Assembly: GCF_024298825.1 (NCBI RefSeq)
Contig: NZ_CP101153.1
Location: forward strand, 3,410,001 to 3,474,000
DNA: 64,000 nt
Direction: 5' to 3'
Source of the DNA: Haloglomus salinum
GTDB lineage: Archaea; Halobacteriota; Halobacteria; Halobacteriales; Haloarculaceae
Position 1 is the first letter of the stretch. Every line of letters starts with the position of its first letter. A program made the translations under genes and the position numbers. The notes beneath the pieces are model-generated. The model did not search any database. It saw only the letters and a program-made list of their open reading frames with translations, and was not told the DNA's origin. Below, one piece after another: positions 1-64,000 of this stretch.

Positions 1-1044
1 GCCGAGGAGAAGTTCAAGCAGGTCAAGAAGGCAAAGGAGGTGCTCACGGACGAGGAACAGCGACGCGCGTACGACCAGATGGGCCACGAGCGCTTCGAGC
101 AGGCCGAGAAGCGCGGCGGCTTCGACGGCGGCGCGGGCGGTGCCGGCGGCGGCCCCTTCGGCGGTGGCGCCGGTGGCGACCCGTTCGGCGGCGCCGGCGG
201 GATGGGCGACATCTTCGAGCAGTTCTTCGGCGGCGGTGGTGGCGGCGGCGGCCGCGGCGGTGCCCGGCAGGGGGCCGACCTCCGCACGTCGCTGACCATC
301 ACACTCGAAGAGGCCTACCACGGTGTCACGAAGCAGCTGAACATCACGCGGCCCGAACGGTGCCCGGACTGTGACGGCTCCGGCCATCCGCCGGGCGCTG
401 ACTCGGAGACCTGTCCCCAGTGTAACGGCCGCGGGCAGGAGACGACGGTCCGGCAGACGCCGCTCGGGCGCGTCCAGCAGACCCGGACCTGCAGCCGTTG
501 TGAGGGCGAGGGGACGCTGTACGACGAGACCTGCTCGACCTGTGGTGGCGAGGGCGTCACGCGCGAGGACGCGAGTCTGGAGGTGGAGATTCCAGGCGGT
601 ATCGACAGCGGGCAGACCCTCCGCATGGAGCGCGAGGGCGCGCCCGGCGAGGGCGGCGGGCCGAACGGCGACCTGCTCGTCGAGATCCAGGTCGAGGAGC
701 ACCCGGACTTCGACCGCGACGGTGCCGACCTCCACTACACGCTCCCGGTCTCCTTCCCGCAGGCCGTCTTCGGCGACACCGTCGAGATACCGACGCTCGA
801 CGGCAAGGTCGAGATGGACCTCGACGCGGGCGTCCAGTCCGGCGAGACCCGGCGGCTCCGCGGCAAGGGGATGCCCCGACTCCAGCGCCGCGGCCAGGGC
901 GACCTCCTGGTCCACGTGCAGGTCGTCACGCCCCAGAAGCTGAACGAGGAGCAACAGGAAGCACTGGAGGCGTTCGCCGAGGCCTCCGACGAGGACCTCT
1001 CGGTGGACCAGAGCTTCTTCGAGAAGATCAAGAGCAGCTTCTGA
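1..1044 (+). CDS. dnaJ: Chaperone DnaJ (Hsp40), 5'-truncated by the window edge
   Basis: Co-chaperone that delivers unfolded clients to DnaK and stimulates its ATPase in the cytoplasm. The frame is open from base 1 and begins inside the J domain (AEEKFKQVKKAKEVL...RRAYDQMG), so the start codon and HPD motif lie upstream. A Gly/Phe-rich linker follows (poly-Gly with FGG repeats). Then come four CxxCxGxG zinc-binding repeats (CPDCDGSG, CPQCNGRG, CSRCEGEG, CSTCGGEG) and the C-terminal substrate-binding beta domains. All four zinc repeats are intact, so this is a full type I DnaJ apart from the cut. dnaK and grpE would be expected upstream but are outside the window. Confidence 0.97.
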   Translation, partial: AEEKFKQVKKAKEVLTDEEQRRAYDQMGHERFEQAEKRGGFDGGAGGAGGGPFGGGAGGDPFGGAGGMGDIFEQFFGGGGGGGGRGGARQGADLRTSLTITLEEAYHGVTKQLNITRPERCPDCDGSGHPPGADSETCPQCNGRGQETTVRQTPLGRVQQTRTCSRCEGEGTLYDETCSTCGGEGVTREDASLEVEIPGGIDSGQTLRMEREGAPGEGGGPNGDLLVEIQVEEHPDFDRDGADLHYTLPVSFPQAVFGDTVEIPTLDGKVEMDLDAGVQSGETRRLRGKGMPRLQRRGQGDLLVHVQVVTPQKLNEEQQEALEAFAEASDEDLSVDQSFFEKIKSSF

Positions 1045-1092
1045 GACGCCCGGGCCCCCAGCGCTTCACTTCCACCCCGCACTGCCCGCGAA

Positions 1093-1098
1093 TTTAAA
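1093..1098 (+). promoter_or_regulatory. TATA-box candidate for the 1133 gene
   Basis: An A/T hexamer (tttaaa) in otherwise GC-rich DNA lies about 38 bases before ATG 1133. The predicted transcript start is near 1120, which favours the ATG at 1133 over the earlier in-frame ATG at 1100. Confidence 0.45.
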
Positions 1099-1132
1099 CG
1101 TGATGCGGCCCACATATCCGGTGAGTGGGCCC

Positions 1133-1618
1133 ATGAGCGAGCAGTCGGACGCCGACCCGGACCTGTCGTTCTCGACCGCGGCCGACCTCCGGGAGGCGTC
1201 TGGCGATGGCCCCGGAAGCGAGTCCGACGACGCGTTCGCTGACCTGCACCACCCCGAGCGGACCTTCCCTCGCGCCGGTGGGATGCGCTACGAGGGTGCG
1301 ACGGTCATCGAACTCACACCCCGGGACGGACCGGTCGACGAGGCCGAACTGGTCGCGCTGACCGACACGGTGCTGTCGGCCGACCGCTACCGGGTCGGTG
1401 ACTGGTTCGACCTGCCGCTCCCGGTCTTCCTCGTCCACGACGACGAGACCGGAGACACGTTCCGCCTGGCCGTTCGCGAGGCGGCCATCGAACTCCACGT
1501 CCGGTCGGAGACGGGCGCCGAGGGCCTGCGCGCGTTCCACGACCGCCTCGTCGAGGTCGCCGAACACGACGCTGCTGGCGCCTCCCTCGACTGGCGGGTG
1601 ACCCGCCGGACGGATTGA
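1133..1618 (+). CDS. Conserved haloarchaeal hypothetical protein (161 aa)
   Basis: I do not recognise a functional family. The predicted protein is soluble, acidic and about 161 residues long, with no signal peptide or membrane segment. Its N-terminus is a low-complexity Asp/Ser tail, followed by a compact alpha/beta-like region (ATVIELTPRDGPVDEAEL, then DDETGDTFRLAVREAAIELH). ATG 1133 (MSEQSDADP) is preferred to ATG 1100 because the TATA-like box sits just upstream of 1100. It stands alone between dnaJ and a secreted protease, so context says little. Confidence 0.75.
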   Translation: MSEQSDADPDLSFSTAADLREASGDGPGSESDDAFADLHHPERTFPRAGGMRYEGATVIELTPRDGPVDEAELVALTDTVLSADRYRVGDWFDLPLPVFLVHDDETGDTFRLAVREAAIELHVRSETGAEGLRAFHDRLVEVAEHDAAGASLDWRVTRRTD

Positions 1619-1703
1619 ACGCCCGAATCGGCGAGTCTCGCCCACGTTTGGACGGTTTCTCGAGTTCCTTCATAAGGACGTATCGGCTCTGTACGGACAC
1701 GCG

Positions 1704-4073
1704 ATGACCGAACTGAACAGGCGGAGTTTCGTACGGGCCGCGGGGGTTGCCGGTGCCGGGGCCGCGTTCGCCGGGCCGGCGGGCGCACGCACCGTCGCGG
1801 ACGCGCTGGACACGGACGGGGGGCGACAGGAGGTCGTCGTCGTCTTCCGTGACACCGACGACCAGTCGGTCCTCGACGAGTTCGACCTGCCGGTCGGGCG
1901 CTTCGACTACGGGGTGCTCCCGATGTCGTGGACGGAGCTCGACGGGGACGGGATTGCCGACCTCGCCGGGCGCGAGGAGGTCCGCTACGTCAGCGATACG
2001 TTCGAACTGGAGTACTACAACGACGTCGAGTCCCGCGAGTCGATGCACGTCGAGGCGGTGAACGCCGCGGCCGACTTCGCCAGCGCAGAATTCAACGGCG
2101 AGGGCATCGACACCGTCGTCATCGATTCGGGCATCGACGGGGCGCATCCGGACTTCCAGGGCCGCATCGTCGGCAACTACGAGTACGTCGACGAGCCGTT
2201 CGGCGACCGTGACCCCGAGATGTGGGTCGATATCGGTCCCGGTGACTCCGACGACATCGGGCACGGCCAGCACTGCTGTGGCACCGTCGCCGGCGACGGG
2301 TTCGCCTCCAAGACGGAGGGAACCGGCCCGTACGTCGGGATGGCACCTGCGGCGCGCCTCTCGGCGTACTCGGTGAGCCAGGCAGTCTACCTCCCGTACG
2401 CGGTCGGCGCGTGGGACCACATGCTCGCACGGAAGCGCGACGAGAGCGACGACTTCGACCCGGTCGTCTGCTCGAACTCCTACGGCGTGGCCCGCGGCAA
2501 CCGCTACAACCCGCTCGACCCGCTGAACGTGGCCACGTGGGAGGCGTTCCAGGAGGGGATACTCCCGGTGTTCGCCCTGGGGAACAGCGGGCCCAGCGAG
2601 GGTACCGCCTCCCGGTACGCGAAGGCACCCCACGTCCTCGGCGTCGCCGCCAGCCGGAAGGACGAGACGGTCACGGAGTTCTCCTCGCGTGGACGGAGCG
2701 TCGGCACCGAACTGCCGAACGCCGAGGAGACGGTGTCCCCCGCGCATCACGACCGGCAGTCGCTTCTCGAGAACATGGAGGGGTTCCACGCCCTCACGCG
2801 CGACGGCCGCCTCATCGTCGACCGGGGGACCCTCTCGGGGACCCTCGGTCCCGGGGTCAAGGACCCGGCCGGCGGCACGGGTGTCGACCAGGACAGCGGC
2901 GTCGTCACGCACCACCTGAAGATGCCCGACGGCGACGAGGACCTGCTCGCGGGGACGCTGTCGCTGACGCCCGACGGTCAGCAGGTGACCGTCTCCTTCT
3001 ACACGGACTACGGCGAGCCCGACGAGGAACTGCTCGCACGGATGGGAGAGGAGCCGGTCAAGGTCCACGAGGACATCGCGCTCGATGTCCCCGGTGGCGA
3101 GCCGGTCACCGTCGAGTTCGACCCGCAGGTGACCGCTGCCCTTCGGTACGAGTTCGACTACCGGGTGTACGACCTCATCGAGTCCGACGGTGACTCGTTC
3201 GAGCAGACGTCTCTCGATTCGTTCCGCCCGCTCACGCTCTACCGGCCGGGCATCCTGACCCACGGGAACAGCGTCATGTCGACGTTCGACCCCGAGGACG
3301 CGCTGGCGCCGCTCTCGACCGGCGACGGCGAACCGTTCTACGGCCGCATCTCCGGCACCTCGATGGCGTGCCCGGCCGCGGCGGGCATCGCGGCGCTCGT
3401 CATCGAGGCCGGCCGCTCGCACACGACGGACGCCGCCCCCGATGGCCTGGCGTTCGTCGGCCACGAGGACGCCGGCGAGCCCGGTACCTTCGGCCCGATG
3501 GACGTCATCCGGACCATCGAAGCGACGGCGAACCACGACGCCGACGGCTACACCGTCGCCAACGCCGGTCCGGGGCACGTGAACGCCGCCGCCGCCGTCG
3601 AGCGAGCGAGGTACGGGGCGTTCGCGACACCCAGCGAGGCACACGACTCCCTCGTCTCGGGCACGGGCGACGGCGGAGACGGTGGGGACGGCGACGCGAC
3701 CGTGACCGCGGGCGGGAGCCGCGCCGATGACGGGCAGGTGTTCACCGCTGGCGGGACCAATCAGGTCGATATCACTGTCGCGAACCCGTCGGCGGACGTG
3801 ACCGTGTACGACGAGATTCCGTCCTCGTGGTCGGTGGTCTCCGGCGAGTCGACACAGTCGACCGACGACGGCCGACAGCGCGTGGAACTCGGGACGGTCC
3901 CGTCCGGCGAGACGCGGACGCTGACCTACTTCGTCGAGGCCCCCGACGGTCCGGCGGCGACCAACCAGTACACCTTCGGGCCTGCGACGGCGGAGACGGA
4001 GGCCGCCACGACGCAGGTCGCAGGCACCGAGACGAACTACGTCGTCGGCGTCGGTACCAGCCCGTCGCTCTGA
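1704..4073 (+). CDS. Tat-exported subtilisin-family (S8) serine protease with inserted domain
   Basis: Secreted serine endopeptidase of 789 aa. The N-terminus is a twin-arginine signal (RRSFVRAAG followed by an Ala/Gly-rich hydrophobic stretch), then a propeptide-like region. The catalytic triad is visible: Asp141 in VIDSGIDGAHPD, His187 in GHGQHCCGTVAGDG and Ser553 in SGTSMACPAAAG, with oxyanion Asn in LGNSGP. About 180 residues (roughly 330-510) separate EFSSRG from LYRPGI, which are adjacent in ordinary subtilases. The C-terminus (about 650-789) has a Gly/Asp-rich linker and a beta-rich domain resembling an extracellular adhesion or CARDB-like module. Halolysin-like role in extracellular proteolysis is inferred from the family. 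Confidence 0.93.
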   Translation: MTELNRRSFVRAAGVAGAGAAFAGPAGARTVADALDTDGGRQEVVVVFRDTDDQSVLDEFDLPVGRFDYGVLPMSWTELDGDGIADLAGREEVRYVSDTFELEYYNDVESRESMHVEAVNAAADFASAEFNGEGIDTVVIDSGIDGAHPDFQGRIVGNYEYVDEPFGDRDPEMWVDIGPGDSDDIGHGQHCCGTVAGDGFASKTEGTGPYVGMAPAARLSAYSVSQAVYLPYAVGAWDHMLARKRDESDDFDPVVCSNSYGVARGNRYNPLDPLNVATWEAFQEGILPVFALGNSGPSEGTASRYAKAPHVLGVAASRKDETVTEFSSRGRSVGTELPNAEETVSPAHHDRQSLLENMEGFHALTRDGRLIVDRGTLSGTLGPGVKDPAGGTGVDQDSGVVTHHLKMPDGDEDLLAGTLSLTPDGQQVTVSFYTDYGEPDEELLARMGEEPVKVHEDIALDVPGGEPVTVEFDPQVTAALRYEFDYRVYDLIESDGDSFEQTSLDSFRPLTLYRPGILTHGNSVMSTFDPEDALAPLSTGDGEPFYGRISGTSMACPAAAGIAALVIEAGRSHTTDAAPDGLAFVGHEDAGEPGTFGPMDVIRTIEATANHDADGYTVANAGPGHVNAAAAVERARYGAFATPSEAHDSLVSGTGDGGDGGDGDATVTAGGSRADDGQVFTAGGTNQVDITVANPSADVTVYDEIPSSWSVVSGESTQSTDDGRQRVELGTVPSGETRTLTYFVEAPDGPAATNQYTFGPATAETEAATTQVAGTETNYVVGVGTSPSL

Positions 4074-4191
4074 CCCTCGTGTCGCGACGGCCGGCCGGTC
4101 CCCGTGACCGGGGTCGGTCCGCCGGTCCTTCGACGGCAGTCTGGCGCAGCCGCTGCCTGGTAGCTGAACCGAGAACGGGACAGCGCGGAGC

Positions 4192-4593
4192 CTACTCACC
4201 AAGCGCGAAGCCGACACCGAGGAAGACGACGGCCAGCGCGAGATGCAGGACGTTGTCGGCCGTGTTCAGCGCGATGAGGTCCGCGAGCAGGTCGAACAGG
4301 ACGAACCCGAGGAGCGTCACCAGCAGGTAGACCACGCCGAGGGCCTTGTTGTACTCCGATGCGTACTGGCCGCCGGCGTAGTAGCCCGCCGCGAGGCCAG
4401 CCAGCCCCGAGAGGAGATGGATGCCGTCGTGCAGGTAGTTACGCCCGAAGATGATGAGTTCGCCGCTTGCGCCGCCCAGTACCGGGCCGAGCACGCCGAC
4501 GAGGGCGAGGACTGCGCCGAACAGGACCGCAACGATGGTCTGTGGACTATCACCGATTCCGCCTGTGGTGGCTGCCTCCGTTGCTTGTGCCAT
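4192..4593 (-). CDS. Four-helix membrane protein, DUF4383-like
   Basis: A 133-aa integral membrane protein with four hydrophobic segments (IVAVLFGAVLALVGVLGPV; a middle segment around LLSGLAGLAAGYYAGG; ALGVVYLLVTLLGFVLFDLL; VLHLALAVVFLGVGFAL). The conserved pattern NYLHDGIHLLSGLAG and DNVLHL is typical, as I recall it, of the DUF4383 family, whose function is unknown. The ATG at 4593 is chosen over an upstream in-frame start because it gives a compact membrane protein and lies about 25 bases from a TATA-like box. Transcribed divergently from the wHTH gene at 4756. Confidence 0.8.
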   Translation of the reverse strand: MAQATEAATTGGIGDSPQTIVAVLFGAVLALVGVLGPVLGGASGELIIFGRNYLHDGIHLLSGLAGLAAGYYAGGQYASEYNKALGVVYLLVTLLGFVLFDLLADLIALNTADNVLHLALAVVFLGVGFALGE

Positions 4594-4616
4594 TGCGTCT
4601 GTAGAGGTCCGATACT

Positions 4617-4697
4617 GGTTAATTACGGTTTTCCGGACTGTTACGGAACTGGGTCCCACATCACGCCCAAATTGCCGCAAGTCAGGTTCTTATATAT
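4617..4697. promoter_or_regulatory. Divergent promoter region
   Basis: Two TATA-like boxes face outward. On the minus strand taattaacc (4617-4627) lies about 25-30 bases before the membrane-protein start at 4593. On the plus strand ttatatat (4690-4697) precedes the wHTH gene with a leader of roughly 34 bases containing a purine-rich ggggggagg that could serve as a ribosome binding site. Confidence 0.55.
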
Positions 4698-4755
4698 CTC
4701 TGGTGGTCCCCGTATCCGGTGCGTTTAGGGGGGAGGCCCGCGCGGTGAGGAACAG

Positions 4756-5031
4756 ATGGAGGGCGTTCTCTGGTACGTGCTGACGGGGACGCGGGGTGGG
4801 TCCAACCGGGCCCGCATCCTCAGAGCCATCGACGAACGTCCCCGCAACGCGAACAAGCTCGCCGAGGAACTCGACCTCGACTACAAGACCGTCCGTCACC
4901 ACCTCGACGTGCTCAAGGAGAACGATATCGTCCGCGACACGGGCGACGACTACGGCGCCGTCTACCTGCCGACGGACCGCGCACGGCAGAACTGGGACAC
5001 TGTGGAGGAGATCATCCAGAATGCACTCTAG
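4756..5031 (+). CDS. Winged helix-turn-helix transcriptional regulator (ArsR-like)
   Basis: A 91-aa DNA-binding protein made of little more than one winged helix. ARILRAIDERPRNANKLAEELDLDYKTVRHHLDVLKENDIV is the HTH with the recognition helix at YKTVRHHL, and RDTGDDYGAVYLP is the beta wing. No ligand or metal-binding cysteines are present, so it is not a classical metal sensor. It is followed 106 bases later by a small membrane-protein gene, a pairing I recall as common in haloarchaea; the target is unknown. Confidence 0.85.
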   Translation: MEGVLWYVLTGTRGGSNRARILRAIDERPRNANKLAEELDLDYKTVRHHLDVLKENDIVRDTGDDYGAVYLPTDRARQNWDTVEEIIQNAL

Positions 5032-5137
5032 TACCGTCTCGGCGGGTCAGATGCCGCCCAGCGTGGTTGGGGTAGTCGGGCCGGATTTGGGAAAACGTAT
5101 ACCCGGCGACATGGACAAGCAACGGTAGACATAGAGA

Positions 5138-5452
5138 ATGGCCTCAACACTCGTCGACGTGGTTCGCCTGCTAACCGTACTGAACCTGTTCGTACTTCTG
5201 GGTCTCGCCGCAGTCTGGGGCCGAAACTGGTGGGACCTGCGCTCGAAGCACGCCTTCGGGCTCCTGCTGTTCGCACTTCTGCTCATCGGCGAGAACGCAC
5301 TCGGCGCCTACCTGTTCCTGCTGGACCCCACCGTCTCGGCGTGGATCGGCAACCCCGAGCAGGTGCCGCCGCCGGCACAGACCGCGATGGCCGCGTTCCG
5401 TGCGCTGGAGTTCGCCGGCCTCGCGTTCCTCTCCTGGGTCACGTACGACTGA
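5138..5452 (+). CDS. Small membrane protein, three predicted helices
   Basis: A 104-aa hydrophobic protein of unknown function. Predicted transmembrane segments are LLTVLNLFVLLGLAAVWG, AFGLLLFALLLIGENALGAYLFLL and a C-terminal one around FRALEFAGLAFLSWVTYD, with a periplasm-side loop rich in Pro. It lies downstream of, and in the same direction as, the wHTH gene at 4756, which suggests coregulation. No catalytic motif is visible. Confidence 0.75.
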   Translation: MASTLVDVVRLLTVLNLFVLLGLAAVWGRNWWDLRSKHAFGLLLFALLLIGENALGAYLFLLDPTVSAWIGNPEQVPPPAQTAMAAFRALEFAGLAFLSWVTYD

Positions 5453-5539
5453 ACCGCTCCCGACCGAGGCCATTCTCCCTTCTGCCGCCGGGATTCCGCA
5501 CCCGCAAGCGACTTGCCACCAGCCCCTGTCCCACGGCGC

Positions 5540-6820
5540 ATGACGGTCTCTCGTGAGGTCGAACTGGAGGGCCACATCATCGACTCGGGGATGATGCAGT
5601 CGGCCTTCGGTATCATCATGGACATGGGTGGGTCGTTCGACGTCGAGGAGTTCGATATCGGCCGCTCGAAGACCGAGACCTCCTACGCGCTCCTCACCGT
5701 CAGCGCCGACGACCCCGGGACGCTGCAGGCCATCGTCCACGAACTCCACCAGAACGGTGCCAATCCCGCCGACCCGGACGACGTCGAACTGACGCCTGCA
5801 CCCGACGACCAGGTCGTTCCGACCGGCTTCTACTCCACCACCAACCACCCGACGGAGGTCCGCGTCGACGGCGAATGGCTCGCCGTGGACGACATCGAGA
5901 TGGACTGTGCGGTCGTCGTCGAGGGGGTGGCGCGTGGCGCCACCGACGCGAGCGGCGAGGCGGCCGAGCCGCGAGCGGATTCGGAGCCACGTGCGTACAC
6001 GAAGGTGCTCAACGCTATCGACGAGGGCGACCTCGTCGTCACCGACGAGGCCGGTATCCGAGTCCGACCCCCCGAGCGCCCCCGCGGGAGCGAGGGCGCC
6101 TTCGGCTTCATGCAGGGCGGCGTCTCCTCGGAACGCCCGTCCGAGTCGACCATCGAGAAGGTGGCTGACGCCATCACCGAGACCAAACGCGAGGGTGGGA
6201 AGGTGCTCGCGGTCTGTGGGCCGGCACTCATCCACTCGGGCGCGCGCGAGGAGCTCGCTCGCCTCGTCCGCGAGGGGTATATCGACATGTTGTCGGCCGG
6301 CAACGGCTTCGCCGTCCACGACATCGAGCGCGACCTCTACGGCACCTCGCTCGGGATGAACACGGAGACGCTCGACCACGCACGGAAGGGCCACAAACAC
6401 CATATCTACACCATCTCCGAGGTCATCCGCGCGGGCGGCATCGAGCAGGCCGTCGAGGACGGCCTCATCGAGTCCGGCGTGATGTACGAGTGCGTCGAGA
6501 ACGACCGACCCTACGTGCTGGCGGGTTCCATCCGTGACGACGGTCCGCTGCCCGACACCATCACGGACGCCGTCGAGGCACAGAACGCCATCCGCGAACA
6601 GGCCCACGAGGCCGACATGGTGCTGATGCTGTCGACGCTGCTGCACTCGGTCGCCGTCGGGAACTGCCTCCCCTCCACGACGCGGGTGGTCTGTGTCGAC
6701 ATCAACCCCGCCACCGTCACCCAGCTGCTCGACCGCGGCTCCGCGCAGGCCGTCGGGATGGTCACCGACATCGGGACGTTCGTCCCCATCCTCGCCGAGA
6801 AGATTCTCGACGGGGAGTGA
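5540..6820 (+). CDS. TIGR00300-type LOR/SDH-domain enzyme, probable archaeal ornithine cyclodeaminase
   Basis: A 426-aa cytoplasmic enzyme. The N-terminal ~100 residues (EVELEGHIIDSGMMQSAFG...GRSKTETSYALLTVSAD) form the LOR/SDH-type domain. The rest is a Rossmann-like domain (KVLAVCGPALIHSGAREELARL; AGNGFAVHDIERDLYGTSLG). These landmarks match the family TIGR00300. A Methanococcus member was shown to convert ornithine to proline with loss of ammonia, and the domain also occurs in cyanobacterial arginine dihydrolase fusions. This member lacks the N-terminal arginine-dihydrolase part. ATG 5540 is chosen over the upstream in-frame start at 5513. Proline and compatible-solute supply is a reasonable inference for a halophile. 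Confidence 0.85.
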   Translation: MTVSREVELEGHIIDSGMMQSAFGIIMDMGGSFDVEEFDIGRSKTETSYALLTVSADDPGTLQAIVHELHQNGANPADPDDVELTPAPDDQVVPTGFYSTTNHPTEVRVDGEWLAVDDIEMDCAVVVEGVARGATDASGEAAEPRADSEPRAYTKVLNAIDEGDLVVTDEAGIRVRPPERPRGSEGAFGFMQGGVSSERPSESTIEKVADAITETKREGGKVLAVCGPALIHSGAREELARLVREGYIDMLSAGNGFAVHDIERDLYGTSLGMNTETLDHARKGHKHHIYTISEVIRAGGIEQAVEDGLIESGVMYECVENDRPYVLAGSIRDDGPLPDTITDAVEAQNAIREQAHEADMVLMLSTLLHSVAVGNCLPSTTRVVCVDINPATVTQLLDRGSAQAVGMVTDIGTFVPILAEKILDGE

Positions 6821-6824
6821 GCGG

Positions 6825-6940
6825 TTCCGAGCGGGGCAAGGACCCACGGCTTCCGAGCAGGGCAAGGACCCACGGCTTCCGAGCAGGGCAAGGACCCACG
6901 GCTTCCGAGCAGGGCAAGGACCCACGGCTTCCGAGCGGGG
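6825..6940. repeat. 26-bp tandem repeat, four full units plus 12 bases
   Basis: Units begin ttccgagc and occupy 6825-6850, 6851-6876, 6877-6902 and 6903-6928, with a partial unit 6929-6940. Units 2-4 are identical and unit 1 differs only by g for a in one position. The period is not a multiple of three and there are no spacers, so it is neither coding nor CRISPR. It starts four bases after the stop of the TIGR00300 gene. Confidence 0.97.
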
Positions 6941-7067
6941 AGCAGCGACCCAGAGGGGGAACGGCAGCGAGCGACGCGAGACACCCGCTGTTCGAGCGGC
7001 GGTCGACGGGACGCCGGGAAGATGTTCGCGGCCAGCCTTTTGCGTTCGCGGGTCCTCGGCGGAGACG

Positions 7068-7541
7068 ATGCCAACCGAAGGCGACACCGCCCCGACGTTC
7101 ACCGCGACGTACGGCACCAGCGACCACGAACCGTTCGACCTCGACGACGTCCTCGGCCATGGACCTGTCGTGCTGGCGTTCTTCCCCGGCGCGTTCACGC
7201 CGCCGTGTCGCAACGAGATGGTCGCGCTTCAGAACCACCTCGACGACTTCGAGGCCGCGGGGGCGACGCTGCTCGGCGTCAGCGCCGATTCACCCTTCTC
7301 ACAGGGTGCGTTCCGCGAGGAGCACGGGCTGGAGTTCGACCTCGTGAGTGACATGGCCCGGGAGGCCATCGGCGCGTACGACCTCGAGATCGACATCGGT
7401 GACCTGGGCCTGCACGGCATCGCCAACCGGGCCGTCTACGTCCTCGACGACGAGGGCACCGTCACGTTCGCGTGGGAGGCCGACGACCCGACGAACGAGC
7501 CGGACTACGAGGCGGTGCTGGACGCCGTCGCAGCGGCGTAG
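7068..7541 (+). CDS. 1-Cys peroxiredoxin (AhpC/TSA family)
   Basis: Thioredoxin-fold peroxidase of 157 aa that reduces hydrogen and organic peroxides. The peroxidatic Cys47 sits in FFPGAFTPPCRNEM, the canonical PxxxTxxC site. It is the only cysteine in the protein, so no resolving Cys exists and an external thiol partner is needed. The conserved VSADSPFSQGAFREEHGLEFDLVSD follows. ATG 7068 comes after a long gene-free stretch containing the 26-bp repeats, with no clear TATA box. Confidence 0.92.
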   Translation: MPTEGDTAPTFTATYGTSDHEPFDLDDVLGHGPVVLAFFPGAFTPPCRNEMVALQNHLDDFEAAGATLLGVSADSPFSQGAFREEHGLEFDLVSDMAREAIGAYDLEIDIGDLGLHGIANRAVYVLDDEGTVTFAWEADDPTNEPDYEAVLDAVAAA

Positions 7542-7614
7542 GGCCGTCCAGGGGCGACCGGGTTGCACATATAATCATCGAATAATCTGTACATCTGGCT
7601 TATGGCGCGCGTCT

Positions 7615-7644
7615 ATCGCAGAAATAGCGATTATGGGTGTTTTT
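7615..7644 (+). terminator. Hairpin and T-run, possible terminator
   Basis: A perfect 5-bp stem (atcgc 7615-7619 with gcgat 7627-7631) is followed by a T5 run at 7640-7644. It lies between the convergent peroxiredoxin and 7653 genes. Archaeal termination mainly needs the T-run, so the stem may be incidental. Confidence 0.35.
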
Positions 7645-7652
7645 CGGTTGCT

Positions 7653-7931
7653 TCAGACGCCACCGACGGTCTTGCGGAACTCGGTGATCTCCGAGCGGGC
7701 CGTCTGGATGGTCTCGGCCGCGTCGCCGCCCACCTCGTCGGCCAGGTCGTCGAGTTTGAGCAGGATGTTGGCGAGGGCGCCGTGGTCCGGGCCGTTCTCC
7801 TGGTCGGCCCAGCCCTCGACGCGCTCGGCGAACCCGGACAGTCGGTCGGCCGTGTCGCCCTCGGCGGCCTCGGCGGCCTCGGCGATACGGTCGCTGGCGG
7901 TGCGCAGGTGCTCTCGGGGGTCGTCGCTCAT
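7653..7931 (-). CDS. Small conserved haloarchaeal helical protein (92 aa)
   Basis: An acidic, almost wholly alpha-helical protein without cysteines or membrane segments (REHLRTASDRIAEAAEAAEG; HGALANILLKLDDLADEVG). It resembles a family of short haloarchaeal proteins of unknown function, possibly DUF7553 from memory. It lies 43 bases upstream of, and in the same direction as... the UspA gene, whose stop is at 7975, so the UspA gene is transcribed toward it and both could share one transcript. No function can be assigned. Confidence 0.75.
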   Translation of the reverse strand: MSDDPREHLRTASDRIAEAAEAAEGDTADRLSGFAERVEGWADQENGPDHGALANILLKLDDLADEVGGDAAETIQTARSEITEFRKTVGGV

Positions 7932-7974
7932 GGACTGCGGTTCCGCCGAGGGTGATAAAACGGTGTCGCTCGCC

Positions 7975-8370
7975 TCAGACCGGTTCCGTCAGCGGCACGA
8001 CCACGGTCGGGCGCGTGGTCTCGAGGAGGAGGTCCTGTGCCGTCGAGCCGAACACGAGCTTGCCCGTCGGCGACCGCTTCCGGATGCCGATGACGAGTTC
8101 GTCCACCGCGTGCTCGTCGGCGAACTGGACGAGGTCCTCCTGCGGACTGTTGCCGCGGATGAGCTGGTGGGCCTCCGCGTTGGGGAGCTCGCCCTCGGCG
8201 TACTCCGTAGCCTCACGCCCCTCGATGACGTCCTTGTCGCTCGTCTCCTCGCCGCCGGGCAACGAGTTCACGATGAACACCGTGTCCTCGTCCGTCAGGG
8301 TACCCGTGAGGTAGTCGACCAGCTGCTCTGCAGTCTCTCTGGAGTCCACGCCGACCAGATAGCGCGTCAT
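7975..8370 (-). CDS. Universal stress protein, UspA family
   Basis: A 131-aa single-domain Usp. It begins MTRYLVGVDSRETAEQLVDYL, a beta-strand and helix typical of the family. It ends with the nucleotide-loop-like signature GIRKRSPTGKLVFGSTAQDLLLETTRPTVVVP (G-x2-G-x9-G-S/T), which suggests an ATP-binding member. The start at 8370 is supported by a TATA box at 8393-8401, giving a leaderless transcript. The role in stress survival is inferred from the family. Confidence 0.9.
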   Translation of the reverse strand: MTRYLVGVDSRETAEQLVDYLTGTLTDEDTVFIVNSLPGGEETSDKDVIEGREATEYAEGELPNAEAHQLIRGNSPQEDLVQFADEHAVDELVIGIRKRSPTGKLVFGSTAQDLLLETTRPTVVVPLTEPV

Positions 8371-8392
8371 ACCTCGGGTGACTCGCGGCTGG

Positions 8393-8500
8393 TATATAAA
8401 AACGGGCGATGATTGACCGGCCTCGGGACCGACCCGGGCCAACCCGGGCCGACGCGCCCCGTGGATGCGCACCGAGCATACGGCAACGTATTTGTATATC
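8393..8500. promoter_or_regulatory. Divergent promoters of the UspA and methylase genes
   Basis: A minus-strand TATA box (tttatata, 8393-8401) sits about 25 bases from the UspA start. A plus-strand box (tttgtatatc, 8491-8500) sits about 50 bases before the methylase GTG at 8551. Confidence 0.6.
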
Positions 8501-8550
8501 TGGCAGGAATTGCCGCCCGATATGCGCCCCACACCGGGCGGGTGGCCAGC

Positions 8551-9183
8551 GTGACCGCGACGCGGCGGCGACTGGCGCAGGAACTCGGCGTCGTCACGGG
8601 GTTCGAGGACCCCGTGGCGGCGCTGGAGCAGTACCACACGCCGCCGGACCTGGCCGCACACATCGTCCACGTCGCGGACCTGCAGGGCGACATCGAGGAC
8701 GAGACCGTGCTGGACCTGGGCTGTGGAACCGGGATGCTGTCGCTGGGTGCGGCGTTGCGCTCGCCGGCGCGCGTCGTCGGCGTGGAACTCGACGCGGACG
8801 CGCTCGTGACCGCTCGCGAGAACGAGCGCCGGGTGGGTGCCCGCGCGGACGTGGCGTGGGTGCGCGGGGACGCGACCCGCCTCCCGCTCTGCCCGCCGGA
8901 CTGTACGGTGCTGATGAACCCGCCGTTCGGCGCGCAGGACGGCAACGAACACGCCGACCGCGCGTTCCTCGAGACCGCCGCCGAGGTGGCACGCGTCTCC
9001 TACTCGGTCCACAACGCCGGGAGCGAGTCGTTCGTCGAGTCGTTCGTCGCTGACAACGACGGCGAGGTCACCCACGCGTTCCAGGCCGAGCTGGAGCTCC
9101 CACACCAGTTCGACCACCACGAGACGGAGGCCGGCGTCGTCGACGCCGAGGTGTTCCGCATCCGCTGGCGCGACGGGGCGTGA
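8551..9183 (+). CDS. METTL5-type adenine N6-methyltransferase (putative rRNA methylase)
   Basis: SAM-dependent methyltransferase of about 210 aa. Motif I is DETVLDLGCGTGMLSLG, the acidic SAM-ribose residue is in VVGVELDADAL, and the catalytic motif IV is MNPPFGAQ, the NPPF signature of N6-adenine methylases. The N-terminal LEQYHTPPDLAAHI is the conserved start of the archaeal METTL5-like group, known to modify small-subunit rRNA adenine in eukaryotes. GTG 8551 is chosen to begin just before the conserved RRRLAQEL; GTG 8542 is an alternative. The open frame upstream to 8413 lies across the promoter and is not coding. Confidence 0.85.
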   Translation: MTATRRRLAQELGVVTGFEDPVAALEQYHTPPDLAAHIVHVADLQGDIEDETVLDLGCGTGMLSLGAALRSPARVVGVELDADALVTARENERRVGARADVAWVRGDATRLPLCPPDCTVLMNPPFGAQDGNEHADRAFLETAAEVARVSYSVHNAGSESFVESFVADNDGEVTHAFQAELELPHQFDHHETEAGVVDAEVFRIRWRDGA

Positions 9184-9209
9184 CAGCCGCCGCCCCCCGC
9201 CAAGCCGGC

Positions 9210-10865
9210 TCAGTTGTAGTTCTCTCGACGCGCGACCTGCACACGGGTCCCGTCCCGTGCGACGTACAGTCCGCGGTTCTCTCGGATGACCCGGAGGCCG
9301 CCGACCTCGACGCGGGTCCCGTTCGCCGGGATGGGGGCGCGCCCGAGCCGTTCGCCGTCCCGCGTGACGTTGACCGCGAACGCGTTCGGGTCGTCCGCCC
9401 GCCCGGGGAGCGGGTGGATGGAGACGTTCCGCCCGGCGACGGTCGGGCCGGCCCGGGCAGGGTCGGACCGGTGGGCGAACTGCCACGGCTCGCCCGCGAC
9501 CCGCAGGCGGACGCGGTAGGTCGTCGGGCCGCCGACGGCCGACCACCCGGTCCGGTTCACGACGACCGTCTGCCGGTAGGTGGGGCCACCGAGGACGACC
9601 CGTCGGGTCCCGTCGAACGCGAGCCGGCGTTCGCTGACGGTCTCCCACCAGATGTTGCGTTGCTCGCTGACCACGATGGCGCCGGAGACGGTGACGTTCG
9701 AGGTCTGCACGCCGGGCACGTCGAAGGCGGTGACGAACCGGTCCGGTGCATCCTCGGCGTAGTAGACAGTGTAGTCGCCGGCCTCGACGCCGGTATCGTC
9801 CTCGAAGCCGCTTCCGCCGTCGGCGATGGCGAGCAGGTTGTACGGCACCGCGACGGCCGAGAGCGCGACGAGGACGCTCAGGAGTAGTCCGAGCGCTGCC
9901 TCCCGTCGCGAGAGGTCGATACTGGAGATCAGGTCACGGGCGGTCGCGCCGGCCCCGCTGGCGACGAGCGCCGCGATGAGGAACAGGAGCGCCACGCCGC
10001 CGGCGCGGTAGAGGACGAAGCTCCCGCCCTCGCCGTAGGTGTAGACGGCCCACAGGCCGCGGTCGACGGCGAACAGGAGCGCCGCGGCCCAGACGAGCGC
10101 TGGGGAGGCCCCCTGCCGGCGGCGAGCGACCACGAGTGCGCCGAGCAGGACGCCGAGGAAGAACCCGATGGCGTGGCCCTGGATGGCGATCTCGGCCCAG
10201 AACGGCGACGAGAAGGAGGGCCCCGGCGTCGCGGTCGACGTGGGGCTGCGGAGCGCCCGATAGACGAGACCGAGCAGGTCACCTGCGAGGAGGATGCCGA
10301 TGGTGCCGACCGGGTAGCGGACGATGGCGAACCCGGCGTACGCGAAGACGACGCCGGAGAAGCCGATGACCGGCCCGAGCGAGAACGCCCCCATGAAGAC
10401 GCCCGCGAACAGCGTCACGGCGACGAAGGCGGCGATACGGGCCCGCGGGTCCTCGCGGAGCGACCGGAACGACTGGCTCCCCCGGGCCGTGGGGAAGTGG
10501 CTCCACGCGTACTCCGCGAGGACGCCGAACGTGAACGTCCCGAGCAGGTTCCCGACGAGATGCCCCGGCCCGGAGTGGGCGAACCCGGCCGAGAGGATAC
10601 CGAGCGGGTAGAAGTACGACCACGCGCGGTACGGGATGACCAGCGGCTGGAACCAGTGTGTCAGTCCGTCCTGTGGGACGAGATAGAACAGCAGGACCAG
10701 CGCCGCGACGACGAGCGTTCCCCAGGGGACGCCGAGGACGAACCGTGAGCGGAGGTGCCGCCCCCAGCGACCCCCGGGGCGAGCGAGCGCGTAGCAGACA
10801 CCGGCGGAGCAGAGTGCGGCGACCGCGATGGCGAGGTACCAGACGACGGGCGGTACGGCGGCCAT
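9210..10865 (-). CDS. Rhomboid-family intramembrane serine protease with large C-terminal extension
   Basis: Membrane protein of 551 aa. The first half holds about eight hydrophobic helices and the rhomboid landmarks: HLVGNLLGT (the HxxxN helix-2 motif), catalytic Ser in GFSGVVFAYAGF, and the partner His in GHAIGFFLGVLLGAL. About 200 residues after the core contain two more helices and then an extracytoplasmic, beta-rich domain (YTVYYAEDAPDRF to the C-terminus, about 370-551) with many Asn-x-Thr/Ser sites. Rhomboids cut substrates within or near transmembrane segments; the extension may recruit them (inference). A minus-strand TATA-like box near 10887-10894 supports the start. Confidence 0.85.
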   Translation of the reverse strand: MAAVPPVVWYLAIAVAALCSAGVCYALARPGGRWGRHLRSRFVLGVPWGTLVVAALVLLFYLVPQDGLTHWFQPLVIPYRAWSYFYPLGILSAGFAHSGPGHLVGNLLGTFTFGVLAEYAWSHFPTARGSQSFRSLREDPRARIAAFVAVTLFAGVFMGAFSLGPVIGFSGVVFAYAGFAIVRYPVGTIGILLAGDLLGLVYRALRSPTSTATPGPSFSSPFWAEIAIQGHAIGFFLGVLLGALVVARRRQGASPALVWAAALLFAVDRGLWAVYTYGEGGSFVLYRAGGVALLFLIAALVASGAGATARDLISSIDLSRREAALGLLLSVLVALSAVAVPYNLLAIADGGSGFEDDTGVEAGDYTVYYAEDAPDRFVTAFDVPGVQTSNVTVSGAIVVSEQRNIWWETVSERRLAFDGTRRVVLGGPTYRQTVVVNRTGWSAVGGPTTYRVRLRVAGEPWQFAHRSDPARAGPTVAGRNVSIHPLPGRADDPNAFAVNVTRDGERLGRAPIPANGTRVEVGGLRVIRENRGLYVARDGTRVQVARRENYN

Positions 10866-10957
10866 ACGTGTCCTCCGGGGGCCGGCGGATTAACTGACGG
10901 GGGTTCGACCGTGGCCGCCACCCGCACGCCAACGCGCCTGCTGCCCCGATATCGAGC

Positions 10958-11959
10958 TCACGCCTGGTCGTAGTAGCGGACACCGTCCTCGACGGTCGCG
11001 ACCACCTCGCCCTCGGATTCGAGGTGGGCCAGCGCGCTCATCGCCTCGGGGAGGAGGTAGCGGACGCTCCGGTCGTCGCCGGCGATGCCCATCGCGACGC
11101 CCGGAACCGTGCGGACGCCGTCGGCGACCTGCTCGCGGACGCCGTCGAGCCGGCGCTCCAGCGACCCGCGGTGGCGCTCGACCACGCCCGGGAGGTCGTC
11201 GTGGACGGGGCCGTGGCCGGGGTAGACACGGTCGGGCGCCGGCTTCAGGTCGTCGAGACGGTCCAGCCCGCGGACGAAGGCTGCAAACGCCCCGCGGTAG
11301 CCGTCGTCGAGCCCGTCGTGGATGACGACCGGACGGAAGGGCTGGATGCCGGCATCGCCCGAGAGGAGGGCGTCCTCGCCGTCGAGGCTGCCCGTGTAGA
11401 CGAGGTGGTCGGCCTGGTGGCCGGGCGTGTGCGTCGCGGTCAGGTCGAGGTCGCCGACGGTGAAGGTCTCGCCGGGGTCGACCCAGTGGTCGACCGCGGT
11501 CGGGGGGAGGAACGAGCGGTCCCGTTCCAGTGACTCGCGCGCCATGTCGACCGCGTCCTCGAGCTGGTCGCCCGAGAGCCCTGCCATAGTGGCGTTCTCG
11601 CGGACCCGGCGGGCGAGCGCGTCGGCATCCCTCGCGAACCGCTCCCGGACGCCGGTCGGGACGTGGACCGTCGGGTCGGCCGCCTCGAGGACGGCCGGAA
11701 CCTGCCCGATGTGGTCCACGTGCGGGTGCGTGACGACGAGGTGCTCGATATCCGCGACCTCGTAGCCGTGACGGGCTAGCCCCTCGCGGAACGCCTCGTC
11801 GTGGCCGCCCAGTCCACGCTCGTCCGGCATCCCCGCGTCCACGAGGACCGGGACGCCGGCGTCGACGACGTAGCAGGCGACGTGCCCGGGCGGGAACTCC
11901 ACCTCGAACTCGACGCGCCCGACGGAGGCTGTCCCGGCGCGCAGGCGACTCTCGCTCAT
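10958..11959 (-). CDS. Metallo-beta-lactamase-fold hydrolase
   Basis: A 333-aa cytoplasmic MBL protein. The dinuclear zinc site is seen in THPHVDH (about 78-84), THTPGHQADHLV, LSGDAGIQ and the final PGHGPV. A helical C-terminal domain (VERHRGSLERRLDGVREQV...YLLPEAMSALAHLESEGEV) resembles the winged-helix tail of the LACTB2/glyoxalase II-like group. The substrate is unknown; thioester or RNA hydrolysis are both seen in relatives. It is transcribed divergently from the SDR gene at 12125. Confidence 0.88.
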   Translation of the reverse strand: MSESRLRAGTASVGRVEFEVEFPPGHVACYVVDAGVPVLVDAGMPDERGLGGHDEAFREGLARHGYEVADIEHLVVTHPHVDHIGQVPAVLEAADPTVHVPTGVRERFARDADALARRVRENATMAGLSGDQLEDAVDMARESLERDRSFLPPTAVDHWVDPGETFTVGDLDLTATHTPGHQADHLVYTGSLDGEDALLSGDAGIQPFRPVVIHDGLDDGYRGAFAAFVRGLDRLDDLKPAPDRVYPGHGPVHDDLPGVVERHRGSLERRLDGVREQVADGVRTVPGVAMGIAGDDRSVRYLLPEAMSALAHLESEGEVVATVEDGVRYYDQA

Positions 11960-11983
11960 TCGTTGGAAACTGACGACGCAGTC

Positions 11984-12091
11984 GGATAAGCATTCGTTAT
12001 TCGGAACAGGGCGCTTCTACGTCCCGGAATCGGCGCTTCGAGGGACATCTCATCTCTGCACACCCGGCGGTGCATGGCGCACCTTTATTTA
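11984..12091. promoter_or_regulatory. Divergent promoters of the MBL and SDR genes
   Basis: Minus-strand gcttatcc (11984-11991) lies about 25 bases before the MBL start. Plus-strand tttattta (12084-12091) lies about 35 bases before ATG 12125 of the SDR. Confidence 0.5.
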
Positions 12092-12124
12092 CGGTTGGTG
12101 AAAACACCGCACCTGCAATTACCA

Positions 12125-12910
12125 ATGGTAAACGTCAACGAGCGGTTCTCCGTCGAGGGCAAGAACGTCATCATCACCGGGTCGAGCCAGGGTATCGGCC
12201 GGGAAACCGCCGAGCAGTTCGCCCACGAGGGCGCGAACGTCGTGGTCACGAGCCGGTCCCAGGAGACCATCGAAGAGGTCGCCGACGGTATCAACGACTC
12301 CGACGCCCCCGGTCGGGCCATCGCCGTCGAGTGCGACGTTCGGGAACGCGAGTCCGTCGAGGCGCTCGTCGAGGCCACCGTCGAGGAGTTCGGCAGCGTC
12401 GACTCCATGATAAACAACGCCGGCGCCTCGTTCATGGCCGGGTTCGACGACATCTCCGAGAACGGGTGGAAGACCATCGTCGACATCAACCTCCACGGCA
12501 CCTTCCACGGCGCGCAGGTCGCGGGCCAGCAGATGCAGGAACAGGACGACGGCGGCACCATCATCAACTTCGCCTCCGTCGCCGGGACCGAGGGCTCGCA
12601 GTACATGAGCCACTACGGCGCGGCGAAGGCCGCCGTGGTCAACCTGACCGCCTCGCTGTCGGCGAACTACGCACCCCACGATATCCGGGTGAACTGCATC
12701 GCGCCGGGGCTCGTCGGCACGGCCGGCGTCGCCTCGCAGATGGGCATCAACCCCGCGGACGTGGACCGCGAGGACATCGACAAGGAGATGGGCCTGCCCG
12801 CGGAGATCGCCGACCTCACCCAGTTCCTCGCCAGCGAGGCCTCCTCCTACATCGTCGGCGAGACCATCACCGCCCAGGGTGTCCCGCCGCTCGAAGACTC
12901 GAACATCTGA
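12125..12910 (+). CDS. Short-chain dehydrogenase/reductase (classical SDR)
   Basis: A 261-aa NAD(P)-dependent oxidoreductase. The cofactor loop is TGSSQGIGRE, the structural NNAG motif is MINNAGASF, and the catalytic Tyr-Lys pair is in SHYGAAKAAVV with the Ser in NFASVAG. The late GLVGTAG and C-terminal IVGETITAQGVPPL fit the FabG/glucose-dehydrogenase-like branch. The exact substrate is not predictable. ATG 12125 is preferred to the open upstream frame because it follows the TATA box at the right distance. A 553-base gene-free region follows. Confidence 0.9.
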   Translation: MVNVNERFSVEGKNVIITGSSQGIGRETAEQFAHEGANVVVTSRSQETIEEVADGINDSDAPGRAIAVECDVRERESVEALVEATVEEFGSVDSMINNAGASFMAGFDDISENGWKTIVDINLHGTFHGAQVAGQQMQEQDDGGTIINFASVAGTEGSQYMSHYGAAKAAVVNLTASLSANYAPHDIRVNCIAPGLVGTAGVASQMGINPADVDREDIDKEMGLPAEIADLTQFLASEASSYIVGETITAQGVPPLEDSNI

Positions 12911-13463
12911 GCCGGGGCGCCACATCTCGTGGCTATCGGTTTGCAGGCGCTCTGGTGGCTTGGTGGTGCGTGATTACCGACCTGGGGAGTGGATAACAGC
13001 GCCGACGACCTCCTGTTGAAAGCCCCCGCGGGCTGAGGGTCCCGCGGCTCGCTGCGGTCCTCGGGCTCCAGATGAGCCCTGCGGTCCTTACTTCGCCGGG
13101 GGACCGCTCAGCCCGCGGCCCCTTTCAGTCCCGCCCGGTGTGGTTTTCCGAGGTCGCGCCCACACCATGCTAGCTCGGTGTGTGCGCCCCGTGGAACGGA
13201 CAATCTCGGGTGGGAATGGAAGGGGCTGGCCGCCTCGACCCGGCCCGGCCGACGCAAGCACCGCAACGAGCGACCGAAGGGAGCGACGTGAGGAGCGCAG
13301 CGAGGCCCGGCCGGTCGAGCGGCCAGGGGCTTCCGAGGTGGTTCCTTCCAGGGAGATATTGACTACACCTCCCTCCAACTACGTCCCCTACAGCTACCGA
13401 AACGGGCCCACTCGAACACCAGTCCGGCGTCGGATTCAAGAACCAGCCGCGAGGGGTACGGAC
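12911..13463. other. 553-base gene-free region with inverted repeats
   Basis: No convincing gene. The open frame through it toward the LLM gene lacks coding character before 13464. It holds a long imperfect inverted repeat (13018-13126), a hairpin with 10 of 11 paired bases (13156-13166 with 13177-13187), and two outward-facing copies of a GGGAnTGnAAGGGGC motif: minus strand 13118-13132, plus strand 13212-13226. The stretch 13260-13320 is short purine-rich low complexity. Confidence 0.8.
13018..13126. repeat. Imperfect terminal-inverted-repeat element (MITE-like)
   Basis: Left arm 13018-13037 and right arm 13107-13126 match at 17 of 20 positions in inverted orientation around a 69-base GC-rich centre. 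It codes for nothing. I recall similar (C)GGGACTGAAAGGGGC sequences as dispersed haloarchaeal intergenic repeats, but cannot confirm copy number here. Confidence 0.6.
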
Positions 13464-14468
13464 ATGGCAACCAACCGCGACGTCTTCCTGCCGGTCGCCG
13501 CCCAGCCGTCCGTCGACGCGCTCGTCGAGCAGGCCCAGTCCGCCGAGGAGATGGGCTACGACCGCGCGTGGCTTCCCGAATCCTGGGGCCGCAACGCCGC
13601 CGTCGTCCTCACCAGTATCGCCGAGCGGACCGAGGATATCGGTATCGGAACCTCCATCATGCCGGTCTACTCCCGCTCCCCGGCGCTCATCGGGATGACC
13701 GCTGCGACCTTGCAGGAGGTCGCCGAGGGGCGCCTGCGGCTCGGGCTCGGACCGTCGGGCCCCATCGTCATCGAGAACTGGCACGGGATGGACTTCGGCA
13801 ACCCGCTCCGCCGGACCCGCGAGACGGTGGACGTGGTCAAGCAGGTGCTCTCCGGCGAGGAGGTCTCCTACGACGGCGAGTACTTCGACCTCGACGGCTT
13901 CCGCCTGCGCTGTGACCCGCCGGACCCGCAGCCGCCCATCGACACGGCCGCGATGGGTCCGAAAGCGGTCGAACTCGCCGGACGCTTCGCCGACGGCTGG
14001 CACGCCCTGATGCTCACCGAGGACGGCCTCGCCGAGCGCTACGAGGACTTCCGGCACGGCCGCGAACTGGCCGACAAGGACCCTGACGGCGGCCAGGTGA
14101 CGCTGTCGCTGACCTGCATGGCGCTGGAGGACCGAGAACGCGCGCGAGAAGCCGTGAAACAGCACGTAGCGTTCTACGTGGGCGCGATGGGTACCTACTA
14201 CCGCGACAGTCTCGCGAGGCAGGGACACGAAGAGCTCGCGCACGGTATATACGATGACTGGCAGGCAGGCAATCGGGGGGAAGCGATGTCACGAATCGGC
14301 GAAGGCTTCCTCGATACCATCGCTGTCGGTGGGACACCGGATGAGTGCCGCGAGCGCGTCAACGAGTGGGAGTCGATGGACTGTGTGGACCGTGTGTCGG
14401 TATCGTTCCCAAGGGACGCGTCGATGGACGAGATTATCGCGACCGTTGAGGCGCTGGCCCCGGAGTAA
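13464..14468 (+). CDS. LLM-class oxidoreductase (F420- or flavin-dependent, Mer-like)
   Basis: A 334-aa TIM-barrel oxidoreductase. The N-terminus TNRDVFLPVAAQPSVDALVEQAQSAEEMGYDRAWLPES, the glycine-rich AEGRLRLGLGPSGP and the mid-protein DTAAMGPKAVELAGRFADGW are standard for methylene-tetrahydromethanopterin reductase-like proteins. In haloarchaea most of these use coenzyme F420. The substrate is unknown. ATG 13464 is chosen because the family begins there; about 108 upstream in-frame codons show no coding signal. Confidence 0.88.
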   Translation: MATNRDVFLPVAAQPSVDALVEQAQSAEEMGYDRAWLPESWGRNAAVVLTSIAERTEDIGIGTSIMPVYSRSPALIGMTAATLQEVAEGRLRLGLGPSGPIVIENWHGMDFGNPLRRTRETVDVVKQVLSGEEVSYDGEYFDLDGFRLRCDPPDPQPPIDTAAMGPKAVELAGRFADGWHALMLTEDGLAERYEDFRHGRELADKDPDGGQVTLSLTCMALEDRERAREAVKQHVAFYVGAMGTYYRDSLARQGHEELAHGIYDDWQAGNRGEAMSRIGEGFLDTIAVGGTPDECRERVNEWESMDCVDRVSVSFPRDASMDEIIATVEALAPE

Positions 14469-14497
14469 CGTTCCAGTTTCACTCTGCCCGGCTTGAA

Positions 14498-14506
14498 TTT
14501 TTAATT
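14498..14506 (+). promoter_or_regulatory. TATA box of the HNH leader transcript
   Basis: The A/T run tttttaatt lies 24 bases after the LLM stop. Its centre is about 26 bases before 14528, the 5' edge of the folded leader, so transcription should begin at the first base pair of that fold. Confidence 0.6.
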
Positions 14507-14527
14507 GATCGGGCATCCAGAACGCGT

Positions 14528-14594
14528 GGAGCGCGAGCGACTCGTGAGAGTCCGGTGGTGGAAGCACCGAACTCGCGCTTCTCGGAGTGAGAAG
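14528..14594 (+). ncRNA. Candidate structured leader RNA of the HNH gene (three-way junction plus hairpin)
   Basis: Four Watson-Crick helices can be read by eye. P1 pairs 14528-14537 with 14572-14581 (10 bp, one G-U). P2 pairs gactc 14539-14543 with gagtc 14548-14552 and closes on a GTGA (GNRA) tetraloop. P3 pairs cggtg 14553-14557 with caccg 14565-14569. P4 pairs cttctc 14578-14583 with gagaag 14589-14594, ending one base before the ATG and competing with the base of P1. P2 and P3 are nested in P1 as a compact three-way junction. It could control the HNH gene's translation or be an RNA partner of it. The fold is seen; the function is inference. Confidence 0.55.
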
Positions 14595-14595
14595 C

Positions 14596-15303
14596 ATGTC
14601 CGGATTAGAAAGCGACGATGAAAACGGTACCGAGAGTACGATCTGTCCGACCTGCGGCCGAGACGATTTCGGCTCGGAGAGTGCAATGAAGGTTCACCAC
14701 ACGAAGGCACACGGTGAGAGCATCGCTGGAATGGAAGTAGAATGTGACTGGTGTGGCTCGTTGGTGCGCCGGAAACCGTACGCTATCGAAAACCGTGAAC
14801 GGATTTTCAGCGATCTCGACTGTAAGGGTGCCTGGCGGCAGGAGAATTGGACGGGTTCGGCGACGCCCAAGTGGAAGGGTGGACCAGTTACTGTCTCCTG
14901 CCATCAGTGTGGTGATGAGTTCGAGCGCCGGCGTGATCAGGTCGAGAAGTACGAGCGCTCGTTCTGCAGTTCGACGTGCCTCGGTAAATGGCGGTCAGAG
15001 GCACAGCGTGGGAGCGATAATCCCGTCTGGACCGGTGGGACAGCAATCAGGTCAGCCGTGCGCCAGCAGATTGGAGACGAGCCCTGGGAGACAATTGCGG
15101 AACGCGAACGAGAGGAGTCGTGTGAGGCCTGTGGAACCACGGAGACGGGCGATGGTAGAGCACTAGCCGTACATCACATCGTCCCTGTGATGGCCGGTGG
15201 CTGCAATGCCAGTGAACTTCTGATGACACTCTGTCCGGCGTGCCACCGCCGGGTGGAAGCCTACACACGGCGAATCGTGACTCCGGTTCTGACCGACGAC
15301 TGA
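14596..15303 (+). CDS. HNH endonuclease with multiple zinc-finger modules
   Basis: A 235-aa putative homing-type DNA endonuclease. In order: a C2H2 finger (CPTCGRDDFGSESAMKVHHTKAH), a degenerate treble-clef module (CDWCG...DLDCKGAW), a second one (CHQCGDEF...FCSSTCLGKW) followed by GSDNPVWTGG, then the HNH nuclease with zinc cysteines (CEACGTTET, LAVHHIVPVMAGG, NASELLMTLCPACHRRVE). The repeated CxxC...FCS..C.G.W.S pattern and (N)P.W.GG spacer are typical of phage and intron HNH homing enzymes. ATG 14596 is used; GTG 14587 lies inside hairpin P4. Codon use and GC are less extreme than neighbouring genes, which suggests acquisition. No RuvC domain is present. Confidence 0.85.
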   Translation: MSGLESDDENGTESTICPTCGRDDFGSESAMKVHHTKAHGESIAGMEVECDWCGSLVRRKPYAIENRERIFSDLDCKGAWRQENWTGSATPKWKGGPVTVSCHQCGDEFERRRDQVEKYERSFCSSTCLGKWRSEAQRGSDNPVWTGGTAIRSAVRQQIGDEPWETIAEREREESCEACGTTETGDGRALAVHHIVPVMAGGCNASELLMTLCPACHRRVEAYTRRIVTPVLTDD

Positions 15304-15341
15304 GAGAAAAGCCTATTACTTGATGCTACCGGCGCTCGAGC

Positions 15342-15808
15342 GTGCCCAACCGCTCGACGGTGCTGTTCGGTCAGTCCCATGACCGCGCCGACCGGTGGCT
15401 CGCTGCTGGTGCCGGCCTCGGACTTCTCGTGGTCGCCACGGTCGCGAACTCCGCCCCTGCGGCGAGCTATCTGGTGCTTCTGGGTGCGGCGGCCACTGCC
15501 ACACAGACCGCCGTTGTCGGCGGTCTGCTCCCGGGGCTGGCACTGACGGCCGCACCCGCGCTGGCGCTCCTCGCCGCGTTCCTGCCTATCGGGTCCGTGA
15601 GACAGGTACTGCTCACCGCGATGGGGCTCCTCATCGTCGGTGTGGCGCTGGGGGCCGCCGCCACGCTGGTCACGGTGGCGTTGATCGGTGGCAGCGACCG
15701 CCCCCCCGGCCGGTCACCCGCCCGGAGATCACTGGCCTCCTCGTCTGTGCGTCGTCGGGTCTAGGGTTCCTGCCCGTCTTCGGACTTCGATTCGTCCCGA
15801 TAATCTGA
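15342..15808 (+). pseudogene. Small membrane protein with an apparent frameshift at a C7 run
   Basis: Frame 1 begins at GTG 15342 (PNRSTVLFGQS) and encodes three or four hydrophobic segments (LGLLVVATVANSAPAASYLVLLG; ALTAAPALALLAAFLPIG; VLLTAMGLLIVGVALGAAATLV). After 15701-15707 (seven Cs) this frame turns into Arg/Ser-rich nonsense and stops at 15764. The -1 frame continues as a credible membrane tail, RPEITGLLVCASSGLGFLPVF, stopping at 15808. One extra C would give a continuous protein of about 155 aa. This may be a true mutation, slippage or a homopolymer sequencing error. Function unknown. Confidence 0.65.
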
Positions 15809-15993
15809 CCGGACTGTACCCAGTGAAAACGCCGAGGAAATTCAAATTCCAGATGATAACCAATATGGGGCAGAAATAAGAATATTGGACACAACAGAAT
15901 TCTGGAAGATAGGCGAACCGTTGCCTGGCAATCATCCTGGCCCCGGCGAACGGAGGGTAAGACACTTGCCGTCGCTCTAGCAACGTCGCGTCG

Positions 15994-17322
15994 ATGCCCT
16001 CCAGACGCGCCCTCCTGCGGAGCGGTGCCGTCGCCGCGGCGGCCGGTCTCGCCGGCTGTTCGGCGCTGGCCGACGACGACTCCGTCCCGCTCCCCGACGC
16101 GACGCCCGGCCCCGACGACTGGCCCACGGACGGCTACGACCAGCGGAACTCCCGGTACAACGTGGGCGCCTCCCCGCCCGCCAGCGAGCCGACCCCGCGC
16201 TGGTCCCGCGAGTTCCTGTTCTGCCACGACCCCGTCGTCCGCGGGACGCGAGTCGTCCTGAACACCGGCACCGAGAACCGCGAGTACACGGTCGGACTTC
16301 GTGCGACAGACGGCGAGACGGTCTGGCGCTCGGAATCCGAACCGTGGGGCTATCCGACACCGACGCTCGGCGCGAAGCGGGCGTACGTCACCGGTCCGGA
16401 CTGCGCGTTCGGTGTCGACCTCGCCACGGGCGCGGAGACGTGGCGGGGGGACCCGTGCGAGGGCGCCAACACCGCGAGCGGGACCGTCGCCGACGGGCGC
16501 CTCTACCTGGAGTACGGTGGCTACTTCTCGGCGCTGGACGCGACGGGGAAGCGCCGGTGGGCGACCAGCCACGAGGCCCGCGCGAACCCCGCGGTCGTCG
16601 GCGACACCGCCTACGTCGCGACGGCGTTCGCCGTCGCGGCCCTGGACCTGACCGCGACCGCCCGGGAGTGGCCGTGGCAGGACCCGGACGGCGACACGCC
16701 CGCACACGCCGACCGGCAGGCCGCCCGGACGTGGCAGGAACCACCGGACTCGAGTCTCGTCGGCCCGCGCTACTACCACTCGCCGGCCGTCTCCGACTCG
16801 CTGGTGTTCGCGACGGCCACGAACAGGGACGACCGCGCGGGCGGGGCCCTCCGGGTGCTCGACCGCTCGACCGGGGAGGAGCGGTGGTCGGTGGCCTCGC
16901 CCCCGGACCGCGCCCCGGGCGAGGAGCGCCGCGAGGCGCCCGACCCCGTGAGCGAACCCGTGCCGCCGGTCGTGACCGACGACCTCGTCATCACCGGGCT
17001 GGGCGACCGGCAGGTGCTGGCGCTGGACCACGGCGGCGATATCCAGTGGACCCGGTCGCTCGACCACAGCGTGACCGAACTCGCCGGGGCGGGCGACACC
17101 GTCCTCGCCGTGACGCACGACCGCGATATCGAACGGACGGGCGCGGGTCACGGCGGTGTGGTCGCCCTCGGTCTCGAATCGGGTAGTCGGCGCTGGTCGC
17201 TCGGATTCGATGACCACGTCTCCGGACTGGTCGCCGCCGGCGGGTCGGTGTACGCGACGGTCGTCGCCGACCGACAGGCGGACGGCGATGTCGTCCGCGA
17301 GCGGCTGGTCGCGCTCTCCTGA
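15994..17322 (+). CDS. PQQ-binding-like beta-propeller lipoprotein, Tat-exported
   Basis: A 442-aa extracytoplasmic protein. It starts with a twin-arginine signal and lipobox (RRALLRSGAVAAAAGLAGC), so it is probably anchored by lipid at Cys. The mature part has repeated propeller blades, for example VGLRATDGETVWRSES, GVDLATGAETWRGDP and LRVLDRSTGEERWSVASP, each with the A/G-x-D-x-x-T/G-x-x-x-W pattern of PQQ-enzyme repeats. No catalytic residues for a dehydrogenase are evident, so a scaffold or binding role is more likely. The 185 bases upstream include an A/T-rich patch (15830-15905) with no gene. Confidence 0.87.
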   Translation: MPSRRALLRSGAVAAAAGLAGCSALADDDSVPLPDATPGPDDWPTDGYDQRNSRYNVGASPPASEPTPRWSREFLFCHDPVVRGTRVVLNTGTENREYTVGLRATDGETVWRSESEPWGYPTPTLGAKRAYVTGPDCAFGVDLATGAETWRGDPCEGANTASGTVADGRLYLEYGGYFSALDATGKRRWATSHEARANPAVVGDTAYVATAFAVAALDLTATAREWPWQDPDGDTPAHADRQAARTWQEPPDSSLVGPRYYHSPAVSDSLVFATATNRDDRAGGALRVLDRSTGEERWSVASPPDRAPGEERREAPDPVSEPVPPVVTDDLVITGLGDRQVLALDHGGDIQWTRSLDHSVTELAGAGDTVLAVTHDRDIERTGAGHGGVVALGLESGSRRWSLGFDDHVSGLVAAGGSVYATVVADRQADGDVVRERLVALS

Positions 17323-17414
17323 GTACGGCGCCCGACATCACGCCGCCGTCGTGGGATAAACGTGCCCCGACCCACGGGGGTAACTACTTCAGTGCAGCGT
17401 CCCCCCAGCGGGGT

Positions 17415-19115
17415 ATGAGCGATGACTACACCGGCGCGGACCTGTTCGTGGACGCGCTCGAACAGTACGGCGTCGAACACGTCTTCGGCAACCCCGGCAC
17501 GACCGAGCTTCCGGTGATGGAGGCCCTCTCGCACAGCGACCTGGAGTACGTCCTCGGCCTGCAGGAGGATATCGCGGTCGGGATGGCGGCGGGCTACGCC
17601 CAGACGCGCCGCTACCACGCACACCACGACCCCTCGGTGAATCCGGTCGGCGTCGTCAACCTCCACATCACGCCCGGCCTCGCCCACGGGACCGGGAACA
17701 TCTTCAACGCGGAGTTCTCCGGCGCGCCGCTGGTCGTCACGGCCGGCAACCACGAGCTCGACTTCCGCCACGAGGAGCCGCTGCTGGACGGTGACCTCGA
17801 GCAGCTCGTCGACCAGTTCTGCAAGGACTCGGCCGAGGTGACCGATATCGACGCACTGCCGCTGCTCCTGCGTCGCGCGATGCGGACCGCGCTGACGCCG
17901 CCGACGGGGCCGGTCTTCCTCGGCCTCCCGGTCGACGTCATGATGGAGGAGACAGACGACGACCCGCTCCAGCTGGGCGAGATTCCCGACGCCGGTGCGG
18001 GCGACCCGACGCAGATCGACAGGGCGGCCGACCAGCTCGTCGAGGCCGACGAGCCCGTGCTCGTGCTGGGTGACCACGTCGCCCGTGCCGGACGCGACGC
18101 CGTGGAGGCAGCGGTCGACCTCGCCGAGGCAAGCGGCGCGCGCGTCCACGGCGAGATTCTCGCCAGCGAAGCCAACTTCCCGACCGACCACGAACAGTGG
18201 GTCTCCTTCGTGGGCACCGGCGAGAACATCGCGAAGATGCTGATGGACACCGATACCATCGCGTTCGTCGGCTGCTCGACGCACACGACGCTGCTCAAAC
18301 ACGAGAGCCCACTGCTGGACGAGGACACAACGGCCATCCACGTCACGCCGGATGCCCACGAACTGGGGAAGAACTACCACGTCGACGCCGGCGTCCTGGG
18401 CGACCCCGGACGCGTGATGACCCAGCTCGCCGAGAAACTCGAGGACCGGCTCGACGAGGAGACTCGACAGGAGCGTGTCGATAACGTCGTCAACACGAAG
18501 GAGATGCTGGCGGGCACGATGCAGCAACTCGGCGAGGACCCGACGCCCGAGGGCGACACGCGCGCCTCGAAGGCCGACCTCGTGGACACGATGAGCGAGG
18601 TGCTCGACGTGGAGAACACCCACATCGTCGACGAGGGTGTCACCTCGAAGTTCGCGCTGCTGACGCGCTACGAGCTGCAGCCCGAGTCGTTCGTTGCGAC
18701 GAAGGGTGGTGGGCTCGGCTACGGGCTCCCCGCCAGCGTCGGCGCCGCGCTCGCCGAGGAGCAGACCGACGACCCGCGCGACGTAATCGGCTACATCGGC
18801 GACGGCTCCTACCTCTACTACCCCAACTCGATGTACACCGCGGCGGCGCTCGACCTCGACCTGACGGTCGTCGTCCCGGACAACCGCAACTACCGCATCC
18901 TCAAGGACAACACGCTGGAGATGATGGGCGGCACGGAGGAGGACTACGAGTTCGTCGGGATGGACTTCGACCCGCACGTCGACATCCCGAAGAACGCCGA
19001 GAGCCACGGGGCTCGGGGCCGGCTGGTCGAGACGCCCGAGGAGATCGCCCCGGCGCTGGAGGCGGCGCTCGACGCCGACGGTCCGGACGTGCTGGACATC
19101 CTCGTCCACGACTGA
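17415..19115 (+). CDS. Thiamine-diphosphate-dependent decarboxylase, benzoylformate-decarboxylase-like
   Basis: A 566-aa ThDP enzyme that probably decarboxylates a 2-oxo acid to an aldehyde or makes an acyloin. The N-terminal domain has VFGNPGTTELPVMEAL, the cofactor-activating Glu51 in LQEDIAVGMAAGYAQ, and NLHITPGLAHGTGN with His84. The first and third match the benzoylformate decarboxylase pattern better than acetolactate synthase. The ThDP/Mg motif GDGSYLYYP starts at Gly462 and continues to VVVPDNRNYRIL. An FAD-type central domain is not evident. It is 88 bases upstream of a zinc alcohol dehydrogenase that could act on the aldehyde product. Confidence 0.85.
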   Translation: MSDDYTGADLFVDALEQYGVEHVFGNPGTTELPVMEALSHSDLEYVLGLQEDIAVGMAAGYAQTRRYHAHHDPSVNPVGVVNLHITPGLAHGTGNIFNAEFSGAPLVVTAGNHELDFRHEEPLLDGDLEQLVDQFCKDSAEVTDIDALPLLLRRAMRTALTPPTGPVFLGLPVDVMMEETDDDPLQLGEIPDAGAGDPTQIDRAADQLVEADEPVLVLGDHVARAGRDAVEAAVDLAEASGARVHGEILASEANFPTDHEQWVSFVGTGENIAKMLMDTDTIAFVGCSTHTTLLKHESPLLDEDTTAIHVTPDAHELGKNYHVDAGVLGDPGRVMTQLAEKLEDRLDEETRQERVDNVVNTKEMLAGTMQQLGEDPTPEGDTRASKADLVDTMSEVLDVENTHIVDEGVTSKFALLTRYELQPESFVATKGGGLGYGLPASVGAALAEEQTDDPRDVIGYIGDGSYLYYPNSMYTAAALDLDLTVVVPDNRNYRILKDNTLEMMGGTEEDYEFVGMDFDPHVDIPKNAESHGARGRLVETPEEIAPALEAALDADGPDVLDILVHD

Positions 19116-19203
19116 CGGCTCCCGGCTCGGTCCGACCGCGCGACAAGAACCGTCCCCGCATGGGAGGCCACAGCTTCTCGCCGCTACCCCGGAACCCGCG
19201 TCC

Positions 19204-20205
19204 ATGCGTGCTGCACGCTTCCATCCCGGTGACGGATTACGTATCGAGGATATCGAGCGACCGGACGTCGGCCCCGGCGAGCTACTGGTCGAGGTCGCCG
19301 CCTGCGGGGTCTGTCACTCCGACCTCCACCTGCTCGACGGTGACCTGCCGATTCCCCGCCCGACGACGCTCGGGCACGAGGTCGCCGGCACGGTCGTCGA
19401 GACCGGCGACGGCGTCTCGACCGCGGAAGGGACCGATATCGCTGTTTTCGGTGGCTGGGGCTGTGGTGCCTGTGCCGTCTGTGACCGGGGCGAAGACCAG
19501 CTCTGCAACCTCTCGAACTGGCTCGGCATCGGGAACGACGGCGGCTACGCCGAGTACCTTCGGGTGCCGACCGAGAAGTACGTGCTCCCACTGGACGGGC
19601 TCGACCCGGAGACGGCCGCGCCGCTGACCGACGCCGCACTCACGCCGTACCGCGCGGTCCGGCAGGCGGGAGACCTGACGCCGGCCGATACGGTCGTCTG
19701 TATCGGCATCGGTGGACTCGGGCAGTTCGGCGTCCAGTTCGCCGCGATGACCGGTGCACAGGTCGTCGCGGTCGACGTAGACGAGACGAAACTCGACCGC
19801 GCGGTCGAACTCGGCGCGGACGCGACCGTGAACGCCAGCGAGGCGCGCGTCCCGTCGGCCATCAGCAGCGTGGCAGCCGGGGAGGTGACGGCCGTCCTCG
19901 ACTTCGTCGGCGCCGACGACACCCTCCAGTGGGCCTCCAACGCGCTCGGCGTCGGCGGCCACCTCGTCCTCGCGGGTATCGGGGGCGGCGCCATTGACTT
20001 CTCGTGGAACCCGCTTGCGGGCCAGGAGCTGACCTACCGGACGGTGCAGTGGGGGAGCGTGCCCGAACTCCGCGAGGTGCTGACCGTCGCGCGCCGGGGC
20101 GACCTCGACGTACGCACCGAGCCCGTCGGCTTCGACGACCTGCAGGCGACCCTGGACCGCCTGCGCGCGGGCGATGTCGAGACCCGGGCCGTACTGAGGC
20201 CGTGA
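19204..20205 (+). CDS. Zinc-dependent alcohol dehydrogenase (MDR family)
   Basis: A 333-aa NAD(P)-dependent medium-chain dehydrogenase. Catalytic zinc ligands are Cys37 in CGVCHSDLHLLDG and the GHE in TTLGHEVAG. The structural zinc lobe GWGCGACAVCDRGEDQLC is intact. The Rossmann motif is VCIGIGGLGQFGVQFA, and the acidic DVDETK after the second strand suggests NAD preference. It follows the ThDP decarboxylase on the same strand, so oxidation or reduction of its aldehyde product is plausible. Confidence 0.92.
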   Translation: MRAARFHPGDGLRIEDIERPDVGPGELLVEVAACGVCHSDLHLLDGDLPIPRPTTLGHEVAGTVVETGDGVSTAEGTDIAVFGGWGCGACAVCDRGEDQLCNLSNWLGIGNDGGYAEYLRVPTEKYVLPLDGLDPETAAPLTDAALTPYRAVRQAGDLTPADTVVCIGIGGLGQFGVQFAAMTGAQVVAVDVDETKLDRAVELGADATVNASEARVPSAISSVAAGEVTAVLDFVGADDTLQWASNALGVGGHLVLAGIGGGAIDFSWNPLAGQELTYRTVQWGSVPELREVLTVARRGDLDVRTEPVGFDDLQATLDRLRAGDVETRAVLRP

Positions 20206-20265
20206 CCCGCCGACCGAACGCCTGCGAGACGGTAGGTTGAAGCGTTCCCGCACGCAGGCTGGGGT

Positions 20266-20397
20266 ATGAACCTCCAGGATTTCGACCACCCGACCTGGTT
20301 CACGGCCGCCGGGACGCTCGTCAGCTACACCGTCATCCTCCTGGCGATGTTCGTCCTGCTGTTCGTCGTGCCGTACGCCATCTTCCTCGCCATCTGA
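20266..20397 (+). CDS. 43-aa single-helix membrane protein
   Basis: Short gene starting MNLQDFDHPTWFTAAGTL and continuing as one strongly hydrophobic helix (VSYTVILLAMFVLLFVVPYAIFLAI in pieces) to the C-terminus. It has a good ATG and stop, and follows ADH by 60 bases. It ends four bases before the convergent PLD remnant. Function unknown; a partner of a membrane complex is one possibility. Confidence 0.7.
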   Translation: MNLQDFDHPTWFTAAGTLVSYTVILLAMFVLLFVVPYAIFLAI

Positions 20398-20401
20398 ACA
20401 G

Positions 20402-20645
20402 TCACCAGCCGACCCGCTCGTTCTCGCCGACGCTCGCTCCCGAGCGCTGCTCGAACTCGAACCGACCGGCCAGCCACAGTCCACTCCCTACGGCAGCACC
20501 CAGCGCGACCAGCAGCCCGACCGGGAGCCGCCACGCGCCGCCGCGCCAGTCCGCCCGGAAGACGCGCCCGAAGTAGCGCGCTGCACCCTCGCTCCGTAGC
20601 GCGAGCGCGACCTCGCGGTTCTCCCGGACCGAGTGGTTGTTCCAG
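20402..20645 (-). pseudogene. C-terminal fragment of the phospholipase D-family gene cut by the integrative element
   Basis: About 80 codons in the minus frame, from NNHSVRENREVALAL through RVFRADWRGG and a C-terminal membrane helix (LPVGLLVALGAAVGSGLWLAG) to the stop at 20402. NNHSVRENRE is the sequence expected immediately after the second HKD motif, and the matching upstream part ends GSMNWN at 29,697. Joining both through tgttccag restores one frame. An ATG at 20692 inside the element keeps this fragment open (96 aa), but it is unlikely to be functional. Confidence 0.88.
20638..20645. other. attL core candidate
   Basis: tgttccag, identical to 29689-29696. The host PLD frame runs up to it from the left and resumes after the right copy. 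A 7-bp inverted repeat around one base (cagattc/gaatctg, 20645-20659) lies just inside. Confidence 0.75.
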
Positions 20646-20656
20646 CAGATTCGGAA

Positions 20657-20666
20657 TCTGTTAATA
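20657..20666. repeat. Left copy of a 10-bp direct repeat, possible recombinase arm site
   Basis: tctgttaata, repeated at 29667-29676 inside the right end in the same orientation, 11-12 bases from each att core. Using it as the crossover would not restore the host gene, so an arm or accessory binding site is more likely. Confidence 0.5.
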
Positions 20667-21557
20667 TCAGAACGGGTAGATTGGGCCTCCACTTAGATCA
20701 AAGTGGAAGTGGAGGGCATTACGGACTAATTCCCTGTCGCTCGCCTTCGGGTTTGCCTCTCTTTCCATTTCGACAGCAGTAGTTTGCTTGAGTTGTTGCC
20801 ATGTCTGAACGACCCTTTCCCCTGCGTCCGTTAGTTCATACTCTACATCATTGCCGACAGCAACGTTTTCAGTTTCTCGGGTAGCTAACCCACGGTCTAC
20901 GAACTCGCGGTAAGCGAAGGAACCCCACGCCTCCTTATCATTAATCCGGCGTCCAGAGAGCGAGCACGGCCCATTCTCGGCAATGTGCTCCAATATCTCC
21001 GGGCCTCCTCCGTTGTTAATGATGGCCATTAGTCCCTCCTGTTGTTCTTTTCGCTTCTCAAATTCGCTCCGGATTGTATCGGCTCCAAGGCCTCTATTGT
21101 TCGCTTTAGCACGGACGACACCACTACTGAATCCGGCAGTCGCCCGGTCAACGTTTTCGTACAGGTGTGAGGTTGCGTCTTGTAGCTCCTCGTACTCCGA
21201 TTGTAGATTGTCATTCTCTGCGATTTCGATTAGCGAATCTACGGCGTCTCGGAGTTGTTCTAGTTCAGATTGGACCGCGGGCAGAGTTTGTGTTGACCAC
21301 TGCTTCGAGTCTATTGATTCATCTCGGAACATGAAAAGCTGGATAGCGCGGAGGTCAACAGTCATCCCAAAGAGGACACTACGCATCCCCTCGATGCTCG
21401 TCACCTCGTTCTTGATGCGAGACTTAGCCTTCGCATTTTCACCTGAAAAGTCATCAGCATATTCGACAGGATAGCAGTCACTATCCGCCAGATAGGCACG
21501 TTCATTCTTCTGCAGGAATCCGCCATCACGTTCATTACCTGTGGGAGGGGTGGCCAT
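20667..21557 (-). CDS. Leftward regulator-like protein of the element (winged-helix C-terminus)
   Basis: A 296-aa protein. The N-terminus (GGFLQKNERAYLADSD...KAKSRIKNEV) resembles the FL-x-ER-x-L/R-x-R-I-x-N opening I recall from haloarchaeal element-encoded regulators. Residues about 85-190 are helical, partly coiled-coil (LPAVQSELEQLRDAVDSLIEIAEN). Residues about 195-265 look like a winged helix (ILEHIAENGPCSLSG...FVDRGLATRET...YELTDAGERVVQTW). It is the only large gene facing left, ends 22 bases from attL, and starts next to a palindrome. An immunity-type repressor is a reasonable inference; no homologue is certain. Confidence 0.6.
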   Translation of the reverse strand: MATPPTGNERDGGFLQKNERAYLADSDCYPVEYADDFSGENAKAKSRIKNEVTSIEGMRSVLFGMTVDLRAIQLFMFRDESIDSKQWSTQTLPAVQSELEQLRDAVDSLIEIAENDNLQSEYEELQDATSHLYENVDRATAGFSSGVVRAKANNRGLGADTIRSEFEKRKEQQEGLMAIINNGGGPEILEHIAENGPCSLSGRRINDKEAWGSFAYREFVDRGLATRETENVAVGNDVEYELTDAGERVVQTWQQLKQTTAVEMEREANPKASDRELVRNALHFHFDLSGGPIYPF

Positions 21558-21558
21558 G

Positions 21559-21591
21559 TGTCCGCATATACGGACAATATCGTTATAAAGA
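21559..21591 (-). promoter_or_regulatory. Palindromic operator and TATA box of the leftward regulator
   Basis: TGTCCG (21559-21564) and CGGACA (21571-21576) form a perfect 6-bp inverted repeat around catata. It starts one base upstream of the ATG at 21557. A minus-strand TATA box (tttataac, 21582-21591) is about 27 bases from that ATG, so the transcript is leaderless and the palindrome covers the initiation site. A bound protein there would block initiation. Confidence 0.65.
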
Positions 21592-21615
21592 CTTTGGTGG
21601 GTATGGCGCTTAGGA

Positions 21616-21741
21616 ATGCATAGGAAGCTCCCTGCGACGGGGTGCGACTGGCCTCAGGAAACCCCCTGGGGCAACGAGGCGGCCGGCAATGCCGAGATCA
21701 ACCGGGCCACCGTCTCCGTGGCCGCCCCTCGGTCCCCGTAG
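21616..21741 (+). other. Folded GC-rich segment with a 41-codon frame; possible 3' relic of an IS1341-type tnpB/omega-RNA
   Basis: Nested complements are visible: acgggg 21637-21642 with ccccgt 21734-21739, then cgaggcggcc 21675-21684 with 21720-21731, and ggccac 21705-21710 competing with gtggcc 21718-21723. One frame reads KLPATGCDWPQETPWGNEA to a TAG at 21741 and is open upstream without a good start. The residue style recalls C-terminal tails of haloarchaeal TnpB proteins, whose 3' ends overlap guide-RNA scaffolds, but I cannot confirm it. No remaining tnpB body is present. Confidence 0.35.
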
Positions 21742-21994
21742 GTAGTGTGCTGGTTGGTTGGTCGTCGATGAATCGCTTTTCGGAGGGTAGGGAACGAGTG
21801 TATATGCAAACGCCTGGCCAAACTAGGTTCAGTCGATGCTACCCCACAGGTGCGAGACAAACCGCGCTATGTGAGGACGGAGTGACGCCCGTGGCCGCTC
21901 GACTAAACCTTAGCAGACGTAGCCCTCGAATCCATCCGGGAGAGGGGGCTAAGTTGGTTTCGTGTTTCAGAGATTTTACGATTACAACCTAATC
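21742..21994. other. Rest of the 437-base gene-free region; second folded RNA candidate
   Basis: No credible protein gene. A long stem pairs 21823-21836 (ctaggttcagtcga) with 21899-21913, with one bulge and one mismatch, enclosing about 60 bases. Adjacent is a second hairpin, 21920-21927 with 21942-21951. A TATA-like gattttacg (21972-21980) may serve the RHH gene at 21995. It is not a canonical tRNA. Confidence 0.5.
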
Positions 21995-22117
21995 ATGAGC
22001 ACAAGAAACACTACAACGATTGAGATTAGCCGAGAGAATTGGCAACAGCTCAATTCGAGAAAGGAAAAGCCGGGCGAGTCATTCGATACGGTGGTTACTC
22101 GCCTGCTTGACGACTGA
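21995..22117 (+). CDS. Small ribbon-helix-helix-like protein (40 aa)
   Basis: Translation reads MSTRNTTTIEISRENWQQL, then NSRKEKPGESFDTVVTRLLDD. The pattern of a short beta-strand (TTTIEIS), a helix and a second helix (SFDTVVTRLL) is typical of haloarchaeal RHH or antitoxin-like proteins that bind DNA as dimers. No toxin gene sits beside it, so it may instead be a copy-number or transcription regulator. First gene of the rightward train. Confidence 0.65.
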   Translation: MSTRNTTTIEISRENWQQLNSRKEKPGESFDTVVTRLLDD

Positions 22118-22226
22118 GTTTATAGAACGCCCGGCAGTGGCACCGAGCTACCAAACCGAGCCACTGTATCCGGGCGAGATTAGCGCAGGGAACGGCCCTG
22201 CGTTCTATGAATATCTGATTATACTA

Positions 22227-22424
22227 ATGAAGCAAACGAATCAGCGAGGAGTTGCATCGAACGGTAAACCACGAGCGACGGTTCACCAGGCCGGCGGCGA
22301 GGTTGTGGGTGCTGCTCTCTTCCTCGGGAGTGAGGAGCTTCGAGAGTTGGGCGTTGCCGGTGCCGACCGCGTGCGCTATCACATTGAGAACGGCGAGGTG
22401 CAGGTGCTAGTAGAAGATGAATGA
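22227..22424 (+). CDS. Small AbrB-like or beta-rich protein (65 aa)
   Basis: Translation starts MKQTNQRGVASNGKPRATVH and ends RVRYHIENGEVQVLVEDE. The alternating beta pattern with GAALFLGSEELRELGVAGADRV resembles a swapped-hairpin AbrB-type DNA-binding fold, which is inference only. ATG 22227 is preferred to the long upstream frame, which overlaps the RHH gene and lacks coding character. Its stop overlaps the next start. Confidence 0.55.
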   Translation: MKQTNQRGVASNGKPRATVHQAGGEVVGAALFLGSEELRELGVAGADRVRYHIENGEVQVLVEDE

Positions 22425-22590
22425 GAGAGAGGAAGACGGAGACGGTTGGGGGCCGTCTAGTCGTTATAACGATTCCGTGACGGGTAACACTTTCGGATTG
22501 TTCTGTGCCCGTGACTGGAAACAAGCGGTAGTGTATCACGACGGCGTGCCTCTCTGCCGGACCCACGCGAAAAGCTACGGGGTGATTTAG
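22417..22590 (+). CDS. Small Cys/His protein (57 aa)
   Basis: Starts MNEREEDGDGWGPSSRYND in an 8-base overlap with the previous gene and stops directly at the primase ATG. Residues GLFCARDWKQAVVYHDGVPLCRTHAKSYG give a Cys-x-n-CxxH pattern that could bind zinc. The tight coupling with the primase on the 3' side supports it as real. Function unknown. Confidence 0.6.
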   Translation: MNEREEDGDGWGPSSRYNDSVTGNTFGLFCARDWKQAVVYHDGVPLCRTHAKSYGVI

Positions 22591-25134
22591 ATGGCAACGA
22601 CGGTAAGCGAATCCGACCGTCAGATCCTCCGGCAACGGCTGGCCGAAGTGGGCTCAGCGGACTCTCGGTTCATTCCGGTGGAGGATGGTAGCAAGGCGTC
22701 TAAGGTTAAACACACGGACGCACGCAACCGTGTGAGTAGTTTCGATTCAATCCAGGGGAACTATGGCGTCTATGCCGGCGGAAGCCCCGAGAACGACCGC
22801 TGGCTCATTGACGTAGACATTGACGACTATGATGACGACGCCGATGACGAAGCCCTCGAAGCGGTCAATGAGTTGCCGGAGACGCTAACGGTCAAGTCGC
22901 CACACACGGACGGCGTGACTGGCGGCCATCGGTACTACTGTCTCCCGGGAGAAGTGCCCGAGATCCTCACGTCATTAGTTGACCCGGATGACCCTACGGT
23001 TCCCGAGGCGATTGAGTCGGTGGCAGGTGCGAAAAACCCCAACATGAGCTGGGGCGAGATTCGCGTCAAGAATCAGTATGTGGTCGGCCCCGGCAGCCAA
23101 CTGGATGGCTGTGATAAGGAGTGGTGCGACGACTGCTCGAAGCCGGATGGCGGTCGGTATGAGATTGCGGACGACCGCCCGATTGCTGAAATCTCGCTCG
23201 CGGAGTTGTTCACCGTATTGCGGGCCGATGAGAGCGACGAAGAGCCGTCACAAGCGGGTGAGGTTTCCGATGTGACCGATGGCACGCCGGAGATAGATGG
23301 CGACGAGAGCCATGCGCGTGCCGTCGCAGAACACTACTCCAACATCAGGCGGTACCTGATGCACGGAAGCGACGACCGGAGTGAATCGGATTTCCATGTC
23401 TGCTGCCGAATGATTGAGCATGGCGTGGATGAGTCCGAAGCCTACCGACTGCTGGCGAATAACTCTCAATCGAAGGTAGACACGAACGACGGAGCCGATG
23501 ACTATTGGCGTCGGACATGGCAGAAGGCTAAACGAAAGGTTGGGAGTGACGAGAACACGGAAACGCTTCCGCAACGGCGTGCGGACGGTGATATGCGGGC
23601 CTCCAACCCCACCCCTGGCGGCGATAGAGGAGAGGAGTCAACTGATTCGCTTTCGCTCTCGCCAAGTGGCGTTATTCAGGCGGCATTAGCCGACCCGCAT
23701 GGCCGATTAGAACGCGCTGATGACCCGAAAGATAACCCGACTGTCCATGACTTGCGAAAGTCCGAGGCTGCAACCTACGTATGGCAGGTGATGAATACTG
23801 TCGGCCGCGATGACGTGAGAGCTGTAAAAGACAACCAAGGGGCTACAACCGAACTTCGTGGGTATAACGACGGAATTTGGCGAAAGAATGGGGAGCAAAA
23901 ATTACGTGAATACAGTCGGCAGGCGCTTCAGTCGGCACACTCCTCGAATATAGTAGGTGAGTTAGAAGAGGAAGTGCGATCCCGTGAACGAACGCAAGTC
24001 CGGCGAGAGGCATTAGGAGCGCCTGACGGGACGGTTGCGGTTGCGAATGGCTTACTTCACCTGCTCGAACGTGATGGGCCGCAACTGGAGGAACTTGAAC
24101 GGGAGCATTACGCAATTCGGCAGATAAACGCCGAATACGACCCTGACGCGCCGGCCCCGAACCTATGGCTAGACCATCTGGAACGGTGCGTCCGTGACGA
24201 ACAAGACCGAAAGCGTTTGCAGGAATATTTCGGCTATACCCTTTGGCACCACAGCCAGCCTTTTGGCAAGGCGCTATTCCTGTTAGGCCCGACTGATAGC
24301 GGGAAAGGCACCGCTATCAAAGTATTAGAGAACGTTCTCGGCACAGAGAACGTTGCACACGAAGCCTTAGGCGACTTAGTTGATGGCCGATGGGGTCCCG
24401 CAGGACTCTATGAATCAGTTGCGAACGTGCGCGACGAAGTGACCGCAGGTGCCCTCAAGAACGTCGAACGGTTCAAAGAGCTAACCGGCGGTGGTGATAC
24501 CATCACGGCAGAGTTCAAGAATCAGGATAAGTTCGAGTTCCCGGTCTACCAGAAATTCGTCTATGCCACTAACACAATTCCGACCGTCAAGAACGCCGAT
24601 AAAGCCTTCTACAATCGTTGCCTGTTCGTGAAATTCCCCAACACGATCCCTGAATCAGAGCAGGAGACGGATTATCACGACCGGCTGTTAGAGGAACGCA
24701 GCGGGATTCTCAACTGGATGCTTGACGGGTTGCGACGGTTGATGGACCAGGGCAAATTCACGGGTGAACGGACTATCACAGACAAGAAAGCAATCTGTGA
24801 TGCCTTCGGCAACGTCACGGATCGCTTCGTTCACAATTGCCTCGAAGTAGTGGATGACTCTGACGTGATTACGCACAAGAAGGATATGCTCAATCTCGCG
24901 CAGGCGTATGCCGAACAAGTTGACATGGATAGCCCCTGGGACAGTCAACAGGGGTTTACTGAGGATCTGAAGAGCTACAGCGGGATTAGCGACAAGCAAT
25001 CAAAGCGAATCACAGGCGATAACACGAGAGTCTTTAGCGGCGTTAAGCCACGGGCCGAAGCAGTTGAAGCGGCCAACGTGGATGTCCGCTACGACGACCC
25101 CCGGCAAGAATCGAATCAGGAACAGTTGGGGTAA
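22591..25134 (+). CDS. Replication protein: primase-polymerase-like N-terminus fused to D5/P4-type helicase
   Basis: An 847-aa replication initiator. Residues 1-210 look like a bifunctional primase-polymerase (AEP) domain (NYGVYAGGSPENDRWLIDVDIDDYDDD with the acidic metal residues; SPHTDGVTGGHRYYC; WGEIRVKNQYVVGPGSQ). A linker follows, then the D5_N-like region (LWLDHLERCVRDEQDRKRLQEYFGY) and a superfamily 3-type ATPase: Walker A GPTDSGKGT at 566-574 (Lys572), RDEV..., and sensor-like YATNTIPTV. This is the plasmid/provirus P4-family architecture. It should prime and unwind the element's origin, for which a candidate lies immediately downstream. Confidence 0.88.
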   Translation: MATTVSESDRQILRQRLAEVGSADSRFIPVEDGSKASKVKHTDARNRVSSFDSIQGNYGVYAGGSPENDRWLIDVDIDDYDDDADDEALEAVNELPETLTVKSPHTDGVTGGHRYYCLPGEVPEILTSLVDPDDPTVPEAIESVAGAKNPNMSWGEIRVKNQYVVGPGSQLDGCDKEWCDDCSKPDGGRYEIADDRPIAEISLAELFTVLRADESDEEPSQAGEVSDVTDGTPEIDGDESHARAVAEHYSNIRRYLMHGSDDRSESDFHVCCRMIEHGVDESEAYRLLANNSQSKVDTNDGADDYWRRTWQKAKRKVGSDENTETLPQRRADGDMRASNPTPGGDRGEESTDSLSLSPSGVIQAALADPHGRLERADDPKDNPTVHDLRKSEAATYVWQVMNTVGRDDVRAVKDNQGATTELRGYNDGIWRKNGEQKLREYSRQALQSAHSSNIVGELEEEVRSRERTQVRREALGAPDGTVAVANGLLHLLERDGPQLEELEREHYAIRQINAEYDPDAPAPNLWLDHLERCVRDEQDRKRLQEYFGYTLWHHSQPFGKALFLLGPTDSGKGTAIKVLENVLGTENVAHEALGDLVDGRWGPAGLYESVANVRDEVTAGALKNVERFKELTGGGDTITAEFKNQDKFEFPVYQKFVYATNTIPTVKNADKAFYNRCLFVKFPNTIPESEQETDYHDRLLEERSGILNWMLDGLRRLMDQGKFTGERTITDKKAICDAFGNVTDRFVHNCLEVVDDSDVITHKKDMLNLAQAYAEQVDMDSPWDSQQGFTEDLKSYSGISDKQSKRITGDNTRVFSGVKPRAEAVEAANVDVRYDDPRQESNQEQLG

Positions 25135-25155
25135 CGATGACCCTATTTGCTTAAA

Positions 25156-25287
25156 CGCCATAAACTGGCGATTCAGGCGATAAGCGTCCAAGGTAACGAC
25201 GTAACGACCTTAGTCATATCTAACGCGGGCGTGGGTATGTGCGTGCACCTGTGTAATTGGTGTCGTCAAGGCCGTTACGTCGTTACC
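25156..25287. other. Candidate replication origin
   Basis: Starts 22 bases after the primase-helicase stop. cgcca/tggcg form an inverted repeat (25156-25170). A pair of 18-base arms, 25192-25209 and 25270-25287, match at 17 of 18 positions in inverted orientation 60 bases apart, each built from two gtaacgac-like units. There is no coding signal. Position next to the initiator gene and iteron-like repeats suggest an origin. Confidence 0.5.
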
Positions 25288-25320
25288 CTGTGGATAGAGG
25301 CTTCAAAACCGGCGAAATCA

Positions 25321-25506
25321 ATGAATCTCACACTACCCGATTTGGCACCGAGCGAGCAGTTGGTGGCATCGTTCCTGATTGGCACACTTGTCCTAATTGG
25401 TGAAGCGAACGGCACGCTGGCGATAGTGATTATTGGGGTGCTGTATACGGTGGATCTCCCGTCCCTGTTGACGGTTATCTGCCGTGAGGCACGCAAAGAG
25501 GAGTAG
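25321..25506 (+). CDS. Small membrane protein of the element (61 aa)
   Basis: ATG 25321 gives MNLTLPDLAPSEQLVASFLI followed by TLVLIGEANGTLAIVIIGVLY and a short basic tail (REARKEE). Two hydrophobic segments are predicted. The upstream in-frame extension to 25147 runs through the putative origin and is rejected. Function unknown; membrane attachment of replication or superinfection control are possibilities. Confidence 0.5.
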   Translation: MNLTLPDLAPSEQLVASFLIGTLVLIGEANGTLAIVIIGVLYTVDLPSLLTVICREARKEE

Positions 25507-25569
25507 TTGATTGAGACGCCGATGACCCGGTAACCCGGCGAGGAACCTGATTGCGGCGATTGCTAACTC

Positions 25570-26088
25570 ATGAGTAGCAAAACTAAGAGCGGTAAGACCG
25601 AGCAGTACCGTATCGAGTGTAAATTATCGGCTGGCAAAGTCAAGGATCCCGTTACAGGTGAGGCCCACGAGATTGAGGGCTTCGAGGACAAGCGCGGCGG
25701 GACCATTGAGGTTGCGCGTGCGGACTCGGCCCACTACATCGTGGATACCAACAGCCGGATGAGTTTCGTTGGTGAGGCACCCACGGAGAGTGAGGTTGAA
25801 GCGGCCGAACGCGAGCGGTGCGATTGGGCCACGACGGACCTTTGCCGGGAGTTTCTGGAAAGCCGGAGTAAGCGGCCCGGGGAGTACGACATGGCCCCGG
25901 AGCGAGGCTTCGATCCTGAATCGGACCAGCCGCGAAACGACAAGAAGATTCGCGCGATGCAAGTGTACGAGGCACTCCAGGCCAACGGGTACGAGGATGA
26001 AGCCGGCTTCCTGCGGGCACTCCCCAACCTATCACTTCAGGACAAGTTTGCGAAGTTCGTCCGCGACCACAGCGAGGTGACTGTATGA
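25570..26088 (+). CDS. Element protein of unknown function (172 aa)
   Basis: A soluble, charged protein. The first ~70 residues look beta-rich (QYRIECKLSAGKVKDPVTGE; GGTIEVARADSAHYIVDTNS). The rest is helical (EAAERERCDWATTDLCREFLES; KKIRAMQVYEALQANGYEDEAGFLRAL). I do not recognise the family. It has an ATGA overlap with the next gene, so the two are probably translated together. Confidence 0.65.
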   Translation: MSSKTKSGKTEQYRIECKLSAGKVKDPVTGEAHEIEGFEDKRGGTIEVARADSAHYIVDTNSRMSFVGEAPTESEVEAAERERCDWATTDLCREFLESRSKRPGEYDMAPERGFDPESDQPRNDKKIRAMQVYEALQANGYEDEAGFLRALPNLSLQDKFAKFVRDHSEVTV

Positions 26089-26279
26089 CGGACCTTTCGG
26101 AAGCCCTCAAGAACGCGCTGGAAGAGCAAGGCCGCTTCGAGGATCTGGAGAAGGCCGAGGCTCTTGCACAGGACATTGACACGCTTCGGGACCCGCCGGA
26201 GTCACTCAAAGACGACGTGGCCGAGTTAGTCGGGGCGGACAGTTACGAGGCGGCGAAAGCGAAACTGGAGCGACTGTAA
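26085..26279 (+). CDS. Small helical element protein (64 aa)
   Basis: Starts in an ATGA overlap with the 25570 gene. The sequence (MTDLSEALKNALEEQGRFED; then LAQDIDTLRDPPESLKDDVAELVGAD) is acidic and helical throughout, without cysteines. It probably partners the preceding protein, given the coupling. Function unknown. Confidence 0.6.
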   Translation: MTDLSEALKNALEEQGRFEDLEKAEALAQDIDTLRDPPESLKDDVAELVGADSYEAAKAKLERL

Positions 26280-26290
26280 CCCACCTGCCG

Positions 26291-26404
26291 ATGACCGGGA
26301 TGGACCACCCGCGAGGTAGTAAGCTCGTTCTCACTCTTTGGCCGCAGGATTGCGACTTTCATTTTTCGTGCCCCGGCAGCCGTGTTGGCCGGGATTACGA
26401 CTAG
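26291..26404 (+). CDS. Possible small protein (37 aa)
   Basis: ATG 26291 to TAG 26404 reads MTGMDHPRGSKLVLTLWPQD and continues CDFHFSCPGSRVGRDYD. It fills an otherwise empty gap in the gene train, but there is no overlap or strong start signal to prove it. Confidence 0.3.
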   Translation: MTGMDHPRGSKLVLTLWPQDCDFHFSCPGSRVGRDYD

Positions 26405-26441
26405 GCGAGAAGCCGTAACTAAGCAACAGGCAATTTGCACA

Positions 26442-26516
26442 ATGCGTAACGATTCAAGCACTAAGACGGTTGCAGAGCATAGTTTGAGTGATTCACCCCT
26501 GGGGGTGTGGGCATGA
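26442..26516 (+). CDS. Possible 24-aa leader peptide
   Basis: ATG 26442 to TGA 26516 reads MRNDSSTKTVAEHSLSDSPL then GVWA. Its stop overlaps the next ATG as ATGA, the same coupling seen elsewhere in this gene train, which supports translation. Too short for homology. Confidence 0.4.
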   Translation: MRNDSSTKTVAEHSLSDSPLGVWA

Positions 26517-26782
26517 GTGCGGACAACGCGAGCGCAGGCGGGGGAGCCGAGTTACCCGACCGTGACGAGATCCTATCGCTGTTGGAGGATGGGATTCGAG
26601 AAGCCCACCGGAAGGTGCAAGAGGGCAGAGTGTACGATGCCGAGAATGAGAAAGTCCGAATCAAGTGGATTCGGGCATTGGCCTATGCAGCTAACGTGCA
26701 TCGGCAGTTACAGAATGACCGGGACTTAGAGGAGTTATCCGAGCGACTTGAGGCTCTTGAGGAGGATCCCGATGCCCCGTAA
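26513..26782 (+). CDS. Small helical element protein (89 aa)
   Basis: ATG 26513 is used because it overlaps the stop of the 24-codon frame; the in-frame start at 26507 is less likely. Residues about 15-80 are one charged helical region (EILSLLEDGIREAHRKVQEG; VRIKWIRALAYAANVHRQL; LEELSERLEALEED), likely a helical bundle or coiled coil. It is reminiscent of small haloarchaeal element proteins of unknown function. Confidence 0.65.
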   Translation: MSADNASAGGGAELPDRDEILSLLEDGIREAHRKVQEGRVYDAENEKVRIKWIRALAYAANVHRQLQNDRDLEELSERLEALEEDPDAP

Positions 26783-26948
26783 GTCAAAGCGAGAGATAGC
26801 GACGGAGATTGAAGAGCGAACCGAGAGTCAAGCCGTACCCGATAGTGTGGGTGCGATTGAGCAGTATTTCTCGGATGAGTACCCGGACCCGCCCCAGGAT
26901 GAGTTGGGGGACGCATGGCGTGACGCTCTCGCGCCGGATGAGTCATGA
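26772..26948 (+). CDS. Small acidic protein, RKSKREIA paralogue 1 (58 aa)
   Basis: Starts MPRKSKREIATEIEERTESQ, overlapping the previous gene by 11 bases, and continues as an acidic tail (IEQYFSDEYPDPPQDELGD). The first 12 residues nearly match those of the next gene (TRKSKREIAEEV). It looks like a basic anchor helix with a diverged tail. Function unknown. Confidence 0.6.
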   Translation: MPRKSKREIATEIEERTESQAVPDSVGAIEQYFSDEYPDPPQDELGDAWRDALAPDES

Positions 26949-27160
26949 CCCGCAAGTCCAAACGCGAGATAGCCGAAGAGGTTGATGAGTTAGAAGAGAC
27001 GTATACAGGGGAGTATCCGGAGGTAGAGACGTTAGCTGGGTTCTTAACACCGAATTGGTCGGCAGTTGACGAAGAGCGGAATCTATACGAAAACGAAGCG
27101 GGCGAGATTCATCGGATTCCGCAAGTGTTCATTGACGACTTGACGGCGAAAGAGGATTAG
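26945..27160 (+). CDS. Small acidic protein, RKSKREIA paralogue 2 (71 aa)
   Basis: Coupled by ATGA to paralogue 1 and sharing its opening RKSKREIA. The rest differs (YPEVETLAGFLTPNWSAVDE, then ENEAGEIHRIPQVFIDDLT). Tandem duplication followed by divergence of the C-terminus is the simplest reading. Function unknown. Confidence 0.6.
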   Translation: MTRKSKREIAEEVDELEETYTGEYPEVETLAGFLTPNWSAVDEERNLYENEAGEIHRIPQVFIDDLTAKED

Positions 27161-27198
27161 TCCGATTCGGCTCTCCTGCCGTCACTGATTTCCGCCAT

Positions 27199-27235
27199 AG
27201 CAAACCTTTGCTACAAAGCAAAGTATTAACTTTGC
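27199..27235 (+). promoter_or_regulatory. Operator/promoter of the integration module
   Basis: AGCAAA/TTTGCT (27199-27212) is a palindrome around CC. GCAAAG 27218-27223 and CTTTGC 27230-27235 form a second palindrome around tattaa, a TATA-like core. Half-sites therefore occur four times in 37 bases. It precedes the first gene of the integrase operon (27300), so it should control integration and excision. Confidence 0.6.
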
Positions 27236-27299
27236 ATAGGAGCCAATGTAGAAGTGGATGCCCAGGGCACCAACTCGCGTGGGACAATACCGCGCGATT

Positions 27300-27485
27300 A
27301 TGACGACGGCAGATCGTGACCGAATCTCCGGCGAGGAGGAAGTATCCGACTCAAAACGGTATCAGACCGTCCACCGGGTACGGAGCCGGATTGCTGAATT
27401 AGAAACAGATGTGGAGGTGCTTGAGGAGCATCATCCAGAGCTGTTAGAGGAATTGAGAGAAGTGGTTTGTAATGAGTACGAATAG
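27300..27485 (+). CDS. Small protein at the head of the integration module (61 aa)
   Basis: ATG 27300 (MTTADRDRISGEEEVSDSKR) is preferred over the in-frame start at 27258, which lies closer to the operator. The rest is a single predicted helix (VHRVRSRIAELETDVEVLEE), probably a short coiled coil. It overlaps the next gene by 14 bases. Position first in the integrase operon suggests an accessory role. No family recognised. Confidence 0.55.
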   Translation: MTTADRDRISGEEEVSDSKRYQTVHRVRSRIAELETDVEVLEEHHPELLEELREVVCNEYE

Positions 27486-27909
27486 GCAACACGTAGCGAC
27501 GTATCTCACGGAGCAACAGCATCAACAGTGGAAGCGTCGGGCCGAGGCTATGGACATGAGCCTAAGCGAATACATCCAGGCCATGACCGAAGCCGGTCAC
27601 AAGAAATTCGAGGCAACGGTGGACCGTGACGAATCCGCCGATGAATTGCGGCAACAGCGGAACGATCTGAAAGAGGAGTTATCCCATGCACGGGACCGGA
27701 TTGAGTCCCTGGAAGAGCAGCTATATCAATCCGAACGCCGGGAGATTGTGGACTATATTGAAGCCAACCCCGGCGCGGATATTGATGCTGTAATCCGCCA
27801 TGTGATTGATACGGTGCCAGGGAGAGTCAACCAGCACATTGAGGAGTTGGAAGGCACCGAGATAGCCGTTCGTGACGGTGGGTTCCACCCGATTGAGGGA
27901 GAATCATGA
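27472..27909 (+). CDS. RHH / coiled-coil / winged-helix DNA-binding protein (145 aa)
   Basis: Three parts are visible. Residues 1-45 (HVATYLTEQQHQQWKRRAEAMDMSLSEYIQAMTEAG) fit a ribbon-helix-helix. Residues 55-95 are a coiled coil (ELRQQRNDLKEELSHARDRIESLEEQL). Residues 95-145 resemble a winged helix (EIVDYIEANPGADIDAVIRHV...EELEGTEIAVRDGGFHP). Overlap with the following gene (ATGA) and closeness to the integrase suggest a recombination directionality factor or module regulator. Confidence 0.65.
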   Translation: MSTNRQHVATYLTEQQHQQWKRRAEAMDMSLSEYIQAMTEAGHKKFEATVDRDESADELRQQRNDLKEELSHARDRIESLEEQLYQSERREIVDYIEANPGADIDAVIRHVIDTVPGRVNQHIEELEGTEIAVRDGGFHPIEGES

Positions 27910-28400
27910 GCCGTGGCTTGTCGGCTAACCCGAACGACCGGATGGGGGTATTCAAATCACTATCCGAAGTGCCCCAGCGATACCGTCTTGAGCAGAGTGC
28001 AACGGCCTTTGACGGGCGGGATGCATGGCAAGAGTATCTGGATGCCTCGCTGTATGAACGCTATCCAGATGCCTCACAGCAATTCTATGAGGGCGTAGAC
28101 CGGGCGGGCCGGCGGTGGAAGGAATACATGGATTCACGGGGGCGACACCATGCCCTCGCAACGCCGGCCGACGTAGAACAGTGGTGTGAGGATCTTCACT
28201 CCAATGCGTCACTGCATACGGTGTGCCATGAGTATTGGATTCGCATTGAGGGCTTCTATACCTGGATGCAGGGCCACACCGACTATCCGCACGTTTACCA
28301 CCCGTTCTGGATGGCCGTGACGGAGTATCCCCTCTCCCGAGAGATTTGGAATATGAAACTGTCCGGCGGCAACCGAAAAGGAGGGACATGGGATGAGTGA
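27906..28400 (+). CDS. Stand-alone core-binding-domain protein, paralogue of the integrase N-terminus (164 aa)
   Basis: The region WKEYMDSRGRHHALATPADVEQW...YTWMQGHTDYPHVYHPF lines up with WEQHMDRMGRHPACPNESHVKQF...YEYWQADPTFPHPEDYNPV of the next gene. Thus it looks like a SAM-like core-binding domain of a tyrosine recombinase without any catalytic domain: no RxxE, HxxR or nucleophile Tyr region follows. It overlaps the integrase by 8 bases. It may bind att DNA or form mixed complexes with the integrase. From memory, the SNJ2-type integrases also need small linked proteins, which fits. Confidence 0.65.
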   Translation: MSRGLSANPNDRMGVFKSLSEVPQRYRLEQSATAFDGRDAWQEYLDASLYERYPDASQQFYEGVDRAGRRWKEYMDSRGRHHALATPADVEQWCEDLHSNASLHTVCHEYWIRIEGFYTWMQGHTDYPHVYHPFWMAVTEYPLSREIWNMKLSGGNRKGGTWDE

Positions 28401-29505
28401 GACACCCAGCGATACCGATGCACAGCGGGAAGCGTTAGCAGCCGCGTTCGGGCAAGAGACGGACCCACTTGCCGAATACGCCGGCACCTTCGAGCGGATG
28501 GATATTGACCCGTTCGAGATCTTCATTGACGAAGTAATCCGCACGCGAGATATTGCGGATAACACGCTGGCCCACTACGAAGCCATGTTTCGGCATTGGG
28601 AGCAGCACATGGACCGAATGGGTCGGCATCCGGCGTGCCCGAATGAGTCTCACGTCAAGCAATTCGCTCGGTATGAGCTAGAGGAGAAAGACAACCACCC
28701 TGATACCGTCAAGGAGAAACTTCGGAAGTTGGCCTCTGTCTATGAGTATTGGCAGGCCGACCCGACGTTTCCCCACCCGGAGGATTACAACCCGGTGGAG
28801 TTGGCCCGGTCAAAGACCAACTTCGAGGCTCCCAAAGAGAAAGAAGTGCGCCGGATTCCGCGTGAGGAGTTGCGAGAGGTCATCCAGGGTGTGACCCACG
28901 TTCGGGACCGGGCGATTATCGTTCTGCAACTCAAGCTGGGGCTTCGGGCATCCGAGTTGGCTAACATACGGCTTTCAGAAATCGCTCTCGGCAACAGTGA
29001 GGCCAACGACCACTATACGGAGTTAGGTACGCACCGGATGCTCGAAGGCCGTCAGAACGTTGTGTATATCCCGTGCGACCGTGAGGGCAACAAGTCGCGC
29101 CGGCCGCGCGTTCTCCCGCTGGATGACGAAACCCGGCGGGTGCTGCTCCGGTATTTACTGATTCGGCCGGATACGGGAGCGGCCAATCTGTTCCTCTCGA
29201 AAGACCACAACGAACCGATGGGGAAGAAGGCCGTCAACCGGGTTTGGAAACAAGCCTTCCACCCGGAGTATGCAGAGACGGAGCAGTATCGCTCGGTCAC
29301 AAGCCACTATGGCCGGCACTACTTCACCACTTTCTGGACGGTCGAAGAGGAGGCCAACCGGGAGTTGGTGAAGTATATGCGCGGGGACACAACCTCACGG
29401 AAGGCCGACGACGGCCCGCCGGGTGCGATTGAGACGTATATTCACACCTACTTCGAGGATATTGAGGATCTGTATCGGGAGAATATCTTCAAGTTGCGGG
29501 TGTGA
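28393..29505 (+). CDS. int: Tyrosine recombinase (integrase) of the element
   Basis: A 370-aa site-specific recombinase. The N-terminal core-binding domain spans about 50-150 (TLAHYEAMFRHWEQHMDRMG...YEYWQADPTFPH). In the catalytic domain, Arg185 sits in LGLRASELANIRL, His305 and Arg308 in SHYGRHYF, and the nucleophile is probably Tyr349 in IETYIHTYF (Tyr353 is an alternative). A basic RRPRVLPLD segment supplies the beta-hairpin. It is the last rightward gene, 184 bases from attR. It most resembles haloarchaeal plasmid/pleolipovirus integrases. It should cut within tgttccag to integrate into the PLD gene. Confidence 0.9.
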   Translation: MSETPSDTDAQREALAAAFGQETDPLAEYAGTFERMDIDPFEIFIDEVIRTRDIADNTLAHYEAMFRHWEQHMDRMGRHPACPNESHVKQFARYELEEKDNHPDTVKEKLRKLASVYEYWQADPTFPHPEDYNPVELARSKTNFEAPKEKEVRRIPREELREVIQGVTHVRDRAIIVLQLKLGLRASELANIRLSEIALGNSEANDHYTELGTHRMLEGRQNVVYIPCDREGNKSRRPRVLPLDDETRRVLLRYLLIRPDTGAANLFLSKDHNEPMGKKAVNRVWKQAFHPEYAETEQYRSVTSHYGRHYFTTFWTVEEEANRELVKYMRGDTTSRKADDGPPGAIETYIHTYFEDIEDLYRENIFKLRV

Positions 29506-29508
29506 CGC

Positions 29509-29646
29509 TTACGATTCCAGCATATCGTGGGCGTCTTGATAGTGCCTGATTACGGCATCGGCAACGGTTTCGTCCGATTCTATGTCCACCACTTCCCCAC
29601 ACTCATTGCAGGGAAACTCGGTGTAACTCATGTCGGGTTCGGCCAT
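29509..29646 (-). CDS. Small C2H2-like zinc-finger protein at the right end (45 aa)
   Basis: Minus-strand ATG at 29646 reads MAEPDMSYTEFPCNECGEVV, then DIESDETVADAVIRHYQDAH and DMLES. The CxxC and HxxxxxH pair, with about 17 residues between, make a zinc finger. It faces the integrase, ends 3 bases beyond its stop, and its start is only about 40 bases from attR. A directionality or DNA-bending factor is possible. The PLD reading frame overlaps it at 29603-29646. Confidence 0.6.
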   Translation of the reverse strand: MAEPDMSYTEFPCNECGEVVDIESDETVADAVIRHYQDAHDMLES

Positions 29647-31156
29647 AGATGAGTGTCCGGGGACAGTCTGTTAATAGACTCTCGCTTCTGTTCCAGTTCA
29701 TCGAGCCGACCACGACGGTCTCGCCGTCGATGACGACCCCCTTCGCGTGGACCTTGCCGTAGCGCCCTCGTGGCTCCGCCAGTTTCGCTTCCAGGTCGAG
29801 CCCCTCCCCCGCGGCGCGTTCGTCGAGCGCGCGGACGACGGCCCGGTTCTCCTCGCGGGCGTACCACGCACCGTTGAGAAGGACCCGGACTCGGACGCCA
29901 CGCCGGGCGGCACGCACGAGCGCACGGACGAACGGCTGGTCGGGGCTGCCGGCGGTGGCCTGCAGCACCCGGATGGACTCGTCGGCCGCGTCGATACGGT
30001 GCACGACTGCACGCTCGGCGTTGTCGGGCGCGACCAGCACCTCGACGCGGTCCACCGAAACCGACTGCGCGTGGAACCGCGTCGGGTACGAGGCGTTCGC
30101 TGGGCTCGATGGCTCGAACGACCCGTCCCGTGGTCGCACTTCCGGCCAGGGCCGTGCACCGCGTGCCCCGAAATCTGCCCGGAACGTCTCGGCCAGTGCG
30201 GCTGCCGTCTCCGCGTCGCGCGTGACGATGCCCCAGCCCCGCGAGCCGTTGCCGCCCGTCCCCGCCGGTTTCCAGTTCTCCGTCAGGACGACCGCCCGGT
30301 CGTCCGCCACGGCGTACTTCGGGTGGTGGAAGTCGTATCGGGCGCGCGGTCCCCCGACGAGCCGTACCTCGACGCCCGCGGCCCGCAGGCGATCCAGCGC
30401 GTGGGCCTCGGCGCGCGATACCCCACCCACGGGCGCCCCGTCGACCAGCACTCGCACGCGGACGCCGCGTCGGGTGGCCGCAACCAGTTCGCGCACCACG
30501 CGCTCCGAGGTGAGCGTGTAGCCCGCGAGGAGGACACGGTCGTCGGCGGCGCGCAGTGTTGCCACTGGCGGCTCCGGCGAATCTGGCAGGACGAACGCCG
30601 TCGCCGGACCGCCGTCGGTCGTCCGGACCGAGAACCGTGTCGCGCCGATTGGGCGGAATGTCCCGGTCCCGGGCCGGTACGCCTCGCCCTCCGGGGCGTC
30701 CCGATAGGTGACCGAATCGACCACGACGCCGTCGACGAGTAGCCTGAGTTCTTCCCCGCCGTTCGCGAGCGCCGGGAGGTCGACGGCGACGACGGTTCCG
30801 GGGTCGGATGTGCTGTTGCCGGTCCGGTTCGCCACGGCCTCCGGAGCGGCGGTGAGGGTCACGCGGCCACCGACCGTCCGGTTCGGGAGCACGAGCCGGT
30901 CTTCCCCGTCGTCCAGCGTGAACCGACCGAGGTTCGTCCCTGGCGGCACCGAGAGCGTGACCGCCTCCCCGCGGTCCTCGGCTGCGACGGGGTTCGGGAC
31001 GACGCGAACAATCTCGGCTCCGGCGTCGGCGCCGCCGCCGCCCGCCACCGGCCAGGCGAACGTGGCGGCGGCCGCTACGAGGGTGAGTACGGTCGCTACG
31101 GCGAGGACTCCCCGGAGTACCCGCGTGGACGACGGAGCCGACTGTGGGTACCGCAC
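29603..31156 (-). CDS. Phospholipase D-family protein, truncated and re-tailed by the integrated element
   Basis: About 487 native residues followed by ~29 element-encoded ones (RSESLLTDCPRTLIYGRTRH...) before a new stop. A signal or anchor helix opens it (LRGVLAVATVLTLVAAAATFAW). A lamin-tail-like beta domain (VPNPVAAEDRGEAVTLSV...) follows. Then come two HKD motifs: HHPKYAVADDRAVVLTENW and VHAKGVVIDGETVVVGSMNW. Both catalytic motifs survive; the lost part is the ~80-residue C-terminus with its membrane helix (now at 20402-20645). The protein might remain active but unanchored at its C-terminus. Family activity is phosphodiester transfer; the substrate is unknown. Confidence 0.85.
   Translation of the reverse strand: MRYPQSAPSSTRVLRGVLAVATVLTLVAAAATFAWPVAGGGGADAGAEIVRVVPNPVAAEDRGEAVTLSVPPGTNLGRFTLDDGEDRLVLPNRTVGGRVTLTAAPEAVANRTGNSTSDPGTVVAVDLPALANGGEELRLLVDGVVVDSVTYRDAPEGEAYRPGTGTFRPIGATRFSVRTTDGGPATAFVLPDSPEPPVATLRAADDRVLLAGYTLTSERVVRELVAATRRGVRVRVLVDGAPVGGVSRAEAHALDRLRAAGVEVRLVGGPRARYDFHHPKYAVADDRAVVLTENWKPAGTGGNGSRGWGIVTRDAETAAALAETFRADFGARGARPWPEVRPRDGSFEPSSPANASYPTRFHAQSVSVDRVEVLVAPDNAERAVVHRIDAADESIRVLQATAGSPDQPFVRALVRAARRGVRVRVLLNGAWYAREENRAVVRALDERAAGEGLDLEAKLAEPRGRYGKVHAKGVVIDGETVVVGSMNWNRSESLLTDCPRTLIYGRTRHELHRVSLQ
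29667..29676. repeat. Right copy of the 10-bp direct repeat, possible recombinase arm site
   Basis: tctgttaata, identical to 20657-20666. Here it also sits inside agtct...agact (29666-29681), an inverted repeat. Confidence 0.5.
29689..29696. other. attR core candidate
   Basis: tgttccag, identical to 20638-20645. The codons for GSMNW of the host PLD gene lie directly to its right (minus strand). Confidence 0.75.
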
Positions 31157-31280
31157 AGGGACGGTGGTCCCGGCACCCTACTTGAATCTGCGCGACGGGT
31201 ACGTCGTGGACCCCGTACAGAAATAGAGAGCTGGCGAGTTCGTGGAGGTGATTCTCGGAATCGTAGTGAAGCGTTCCCGT

Positions 31281-32708
31281 CTACGCCTTCTGCTTCTCCT
31301 TCCCGAGTGCGTCGGCGGCCCGTTCGGCCTCGTCCTGCACGATGAACGAGCGGTCGTCGGCGTAGGCGGCGGCCGACTCCAGCGCACGCTCCGTACCGAT
31401 GCGGTTGAGCGCCCAGACGGCGGCAGCACGGACCGAATCGTCGTCGTCCTCGGTGATGCGGTTGGCGAGCGGGTCGATGGCACGGGTATCGCCGATCATC
31501 CCCAGTGCGCGGGCGGCGCGGGCGCGGACCTCGGGGTCCTCGGCGACCAGCCGGTCGGCCACGTCCTGGGTCGCCTGCTCGCTGCCGATCTCGCCGAGCG
31601 CCCGGAGGACCGTCCGCTGCAGCGGCGGGTTGGACTCGTCCTGGATGTACTCGACCAGCGTCTCGACCGCGCGGTCGTCGGCTATCTTCCCCAGCACCTC
31701 GATGGCCGGGCGGTCGCGCTTCTGTGCACGCTCCATCATCGCGTCGTAGGCCTCCTCGGGGCCCATCCGGCGGAAGGCCTCGATGCAGTTCTCCTCCATG
31801 AACTCGCTGGTGAGGTACTCCAGCGCCATGAGGATGCGCTCGGGGTCGTTCTCCTGCTCGGCGATGCGGACGACGCTGAGCTCCGGGGGGAAGTCCTTCC
31901 GGTTCTCGGAGGTGAGGCGGTCGTAGAAGCCCTCAGCCTCCATCTTCTGCCGAACCGAGAGGTCGTCCCACGTCTCGGCGTCGTCGACACCGGCCTCCAG
32001 CCCGTCGGCGGCCTCGACCAGTGCGGCGAGCGTCTCGGCGTCCTCGTCGGCGTCGAGGCCCGCCCCCTGGATAGCCTCGGCCGCGTGGTCGAGCGCCTCT
32101 GAGGCGTCGGCAGGCGTCTCGCCCGCGTCCGTGTCCGCGGACAGGTCCTCCTCCGCTAGCGCAGCCAGGAACGCAGCCACCGCGTCGACGGCCTCGGTCT
32201 CGCCGCGTTCGGTCCACTCGGCGTCGCTCAGGGTCCCCTGTACCGACTCGACGACTGCGACCACGTCCTCGGCGTAGGGACCGCGGGCTTCCTCGATGCC
32301 GTCCCTGAGCTCCTCGACGCGGGCCTCCAGCTCGGCGCGGGGGTCCTCAGCGTCCTCGTCGTCCTCGTCCGGTTCGGGGAGGTCGGCGGCCTCAAGGGTC
32401 GTAGCCACGTCGTCGAGGTCTGCCGCCACGGCGTCGAGGTCGACCTCCGTCTCGGCGGCCTCCAGCGCCTCGGCCACCTCGTCGAGCTGTTCGTCCAGTT
32501 CGTCCGCGCCCACGTCGACCGCGAGCGCCTCCTCCTCGGCTTCCTCGTCGGTCTCGGCATCCTCGCTCTCGGTGTCCGCGGACGCGTCGGGCGTCTCCTC
32601 GCCCTCTTCGTCCGGGCTGTCGTTCTCGAACTCGAACTCCTCTTCCTCGGCCGACTCGGCCTCGTCCGGGGAGTCCTCGGGGTCGTCGGGCGCGTCCTCG
32701 TCGCTCAT
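31281..32708 (-). CDS. HEAT-repeat protein with long acidic N-terminus
   Basis: A 475-aa cytoplasmic protein. Residues 1-60 are nearly all Asp/Glu/Ser. About 65-260 are acidic helices, possibly coiled coil. About 265-475 hold HEAT/PBS-type repeats (RPAIEVLGKIADDRAVETLVEYI; LQRTVLRALGEIGSEQATQDV; EVRARAARALGMIGDTRAIDPL; SVRAAAVWALNRIGTERALES). Such repeats make protein-protein scaffolds; no catalytic motif is present. ATG 32708 (MSDEDAPDD) is the preferred start; 32726 is an alternative. Confidence 0.87.
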   Translation of the reverse strand: MSDEDAPDDPEDSPDEAESAEEEEFEFENDSPDEEGEETPDASADTESEDAETDEEAEEEALAVDVGADELDEQLDEVAEALEAAETEVDLDAVAADLDDVATTLEAADLPEPDEDDEDAEDPRAELEARVEELRDGIEEARGPYAEDVVAVVESVQGTLSDAEWTERGETEAVDAVAAFLAALAEEDLSADTDAGETPADASEALDHAAEAIQGAGLDADEDAETLAALVEAADGLEAGVDDAETWDDLSVRQKMEAEGFYDRLTSENRKDFPPELSVVRIAEQENDPERILMALEYLTSEFMEENCIEAFRRMGPEEAYDAMMERAQKRDRPAIEVLGKIADDRAVETLVEYIQDESNPPLQRTVLRALGEIGSEQATQDVADRLVAEDPEVRARAARALGMIGDTRAIDPLANRITEDDDDSVRAAAVWALNRIGTERALESAAAYADDRSFIVQDEAERAADALGKEKQKA

Positions 32709-32765
32709 GGGGGTGAGTTGTTCCATTCGCGCCAAAGGCGTTTCCGTTCGCTTCCCGGGTGACAC

Positions 32766-33536
32766 TCAGGGCTCGCGCCAGTAGAAGCGCGGCGACAGCA
32801 CGAGGTACGCGAGCGCCGCGAGCAGGAGGCTACGGGGGAACACACCCCCGAACGCGCCCGGGAACAGTACCGCGAGCGCCTGCAGTCCCCCGAGCACCAG
32901 CGCGTCGCGGGCGAACAGCTCGGGGTACGTGACCGGCGCGAGCATCAGGTAGACGAACAGGCCGGTCGCGCCTAGCAGGACCGCCGCGACAGAGGTGCCC
33001 AGTGTCGCCGCGAGCGGGCCGAGGCCGGCGAGGTAGCCGGCGGCGAGGATGGTGCCGGCGAGCGTCGTCTGGACGCCCTCGGTCGTCGCGCCGTCGACGT
33101 CCTCGGCGGTGTAGAGACCGAGCCGGAGGACGGCGGCGGCGACGAACAGTGCCGGAAGCAGGAGCGTCGCCGCGCCCGCTCCGTCGAGGGACACCCCCCA
33201 CTCCGCCCGTGCGACGGCGAAGACGAACACGGCCGGCGCGACCGCGAAGGAGGCCACGTCCGCCAGCGAGTCGAGGACCTTCCCCACGTCGGTCCCGCCG
33301 TAGTGACGGGCGAGGACGCCGTCGAGGCCGTCCGCGATGGCGGCCAGAAGGAGGAGACGTGCTGCCAGCGCCGGGTCGGCCGTGGCGACCGCGGCGGCGG
33401 TGAAGCCCAGCGCCGCGTTGGCCACGGTCACCACGTCGGCGGGACCGATACGGCCGACGAAGCGGGGCTGGACGCGCATACTCTCGGCGTCGGCACTCGC
33501 GCTCTTAGTCGGTTCGCTCTCCGGTCGCTCGGCCAC
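32766..33536 (-). CDS. pssA: CDP-alcohol phosphatidyltransferase, probable archaetidylserine synthase PssA
   Basis: A membrane enzyme that exchanges serine for CMP on CDP-archaeol. The catalytic signature DGxxARx8GxxxDxxxD reads LDGVLARHYGGTDVGKVLD then SLADVASF, complete with all Asp residues. About six hydrophobic segments follow (ATLLLPALFVAAAVLRLGLY and others). From memory, PssA of haloarchaea acts with the archaeosortase protein-sorting pathway, attaching lipid to C-termini of surface proteins. The acidic first 20 residues may not be translated: ATG 33479 is an alternative start. Confidence 0.85.
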   Translation of the reverse strand: MAERPESEPTKSASADAESMRVQPRFVGRIGPADVVTVANAALGFTAAAVATADPALAARLLLLAAIADGLDGVLARHYGGTDVGKVLDSLADVASFAVAPAVFVFAVARAEWGVSLDGAGAATLLLPALFVAAAVLRLGLYTAEDVDGATTEGVQTTLAGTILAAGYLAGLGPLAATLGTSVAAVLLGATGLFVYLMLAPVTYPELFARDALVLGGLQALAVLFPGAFGGVFPRSLLLAALAYLVLSPRFYWREP

Positions 33537-33618
33537 GCCGCGTGCCCCCGCTCGGGCCGCCCTGTTCCCGTTTCCGGCTGACGGTGGGTTTTAGCGGCTG
33601 GCCGCACTCGACTCGGCT

Positions 33619-35241
33619 ATGGTGTTCCGGCTGGTGCTGGGCTGTGGCTCCGTCGGTCGGGATCTCGTGACCTCGATATCGGGAACCGGCGACCTGCTGG
33701 TCCTCGCCGACGAGGAGTCCCGGGTTGACTCGCTCCGGGAGGGGGGCGTCACCGCCGAGGTCGCCGACCCGACGAACGCGGATGCCATCCGTGCCCGTGC
33801 CGGCCGGGTCGACAGTATCATCGTCGGGGGGCCACGGGCCGCTCGCAACCGGGAGATGGCCCTCGCCGCGAGGGAGGCCTACCCCGACGCCTTCCTCCTG
33901 GCCTACACAGGGGTTGACCCAACGCCCGGGGACCGCGAGGCACTCGCCGCCCTCGCCGACCGGACGGTCGACCTCGGGGGGTCGGTCGCAGAGGCGCTGC
34001 TCGAACGCGTGGGCGACGCCGGCTACCGACTGCGGCGGCTCAATCGCGTTCTCAACGCCATCGACGGACGGCTCGCGGTTGTCATGCACGACAACCCGGA
34101 CCCGGACGCTATCGCGTCGGCGGTGGCGCTCCGGATGCTCGCCGAACGGGCCGGAACCGAGGCCGACGCCTGCTACTACGGCGATATCACCCACCAGGAG
34201 AACCGGGCCCTGGTCAACCTGCTGGAGTTCGACCTCGTCGAACTGGACCCGGCGGCGGACCCTCGAGAGAGGTACGGCGGCTTCGCCCTGGTCGACCACT
34301 CCCGCCCGGGGGTCAACGACCAGCTCCCCGTCGACACGCCCGTCGATATCGTCATCGACCATCATCCGCCGCGGGGGCCGGTGGAGGCCTCGTTCGTCGA
34401 CCTCCGGAGCGACGTGGGTGCGACCAGTACCCTGCTCACGGGCTACCTCGAGGGGTTCACCGTCGAGCCGACGGCGGCCGTCGCGACGGGGCTCCTGTTC
34501 GGTATCCGGGTCGATACCATGGACTTCTCGCGGGAGGTCTCCATCGAGGACTTCCGGGCCGCGGCCACCCTCGTGCCATACGCTGACGCCGACACGCTCG
34601 ACCGCATCGAGTCGCCGTCCGTGAGCGTGGAGACGCTCGAGTGCATCGGCCGCGCCATCCGGAAGCGGGAGGTCCACGGCGAGGTGGTCGTCTCCTGCAT
34701 CGGCCGGACCGGTGACCGCGACGCGCTCGCACAGGCCGCCGACACGCTGCTCGACCTCGAGGGGGTCTCCGTCACCTTCGTCTACGGCTACACCGACGAC
34801 ATGGTGTACGCCTCCGCGCGGGCGCGTGGGACCGACCTCGACCTCGGCCAGGCGCTTCGGGACGCATTCGGGCAGATCGGCAGCGCAGGTGGCCACGCCG
34901 ACATGGCCGGCGCCCAGCTTCCCGTCGGCGCGCTGGCGGTCCGCTTCGGCGAGGACGAGGCCGAGGGCGTCGACCACGACCCCGAGGACGACCTCCGGGA
35001 GGCCATCGACGCGCGCTTCCTGGAGGCACTCGACATCACGCCGGACCTCGCGGCGACCACGGTCTACGGACAGGGCAACTCCATTGGGGCCGATTCCCCC
35101 CGTCTCGGCACCGGGCTGTCGGGGACCACCCGGGGGGACCGGACCGCCGACGGCGAGTCGCCCTCCGACCACGGGAGCGCCCCGGACGACGACGAGGCAC
35201 GGGTGGACGGGGAAGGGCACGGCGGGGAGGGAGATGCCTGA
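33619..35241 (+). CDS. DHH-family phosphoesterase with N-terminal TrkA-N (NAD-binding) domain
   Basis: A 540-aa cytoplasmic protein. Residues 1-130 are Rossmann-like (LVLGCGSVGRDLVTSIS; GGVTAEVADPTNADAI). The DHH phosphoesterase follows: HDNPDPDAIASAVALRM, a DHSRPG turn, IDHHPPRG, then DHHA1 with GGHADMAGAQLPVG. Metal-binding Asp and His residues are intact. Relatives degrade nanoRNA or cyclic di-AMP; the TrkA-N fusion suggests nucleotide-controlled activity (inference). The last ~50 residues are a disordered Asp/Gly-rich tail. Confidence 0.87.
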   Translation: MVFRLVLGCGSVGRDLVTSISGTGDLLVLADEESRVDSLREGGVTAEVADPTNADAIRARAGRVDSIIVGGPRAARNREMALAAREAYPDAFLLAYTGVDPTPGDREALAALADRTVDLGGSVAEALLERVGDAGYRLRRLNRVLNAIDGRLAVVMHDNPDPDAIASAVALRMLAERAGTEADACYYGDITHQENRALVNLLEFDLVELDPAADPRERYGGFALVDHSRPGVNDQLPVDTPVDIVIDHHPPRGPVEASFVDLRSDVGATSTLLTGYLEGFTVEPTAAVATGLLFGIRVDTMDFSREVSIEDFRAAATLVPYADADTLDRIESPSVSVETLECIGRAIRKREVHGEVVVSCIGRTGDRDALAQAADTLLDLEGVSVTFVYGYTDDMVYASARARGTDLDLGQALRDAFGQIGSAGGHADMAGAQLPVGALAVRFGEDEAEGVDHDPEDDLREAIDARFLEALDITPDLAATTVYGQGNSIGADSPRLGTGLSGTTRGDRTADGESPSDHGSAPDDDEARVDGEGHGGEGDA

Positions 35242-35319
35242 CCGGCTGCCCGGTCGTCGACCGTCGGTGCCATGCCGCTGGGGGAGCGCTTTTGCTTGCG
35301 CGTCCCCCACGACCAGGCA

Positions 35320-36126
35320 ATGGTAGACCGCGTTGACGAGAAACCCCAGGTCCGGGACTACATGACGCGGGACGTCGAGACGGTGTCGCCCGACGAGACG
35401 GTCGGGGTGGTGGCACGACGGATGGCCGAGACCGATGGCCACGGCGGGTTCCCCGTCTGTGACGGCCGCCGGGTCGAGGGGTTCGTCGCCGCGCGGGACC
35501 TCCTTCTCGCCGAGGATACCGAGCCGATATTCAAAGTGATGACCCGGGACCTCGTCGTCGCGCACCCGGATATGGAGATAACCGACGTGGGGCGCGTCAT
35601 CCTCCGCTCCGGTATCCAGCGGCTCCCCGTCGTGGACGACGCGGGCAACCTCGTCGGCATCATCTCGAACGCGGATGTCATCCGCTCGCACATCGAACGC
35701 GCCACGCCCGGGAAGGTGGACAAGCTCATGCAGACCCTCCAGAACATCCACGATGTCGGTGCCTCGGAGGAGCGGCGCACGGTGGAACTCGCCGACCTCC
35801 GCCCGACCCAGTCGAAGGTGTACTCGGACGAACTGGAGGGGCGGAGCTACGAGCTGGAGAACGGCCTCGCCGAGCCCCTCGTCGTCATCGACAACGTCGG
35901 CGAACTCCTGCTCGCCGACGGGCACCACCGCGTCAAGGCCGCTCACAAGCTCGGCATCGAGGAGATGGACGCCTACGTCATCGTGCTCGACGAACGGGTC
36001 CAGCTGGGGATGGCCGAGACCGCCGAGAAGGAGGACCTCCACGCTATCGACGACATCCAGGAGGTCGACTACGCCCACCATCCGCTCGTCGAGACGACCC
36101 ACCGCCTGCAGGAGGGCGAACGGTAG
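35320..36126 (+). CDS. CBS-pair protein with C-terminal ParB/SerK-like domain
   Basis: A 268-aa cytoplasmic protein. Two CBS domains (VRDYMTRDVETVSPDETVG; IFKVMTRDLVVAHPDMEITDVG with GIQRLPVVDDAGNLVGIIS) form a Bateman module that would bind adenine nucleotides. After a helical linker comes a ParB-like fold: VELADLRPTQSKVYSDE, EPLVVIDNVGELLLADGHHRV and KAAHKLG. The DGHHR motif is shared with ParB-fold enzymes including archaeal ADP-dependent serine kinase; whether it is a kinase here is open. ATG 35320 is chosen, as the frame from 35272 lacks family similarity. Confidence 0.85.
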   Translation: MVDRVDEKPQVRDYMTRDVETVSPDETVGVVARRMAETDGHGGFPVCDGRRVEGFVAARDLLLAEDTEPIFKVMTRDLVVAHPDMEITDVGRVILRSGIQRLPVVDDAGNLVGIISNADVIRSHIERATPGKVDKLMQTLQNIHDVGASEERRTVELADLRPTQSKVYSDELEGRSYELENGLAEPLVVIDNVGELLLADGHHRVKAAHKLGIEEMDAYVIVLDERVQLGMAETAEKEDLHAIDDIQEVDYAHHPLVETTHRLQEGER

Positions 36127-36167
36127 GCCCCGGCGGCCTTTTGCTCGTGCCGCCCCAAGACGTGGCA

Positions 36168-37217
36168 GTGACTGATTCGACGGACGGTGACGCGACGGAT
36201 GCGGGACGCTTCCGGGACGGCACCGCCGCGCCCGCCGTCGCGGTCCGGGGCCTCCGCAAGACGTACGGGAGCGGCGACGACGGTGTTGTCGCGGTCGCTG
36301 ACGCCTCGTTCACGGTCGAGCGGGGCGAGGTCGTCGGGCTGCTCGGCCCGAACGGGGCTGGCAAGACGACGACGCTGAAGGCTGCGCTCGGCCTCCTCGT
36401 TCCGACCGAGGGGCGCTGCGAGGTGTTCGGTACCGACGTCCACGAGGAGACGGCCGCCGCGTACCGTCACGTCGGCGCGATGCTGGAGGGAGCCCGCAAC
36501 ATCTACTGGCGACTCACGCCCCGCGAGAACCTCTCCTTCTTCGCGTCCCTGCAGGGAATCGACCCCCGGACGCGACGGGAGGACCACGACCGGCTCCTCG
36601 AGTCGCTCGGCCTGCTGGACCGCGCGGACGACGCGGTCAACGATTTCTCCCGCGGCATGAAGGGGAAGGTGGCGCTGGCCGCGACGCTCGCACGTGAGAC
36701 GCCCGTCGTCTTCCTCGACGAACCGACCCTGGGGCTGGACGTGGAGGCGACCCGCGACCTCCGGACGCGCATCCGTCGGCTCGCCGAGGAGGAGGGGCGA
36801 ACGGTGCTGCTGTCGAGCCACGATATGGACACGGTGCAGGCGGTCTGTGACCGTGCCGTCGTGATGAACGAGGGACGTGTCGTCGCGGACGACGCCGTCG
36901 AGAACCTCGTCGGCCTGTTCCGAACCCGGGAGTACGAGGTGACGGTCGCCGGGACGCTGGAAGGGGCCCGGAGGACGCTCGAGAGCGAGTTCGACGCCGA
37001 CGGGTTCCTCGAGACACCCGACGGGACCCGGTTCACCGCGACGGTCCCGGAGGGCCGGTTCTACGACCTCGTCGACGGGCTCCGGGACGCGGAGGTCGAG
37101 GTGGTCGCCGTCTCGACCCGGGAGACCGACCTCGAGGAGGCGTTCCTCCGGCTCACGCGCCGCGACGGGCGGGCGGACACGAGCGACGATGGCCGGACGG
37201 AGGTGCGTGCGGAGTGA
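36168..37217 (+). CDS. ABC transporter ATP-binding protein (ABC-2/DrrA-like)
   Basis: A 349-aa ATPase. Walker A is GLLGPNGAGKTTTLK, the signature is the variant FSRGMKGKVALA, Walker B with the catalytic Glu is VVFLDEPTLGLD and the switch His is in LLSSHDMDTV. The C-terminal ~90 residues form the DUF4162-like regulatory tail found in DrrA-type exporters. It overlaps the permease gene by 4 bases. Start GTG 36168 is a choice; GTG 36162 is possible. Confidence 0.92.
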   Translation: MTDSTDGDATDAGRFRDGTAAPAVAVRGLRKTYGSGDDGVVAVADASFTVERGEVVGLLGPNGAGKTTTLKAALGLLVPTEGRCEVFGTDVHEETAAAYRHVGAMLEGARNIYWRLTPRENLSFFASLQGIDPRTRREDHDRLLESLGLLDRADDAVNDFSRGMKGKVALAATLARETPVVFLDEPTLGLDVEATRDLRTRIRRLAEEEGRTVLLSSHDMDTVQAVCDRAVVMNEGRVVADDAVENLVGLFRTREYEVTVAGTLEGARRTLESEFDADGFLETPDGTRFTATVPEGRFYDLVDGLRDAEVEVVAVSTRETDLEEAFLRLTRRDGRADTSDDGRTEVRAE

Positions 37218-38074
37218 GCGTGGACGACGACGGGCGGCCGGACGACGGGGCCGTCGCGCCCGAGACACGCTCGGCGACCACGCGCGATGGCCGCGCGAGC
37301 CTCACGGAGTCGTACGTCCTCGCGCGGGCGGTCGCGTACAAGTCGCTCATCCTCCGTGTCAGGTACGCGTTCAACACGGTGACGAACCTGTTCACCATCT
37401 ACGTCTTCTTCGCGCTGCTGTTCTTCGGCGGCCGGGCCGTCGCGCCACAGGCCATCACGAACTCGCTGACAGGTATCATCGTCGGGTTCTTCCTCCTGCT
37501 GATGGCGACGGTCGCGTACTCGGACCTGTCGTGGGAACTCGTCCGCGAGGCCCAGTGGGGGACGCTCGAACAGCTCTACATGTCCCCGCTGGGCTTCCGT
37601 CGCGTCGTCTTCCTGAAGACGGCCGTCAATATCCTCGTCGCGTTCGCGTTCGGGGTCGTCCTGCTCGGCCTGATGTTGCTCACCACCGGCAAGGGTCTCG
37701 CGCTCGACCCGCTGACGGTCGTGCCACTGGGAATCCTGGCGCTGGGCCCTGCGGTCGGCGTGGGATACGTGCTGGGGGGACTGGCGCTCCTGTTCAAGCG
37801 CGTCGAGAACGTGTTCCAGATCGTCCAGTTCAGCTTCGTTGGGCTGGTGGCGGCGCCGGTCGACGCCTACCCGCTGTTGAAGCTGTTGCCGCTCGCGCTC
37901 GGCGCGGACCTCCTCCGGAGCGCGATGGGCGAGGGACTACGGCTGTGGCAACTGCCGGCCACCGACCTCGCGCTGCTGGTGGTCGAGGCGGTCGTCTACG
38001 TCGCCGTCGGGCACGTCGTCTTCGGGTGGCTCGCCCGCCGGGCACGCGCCGGTGGCAAACTGGGGAAGTACTGA
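37214..38074 (+). CDS. ABC-2 type transporter permease
   Basis: A 286-aa membrane protein with six predicted helices (LFTIYVFFALLFFGG; LTGIIVGFFLLLMATVAYS; ILVAFAFGVVLLGLMLL; VPLGILALGPAVGVGYVLGGLALL; FSFVGLVAAPVDAYPLL; LALLVVEAVVYVAVGHVVFGWL). It has the ABC-2 coupling region WELVREAQWGTLEQLYMSPLG. It starts at GTG 37214, overlapping the ATPase stop, so the two form one exporter. The substrate (lipid, drug or polysaccharide) is unknown. Confidence 0.9.
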   Translation: MSVDDDGRPDDGAVAPETRSATTRDGRASLTESYVLARAVAYKSLILRVRYAFNTVTNLFTIYVFFALLFFGGRAVAPQAITNSLTGIIVGFFLLLMATVAYSDLSWELVREAQWGTLEQLYMSPLGFRRVVFLKTAVNILVAFAFGVVLLGLMLLTTGKGLALDPLTVVPLGILALGPAVGVGYVLGGLALLFKRVENVFQIVQFSFVGLVAAPVDAYPLLKLLPLALGADLLRSAMGEGLRLWQLPATDLALLVVEAVVYVAVGHVVFGWLARRARAGGKLGKY

Positions 38075-38107
38075 CCAGCCCCGGAACCGTTTCGCACTCG
38101 CTCGACA

Positions 38108-38530
38108 CTACGAACTCGGCCGGTCGTCCGTGTAGAGGACATCGAGGCAGTCCTTCACGAAGCCGGAGAGCCGACCGCCGACGGCGTGGTCCGTCGAGAT
38201 GCCGACTGCAGAGCCGTCGGGAAGCAACAGGTGGACGACCACCGCCTCCCCGAAGACATGCACCGACGCGTGCAGCGGGCCGAATTCGGGGTCGTTCTCG
38301 GTCGGCGCGCGAGCCGCCTGCTCGGCCTCGTAGAGGCGGTTGATGCGCTCGACGCGCGAGTGAACTGCTGTTTCGGAGATATCTCTGCGGGCGAAATGAA
38401 GCGTCACCCCCGACCCGTCGTAGACCACACAACTCCGGAGGCTGTCGCCGAAGCGGCTCCGCAGGTACTCGACGAGTGCTCCCACGTCGGTGGGGTGGCC
38501 ACCAGCGTCACCGTCGCCGCTTGGAGGCAT
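38108..38530 (-). CDS. Conserved haloarchaeal protein of unknown function (140 aa)
   Basis: Soluble alpha/beta protein. DVGALVEYLRSRFGDSLRSCVVYDGSGVTLHFARRDISET and the late FGEAVVVHLLLPDGSAVGISTDHAV are the recognisable parts. It belongs to a family seen widely in haloarchaea; the number may be DUF7522, from memory. ATG 38530 (MPPSGDGDAG) is chosen. It is divergent from the methylmalonyl-CoA mutase gene, with about 100 bases between the starts for both promoters. Confidence 0.7.
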   Translation of the reverse strand: MPPSGDGDAGGHPTDVGALVEYLRSRFGDSLRSCVVYDGSGVTLHFARRDISETAVHSRVERINRLYEAEQAARAPTENDPEFGPLHASVHVFGEAVVVHLLLPDGSAVGISTDHAVGGRLSGFVKDCLDVLYTDDRPSS

Positions 38531-38633
38531 GGGTTTCGGTGACACTCCACGCGCTTGAATCCCCGGACGACCGGCACCGAAGCCGACCGCCTGCACGCCA
38601 ACCTTCTTGCCGGGACGGCGCGAAGCCGGGCGT

Positions 38634-40334
<1,701 letters not shown>

Positions 40335-40384
40335 CGCCGGCCGAACGGAGAACACCTTTACTCGGCGCCGTCGTAGCCGCTCCC

Positions 40385-40786
40385 GTGTCCTCCCCGGACG
40401 AATCCACGTCACTGCGCGCGGCGGGCGCCGTCGGGACCGTCGTCGCGATGCTCCCCGTTCCGGCGCTCGCCCCGGCCGTCGGCGGGGGGCTCGCTGCGGC
40501 CCTCGTCACGCGGTCACGTCGTCGCAACGCCGGCCTCGGCGCCGTCGTCGGGTCCCTCGGCGGCCTCGGCTACCTCGCCGGCTGGTCCGTCCTCGCGCTC
40601 GCGCTCTCCGGGACGTTCCCGCCCGCGCTCCCGAACGGCGGCGCGTTCGAGGGGTTCGCCGTGTTCGTGCTCGTTCTCGACATCATCGGTGGGGCCGTCG
40701 GTGGGGTGTTCGGCGGCGGTCTCGCCCACCGAGCGCGGGCACGTGGTGACGAGAGGGAGCAGACTGGGTACGAGCAGCCGGAATAA
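40385..40786 (+). CDS. Small membrane protein, DUF5518-like
   Basis: A 133-aa protein from GTG 40385. Two or three glycine-rich hydrophobic segments (GAVGTVVAMLPVPALAPAVGGG; LGAVVGSLGGLGYLAGWSVLALAL; FVLVLDIIGGAVGGVFGGGL) are typical of the DUF5518 family of haloarchaea as I recall it. Function unknown. It follows the mutase by 50 bases, but with its own start region, and is convergent with the ABC permease at 40838. Confidence 0.75.
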   Translation: MSSPDESTSLRAAGAVGTVVAMLPVPALAPAVGGGLAAALVTRSRRRNAGLGAVVGSLGGLGYLAGWSVLALALSGTFPPALPNGGAFEGFAVFVLVLDIIGGAVGGVFGGGLAHRARARGDEREQTGYEQPE

Positions 40787-40837
40787 TCGGTCAAACGGGT
40801 TCGTAAGGCTGGAACCCTGGAGTTCTACGAGTACTCC

Positions 40838-41719
40838 TCAGAGCAGGTCACGACGCCGCCACACCGCCAGCGCGACGAGCGGCACCACGACGGTCCAGAC
40901 CACCAGCACGACCGCGGCGAACTCCGAGGTGACGGCGATGGAGTCGACGCTCGCCTCGACGACCACCTCCTCGGTGGCCGGATTGTAGTCCGTCGCGACG
41001 GTCCGCGTGAGTAGCGGGTGGTCCCTGGTGCCGAAGTCGGCGAACTCCGTGGTCAGCTTCACGTACGCGTTGAGGGGATTCACCCGGCCGATCCAGAAGT
41101 ACCACTCCGGCGGGAACGGGTACCGGTCGACGTTCTGCACCTCGAGCAGGACCATCTGCAGGGCCGGCCAGAGCCCGCGGAAGACCGCGAAGACGCCGAC
41201 GGCACCGACCACGGCCCGCGTCGAGGTGGAGACGACCGCCGAGAGCGCCATCCCCATACCGACGAACAGGAGGGCGAACAGCAGCGTCACGGCCGTCAGG
41301 CCGAGCATGGCGACGTAGGAGCCGTTCTGGAACAGCGCGCCGACGGCGACGGTACAGACCAGCAGCCCGGCCGTGAGCGGTGCGGCGACCGCCGTCAGCC
41401 GGGAGAGGAACTTGCCGGCGAAGGCGTCGAGCCGGGAGTTGGGCAGACCCAGGAGGAACCGGACGCTCCCGGACTCGCGCTCGCCGACCAGCGACGAGTA
41501 GGCGGCGAGCAACCCGACCAGCGGCACCAGCACGTGTGATATCGCCCCGATGGCGAACACCGCGGTCTGTCGGTCCGGCGGTGGACCGTAGTTGTCGAGC
41601 GCGTACATCCCCAGAACGATTCCGGCGGTGGCCAGGACCAGCAGGACCGCGACGGCCGGCACCAGCCGCGACCGGTAGGTCGACAGGAGGTCGCGCCGGA
41701 AGACGTGGTTCCAGGTCAT
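40838..41719 (-). CDS. ABC transporter permease (NosY/ABC-2 type)
   Basis: A 293-aa membrane protein with six predicted helices. It opens MTWNHVFRRDLLSTYRSRLV, the cytoplasmic lead-in typical of ABC-2 permeases. VGERESGSVRFLLGLPNSR is the coupling segment seen in NosY-type proteins. The large loop WYFWIGRVNPLNAYVKLTTEFADFG lies outside. It overlaps the ATPase gene (41716) by 4 bases. The substrate is unknown. Confidence 0.9.
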   Translation of the reverse strand: MTWNHVFRRDLLSTYRSRLVPAVAVLLVLATAGIVLGMYALDNYGPPPDRQTAVFAIGAISHVLVPLVGLLAAYSSLVGERESGSVRFLLGLPNSRLDAFAGKFLSRLTAVAAPLTAGLLVCTVAVGALFQNGSYVAMLGLTAVTLLFALLFVGMGMALSAVVSTSTRAVVGAVGVFAVFRGLWPALQMVLLEVQNVDRYPFPPEWYFWIGRVNPLNAYVKLTTEFADFGTRDHPLLTRTVATDYNPATEEVVVEASVDSIAVTSEFAAVVLVVWTVVVPLVALAVWRRRDLL

Positions 41720-42669
41720 CGGTCGCCCCCGTCGGTCGCGGGTGCCCGGTCCGTCGACGCGTCGGCCCGCTCGCCGTCCGTGTACTTCGAGAAGACCTCG
41801 CCGAGCGACGCCTCGCGTACGTCGAACTCGCCGAGGCGGCCGGCCTCCGACACCCGGTTGAGAACGCGCAGTTTGGTGTCGGCGTCGTCACAGACGGCCT
41901 CCAGTTGCCCGTTCGGGAACCGGACGTCCCTGACACCCTCGATGGCCTCGATGCCCGACAGCGGGTCCGGGTCGCCCGTCAACTCGACGACGAGCGTGCT
42001 ACCGGCGCCGAGTTCGTCGCGGAGGGTGCCGACGGAGTCCTCGGCGACGATCTCCCCGTCGTAGAGGATACCGACCTCGTCGGCGACGGCCTCGACCTGT
42101 TCGAGGATGTGCGAGGAGAAGAAGACGGTCGCGCCCCGGTCGCGCTCCTCGCGGACGATGTCCCGGAGCGTGCGCGCACCGTTCGGGTCGAGCCCCGTCG
42201 ATGGCTCGTCCAGCACGAGCAGGTCGGGGTCGTCGACGAGCGCCACCGCGAGTGCGAGGCGCTGTTTCATCCCCTTCGAGAAGCCGCCGGCCCGGCGGTC
42301 GGCCGCCCCTTCGAGGTTCACGCGGGCGACGAGTTCGTCGGGGTCGTCGTCGGCTGCGCGCGTCTCGATGGCGTGCTCGACGTGTTCGCGCGCGGTGAGG
42401 TGTTCGTAGACGCCGTAGCCCTCCAGCAGCGAGCCCGTTCGGCGACGCACCGGCACGGAGTCGCGCTGTGGGTCCTCGCCGAGGACGCGCACGTCGCCGG
42501 CAGTCGGCGAGGCGAAGTCGAGCATGATGTTGATGGTTGTCGACTTGCCGGCGCCGTTCGGGCCGAGGAAGCCGAACACCTCGCCGGCCTCGACGGTGAG
42601 GTCGACACCACGGAGTGCGGTCACGTCACCGTACGACTTCCGGAGGCCGTCGAGCTCGACGACACTCAT
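41716..42669 (-). CDS. ABC transporter ATP-binding protein (NosF/ABC-2 type)
   Basis: A 317-aa ATPase: Walker A GFLGPNGAGKSTTINI, signature FSKGMKQRLALA, Walker B LLVLDEPSTGLDPNG and switch FSSHILEQVEAV. It has a C-terminal regulatory tail and acidic end. It pairs with the overlapping permease. A cluster of A/T bases upstream (42790-42815) is shared with the divergent acetyl-CoA synthetase paralogue. Confidence 0.92.
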   Translation of the reverse strand: MSVVELDGLRKSYGDVTALRGVDLTVEAGEVFGFLGPNGAGKSTTINIMLDFASPTAGDVRVLGEDPQRDSVPVRRRTGSLLEGYGVYEHLTAREHVEHAIETRAADDDPDELVARVNLEGAADRRAGGFSKGMKQRLALAVALVDDPDLLVLDEPSTGLDPNGARTLRDIVREERDRGATVFFSSHILEQVEAVADEVGILYDGEIVAEDSVGTLRDELGAGSTLVVELTGDPDPLSGIEAIEGVRDVRFPNGQLEAVCDDADTKLRVLNRVSEAGRLGEFDVREASLGEVFSKYTDGERADASTDRAPATDGGDR

Positions 42670-42793
42670 GCCGTCACCTCGCGGTAGCGGAGGGGTGGGG
42701 GACCGTGCATCGTCGGGAGAGCGGCCGAGTCCGGCATAAGTCTTCTTCGTCCGCGAGGCTCGGCCGGCGATGACCGACCGGGCGCTTCCGCCC

Positions 42794-42815
42794 GATTATA
42801 TGCAACGTTTAATGC
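42794..42815 (+). promoter_or_regulatory. Promoter of the 42846 gene
   Basis: Two A/T-rich boxes, gattatatgc (42794-42803) and cgtttaatg (42806-42814), precede ATG 42846. The second is at the usual TATA distance. Confidence 0.5.
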
Positions 42816-42845
42816 CTCGGTCCCGAGAGTGGCGATTGGTATCCC

Positions 42846-44801
42846 ATGTCTAGGGGCGACCCGGAAGCGGACCGGCAGCCGACGAGGAGCGGTGGCTCGA
42901 CCGACCGGCTCTGCCCACCGGACTGGTTCGTGGAGACCGCGAACGTCTCCGATTCCGACATCAGAGCCCGGTTCGAGGCGAACTGGCCCGGCTGCTGGCG
43001 TGCGGCGGCCGACCTCCTCGACTGGGACACACCCTACGATAGCGTCCTGTCCGCGGGCGACGACCGGCTGACGTGGTTCGAGGGTGGGGCACTGAAACCC
43101 TCGGTCAACTGTGTCGACCGGCACGTCGAGGCCGGGCGGAAGAACGCCGTCGCCCTCCGGTGGATCGGTGCGGCCGGCGAGCGCGAGTCGCTGACGTACC
43201 TCGACCTCCAGTACGAGGTCGAGGCGGTCGCGGCCGGCCTCCGTACGCTCGGGGTCGGCCCCGGTAACGTGGTCACGCTGTTCATGCCGAACGTGCCGGA
43301 GTTGCCGGTGACGATGCTGGCGTGTGCCCGTCTCGGGGCGCTCCACAACGTCGTCTACGCCGGGTTCTCGGCCGACGAACTGGCCGACCGGATGGAGAGC
43401 GCCGATTCGGAGTACCTCGTCACCTGCGACGGGTACTACCGCCGCGGAAGCGCCGTCGGCCAGCGCAACACGGCCGACAGCGCCCGGCTCCGACTCGATG
43501 CGGACGTGACCGGCGTGCTGGTCGGGCGGCTCGACGACGACCCCCATCTGGGTCGTGATTACCACGGCTACGGGGCGCTCCGCGACGAGTTCGCGGGCGC
43601 GACGGTCGAACCCGTCGCCCGCGAGGCCGGCGACCCGCTGTTCGTCCTCTACACGTCGGGCACGACGGGCGAGCCCGACCAGGTGACCCACGCCACCGGC
43701 GGCTACCTCTCGTACGCCGCCTGGACCGCGATGGCCGTGCTGGACATCAAGCCACAGGACACGTACTGGTGTGCCGCCGACATCGGCTGGATCACGGGCC
43801 ACACCTACGGTGTCTACGGCCCGCTCGCGCTCGGCACGACCACGCTACTCCACGAGTCGCCCGCCGACCACCAGGCCGGAGGGCACCCCTGGACCAGCAT
43901 CGAGCGCGAGTCGGTCGACGTCTTCTACACGGCGCCCACCGCGGTCCGGTCGATGCGCCAGCGTGGCGCGCCACCCAGCGACGAGTACGACCGCTCCTCC
44001 ATCCGCCTGCTGGGCACCGTCGGCGAGCCCATCGACCCGACGACGTGGCACTGGTACCGCGAACATCTCGGCGGCGGCGAGGCGCCCGTCGTGGACACGT
44101 GGTGGCAGACCGAAACGGGCGGCATCGTCGTCGCGACGCTGCCGGCCCTCGACGAGATGCAACCCGGGTCGGCCGGGCCCGGAGTGCCCGGCCTCTCCGT
44201 CGATGTCGTGGACGGGGCGGGCGACCCGGTCGCGGCGGGTACGGAAGGGACCCTCGCCGTCAGCCGGCCGTGGCCGGGGATGTGCCGGCGGCTCGCCGTC
44301 GAGGCGCGCGCGGCGGGTGCCGACGCAGACAGCCCGGAGGCGTGGCGGTACGTCACCGGTGACCGTGCGACCCGCGACGCGGACGGCTACGTCACCCTGC
44401 TCGGACGGGACGCCGAGACCATCGAGATGGACGAGACGGCCGTGGGAACGGCTGTCGTGGAGCGGGTCATCAGCTCGCTCGACGGGGTCACGGAGGCGGG
44501 TGTCGTCCGTGTCTCCGAGACCGGCGAGATCGCGGCGTACGTGAGCTGCGAGCGGAACCATCCGGACACGGATGCCCTGACCGAGCGGGTCCGGTCGCGG
44601 GTCCGGAAGGAGGTCTCGCCGGCGGTCTGTCCGGACCGCATCGTCGTGGTTCCGGAACTCCCCAAGACCCACTCGGGAAAGGTGATGCGCCGACTCCTCG
44701 CCGATGTCGTCAGCGGCCACGGCTACGGCGACACGAGCGCGCTGCGGAACCCCGAGGTCGTCGGCGAGATCGAGACGGTCACGCGAGAGGAGGAGGAGTG
44801 A
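42846..44801 (+). CDS. Degenerate acetyl-CoA synthetase paralogue (AMP-forming family)
   Basis: A 651-aa member of the acyl-AMP synthetase family, collinear with the acs at 47207. The phosphate-binding loop at 269-279 reads YTSGTTGEPDQ where active enzymes have GKPKG. The hinge region after GR (Arg521) reads DAETIEMDETAVG instead of LDDVMNVAGHRLG, losing the ATP-contacting Arg (Ala532). The C-terminal PKTHSGKVMRR with Lys612 is kept. Substrate-pocket motifs VDTWWQTETGG and CAADIGWITGH are also kept. So adenylation is doubtful while fold and acyl pocket look intact; it may be inactive, regulatory or changed in chemistry. Confidence 0.85.
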   Translation: MSRGDPEADRQPTRSGGSTDRLCPPDWFVETANVSDSDIRARFEANWPGCWRAAADLLDWDTPYDSVLSAGDDRLTWFEGGALKPSVNCVDRHVEAGRKNAVALRWIGAAGERESLTYLDLQYEVEAVAAGLRTLGVGPGNVVTLFMPNVPELPVTMLACARLGALHNVVYAGFSADELADRMESADSEYLVTCDGYYRRGSAVGQRNTADSARLRLDADVTGVLVGRLDDDPHLGRDYHGYGALRDEFAGATVEPVAREAGDPLFVLYTSGTTGEPDQVTHATGGYLSYAAWTAMAVLDIKPQDTYWCAADIGWITGHTYGVYGPLALGTTTLLHESPADHQAGGHPWTSIERESVDVFYTAPTAVRSMRQRGAPPSDEYDRSSIRLLGTVGEPIDPTTWHWYREHLGGGEAPVVDTWWQTETGGIVVATLPALDEMQPGSAGPGVPGLSVDVVDGAGDPVAAGTEGTLAVSRPWPGMCRRLAVEARAAGADADSPEAWRYVTGDRATRDADGYVTLLGRDAETIEMDETAVGTAVVERVISSLDGVTEAGVVRVSETGEIAAYVSCERNHPDTDALTERVRSRVRKEVSPAVCPDRIVVVPELPKTHSGKVMRRLLADVVSGHGYGDTSALRNPEVVGEIETVTREEEE

Positions 44802-44987
44802 CCGTTTCGCACCTCTCCATATCTCCGAAACAGTCGTGTCCGCGGTCGTACGCACAGCCGTCAGTAACCGGGTATTGTCCCCCGTGCGGAGAGATACCCG
44901 TGGTGTATCCGAGCCACACCGCTCCCCGTGCTCGGTTCCCGGTCGGTGTCGATGCGATAGTCCCCGAGAACCGGGAAATGCCCGGTG

Positions 44988-44997
44988 GATTTATTTC
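44988..44997 (+). promoter_or_regulatory. TATA box of the Bat-like regulator
   Basis: gatttatttc about 25-30 bases before ATG 45021, predicting a leaderless transcript and supporting that start over the frame from 44985. Confidence 0.6.
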
Positions 44998-45020
44998 GGA
45001 ATCAGGTGACACCACGAACC

Positions 45021-47165
45021 ATGTCGTCAGATGGGCAGGCCAACCGCGTCCGGCTCGACCGTGACCGGTATCGGAAGCTGGTGGCGGCGTCGGGGACGGA
45101 CCGGGAGCGGCTCGTGCTCCGGCTCGCTGGCGAGGCTGGGCTGACGCCGACGGAGATGACGCGGCTGGAGGCTGGCCACGCCGAGACCCGACTCCACGAC
45201 GGCGGAGTGAGTCACGCCCTCCGGGTCCCGGACGGGGGCGGCGGGACGGCCCGGCTGGCGCCGCTCCCGACGGACCTGGAGTCCGAGCTGACCGCGTACG
45301 TCGGTCCCGACGCCGACGGCGGGGCCCCCGTGTTCGAGGTGACGCCACGCCGCCTCCAGATGCTCGTCGGGAGCGTGGCCGACCGTGCGGCCGAGGCGGC
45401 CGACGACCCGGCGCTGGAACGAGTATCGAGCGCCGACCTCCGGCGGTTCTTCGGACGGGACGCCGTCGAGCGGGGCGTCCCGCCCGGAGCGGTCCTGGCG
45501 ACTGGTGGCTGGGAGCGTCTCGACAGCATCGACACCGCCGTCTCGGACCCGGACCACGAGACGGCCGTCTCCGCGTTCGCGAACGCCCGCCCGCCGGTCG
45601 CCGTCGACGACGGCCCCGCCGGGCCGCAGGGGGGGCTCGACCCCGGCGCGCTGCGGGACGCCCTCGACCGACTCGACGCTGCCGTGGTGGTGCTGGGGCC
45701 GAACGGTCGCATCCACCACGCGAACCGCTCGTTCGAGCGGCTCACCGGGCGGCGCGTCGACGGGGTCGTCGGTCGCCCCTTCGGGTCGCTGGTCCTCGAC
45801 GACGGGCTTCCGGGCGAGTACTGGCGGACGGTCGCCACGGAGGGCGCGTGGTCGGGGGTCCTGCCGTACGCTCGGGCCGAGGAGGGCGCGGTGGAGCGCT
45901 GGACCCGTGCCTCGCGGGTGCCCGACGGTGCCGGTGGCGCCGAGCGTGTCGTGGTCGAGATCCGCGAGCGCGACGCCGACCCGACGACGGGCCGGTCGCA
46001 CGCGGTCGCGGCGGCGGTTCGGGCCCTCGGTGAGCGACTCGCCGACGAGACGACGCGCGACGGCGTGTTGCAGGCCACGACCGAGGTACTTGCGCGCGGC
46101 GAAGCCTACGAGTGTGCGTGGGTGGTCGACCCCTCCCCGCCACAGGGGCTGGACCCGCTGGCCACCGCCGGTGTCGAGCCCTCGGTCGCCCGGGAGTACG
46201 TCGCCGACCAGTCGGCGCTCGTCGACGCCGCCCGCGAGGTGGCAGAGGACGGAACGACGCGTGTCATCCCGGTCGAACCGACCCCGCCAGCCCCGGACAC
46301 TCCGACGCTCGTTCTGGTTCCCCTGCGACACGCCCAGAGCGTCCACGGCGTTCTGGTCCTCGCCGCGAGGGAGACGGTCTCCATCGAGGACAGCGAGCGC
46401 GAGGTGGTCACGGACCTCGGCCGGCGCGTCGGCCTGGCGCTCAGCGCCGCCGAGTGGCGCCACCTCCTCCTCTCGGATACGGTGCTGGAACTGACTTTCG
46501 AGAGTACCGACCCCGGCTCGCTGTTCGTCTCCGCGTCGGCGCGCCTGGACTGCCGTATCGAACTCGACGGGATGGTTCCGGTCGAGGACGGACTGCTCTA
46601 CTACGTGACGGTGGCCGGCGCGACGCCGGAGGAGGCGCTCGCGGCGGCCCGCGAGGCCGGGGAGGCACGACTCGTCGCCGACCGCGGGGACGCCACGCTG
46701 CTGGAGGTGGCGGCGCCGGCTGCGTCGCTGGCGACCCCGCTCATCGAGCGTGGCGGGAACGTGCGGTCGCTGGTGGCCGAGGACGGGCGTGCGGAGCTTG
46801 TCTGTGAGTTCTCGCCCGACGCCACGGTCCGGGACCTGCTGGAGGCGTTGCGCGAGGCGTTCCCCGAGTCGAACCTGCTGGCGAAGCGCGAGGACGAGCG
46901 CTCGGCCGCCAGCTCGTCGGCGTTCCGCGAGTCCGTCGACGACGAGCTGACCGACAAGCAGCGCTCGGTCCTCCGGGCGGCGTACCACGCGGGGTACTTC
47001 GAGTGGCCCCGCGGGAGTACCGCCGAGGAGCTGGCCGACTCGATGGATATCTCCTCGCCGACCCTCCACAACCACCTCCGGCGAGCGCAGCAGCGCCTCC
47101 TGACGGCGCTGTTCGAAGAGGAGAGTCGGCCGCTGGCCGAGGAAGGGACTGATTGGGATAGCTAG
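45021..47165 (+). CDS. Bacterioopsin-activator (Bat)-like transcriptional regulator
   Basis: A 714-aa multidomain regulator. Residues 1-160 resemble a tyrosine-recombinase-derived domain (RLVLRLAGEAGLTPTEMTRLEAG) found in several haloarchaeal regulators. A PAS domain follows at about 210-330 (RDALDRLDAAVVVLGPNGRI; NRSFERLTGRRVDG), then a GAF-like domain (about 335-480), a Bat-type beta domain (about 485-625) and the C-terminal HTH_10 (DELTDKQRSVLRAAYHAGYFEWPRGSTAEELADSM; PTLHNHLRRAQQRLL). It lies between the two acetyl-CoA synthetase genes, so control of acetate or carboxylate activation by a small-molecule or redox signal is likely (inference). Confidence 0.9.
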   Translation: MSSDGQANRVRLDRDRYRKLVAASGTDRERLVLRLAGEAGLTPTEMTRLEAGHAETRLHDGGVSHALRVPDGGGGTARLAPLPTDLESELTAYVGPDADGGAPVFEVTPRRLQMLVGSVADRAAEAADDPALERVSSADLRRFFGRDAVERGVPPGAVLATGGWERLDSIDTAVSDPDHETAVSAFANARPPVAVDDGPAGPQGGLDPGALRDALDRLDAAVVVLGPNGRIHHANRSFERLTGRRVDGVVGRPFGSLVLDDGLPGEYWRTVATEGAWSGVLPYARAEEGAVERWTRASRVPDGAGGAERVVVEIRERDADPTTGRSHAVAAAVRALGERLADETTRDGVLQATTEVLARGEAYECAWVVDPSPPQGLDPLATAGVEPSVAREYVADQSALVDAAREVAEDGTTRVIPVEPTPPAPDTPTLVLVPLRHAQSVHGVLVLAARETVSIEDSEREVVTDLGRRVGLALSAAEWRHLLLSDTVLELTFESTDPGSLFVSASARLDCRIELDGMVPVEDGLLYYVTVAGATPEEALAAAREAGEARLVADRGDATLLEVAAPAASLATPLIERGGNVRSLVAEDGRAELVCEFSPDATVRDLLEALREAFPESNLLAKREDERSAASSSAFRESVDDELTDKQRSVLRAAYHAGYFEWPRGSTAEELADSMDISSPTLHNHLRRAQQRLLTALFEEESRPLAEEGTDWDS

Positions 47166-47173
47166 CGGGACGG

Positions 47174-47181
47174 GTTATTAT
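47174..47181 (+). promoter_or_regulatory. TATA box of acs
   Basis: gttattat about 27 bases before ATG 47207, giving a leaderless or very short leader transcript independent of the regulator upstream. Confidence 0.6.
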
Positions 47182-47206
47182 GCTGGGTGGGAACGCTTGA
47201 CTCGTT

Positions 47207-49204
47207 ATGTCCGAACAGGAAGAGCCGGACCCCGACGCCACGATTGAGGCACGCCTCCACGAGCAGGAGTACTTCCGCCCGCCGACGGAGTTCGTCGGCC
47301 AGGCGAACGCCTCGGACCCCGCCATCCACGACGAGGTGGGTGAGTTCCCCGAGGGGTTCGAGCAGTACGCCGAACTGCTCGACTGGGACACACACTGGGA
47401 CGAGGTACTCGACGCCTCCAATCCGCCGTTCTACGAGTGGTTCGTCGGCGGCGAACTCAACGCCTCCTACAACTGTATCGACCGGCACCTCGACGAGCGG
47501 AAGAACCAGACAGCGCTCCTCTGGGAGGGGGAGGGCGGCGAGCAGCGGAACATCACCTATCAGGACCTCTATCGCCGCGTGAACGAGACAGCGGCCGCGC
47601 TCCAGGACGCGGGCGTCGAGGAGGACGACGTCGTCACCATCCACCTCCCGATGGTCCCCGCGCTCCCCATCACGATGCTCGCCTGTGCGCGCCTCGGGGC
47701 GCCCCACTCGGTCGTCTTCGCCGGGTTCTCCGCACAGGCACTCGCAGAGCGCGTCGACTCGGCCGACTCGGACTTCGTCGTCACCATCGACGGCTACTAC
47801 CGCCGTGGTGACTTCCTGCCCCACATCGAGAAGGCCGACGAGGCCCACGAGGACGCCGACCGTGACCCCTCGACGCTCGTCTGGACCCGCCACGACGACG
47901 TCCACGATTCCGTCGATGTCTCCGACGACTACACGATGATGGCGGACCTGCTGGCGGACAACGAGCGAGCGACCGTCGACCCCGTCTCCCGTGACGCCGA
48001 GGACCCGCTCTTCCTGATGTACACGTCGGGGACCACGGGCAAACCGAAGGGATGCCAGCATCGCACGGGCGGCTACCTCTCGTATGTCACCGCGACCTCG
48101 AAGTACGTCCTCGACATCAAGCCCGAGGACACCTACTGGTGTGCGGCTGACATCGGCTGGATTACGGGTCACTCCTACATCGTCTACGGCCCGCTCGCGC
48201 TGGGGACGACCAGCGTGATGTACGAGGGGACGCCGGACCACCCACACAAGTCCCGGATGTGGGAGATCGCCGAGCGGTACGACGTGGACATCTTCCACAC
48301 CTCGCCGACGGCGGTGCGGATGTTCATGAAGTGGGGCCCGGAGTACGTCGAGGGGTACGACTTCGACTTCCGCCACATGACGACGGTGGGCGAGCCCATC
48401 CAGCCCGAGGCGTGGCTCTGGTACTACCAGCACATCGGCGACGAGGATGCCGTCATCGTGGACACGTGGTGGCAGACCGAGACCGGCGGCCACCTCATCA
48501 CGAACCTGCCCGCGCTGGAGGACATGAAGCCCGGCAGCGCCGGCAAGCCCGCACCCGGAATCTCGCCGGCCCTCGTCGACGACCAGGGCGACAGGCTGGA
48601 GCCGGCGAGCGGGAAGGCCGGCAACCTCATCATCGAGCGGCCGTGGCCCGGGATGCTCCAGACGGTGTACGGCAACGACGAGCGGTTCATCGACACCTAC
48701 TGGGCCGACTTCTCCGATACGGACTCCGACGACTGGCGCGACTGGAACTACAAGGCCGGTGACGGTGCCGTGCAGGCTCAGGACGGCTACTGGCGCATCC
48801 TCGGCCGCCTCGACGACGTGATGAACGTCGCTGGGCACCGGCTCGGCACGATGGAGCTCGAATCGGCCGTCGCCGAGGTCGAGGACGTGGCCGAGGCCGC
48901 CGTCGCGGCCCGCGAGCACGCCGAGAAGGGCGAGGTGCCCGACGTGTACGTCGTCGTCCGTGACGGCGTCGAGGCCGGCGAGGAGGTCCGCGACCGCATC
49001 ATCGCGGCCGTCGAGGACGAGATCGGCGCCTTCGCCCGCCCGGACAACGTGATGTTCGTCAGCGACCTGCCGAAGACACGTTCGGGCAAGATCATGCGTC
49101 GCGTCCTGGAGAACATCTCCAACAACGAGGACCTCGGGGACACGACCACCCTGCGCGACCCCTCGGTGCCGGAGACCATCCGCGACCAGGTCCACGGCGA
49201 CTGA
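47207..49204 (+). CDS. acs: Acetyl-CoA synthetase, AMP-forming
   Basis: A 665-aa enzyme that converts acetate (or propionate), ATP and CoA to acyl-CoA, AMP and pyrophosphate. All key sites are canonical: YTSGTTGKPKG (272-282), VDTWWQTETGG, hinge GRLDDVMNVAGHRLGT with the ATP-contacting Arg, and the catalytic, potentially acetylated Lys628 in PKTRSGKIMRR. It has its own TATA box. Neighbours are a degenerate paralogue, a Bat-like regulator and a Liv-type importer. Confidence 0.95.
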   Translation: MSEQEEPDPDATIEARLHEQEYFRPPTEFVGQANASDPAIHDEVGEFPEGFEQYAELLDWDTHWDEVLDASNPPFYEWFVGGELNASYNCIDRHLDERKNQTALLWEGEGGEQRNITYQDLYRRVNETAAALQDAGVEEDDVVTIHLPMVPALPITMLACARLGAPHSVVFAGFSAQALAERVDSADSDFVVTIDGYYRRGDFLPHIEKADEAHEDADRDPSTLVWTRHDDVHDSVDVSDDYTMMADLLADNERATVDPVSRDAEDPLFLMYTSGTTGKPKGCQHRTGGYLSYVTATSKYVLDIKPEDTYWCAADIGWITGHSYIVYGPLALGTTSVMYEGTPDHPHKSRMWEIAERYDVDIFHTSPTAVRMFMKWGPEYVEGYDFDFRHMTTVGEPIQPEAWLWYYQHIGDEDAVIVDTWWQTETGGHLITNLPALEDMKPGSAGKPAPGISPALVDDQGDRLEPASGKAGNLIIERPWPGMLQTVYGNDERFIDTYWADFSDTDSDDWRDWNYKAGDGAVQAQDGYWRILGRLDDVMNVAGHRLGTMELESAVAEVEDVAEAAVAAREHAEKGEVPDVYVVVRDGVEAGEEVRDRIIAAVEDEIGAFARPDNVMFVSDLPKTRSGKIMRRVLENISNNEDLGDTTTLRDPSVPETIRDQVHGD

Positions 49205-49267
49205 GACCAGGCCGCTCCCGGGCCGACCGCACGCCGCGTGCCAGTCCCCGCGGCCCAGCTCCTCCCT

Positions 49268-49272
49268 TTTTG
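49268..49272 (+). terminator. T5 run after acs
   Basis: A pyrimidine tract with ttttt 64 bases after the acs stop, a plausible archaeal termination signal before the separately promoted importer operon. Confidence 0.35.
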
Positions 49273-49375
49273 TCCCCTCGTCGCGCTCCGTTCGGCTGCT
49301 CTATGGCCGTTCACCCTGGCAACGATGGCCGACTTCGAACCATGTCAATCATTGGTTAACGTATTTATCCTGTTG

Positions 49376-49383
49376 CTTTATAC
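49376..49383 (+). promoter_or_regulatory. TATA box of the Liv-type importer operon
   Basis: ctttatac about 27-30 bases before GTG 49410; another A/T box (gtatttatcc, 49361-49370) lies just upstream. Supports the GTG start. Confidence 0.55.
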
Positions 49384-49409
49384 GGGAATGTCGCTTGTCA
49401 CACATCGTC

Positions 49410-50759
49410 GTGACACGAAATACCAACCGCACGCGGCGCGACGTGATGAAGGCTGCCGGCGTGGCCGGCATCGCCGGCCTCGCAGGATGTACGGATTCCC
49501 TCACCAGCGGCGACGGTGGCGACGGCGGGGGCGGCAACGAGGCGCTGGGCAACTACCCCATCGAGGGAGACACCGCTACGTTCGGGTTCAACATCCCACT
49601 CTCGGGTCCGTACGGCTCCGAGGGGCAGGACGAACTCCGCGCGTACGAACTCGCGGTGAAGCACCTCAACAACGGTGGCGGCTGGGTGGACTCCCAGTTC
49701 GACGACCTCTCCGGGGACGGCGTCGTCGGGAAGACCATCGACTACAGCGAGGCGGACACGGAGACGGACAAGGGCAAGGCCCGGGAGAACGCCCGCCAGC
49801 TCATCGAGCGGGACAACGCCATCATGGTCTCGGGCGGGTCCTCCTCCTCGGTCGCCATCAACGTCCAGGACGAGTGTCAGAAACAGAAGGTCCTGTTCAT
49901 GGCCTGTCTGACCCACTCGAACGATACGACCGGGAAGGACTGTGTCCGCTACGGGTTCCGCGAGATGTTCAACGCCTACCACACGGCGAAGGCGCTCGCG
50001 CCCGTCCTCGGCGAGGAGTACGGTGAGGACCTGGAGTTCTACCAGCTGTACGCCGACTACACCTGGGGCAAATCCGTCGAGGAGTCGATGCGCCAGTTCC
50101 TCTCGGAGGGGCCGGGCTGGTCGGAGGTCAACTCCGTCGCCACGCCGCTGGGCACCTCGGACTACTCGTCGTACCTCTCGGACGCCCAGTCCTCGGGCGC
50201 CGACGTGCTCCTGCTGAACCACTACGGGCTGGACGGTGCGAAGTCGGTCCGGCAGGCGGTCGACGCCGGCGTCGACGAGGAGATGGACATCGTCGTCCCG
50301 CTGTACAACCGGCCGATGGCCGAGGCCGCGGGCGACGCGATTTCGGGCGTCTTCGGCACGGTCGCCTGGGACTCCGCCATCGACAACACGCCCTCGAACG
50401 AGTTCACGTCGGCGTTCCAGGAGGAGTACGACCGCATCCCCTCGGGCCCGGCCCAGCTGGCCTACGCCCAGACGCTCCAGTACGCCGCCGCCGTCGAACG
50501 CGCGGGGAGCTTCTACCCGCCGGACGTCATCAAGGAGCTGGAGGATTACTCCTACAGCAACATCGGCATGGGCGAGGAGACGATGCGCAAGTGCGACCAC
50601 CAGGCCCAGCGCGCGGTGCCGGTCGTCCGCGGGCTGCCGGCCGACCAGATTGAGACGGGTAACTACTTCGAGATCGTGAACACCACCGAGGCGAGCCAGG
50701 TCACGTACGGGTGTGACACCGGTCCCGCGGCGCAGTGCGAGCTCGGGCCGTACGAGTAA
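49410..50759 (+). CDS. ABC importer substrate-binding lipoprotein (LivK-like)
   Basis: A 449-aa periplasmic-binding-type protein. GTG 49410 starts a Tat signal with lipobox (TRRDVMKAAGVAGIAGLAGC), so it is lipid-anchored outside the cell. After a Gly/Asp linker come the two lobes of a type I binding protein: FGFNIPLSGPYGSEGQDELRAYELAVKHLN; IMVSGGSSSSVAINVQDEC; and LQYAAAVERAGS. Several cysteines occur in the C-lobe (CDHQAQRAVP, YGCDTGPAAQCELG), which is unusual for a halophile. The family takes branched-chain amino acids, urea or short amides; the ligand here is not deducible from sequence. Confidence 0.9.
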   Translation: MTRNTNRTRRDVMKAAGVAGIAGLAGCTDSLTSGDGGDGGGGNEALGNYPIEGDTATFGFNIPLSGPYGSEGQDELRAYELAVKHLNNGGGWVDSQFDDLSGDGVVGKTIDYSEADTETDKGKARENARQLIERDNAIMVSGGSSSSVAINVQDECQKQKVLFMACLTHSNDTTGKDCVRYGFREMFNAYHTAKALAPVLGEEYGEDLEFYQLYADYTWGKSVEESMRQFLSEGPGWSEVNSVATPLGTSDYSSYLSDAQSSGADVLLLNHYGLDGAKSVRQAVDAGVDEEMDIVVPLYNRPMAEAAGDAISGVFGTVAWDSAIDNTPSNEFTSAFQEEYDRIPSGPAQLAYAQTLQYAAAVERAGSFYPPDVIKELEDYSYSNIGMGEETMRKCDHQAQRAVPVVRGLPADQIETGNYFEIVNTTEASQVTYGCDTGPAAQCELGPYE

Positions 50760-50819
50760 CGACGCTCTCAATCCAATCACTATGTTCCCCGACGTACTTC
50801 GTTCTGCGGAGGTGGTATC

Positions 50820-51770
50820 GTGAGCCTCGTGGCCGACCTGATATCGATTCTGCTCAACGGGCTTCAGCAGGGGGCCATCTACATCCTCCTCGCGGTCGGT
50901 CTGTCGATCATCCTCGGGACCCTCGAGTTCGTCAACTTCGCCCACGGCGCCCTGTACATAATCGGCGCCTACGTCGGGTTGTACGTCGCACAGGGACTCG
51001 TCGTCTCCGAGGGCTACCTCGCCGAGGCCGGATTCAGCGACCTCGGACTGGGGATGGGGTTCATCGTCGGGATGATAGTGGTCGCCCTGGTCGTGTTCGT
51101 CCTCGGGTTGCTGTTCGAACGCTTCATCGCGAGGGCGTTCTACGACAGACCCGACACCGACCAGATACTGGTCACGTTCGGGCTGGCCATCATCGTCCAG
51201 GAGATCCTCCGGGTCTCGCTGGGCTCGACCAGCCAGCCGGTCAACCAGCCCACGTGGGCCTCTGGCTCGGTCCCGATTCCGGGCGTGGCCATCTCTGAGT
51301 GGCGCATCTACATCATCCTCATCACCGCGTTGCTGGTCGGTATCGTCTACGCGCTCGTCGAGTACACCGACTTCGGGCTCGTCGTCCGCGCGGGCACGAT
51401 GGACGACGAGATGGTCCGGCTGCTGGGCATCAAACTCTCGCGCCCGTACATCATCGTCTTCGGTATCGGCGCCGCGCTCGCGGGGGTGGCCGGGCTCGTC
51501 GCCGGGCCGCTCTCGCCCATCAACCCGACCGCCGGGACCGACATCCTCGTCCCGGCGTTCGTCACGGTCGTCATCGGTGGCGTCGGCTCCATCCGCGGGG
51601 CCGTGGCCGCCGGCACCATCCTCGGCATCACGCAGGCGGCGCTCATCCAGACGCAGATCGGGACCTACAACCTCGCCCCCTGGTCGCAGGTCGGCATCTA
51701 CGCCATCGCCGCGATCATCCTGCTGGTCCGACCGGAGGGCCTGCTCGGTGAGGAGGTGGATACCGCATGA
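50820..51770 (+). CDS. ABC importer permease (LivH-like)
   Basis: A 316-aa membrane protein with eight or so helices from GTG 50820. It starts LISILLNGLQQGAIYILLAVGLSIILGTLEFVNFAHGALYIIGAY, the hallmark of LivH. The EAA-like coupling loop GTMDDEMVRLLGIKLSRPYIIVFGIGAALAGVAGLVAGP is complete. It overlaps the LivM-like gene by 4 bases. Confidence 0.93.
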   Translation: MSLVADLISILLNGLQQGAIYILLAVGLSIILGTLEFVNFAHGALYIIGAYVGLYVAQGLVVSEGYLAEAGFSDLGLGMGFIVGMIVVALVVFVLGLLFERFIARAFYDRPDTDQILVTFGLAIIVQEILRVSLGSTSQPVNQPTWASGSVPIPGVAISEWRIYIILITALLVGIVYALVEYTDFGLVVRAGTMDDEMVRLLGIKLSRPYIIVFGIGAALAGVAGLVAGPLSPINPTAGTDILVPAFVTVVIGGVGSIRGAVAAGTILGITQAALIQTQIGTYNLAPWSQVGIYAIAAIILLVRPEGLLGEEVDTA

Positions 51771-52981
51771 GCGAGGATTACGAACTGCGTACGGATGGAG
51801 GGGCCGCGCCCGCCACCGGCGAGGATGCCGCGTCCGCGAACGAGACGGAGCAGGCCACCTCTCGGGTGCCCGGTCTCGGCGGTGACGAGGGCCGTATCAT
51901 CGGCCTCACCGCGCTGGCCGTGCTGCTGTTCCCGTTCCTGTTCGCGGAGGCGCCCGTCATCAGCGACATCATCCAGGGGTACGCCGGACTGACGACGCTC
52001 ATCCTCATCTGGGGCATCTTCGCGATGGGGTACGACCTGCTCCACGGCTTCACCGGACTGCTGTCGTTCGGACACGCCGCCTTCTGGGGTGCCGGCGGGA
52101 TGGCCGCCGGCCTCCTCGTGGAGTACGCCGGCATGAACCTGCCGCTGGTACTGGTCGTCGTCGGCACCATCGTCGGCGTGCTGCTGGCGTGGCTCATCGG
52201 CTTCCTGTCCCTCCGGCGCGGTGGCATCTACTTCGCCATCCTGACGCTGGCGTTCGGACAGATGATCTACTTCACCATCTTCGGTCCCGCCGGCCCCATC
52301 ACGGGCGGGGAGGACGGACTGTTGCTCACCATCGGTGACCTGTTCGGGGTCATCCCGCTGAACGCGGGCGTCCCGGTTCTGACGCCGCTGGGCTTCATCC
52401 CCTCGTGGCTCTACCTCATCGTCGGCATCTTCGTCGTCATCTCGGTGGCCGTCGCCTACCGGGTGCTCAACTCGCCGTACGGTCTCATCTTCAAGGCCAT
52501 CCGCGAGAACGAGCAGCGTGCGGAGTTCGTCGGTCTGAACGTCTGGCGCTACAAGCTCATGGCGTTCGTCCTGTCGGGCGCGTTCGCCGGCTTCGCGGGC
52601 GCGCTCCACACCATCTACAACGGCGCCGCCTCCGCGAGCGCCTTCTACTGGATCGTCTCCGGCGACGTCGTCATCATGAGCATCCTCGGCGGGGTCGGCA
52701 CCCTGTTCGGTGCTTTCCTCGGCGCGGGGGTCTACCTCTACATGTCGAACATCCTGGAGACGTTCGTCGGTACGCTCTGGCACGTCATGCTGGGGCTGCT
52801 GTTCGTCGTCGTCGTGTGGCTGTTCCCGGGCGGTATCTGGGGCGGCATCCGGGCGCTCCGGGACCTCATCACCGACCTCATCGGCGGTGGTGGGTCCGAG
52901 CCCGAAGCGGCGACCGACGGCGGTGAGCCCGGGGCCCGAGCCCCGGCGGACTCCAGTTCCGACGGAGGTGACGGCCAGTGA
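51767..52981 (+). CDS. ABC importer permease (LivM-like)
   Basis: A 404-aa membrane protein. An acidic, possibly disordered N-terminus (about 40 residues) and a Gly/Ser/Asp C-terminus flank the LivM core. Core landmarks are GYDLLHGFTGLLSFGHAAFWGAGG, LRRGGIYFAILTLAFGQMIYF and AIRENEQRAEFVGLNVWRYKL, the last being the ATPase contact. It overlaps both neighbours by 4 bases. Confidence 0.93.
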   Translation: MSEDYELRTDGGAAPATGEDAASANETEQATSRVPGLGGDEGRIIGLTALAVLLFPFLFAEAPVISDIIQGYAGLTTLILIWGIFAMGYDLLHGFTGLLSFGHAAFWGAGGMAAGLLVEYAGMNLPLVLVVVGTIVGVLLAWLIGFLSLRRGGIYFAILTLAFGQMIYFTIFGPAGPITGGEDGLLLTIGDLFGVIPLNAGVPVLTPLGFIPSWLYLIVGIFVVISVAVAYRVLNSPYGLIFKAIRENEQRAEFVGLNVWRYKLMAFVLSGAFAGFAGALHTIYNGAASASAFYWIVSGDVVIMSILGGVGTLFGAFLGAGVYLYMSNILETFVGTLWHVMLGLLFVVVVWLFPGGIWGGIRALRDLITDLIGGGGSEPEAATDGGEPGARAPADSSSDGGDGQ

Positions 52982-53736
52982 GCCTCCTCGAGACCCAGGG
53001 ACTCGTCAAGCGGTTCGGCGGCGTCACCGCCACCGACCACGTCGACGTGTCCATCGAGCCCGACGAGCGCGTCAGCCTCATCGGGCCGAACGGCGCCGGC
53101 AAGTCGACCTTCATCAACCTCGTCACCCGCCGGCTGGACCCCACAGAGGGGGACATCCGGTTCAAGGGCGAGTCCATCGTGCAGAAGGAGCCACACGAGG
53201 TCGTGCAGGCTGGCGTCTCGAAGTCGTTCCAGCAGGCCTCTATCTTCCCCGACCTCTCCGTGCTCGACAACGCCCGCATCGCCGCGCTGGGCGCCGACCA
53301 CGGGGCCTTCGGCTTCAACTTCCTGAAGCGGCTCGACTCCTACCCGGAGATCGACCGCATCGCGCGGACCACGCTCCAGGACGTCGGCCTCTGGGGGCAG
53401 CGCGACACCACCGCCAGCGACCTGCCGTACGGTGACAAACGCCGCCTCGAGATCGGTATCGCGCTGGCCGCCGAGCCCGACCTCCTCCTGATGGACGAGC
53501 CGACCGCCGGCATGTCCCCGGAGGAGACGAAGGCGACGGTCGACCTCATCGAGGAGGTCAAGCAGGAGCGCTCGCTCACCTACCTCCTCGTCGAGCACGA
53601 CATGGAGATCGTCTTCGACATCTCCGACCGCATCATCGTCCTGAACCGGGGGAGCGTCATCGCGGAGGGGACCCCGGAGGAGATCCGCGAGGACGAGGAC
53701 GTGCAGGACGCGTACCTCGGAGGTGTCGAGGCATGA
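52978..53736 (+). CDS. ABC importer ATPase (LivG-like)
   Basis: A 252-aa ATPase. Walker A is LIGPNGAGKSTFINL. The signature loop is degenerate (TASDLPYGDKRRLEIGIALA, typical of LivG proteins). Walker B is LLLMDEPTAGMSPEE and switch His is in LLVEHDMEIVFDI. It starts at GTG 52978 within the end of the LivM gene and overlaps LivF, so the operon is translated as one unit. Confidence 0.93.
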   Translation: MSLLETQGLVKRFGGVTATDHVDVSIEPDERVSLIGPNGAGKSTFINLVTRRLDPTEGDIRFKGESIVQKEPHEVVQAGVSKSFQQASIFPDLSVLDNARIAALGADHGAFGFNFLKRLDSYPEIDRIARTTLQDVGLWGQRDTTASDLPYGDKRRLEIGIALAAEPDLLLMDEPTAGMSPEETKATVDLIEEVKQERSLTYLLVEHDMEIVFDISDRIIVLNRGSVIAEGTPEEIREDEDVQDAYLGGVEA

Positions 53737-54476
53737 GCCTGCTCGAACTCGAGGACGTGGACGCCTACTACGACGAGAGCCACATCCTCCGGGACCTGTC
53801 GATGTCCGTCGAGGAGGGCGAGATATGTGCGCTCCTCGGGCGGAACGGCGCGGGCAAGACCACCACGCTCCGCTCCGTCGCGGGCGCCACCCCGCCCACT
53901 GTTCAGGACGGGACGGTCTCCTTCCAGGGGACCGACGTGACGGGCGACCCACCCGAGGATATCGCGGCCCGCGGCATCTCCCTCGTTCCGGAGGAGCGCC
54001 GCGTGTTCTCCGACCTCAGCGTCGTCGAGAACCTCAGACTCCCGGAGGTCGCGCGCTCCTCGACCAACCGCTTCGGCCGGTCGGTCGCGACCACCCGTGA
54101 GGGGATGAGCATGGAGGAGGTGTACGAGTACTTCCCCCGACTCGACGAGCGCCGCCAGCAGCGCGCTGGGACACTCTCGGGCGGCGAGCAGCAGATGCTC
54201 GCCATCGCCCGCGCGCTCCGCCAGCCGACGGACCTGCTCCTGCTGGACGAGCCCTACGAGGGGCTCGCCCCGCAGATCATCGAGACCGTCGAGCAGGCCG
54301 TCGAGCGTATCCGCGAGGACGGCACCACCATCCTGCTGGTCGAGCAGAACGCCATCGCCGCCACGAACATCTCCGACCGCGCCTACGTCATCGACCAGGG
54401 CGAGGTGGTGTTCGAGGGGACCGGCGAGGAACTCCAGGACGACGAGGAGACCCGCCAGCGGTACCTGGGGGTGTGA
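53733..54476 (+). CDS. ABC importer ATPase (LivF-like)
   Basis: A 247-aa ATPase: Walker A ALLGRNGAGKTTTLRS, signature LSGGEQQMLAIARAL, Walker B LLLLDEPYEGLAPQ and switch LLVEQNAIAA. The opening LLELEDVDAYYDESHILRDLSM is typical of LivF. It pairs with LivG as the heterodimeric motor, and its stop overlaps the thioredoxin-like gene. Confidence 0.93.
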   Translation: MSLLELEDVDAYYDESHILRDLSMSVEEGEICALLGRNGAGKTTTLRSVAGATPPTVQDGTVSFQGTDVTGDPPEDIAARGISLVPEERRVFSDLSVVENLRLPEVARSSTNRFGRSVATTREGMSMEEVYEYFPRLDERRQQRAGTLSGGEQQMLAIARALRQPTDLLLLDEPYEGLAPQIIETVEQAVERIREDGTTILLVEQNAIAATNISDRAYVIDQGEVVFEGTGEELQDDEETRQRYLGV

Positions 54477-55213
54477 CAGTGGGCGACTCCACTGCCGATT
54501 CGGATGCGGACGCGGACGCGCCGACGAGCGGCGATGACCAGCCGGACCCCCCGGCGGATGCTCCCCGCGACGAGGAAGCGCTGTTCGACGCGCTCCTCGC
54601 GGCGGACGTGCTCGTGGAGGACGACGCGGGTGTCGGTGTCACGACCGAGTTCGAGGATACCCGCGACATCTATCGGGCGACCTACGGTGACGCCAGCGAC
54701 GAGGAGTTCCACGCGACGCTCGGTGAACTGTTCGGGATGGAACCCGAGACGGCGGCCGAACAGGCCGCCGAACTGGGTATCACGCGAGAGGAACTGTGTA
54801 CGCTGCTGTCGCTGCGGTCACACCTCGACGGCGCGACGGCGACGGAGCTCCAGCAGGCGGTCGGGATGGTCCACGCGGCCGGGCCGTCCTCGCCCGTGCC
54901 GGCGATGCTCCACGAACTCGGCGACGACGCCGACGCGTGGCTCGCCGGCCGGGACGCGGTCGTGGTCGTGATGAAGCGCGGCTGTGACCCCTGTCGGGCG
55001 CTTCGGGACGACCTCGACGATATCGTCGAGTCGGCGCCCGAGGGCACCGCGTTCGCGGGCATCGACGGCCCCGAACACCACGACTTCCTGCGAGCTCACG
55101 AGGTCGATACGGCTCCCACGTCGCTGTTCGTCCGCGACGGCGAGGTGGTCGGGCGGCTGGCTGGCTACTACGGCCCCGACCGCTTCGCCGAGGCGTTCGC
55201 CGAGCACTACTGA
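54473..55213 (+). CDS. Thioredoxin-fold protein with CDPC motif
   Basis: A 246-aa cytoplasmic protein. Residues 1-40 are an acidic tail. About 40-150 are helical (VLVEDDAGVGVTTEFEDTRDIYRATYGDAS; EELCTLLSLRSHLDGATATELQQ). The C-terminal ~95 residues are a thioredoxin fold with Cys171-Asp-Pro-Cys174 (VVVMKRGCDPCRALRDDL) and the cis-Pro region TAPTSLFVRDGEVVGRL. Translational coupling to LivF (ATGA-type overlap at GTG) puts it in the importer operon; a thiol-redox or regulatory role is possible. It overlaps the convergent lipoprotein gene by 7 bases. Confidence 0.8.
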   Translation: MTVGDSTADSDADADAPTSGDDQPDPPADAPRDEEALFDALLAADVLVEDDAGVGVTTEFEDTRDIYRATYGDASDEEFHATLGELFGMEPETAAEQAAELGITREELCTLLSLRSHLDGATATELQQAVGMVHAAGPSSPVPAMLHELGDDADAWLAGRDAVVVVMKRGCDPCRALRDDLDDIVESAPEGTAFAGIDGPEHHDFLRAHEVDTAPTSLFVRDGEVVGRLAGYYGPDRFAEAFAEHY

Positions 55214-56043
55214 GTGCTGGCGAACCACGACGGCCGCTCGACCGTCGTCGCACCGACCCCTTCGTACCGGACCGCACGTACGACCGTCACCGGCCCGGTC
55301 GAGGCGTTCGCGGTGTACCGGACCCGATACCGCTCGACCAGCCCGTCGTCCCGGACGACCGCACGCACGGTCGCGTTCCGTGGGTCGGTCAGTCCGCCCG
55401 GAACGGGGAGTTCACCGGGCTGGGCCTCGCGGCCGCGCAGGATGTAGCGGGCCGTTCCGTTCACCGTCGTCCGCTCGACCACGGTGACGTCGATCGCTGC
55501 GAACAGTCGTGTGGTATCCTCGCCCGGCGCGCCCTCCAGCGCGACCCCCCGAATCCAGTAGGGCCAGGTGCCGGCGTAGCCGTCCGGCGGCTGGAAGCGG
55601 TTGTACGTGGTCCCGTTGTCCCGCGTGAGTGCGACCGCGTAGACGCTCCCGTTGCTCCAGAACGTCCCGCGGGCGGGTGGCTGGCCCAGCAGCCCGGGCC
55701 CGGCATGCCCACCGGCCCGCACGGTCGTCAGATACCGACGCTCGGCGTCCAGCCGGATGTCGACCCGAAGGACCGAGCGGGCGGTTCCGTTCGGATACCT
55801 GACGGTGTGGTTCGCGACCAGCCGGTAGCTCCGCTCGTCCAGCACCCGCCCGTGGGCGTTGCCGAGTCGGCGGGGGGCCGTGACCCCGTCGGCGTCGAGG
55901 CCCGGCGCGAGCGTGGCCCGGTCCGCCGGGACAGGGGCCGGCGTGAACGTCTCGCTCGGGGTGGAGTCGCCGGAGCCGACGAACCCACTGCATCCCGCGA
56001 GCACGAGCAGTACGGCACAGGCAACTGCCACCACCGAGCGCAT
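55207..56043 (-). CDS. Haloarchaeal lipoprotein of unknown function, DUF7537-like
   Basis: A 278-aa secreted lipoprotein. ATG 56043 gives a Sec signal with lipobox (VVAVACAVLLVLAGC). The mature protein has a Thr/Pro-rich linker, then a beta-rich region with repeated LDERSYRLVANHTVRYPNGT, RYLTTVRAGG and RYRVRYTANASTGPVTVVRAVRYEGVG, resembling LolA/LppX-like lipid-carrier folds. Many Asn-x-Ser/Thr sites fit an extracellular location. Naming is from memory; function is unknown. Confidence 0.75.
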   Translation of the reverse strand: MRSVVAVACAVLLVLAGCSGFVGSGDSTPSETFTPAPVPADRATLAPGLDADGVTAPRRLGNAHGRVLDERSYRLVANHTVRYPNGTARSVLRVDIRLDAERRYLTTVRAGGHAGPGLLGQPPARGTFWSNGSVYAVALTRDNGTTYNRFQPPDGYAGTWPYWIRGVALEGAPGEDTTRLFAAIDVTVVERTTVNGTARYILRGREAQPGELPVPGGLTDPRNATVRAVVRDDGLVERYRVRYTANASTGPVTVVRAVRYEGVGATTVERPSWFASTQ

Positions 56044-56106
56044 CGTCCTCGCTTGGAGCGCCACCGTCTAAACCCCCGTGGCGAGGGGGGAGCGGTCTAG
56101 GGGGCA

Positions 56107-56115
56107 TTATTAAAT
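56107..56115 (+). promoter_or_regulatory. TATA box of the acyl-CoA ligase
   Basis: ttattaaat lies 27-35 bases before ATG 56142, predicting a leaderless transcript. Confidence 0.6.
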
Positions 56116-56141
56116 TCTATCCGGTCCCAGACGGTGGTGTT

Positions 56142-57758
56142 ATGCGAAAGCCACTGCTGGTGACCGAGTTCCTCGACCGGGCACGACGGCACTACGGCGA
56201 CCACGAGGCGGTGCTGGCGACCGACGGCACGCGCTATACCTACGACGAGCTGGGCGCGCGTGCCGACGGGTTCGCCGCCGTACTTCAGGAGCGAGGTATC
56301 GAGCACGGTGACCGTGTGGCGGTGCTGGACCCCAACACGCACTACCACCTGGAGGCCGCGTACGGTATCTTCCAGGCCGGGGGCATCCACACGCCGCTGA
56401 ACTACCGGCTGACGCCGAACGACTACGAGTACATCCTCAACGACGCCGGCGTGGACGCCATCTACGCCGACTACGACTACGCGGACAAGATCCAGCAGGT
56501 CCGCGACGAGGTCCCCACCGAGACGTTCATCACGAACGACCCGGACGCCGTCGAGGGTGACTGGGAGTCCTTCGATGCCGTCATCGACGGGCTGGGCGCC
56601 GAGGACTACGAGCGTCCCGAGATGGAGGAGGACGAGATCTGCACCATCAACTACACCTCCGGGACGACCGGCGACCCGAAGGGTGTCTCGCGGACCCACC
56701 GCACCGAGACCATCCACGCGTACCTCATCAGCAACCATCAGGACATCTCGGACGACGATGTCTACCTGTGGACGTTACCGATGTTCCACGCCAACGGCTG
56801 GGGGCATATCTTCGCCATCACGGGTGCCGGGGCACGCCACGTCTGTACCCGTGGTATCGACGCCCAGGAGATATTCGAGACCGTCCGCAACGAGGACGTC
56901 TCGTACATGTGTGCCGCGCCGACGGTACTGAACATGCTGCTGGACTACTACGACGCCAACGACGTGGTGACCGTCGGCGACAACGACGTCCGGTGTGCGA
57001 CCGCCGGGAGCGCCCCGCCGGAGGCAACCATCCGCACCATCGAGGACGAGTTCGGCTGGTACATGATGCACGTCTACGGGCTGACGGAGACGGGGCCGCT
57101 CATCACCACCAGTGACGCGCGCCGGCTGTTCGACGACGACTCCAGCGACCGCTTTTCCATCAAGAAACGACAGGGCCTGGGCTACCTCGGTACCGAGGTC
57201 CGCGTCGTCGACGACGACGGGAACGACGTGGCACAGGACGACCAGTCCATCGGCGAGGTCGTCGTGCGCGGCAATCAGGTGATGGAGAAGTACTGGAACA
57301 AGCCCGAGGCGACCGAGGAAGCGTTCAACGCCCGCATCGAGGGCTACTTCCACACCGGGGACCTCGCCACCGTGGACGAGCACGGGATGGTCGCTATCCA
57401 GGACCGCAAGAAGGACCTCATCATCTCTGGCGGGGAGAACATCTCTTCCATCGAGGTCGAGGACGCCCTCTACGACCACTCCGCGGTCTCGGAGGCCGCC
57501 GTCATTCCGGCGCCGTCGGACAAGTACGGCGAGACGGTCAAGGCGTTCGTCGTCCCGACGAACGGTGACCCCGACGACCCCGGCGTCACCGCCGACGAGC
57601 TGAAGTCGTTCACGAAGGAGCAACTCGCCTCCTACAAACGCGTCCGCAAGGTGGAGTTCGTCGACGAACTGCCGACGACGGCCACCGGGAAGGTCCAGAA
57701 GTACGAGCTCCGCGAGCGCGAGTGGGAGGAGGAGGACCGGATGGTCGGACAGGGGTAG
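56142..57758 (+). CDS. Acyl-CoA ligase (medium/long-chain fatty-acid–CoA ligase type)
   Basis: A 538-aa AMP-forming ligase. P-loop is YTSGTTGDPKGVSRTH; MFHANGWGHIFA is the acyl/CoA tunnel segment; YGLTETGPLIT is A5; YFHTGDLATVDEHGMVAIQDRKKDLIISGGENISS covers A7-A8; and the catalytic Lys is in LPTTATGKVQKYELR. The pattern resembles ligases annotated as AMP-binding fatty-acid–CoA ligases, preferring medium or longer carboxylates. It may share the carboxylate-uptake context with the importer upstream. Confidence 0.92.
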   Translation: MRKPLLVTEFLDRARRHYGDHEAVLATDGTRYTYDELGARADGFAAVLQERGIEHGDRVAVLDPNTHYHLEAAYGIFQAGGIHTPLNYRLTPNDYEYILNDAGVDAIYADYDYADKIQQVRDEVPTETFITNDPDAVEGDWESFDAVIDGLGAEDYERPEMEEDEICTINYTSGTTGDPKGVSRTHRTETIHAYLISNHQDISDDDVYLWTLPMFHANGWGHIFAITGAGARHVCTRGIDAQEIFETVRNEDVSYMCAAPTVLNMLLDYYDANDVVTVGDNDVRCATAGSAPPEATIRTIEDEFGWYMMHVYGLTETGPLITTSDARRLFDDDSSDRFSIKKRQGLGYLGTEVRVVDDDGNDVAQDDQSIGEVVVRGNQVMEKYWNKPEATEEAFNARIEGYFHTGDLATVDEHGMVAIQDRKKDLIISGGENISSIEVEDALYDHSAVSEAAVIPAPSDKYGETVKAFVVPTNGDPDDPGVTADELKSFTKEQLASYKRVRKVEFVDELPTTATGKVQKYELREREWEEEDRMVGQG

Positions 57759-57763
57759 CGCAG

Positions 57764-58174
57764 TCAGACGTGGTCGGCGGCCGCGTCACCCGCTTCCTCA
57801 CCCGTCACCAGTACCGGACAGTCGGCATTGAGCAGAATGCGTTCGGCTGCGGGGTGTAGCTGGCGCTTGCCGGCGGGTGACCGTTCTCGGCCCGCCACAC
57901 AGATGCAGTCGGCTGCCCGCTCCTGGGCCACCCGGAGGACGGCCTCGGTGGGTCGTCCCTCGACACGGACCGCCTCGACGGCGATTTCCGCGGCCGCGAA
58001 CCGGTCTATCGCGTCCGCCACCGCTGGAACCGCCGTCACGTCCGTCCCCGGGTCGGCGACGTGGACCAGAGTCACCCGCACCGCCTCGGTCGCTCCGGGG
58101 AGCCCAGCCACGGTCGACACCTTCGTGACGACCTGGGCGTCGTCCGGTGCGACGGGCACGACGACGTGATACAT
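57764..58174 (-). CDS. Universal stress protein, UspA family
   Basis: A 136-aa single Usp domain. It opens MYHVVVPVAPDDAQVVTKVST and ends with ADCICVAGRERSPAGKRQLHPAAERILLNADCPVLVTG. The ATP loop is altered (G-x-x-R/S with HPAAERI), so nucleotide binding is less sure than for the UspA at 7975. It ends 5 bases after the acyl-CoA ligase stop (convergent). Confidence 0.85.
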   Translation of the reverse strand: MYHVVVPVAPDDAQVVTKVSTVAGLPGATEAVRVTLVHVADPGTDVTAVPAVADAIDRFAAAEIAVEAVRVEGRPTEAVLRVAQERAADCICVAGRERSPAGKRQLHPAAERILLNADCPVLVTGEEAGDAAADHV

Positions 58175-58265
58175 ACAGGCCTGGAGTGGACACTGGAGTA
58201 AGTCCCTTCCGACAACCGGCGATCTCCGGGCCCCCGCTGTCGTCCATCGGGTTGCGCCCGCAGGT

Positions 58266-58613
58266 TCAGGCCTCCTCGTCCACGTACTCGTTCGAGACGT
58301 AGACGACGAGCGCCAGCATCACGCCCAGGCCCAGCCCCATCGTCAGCATCCCGTAGGCCGCGAGCCCGGTCGCCGTCGGCTGGAACGTCACGAGCCCGAG
58401 GAAGGTGACGGGCCGGAGGCCACGGATGCCCAGCGCGCCGATGAGGAAGCCGGTGAGGCCCGCGATGCTCACGACGACGGCGTACAGGAGGAGGATGAGC
58501 CGCTTCCCGCCGAGCGTCGAGACCTCGTCGTCGGCCTCGTCCCACACCTCGTCGCCGGGCACGGCGCCCTCGCGGTTGCCTGCGCCGGCGTCGCCCTCGG
58601 GACCGTCGGTCAT
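58266..58613 (-). CDS. Small membrane protein near the oxidase cluster (115 aa)
   Basis: An acidic N-terminus (~35 residues) is followed by two long helices: KRLILLLYAVVVSIAGLTGFLIGALG and a segment around TGLAAYGMLTMGLGLGVMLALVVYVS. It is a haloarchaeal family I recall as DUF7520, usually near cytochrome oxidase genes. Function unknown; possible assembly or accessory role. Divergent from the 32-aa gene at 58673. Confidence 0.75.
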   Translation of the reverse strand: MTDGPEGDAGAGNREGAVPGDEVWDEADDEVSTLGGKRLILLLYAVVVSIAGLTGFLIGALGIRGLRPVTFLGLVTFQPTATGLAAYGMLTMGLGLGVMLALVVYVSNEYVDEEA

Positions 58614-58672
58614 ACACGAACTGGGCGCCTGCCGAGGATAGGGCTTTTGTCCTCGCTGTGCCAACTCCACGT

Positions 58673-58771
58673 ATGGAAGAGAAGGACCTCCTGCTCACGA
58701 TACTGGGCGGGACGGCGCTGCTGATGTTCGTCACGGGTATCGTGCTGGTGCTCACGTCGAGTGGGGCATAG
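58673..58771 (+). CDS. 32-aa single-helix membrane peptide
   Basis: ATG 58673 reads MEEKDLLLTILGGTALLMFV then TGIVLVLTSSGA and a stop. One transmembrane helix with a charged N-terminus. It shares its promoter region with the divergent 58613 gene, a situation common for small subunits of respiratory complexes. Function unknown. Confidence 0.6.
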   Translation: MEEKDLLLTILGGTALLMFVTGIVLVLTSSGA

Positions 58772-58851
58772 AGAATCAAAACTGCTGCAGTTATCTGCCG
58801 ATCTGGGATAGTATACGATACTCTCCTCGATAACTCATCTGGAGGAACTGA

Positions 58852-59625
58852 TTACCGCACGACAGCCCAGAAGCGGAGGTTCCGCGGCACCTTCGCCATC
58901 AGTTCGCGCTGGTTGCTGGGGAGCGGGTCCTCGTCGTAGTCCTCGGGGTCATCGCTGCCGGGTTCGAGTATCCGCCGGACCTCGAATCCCCCGCGGACGG
59001 CCGCGTCGTGCAGTTCGCCGACCGTCCGGTCGAAGACGACCAGGTCCGACTCGTACTCCTCGCTGATGGGGATCGTCCGGCGCGCGTCGCCGTGGTAGCT
59101 CCGCTCCAGCGTCCCGGAATCGGGGTCGAACAGTTCGTAGAAGGGGTGGGGCAGGTCGAACACGAGGACCCCGTCGTCCCGGAGGACGCGCCGGGCCTCT
59201 GCGAAGTAGGCATCGAGGTCATCGACCATCTGGAGGACCCAGCCCGAGAAGGCGGCATCGAACGAGGCGTCGGCCAGCGGCACGTCGGTCACGTCACCCT
59301 GGACGAACTCGGCCTCGACGCCGTAGTGGTCGCGCAGCGGTCGCGCATGGTGGAGTTGCCCACCCGAGAAGTCCACGCCCACCGCTCGGGTGGCGCCCGC
59401 GGCCGCGGTCCCGACGGTCGCCTGACCGCCGCCACAGCCCAGTTCGATGAAGTCGATGTCCTCGACCGACGGCAGGAGGGCCGGCTGTTCGCCGCCGGGC
59501 GGGTCGTCGGTGAACGGGCAGGGTGCCGGCGGGAGGCTCTCGTCGGTGTCGGCGTTCCAGAGCGCCTGGAAGTCGTCGCTCCACTCGTTCCAGAGTCGCT
59601 GGTTCTCGGCTGGAGGGTCTCGCAC
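58852..59625 (-). CDS. SAM-dependent methyltransferase (class I, methyltransferase-11 type)
   Basis: A 257-aa enzyme. IDFIELGCGGGQATVG is motif I, GVDFSGGQLHHA motif II, FVQGDVTDVPLADASFDAAFSGWVLQMVDDL the central motif, and RVLRDDGVLVFDLPHPF motif III. The opening ENQRLWNEWSDDFQALWN is shared by small-molecule methylases. The start is GTG 59625; the longer upstream frame lacks family similarity. It lies just before the oxidase genes on the same strand. The substrate is unknown. Confidence 0.85.
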   Translation of the reverse strand: MRDPPAENQRLWNEWSDDFQALWNADTDESLPPAPCPFTDDPPGGEQPALLPSVEDIDFIELGCGGGQATVGTAAAGATRAVGVDFSGGQLHHARPLRDHYGVEAEFVQGDVTDVPLADASFDAAFSGWVLQMVDDLDAYFAEARRVLRDDGVLVFDLPHPFYELFDPDSGTLERSYHGDARRTIPISEEYESDLVVFDRTVGELHDAAVRGGFEVRRILEPGSDDPEDYDEDPLPSNQRELMAKVPRNLRFWAVVR

Positions 59626-59749
59626 GCCAGGGAGCGTGTCCGTTGTCGTCTTAACGGTATCTCTCCGCCTGGCGGCCCACGGGGTAGCCGGTCGGGAGTC
59701 GAGGAGCCTGTGAACGAACGGGAACCGCGGAGAGAACAGCGGAACCGGA

Positions 59750-61558
59750 CTACTCGTCGACGCGGCGGACGGCCTTCCGGTGCCCACCGTCGGTCTTGAC
59801 CTCACCGCCGTCGGCGGCGACCTCATCGTCGCCACCGTCCGCGGCCAGTTTCTGCGCCTCGAACCACTGGAACTCGCGGCCGAACATGCCGTCGTCCTTG
59901 AGGTTCCACGGGTCGGCGTCCTCGACCTCGGGACCCTCGTACCAGGACTGGACCATGTTCCAGGCCCAGACGAGCTGGCCGATGCCGATGAGGAACGCGC
60001 CCACCGTCGAGATCTGGTGGAGCGTCGTCACCTGCGCGAGCGGCGCGATGGCGCCGTCGAACTGGTAGGTGGCGTACCGGCGTGGCATGCCGAGGTAGCC
60101 CAGCACCAGGAACGCGAAGAACGTGATGTTGGTGCCGATCATCGAGAGCCAGAAGTGGATCTTCGCCAGCTTGCGCTGGTACATCCGGCCCGTGACGATG
60201 GGGAACCAGTAGTAGAGCGCGCCCATACCGGCGAAGGCGATCATCCCCATCACGACGTAGTGGAAGTGTCCGACGACGTAGTAGGTGTCGTGCAGGATGA
60301 GGTCGACGGGGACGGCAGCCAGGAAGACTCCCGTGATACCACCGATGACGAAGTTGCTGATGAACCCGATGCAGAACAGCATCGGCGCGGTGAGGCGCAG
60401 TTTGCCGTTCCACATCGTGGTAATCCAGTTGAAGGTCTTGACCGCGGATGGTATCGCGATTGCCAGCGAGACCGCCATGAACGACGCCCGGATGCGCGGG
60501 TCGATGCCCGTGCTGAACATGTGGTGGGCCCAGACGCCGAAGCTCAGGACCCCGATGGCGAGCGTCGAGTAGACGACGAACTTGAAGCCGAACAGCTTCC
60601 GGCCCGAGAACTTCGGCAGGATCCACGAGACCAGCCCCATCGGGGGCAGGACGAGGATGTACACCTCGGGGTGGCCGAAGAACCAGAACAGGTGCTGCCA
60701 GAGGATGGGCGACCCGCCCTCGACCGCGAAGAACGTCGTCGCGAAGTTCCGGTCCAGCAGCAGCATGATGAGCGCACTCCCGAGCAGCGGGAACGCGAAC
60801 AGGATGAGCGCGGACTGGGTGAGTATCGTCCAGCTGAAGATGTCCAGGTTGGCCCAGTTCACGTCGTCGCCGCGCTCGGTGAAGATGGTCGCGATGAAGT
60901 TGATCGCGCCCATCGTCGCCGAGACCCCCGTCAGGTGGAGGCCCAGCAGCATCAGGTCCACGCCGGCGTTGGCCTGCTCGGCCGACAGCGGCGTGTACAT
61001 CGTCCACGAGGTCTGTGCCGGGTCGATGCCGATACCGAGCGGGGCGGTGAAGAACCCGGCCCAGATGAGGATGGCGCCCGGGGGGAGCAACCAGAACGCG
61101 ATGGCGTTGATGCGGGGGAACGCCATGTCGTCGGCCCCGATGAGCAGCGGGATGAAGTAGTTCGAGAACGCCGCGATGATCGGCGTCCCGAACAGGAACA
61201 GCATCGTGATGCCGTGACTCGTCAGCAGGCTGTTGTAGAACTGGGCCTGCATGATGTCGAAGCCCGGCGCCGCCAGCTCGGCACGCATCAGGAGGACGGC
61301 CGCCCCGCCCCAGAAGAACGCGATGAGCGCGTAGATGCCGTAGAGGATGCCGATGTCCTTGTGGTCGACGGTGGTGAACCATCGAACGATGCCTGCGGGT
61401 TTCTCCGCGTGCCCGCCGCCGTAGCCCGAACCGCTGATCGTACTCGCTCCCCCGAGCGGGGTGTACGAGCGCCAGTCCTCCATGCGGGCGAGGAAGCCGG
61501 CCACCGCGACCAGCAGGACCCCCATGAGGACGGTCAGCGCGAGCTGTTCTCCTGCCAT
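59750..61558 (-). CDS. coxA: Cytochrome c oxidase subunit I (heme-copper oxidase, A-type)
   Basis: A 602-aa membrane enzyme core that reduces oxygen to water while pumping protons. Heme and copper ligands are visible: LLTSHGITMLFLFGTP, WFFGHPEVYILVLPPMG (CuB His, crosslinked Tyr and channel Glu of A1-type oxidases), HHMF and HDTYYVVGHFHYVV. At least 12 helices are predicted plus one extra at the N-terminus. The ATG at 61558 starts MAGEQLALTVL. Subunit II is not found in the window. Confidence 0.96.
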   Translation of the reverse strand: MAGEQLALTVLMGVLLVAVAGFLARMEDWRSYTPLGGASTISGSGYGGGHAEKPAGIVRWFTTVDHKDIGILYGIYALIAFFWGGAAVLLMRAELAAPGFDIMQAQFYNSLLTSHGITMLFLFGTPIIAAFSNYFIPLLIGADDMAFPRINAIAFWLLPPGAILIWAGFFTAPLGIGIDPAQTSWTMYTPLSAEQANAGVDLMLLGLHLTGVSATMGAINFIATIFTERGDDVNWANLDIFSWTILTQSALILFAFPLLGSALIMLLLDRNFATTFFAVEGGSPILWQHLFWFFGHPEVYILVLPPMGLVSWILPKFSGRKLFGFKFVVYSTLAIGVLSFGVWAHHMFSTGIDPRIRASFMAVSLAIAIPSAVKTFNWITTMWNGKLRLTAPMLFCIGFISNFVIGGITGVFLAAVPVDLILHDTYYVVGHFHYVVMGMIAFAGMGALYYWFPIVTGRMYQRKLAKIHFWLSMIGTNITFFAFLVLGYLGMPRRYATYQFDGAIAPLAQVTTLHQISTVGAFLIGIGQLVWAWNMVQSWYEGPEVEDADPWNLKDDGMFGREFQWFEAQKLAADGGDDEVAADGGEVKTDGGHRKAVRRVDE

Positions 61559-61705
61559 GGTCAACGGTGAGGACTGCGTCGTTAGAAAGGTTGCGTTCCC
61601 GACGCGACGTGCACGCCGTCTCGCGATTCCGTACTCCCAGCTCGGGGGCGGCAGCGGCGGTTCGAACGGGCCCGGCTGTCGAGGGAGGTGACCGCGGGGC
61701 TGATA

Positions 61706-62044
61706 TCAGGCGTGCGATTCGTCGTGTGCCTCGTCCGCCGGCGTCTCGGGATTCGCCTCCTCGTTCGCGCCCGCCTCCTCGCTCAGTTCGAGGCCCTGCT
61801 CCTCCAGCTCCTGCTCCGCCTCGGAGACGGCCTTCCCGGAGACGTACGTCAGGAACGCCAGAGCGACGAACGGGACGATGAGGAGACTGAGCTGGATGGC
61901 GGTGTTGACCGGACTCGAACCGAACGGGTTTATCAGCACGAACACGACCACGAAGAAGAGGATCATGCCGAGCGGGATGGCGTTGACCACGAGGTCGAGC
62001 AGGGTCTCGCGGTCGAACGTCTTCGCCTCCGATTCGCTTGCCAT
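61706..62044 (-). CDS. Oxidase-cluster membrane protein, DUF6684-like (112 aa)
   Basis: Two helices (LLDLVVNAIPLGMILFFVVVFVLI; IQLSLLIVPFVALAFLTYVSG) followed by an acidic tail. The DRETLLDLVVNAIPLGMI opening is typical of the family I recall as DUF6684, found between coxA and coxC in haloarchaea. Probably an accessory or subunit IV-like component; that is inference. Confidence 0.8.
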   Translation of the reverse strand: MASESEAKTFDRETLLDLVVNAIPLGMILFFVVVFVLINPFGSSPVNTAIQLSLLIVPFVALAFLTYVSGKAVSEAEQELEEQGLELSEEAGANEEANPETPADEAHDESHA

Positions 62045-62119
62045 ACTGGTGGGTTCCCGGGGACGAACTACAACCTTTCCTTTCGCCGCGGGGCGGTTCC
62101 CCGCACACGCTCGCTGCGC

Positions 62120-62632
62120 TCAGGCCGGGAAGGCCTCGGTGCCGCCGCCGCTCCCCATCGCCGAGACGACGACCGCACCGACCGTGGCGATGAGGCCGGC
62201 GCCGACCACCGAGAACCCGCGGAGCACGATTCCGTCGGCCTGTTCGACGGCGGTCAGGATGGGGCCGACCGCCAGCGGGACCTGCGTGGCTACCATCCAG
62301 ACCCCGACGGCGACCAGCGCGACCCCGAGCGCGCCGGCCAGCCGCCACGGCCGGTCGGTGTAGCCGGCCTCGTGTGTGATGCCGGCCACGCTGGCGACAA
62401 ACAGCACGAGGCCGCCCACGGCGAGCGGGTAGACGCCCATGAAGACCCCGACCTCCGAGACTGTCAGTCCGAGCGCCACGACCAGCGGCCACGCGCTCAC
62501 CCGCGTCGGCCCGTCCTCGGTGCCGTCCGGGGTCGGGCGTGGGTCGGGGGCGTCGGTGGACCGTGGCTCGGGCGCGTCGTCGACATCCGTACCGGTGAAG
62601 GCCGACGATTCCTGCGACGAACGCTCGTCCAT
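62120..62632 (-). CDS. Oxidase-cluster membrane protein, DUF7541-like (170 aa)
   Basis: An acidic, Pro-rich N-terminus (~45 residues) precedes four predicted helices (WPLVVALGLTVSEVGVFMG; YPLAVGGLVLFVASVAGIT; LAGALGVALVAVGVWMVATQ; GFSVVGAGLIATVGAVVVSAM). Family name from memory. Its position among cox genes suggests a role in assembly or function of the oxidase; no cofactor-binding residues are seen. Confidence 0.75.
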   Translation of the reverse strand: MDERSSQESSAFTGTDVDDAPEPRSTDAPDPRPTPDGTEDGPTRVSAWPLVVALGLTVSEVGVFMGVYPLAVGGLVLFVASVAGITHEAGYTDRPWRLAGALGVALVAVGVWMVATQVPLAVGPILTAVEQADGIVLRGFSVVGAGLIATVGAVVVSAMGSGGGTEAFPA

Positions 62633-62708
62633 ACGGTGTCGAGGGACGCGGTGCTCAAATGGCCGTCGGTAGCCGTCGGGAGGAAGTATCGAGGAACAAC
62701 GAGCGGTT

Positions 62709-62752
62709 GGTGACGGTTCAGCCGACGAAGTGATCGGTGACGGTTCAGCCGA
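62709..62752. repeat. 17-bp direct repeat at the coxC 3' end
   Basis: ggtgacggttcagccga occurs at 62709-62725 and 62736-62752. The second copy spans the coxC stop codon, so the downstream copy duplicates the gene end. The period is 27 bases. Confidence 0.9.
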
Positions 62753-63614
62753 GGACGATGGCGCCCGCGTACAGCACCACGACGAGGAAGACCCAGACCA
62801 CGTCGACGAAGTGCCAGTACATCGAGACCGTCGAGACCGAGGTGTCGTGTCCGGCGTCGTACTGGCCGTACAGCGCACGGACGAAGACGATGCCCAGCAG
62901 GACCGCGCCCAGGCTGACGTGGAGGCCGTGCAGCCCCGTCAGGCCGTAGAACGCGGAGGCGTAGGCGCCCTCGGTGATGGTGAAGCCCTCGTGCACGATG
63001 AACTCGTAGTACTCGTAGACCTGCCCGCCGATGAAGACGACACCCAGCAGGAGCGTCACGCCGAGCAGGCGGATGAACTGCTTGCGCTTGCCCTTGTGGA
63101 GCGCGATGTGGGCGTAGTGGAGCGTGATCGAGGAGATGACCAGGATGATGGTGTTGATGATGACGAGGCTCCCCAGGATGTTCCCGCTCTCGACGAGATG
63201 TGGGAGGTTGTCCCAGGCCGACGTGCGGATGAAGAAGTAGTAGACGAAGCCGGCACCGAAGGTCGCGACCTCGCTCCCGAGGAACAGCACCATCGCGAAC
63301 TTCAGGCCGCGGCTGTGTCCCTCTCCGTCCCAGTAGGCCTTGACGAAGGCGTGGTAGACCCAGCCGTACAGACCGGCCAGGAAGACGAAGGTGCTCGCGA
63401 CGAAGAACGCGGGCCCGACAGCGATACCGAGGAGGTCGGTTCGCGTGGCGATGACGTACAACGATGCGCCGATGTAGAAGCCCGCCGCGCCGAGTGCGGT
63501 GATGAACGGCCACCAGGAGGCCTCGCCGAACCCCTTGGGCCAGTCCTCCACCGCCGGCAGGTGGTGACCGTGGCCCCCATCGTGGCCGTGGTCCTCCGCT
63601 TCTTCGATTGCCAT
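62745..63614 (-). CDS. coxC: Cytochrome c oxidase subunit III
   Basis: A 289-aa membrane subunit that stabilises the oxidase. It has a His/Gly-rich N-terminus (EDHGHDGGHGHHLPAVEDW) and seven helices. Family landmarks include WPKGFGEASWWPF, SEVATFGAGFVYYFF, LHYAHIALHKGKRKQFIRLL, GLTGLHGLHVSLGAVLL and the C-terminal SMYWHFVDVVWVFLVVVLY. ATG 63614 begins MAIEEAEDHG. Confidence 0.94.
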   Translation of the reverse strand: MAIEEAEDHGHDGGHGHHLPAVEDWPKGFGEASWWPFITALGAAGFYIGASLYVIATRTDLLGIAVGPAFFVASTFVFLAGLYGWVYHAFVKAYWDGEGHSRGLKFAMVLFLGSEVATFGAGFVYYFFIRTSAWDNLPHLVESGNILGSLVIINTIILVISSITLHYAHIALHKGKRKQFIRLLGVTLLLGVVFIGGQVYEYYEFIVHEGFTITEGAYASAFYGLTGLHGLHVSLGAVLLGIVFVRALYGQYDAGHDTSVSTVSMYWHFVDVVWVFLVVVLYAGAIVLG

Positions 63615-63736
63615 ACTGTGTCGTCACCGTTGGACTCACAAAAACGCATCCATCCGCGCGGCGGCGGGCGGCCGTCGCCGGCCACGCCGCGCGTGTGTCG
63701 GAAGGCACAGGTATCGCGTGGCCGTAGGCCGGGCAG

Positions 63737-64000
63737 ATGCGACACGCGCGACTCCGGACGGCCGGCGCATCGCTCCTCCTCGCGAGCCTCACGCTCGCAC
63801 TGGTCGGCCGTGTGGCCGCTCACGGCGGCAGCCTCCGGTCGGAACCCGCCCGCTCGCTGGCCATCCCGCTCTGGCTGTTCCTCTCGACAGGCGGTGGCGC
63901 CGTCGGCGTCAGCTTCCTCCTCACCAGCTTCGTCACGGACCGCGACTTCATCCGGTCGGTCCACGACCGGCGGCGGCCCCTCGGCCTTCCGGCCGGCCTC
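63737..64000 (+). CDS. Membrane protein, 3' end beyond the window
   Basis: ATG 63737 opens a frame that stays open to the window edge (88 codons). It reads MRHARLRTAGASLLLASLTL with a signal or anchor helix (LALVGRVAAHGG) and then a second helix (SLAIPLWLFLSTGGGAVGVSFLLTSF) before RDFIRSVHDRRRPL. Divergent from coxC. I cannot name the family from this part; position suggests a respiratory accessory protein. Confidence 0.65.
   Translation, partial: MRHARLRTAGASLLLASLTLALVGRVAAHGGSLRSEPARSLAIPLWLFLSTGGGAVGVSFLLTSFVTDRDFIRSVHDRRRPLGLPAGL

Follow-up and report, generated by a model that had tools for sequence, protein, structure and literature searches.

The window, meaning here the whole stretch of 64,000 nucleotides of Haloglomus salinum DNA that was analysed (contig NZ_CP101153.1, positions 3,410,001 to 3,474,000), lies in a one-contig genome of 4.19 Mb that belongs to the order Halobacteriales. 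It carries an HNH endonuclease gene that is preceded by a segment, 14528-14595, in which a three-way junction of the helices P1 to P3 is followed by a hairpin, P4, that reaches the start codon (Table 1). The initial annotation had described a 10-bp P1 enclosing two hairpins, one of them with a GTGA loop, and a 6-bp hairpin directly at the ATG that shares bases with P1. The coordinates of P1, P2 and P3 were confirmed in the sequence, as was the sharing of bases; the hairpin at the ATG is present as well, with a stem of 7 bp instead of 6. The last base of P4 is the base before ATG 14596, and P4 and the outer part of P1, which have 14577-14581 in common, are mutually exclusive.

Table 1. Features of the leader, the HNH gene and the insertion (window coordinates)
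Feature	Position	Strand	Description
TATA-like box TTTTTAATT	14498-14506	+	~26 nt upstream of the 5′ base of P1 (14528); seen in the sequence
P1, 5′ strand	14528-14537	+	pairs with 14572-14581; 10 bp, one G-U
P1, 3′ strand	14572-14581	+	14577-14581 common to P1 and P4
P2 hairpin	14539-14552	+	5 bp, 14539-14543 with 14548-14552; loop GTGA
P3 hairpin	14553-14569	+	14553-14557 with 14565-14569; CGGTG-GTGGAAG-CACCG
P4 hairpin	14577-14595	+	7 bp, 14577-14583 with 14589-14595; loop GGAGT
Shine-Dalgarno-like GGAG	14584-14587	+	inside the P4 loop, 8 nt before the ATG
Coding part of the element	14596-14632	+	ATG to +37; purine motif in codons 9-10, G opens codon 13
HNH endonuclease gene	14596-15303	+	235 aa; Cys-rich N-terminal modules; HNH domain ~15121-15255
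Insertion	14469-15939		~1.47 kb holding the leader, the HNH gene and another ORF; three congeners lack it at the syntenic position

Folded as a single sequence, the window leader has an MFE of −33.9 kcal/mol, against −25.7 ± 3.2 kcal/mol for shuffled versions (z −2.5), and 3 of 200 shuffles fold as well as it does. Taken alone, this thermodynamic signal is modest, and the fold is judged real because of covariation among the relatives of the leader.

In the HNH protein, Pfam detects the HNH domain at residues 176-220 (E 5.5e-9) and no other domain. The catalytic motif, VHHIVP...C..CH, is intact and conserved in the alignment. The protein matches viral HNH families (PHROG 1271 and 8446), and a search of genome contigs with it returned five distant bacterial or archaeal matches. 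The three congeners that lack the insertion keep its flanks, between which 111, 183 or 1000 unrelated nucleotides stand in its place, and the leader and the HNH gene were therefore probably gained together. The same insertion holds a possible membrane-protein ORF at 15342-15764. At the same intergenic spot, the congener G705 (L191) has ~1 kb of unrelated sequence, so that the site seems prone to insertions.

Other HNH genes with the leader were found on L034/L184, on L021 and on the viral contig L188. On L034/L184, the HNH gene and its leader lie between provirus tail genes, and the same two tail genes are adjacent, with no insert, in the Halorubrum virus Humcor1. An HNH domain with its catalytic motif, together with occupied and empty sites in relatives, would fit a putative free-standing HNH homing endonuclease. 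The compact mobile nuclease that had been proposed, along with a comparison of empty sites in related genomes as its check, is supported by the three congeners and by Humcor1.

A family of leader RNAs in the Halobacteriales

A BLAST search with the leader DNA over 392 Halobacteriales genomes gave a few partial matches; of these, L047, L048 and L049 have the complete leader architecture, and the genes behind it do not encode HNH proteins. A first covariance model was built from the window copy together with L048 and L049 and matched 147 of the 392 genomes at E ≤ 1, and a second one, built from 100 matches, matched 191 of the 392 at E ≤ 0.01, the E-values of both models being rough. The latter matches are distributed over 64 of the 95 genera, with up to seven copies in one genome and a single copy in the genome of the window. 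A phylum-wide sample of 393 genomes, for which the number taken from outside the order is not given, contained 40 matched genomes, all of them within the Halobacteriales and none outside.

Copies of the leader are found on plasmids of, among other hosts, Halorubrum lacusprofundi (for instance pHLAC01, NC_012030, 380178-380249), Haladaptatus, Natrinema, Halalkalicoccus, Halorientalis and Halovenus, and five IMG/VR viral contigs carry full copies; a further pattern scan of viral contigs gave no match. Searched with cmscan against Rfam 15, the leader matches no family above the gathering threshold, the only hit being a tRNA elsewhere in L119. The tRNA gene on that stretch (L119:520-584), which also holds a leader copy, is compatible with an integrated element. 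Literature searches found no haloarchaeal leader of the same kind.

The alignment of 100 copies that was fitted by the covariance model has 94.6% of its cells paired, against 74.3% after shuffling. Double changes are found in 24 of the 24 pairs, with changes on both sides, and amount to 388 cells, against 106 when shuffled, while the covariation score is 0.474, against 0.146 for shuffled and at most 0.070 for slid partners. Since an alignment fitted in this way is biased towards the structure, the count was repeated on 20 copies that MAFFT had aligned without regard to structure, five rows of this alignment being shifted; here the version with the long P1 has 18 double-change cells against 5.9 in shuffles, and the version with P4 has 23 against 7.3, both beating all shuffles and slides by this measure. 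RNAalifold, applied to the plain MAFFT alignment, recovered P3 alone, a result that probably reflects the competition between P1 and P4 and the shift of some rows. The stem sequence of P3 is almost invariant across the family. The P3 loop and most of the loop bases are conserved only moderately, and a small-molecule pocket is therefore not evident.

In P1 and P2, G-U pairs are more frequent than A-C mismatches (81 vs. 23), which points to RNA made from this strand. P4, which has almost no G-U pairs and in which A-C is commoner (2 vs. 29, or 1 vs. 15 once similar copies are removed), does not share this preference. Selection on the RNA of one strand is therefore seen in P1 and P2 only, and P4 might instead be a palindrome in the DNA.

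Covarying pairs in P1 to P4 had been named as the test of the leader among homologues, and the outcome, in which all 24 pairs covary, did not refute it; with the TATA-like box ahead of P1, the view of a folded, promoter-linked leader stands. Comparison across genomes shows the window leader to be a member of a structured 5′-UTR RNA family, previously uncatalogued, that is present in about half of the sampled Halobacteriales. Its transcription as a 5′ UTR is suggested by a peak of A/T richness that, across 95 copies, lies 33-25 nt ahead of P1, a position that fits a TATA box setting the transcript start near P1.

In 100 of the 100 copies examined, an ATG that opens an ORF lies 0-4 nt after P4, a position that is partly built in, as the covariance model includes the ATG. 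SD-like 4-mers are found in the P4 loop region of 36 of 73 copies, against 19 expected. The features of the coding region from the ATG to +37 lie outside the covariance model. Positions +26 to +29 from the ATG are A-rich across the copies; codon 9 is GAA (35) or CAA (20), with no instance of GAG or CAG; and the later codons of the same ORFs favour GAG (393 vs. 197) and CAG (133 vs. 52). The first base of codon 13, +37, is a G in 91 of 94 copies, and the amino acid that this codon encodes varies (D, G, E, A or V). As judged from these codons, the constraint on +26 to +37 bears on the nucleotides of the RNA, whose spacing from the start codon is constant. No pairing partner of this frame-fixed motif was found in the window or in any of the copies, and conservation ends ~13-14 codons into the gene. 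Two candidate pairings were rejected: a fifth helix in the coding region, P5, forms in one register in only 16 of 65 nonredundant copies, the other registers giving 3-8, and a pairing between P4 and codon 12 (−2 with +36), which is near the top of the pair scan, tracks the split between two subfamilies.

Genes downstream and divergent regulators

The 99 genes downstream of the leader fall into ~64 protein clusters. Among the recognisable cargo are HNH proteins, LAGLIDADG proteins with an HTH, tyrosine recombinases, SWIM zinc fingers, DUF7344, a PD-(D/E)XK protein and a Csm3-like RAMP protein; the majority of the cargo proteins are unknown, and no ribosomal protein is found among the scanned genes. 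The leader is not tied to HNH genes, as the same RNA stands before unrelated genes and most HNH homologues found in the Halobacteriales have no leader.

In 44 copies, the element continues in frame into a protein of at least 70 aa. In 55 of the 100, the first ORF is short and a longer one begins near its stop, mostly with an overlap of 1-11 nt; a few of these partner ORFs may be spurious. A divergent gene for a small regulator begins ~100 nt upstream in 76 of the 100 copies (58 of the winged-helix type and 18 of a second type), and annotated plasmids independently confirm it. No divergent regulator lies beside the leader copies of the window, L034/L184 or L188.

Several of these arrangements recur. 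In L087, L100, L142 and L163 (G244, G268, G135 and G141), the leader precedes a Csm3/RAMP-like protein of ~290 aa, which may point to mobile elements that carry a type III-like or RAMP-based system. In L143, L144, L146 and L161, the leader is followed by a short leader ORF ending in an SD-like sequence and then by a LAGLIDADG endonuclease with an N-terminal HTH. An 804-aa PD-(D/E)XK/Cas4-like protein follows a 33-codon leader ORF in L131 (568-2979), and on Haladaptatus plasmids (L202, L206, L207, L208 and L209) the leader heads a conserved operon whose four to six small genes, all unknown, keep a similar order.

Competing helices and a probable control of translation

In most copies, P1 extends beyond its six model pairs by four pairs, on CUUC bases that also form the 5′ strand of P4. 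Across 78 nonredundant copies, pairing at these four positions reaches 87, 96, 72 and 85%, against 79, 84, 62 and 59% in shuffled versions, and falls at a fifth position to 26%, below the 37% of the shuffles. The six model pairs of P4 all covary as well. As the extension of P1 and P4 covary over the same CUUC, two mutually exclusive helices are both conserved. The predicted thermodynamic ensembles hold both helices (mean 0.69 for P1 and 0.40 for P4), and that of the window copy, predicted at 37 °C and without molar salt, strongly favours P1 (0.97, against 0.02 for P4). The earlier proposal that the leader could switch between two folds of P1 and P4 is therefore backed by conserved conflicting pairs and by ensembles that populate both.

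From these comparisons, it seems likely that the leader is a portable cis-acting translation switch of genes of haloarchaeal mobile elements, used here by a mobile HNH gene. Transcription would start at the 5′ side of P1. A full-length P1 would take the CUUC strand and thereby leave the SD-like loop and the AUG free, which would be the ON state; upon opening of the outer four pairs of P1, P4 would form, placing the SD-like sequence in its loop and bringing the foot of its stem up to the AUG, which would be the OFF state. The balance between P1 and P4 may be set by a protein or a ligand that recognises P2, P3 and the junction. As the short first ORF (23-70 codons) is usually overlapped by the next gene, translation of the latter would be coupled. 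In the window, the mobile HNH gene would carry a leader copy with its own promoter and without a regulator gene. The switch model leaves the coding motif up to +37 unexplained.

A wider reading is put forward tentatively, at somewhat less than even odds: the leaders would form an order-wide class of haloarchaeal RNA switches in which a three-way-junction sensor opposes a start-codon hairpin and which, with the coding motif to codon 13 and the divergent regulator, would make up a portable two-layer cassette, acting on transcription and translation, for viral, plasmid and homing-endonuclease genes.

The best surviving alternative, which we regard as unlikely, is a constitutive element of translation or mRNA stability, whose fold would stabilise the 5′ end and place the ribosome at the AUG with no switching. 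It would agree with the single architecture found before functionally unrelated genes and with the dominance of P1 in the window copy, and as haloarchaeal mRNAs are frequently leaderless (PMC8241225), leadered mobile genes may need such help. However, covariation follows the overlap of P1 and P4 exactly, over four pairs, and is lost at the fifth; P4 covaries along its whole model length; and a hairpin that would bury the SD-like loop and abut the AUG is odd for an enhancer. Considerably less probable is that the element in part, chiefly P4, is a DNA operator palindrome of the divergent regulator, with its symmetry selected in the DNA. The frequency of that regulator gene and the A-C mismatches of P4, nearly devoid of G-U, would suit an operator, but P1 and P2 retain G-U and avoid A-C, a three-way junction is not operator-shaped, and the leaders of the HNH genes retain P4 where there is no regulator.

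Very little weight is given to a conserved recombination or cassette site, at which different genes would be joined to the module behind one promoter. One module with ~64 cargo clusters, and conservation that stops shortly after the gene begins, are what such a site would produce; yet the copies are highly diverged with compensatory changes instead of being homogenised, and the reading frame and the distance from the ATG to +37 are preserved.

IscB-type proteins consist of RuvC, a bridge helix and HNH. The leader resembles the HEARO/OMEGA RNA that accompanies them in that a structured RNA lies immediately upstream of an HNH-containing gene, a likeness from which the initial annotation had drawn the idea of an RNA-using nuclease while stating, correctly as far as Pfam shows, that the protein has no RuvC. 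An RNA-guided or RNA-using nuclease is highly improbable here. The leader is not bound to nucleases, as the same RNA precedes dozens of unrelated non-nuclease genes and is missing from most HNH homologues, and it has no match to the HEARO model of Rfam 15 (cmscan); in the protein, the NCBIfam model guided_IscB reaches 27.7 bits, against a cut-off of 175, over the HNH segment at residues 173-222 only. As a general explanation, HEARO/IscB is refuted. That the fold arose by chance ahead of an ordinary HNH gene, in favour of which the single-sequence z-score of only −2.5 might be cited, is refuted by the matches in 191 of 392 genomes and by covariation in 24 of 24 pairs.

Relation to known leaders and significance

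With translational riboswitches, the leader shares a conserved, structured junction domain in the 5′ UTR and two exclusive helices on a shared strand, one of which would control the SD-like sequence and the AUG. It differs from them in that it precedes many unrelated mobile genes instead of the genes of one pathway, in its conservation into codon 13, and in having no known ligand. According to a paper of 2021, the fluoride riboswitch was the only experimentally determined natural archaeal riboswitch (PMC8241225). RBS-sequestering hairpins are found at the T4-type homing endonuclease genes I-TevI, segB and mobE (PMC2988022), where, as here, the ribosome-binding sequence is enclosed in a hairpin located where a mobile endonuclease gene begins; unlike these, the leader belongs to a conserved four-helix family that also precedes non-nuclease genes, and it has a promoter of its own and a three-way junction that competes with the hairpin. 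The archaeal ribosomal-protein leaders of S15, eL15 and L4, which include examples from Halobacteria (PMC7247131), are likewise rare predicted cis-regulatory RNAs of archaea, but the genes behind the present leader are not ribosomal and it has no Rfam match. With the free-standing viral HNH endonucleases of PHROG 1271 and 8446, the window gene has the protein family and the pattern of mobility in common, and differs in its leader, which most of the homologues lack. As a kind, the element is a cis-regulatory leader; its breadth, its portability and the motif in coding phase are unusual.

Few archaeal cis-regulatory RNAs are known or even predicted (PMC7247131), and a leader that about half of the sampled Halobacteriales genomes carry and that Rfam 15 lacks would rank among the most widespread of them. 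The conflicting, covarying helices P1 and P4 make a direct and testable prediction, and the leader gives a handle on the timing of expression in haloarchaeal proviruses, plasmids and homing endonucleases.
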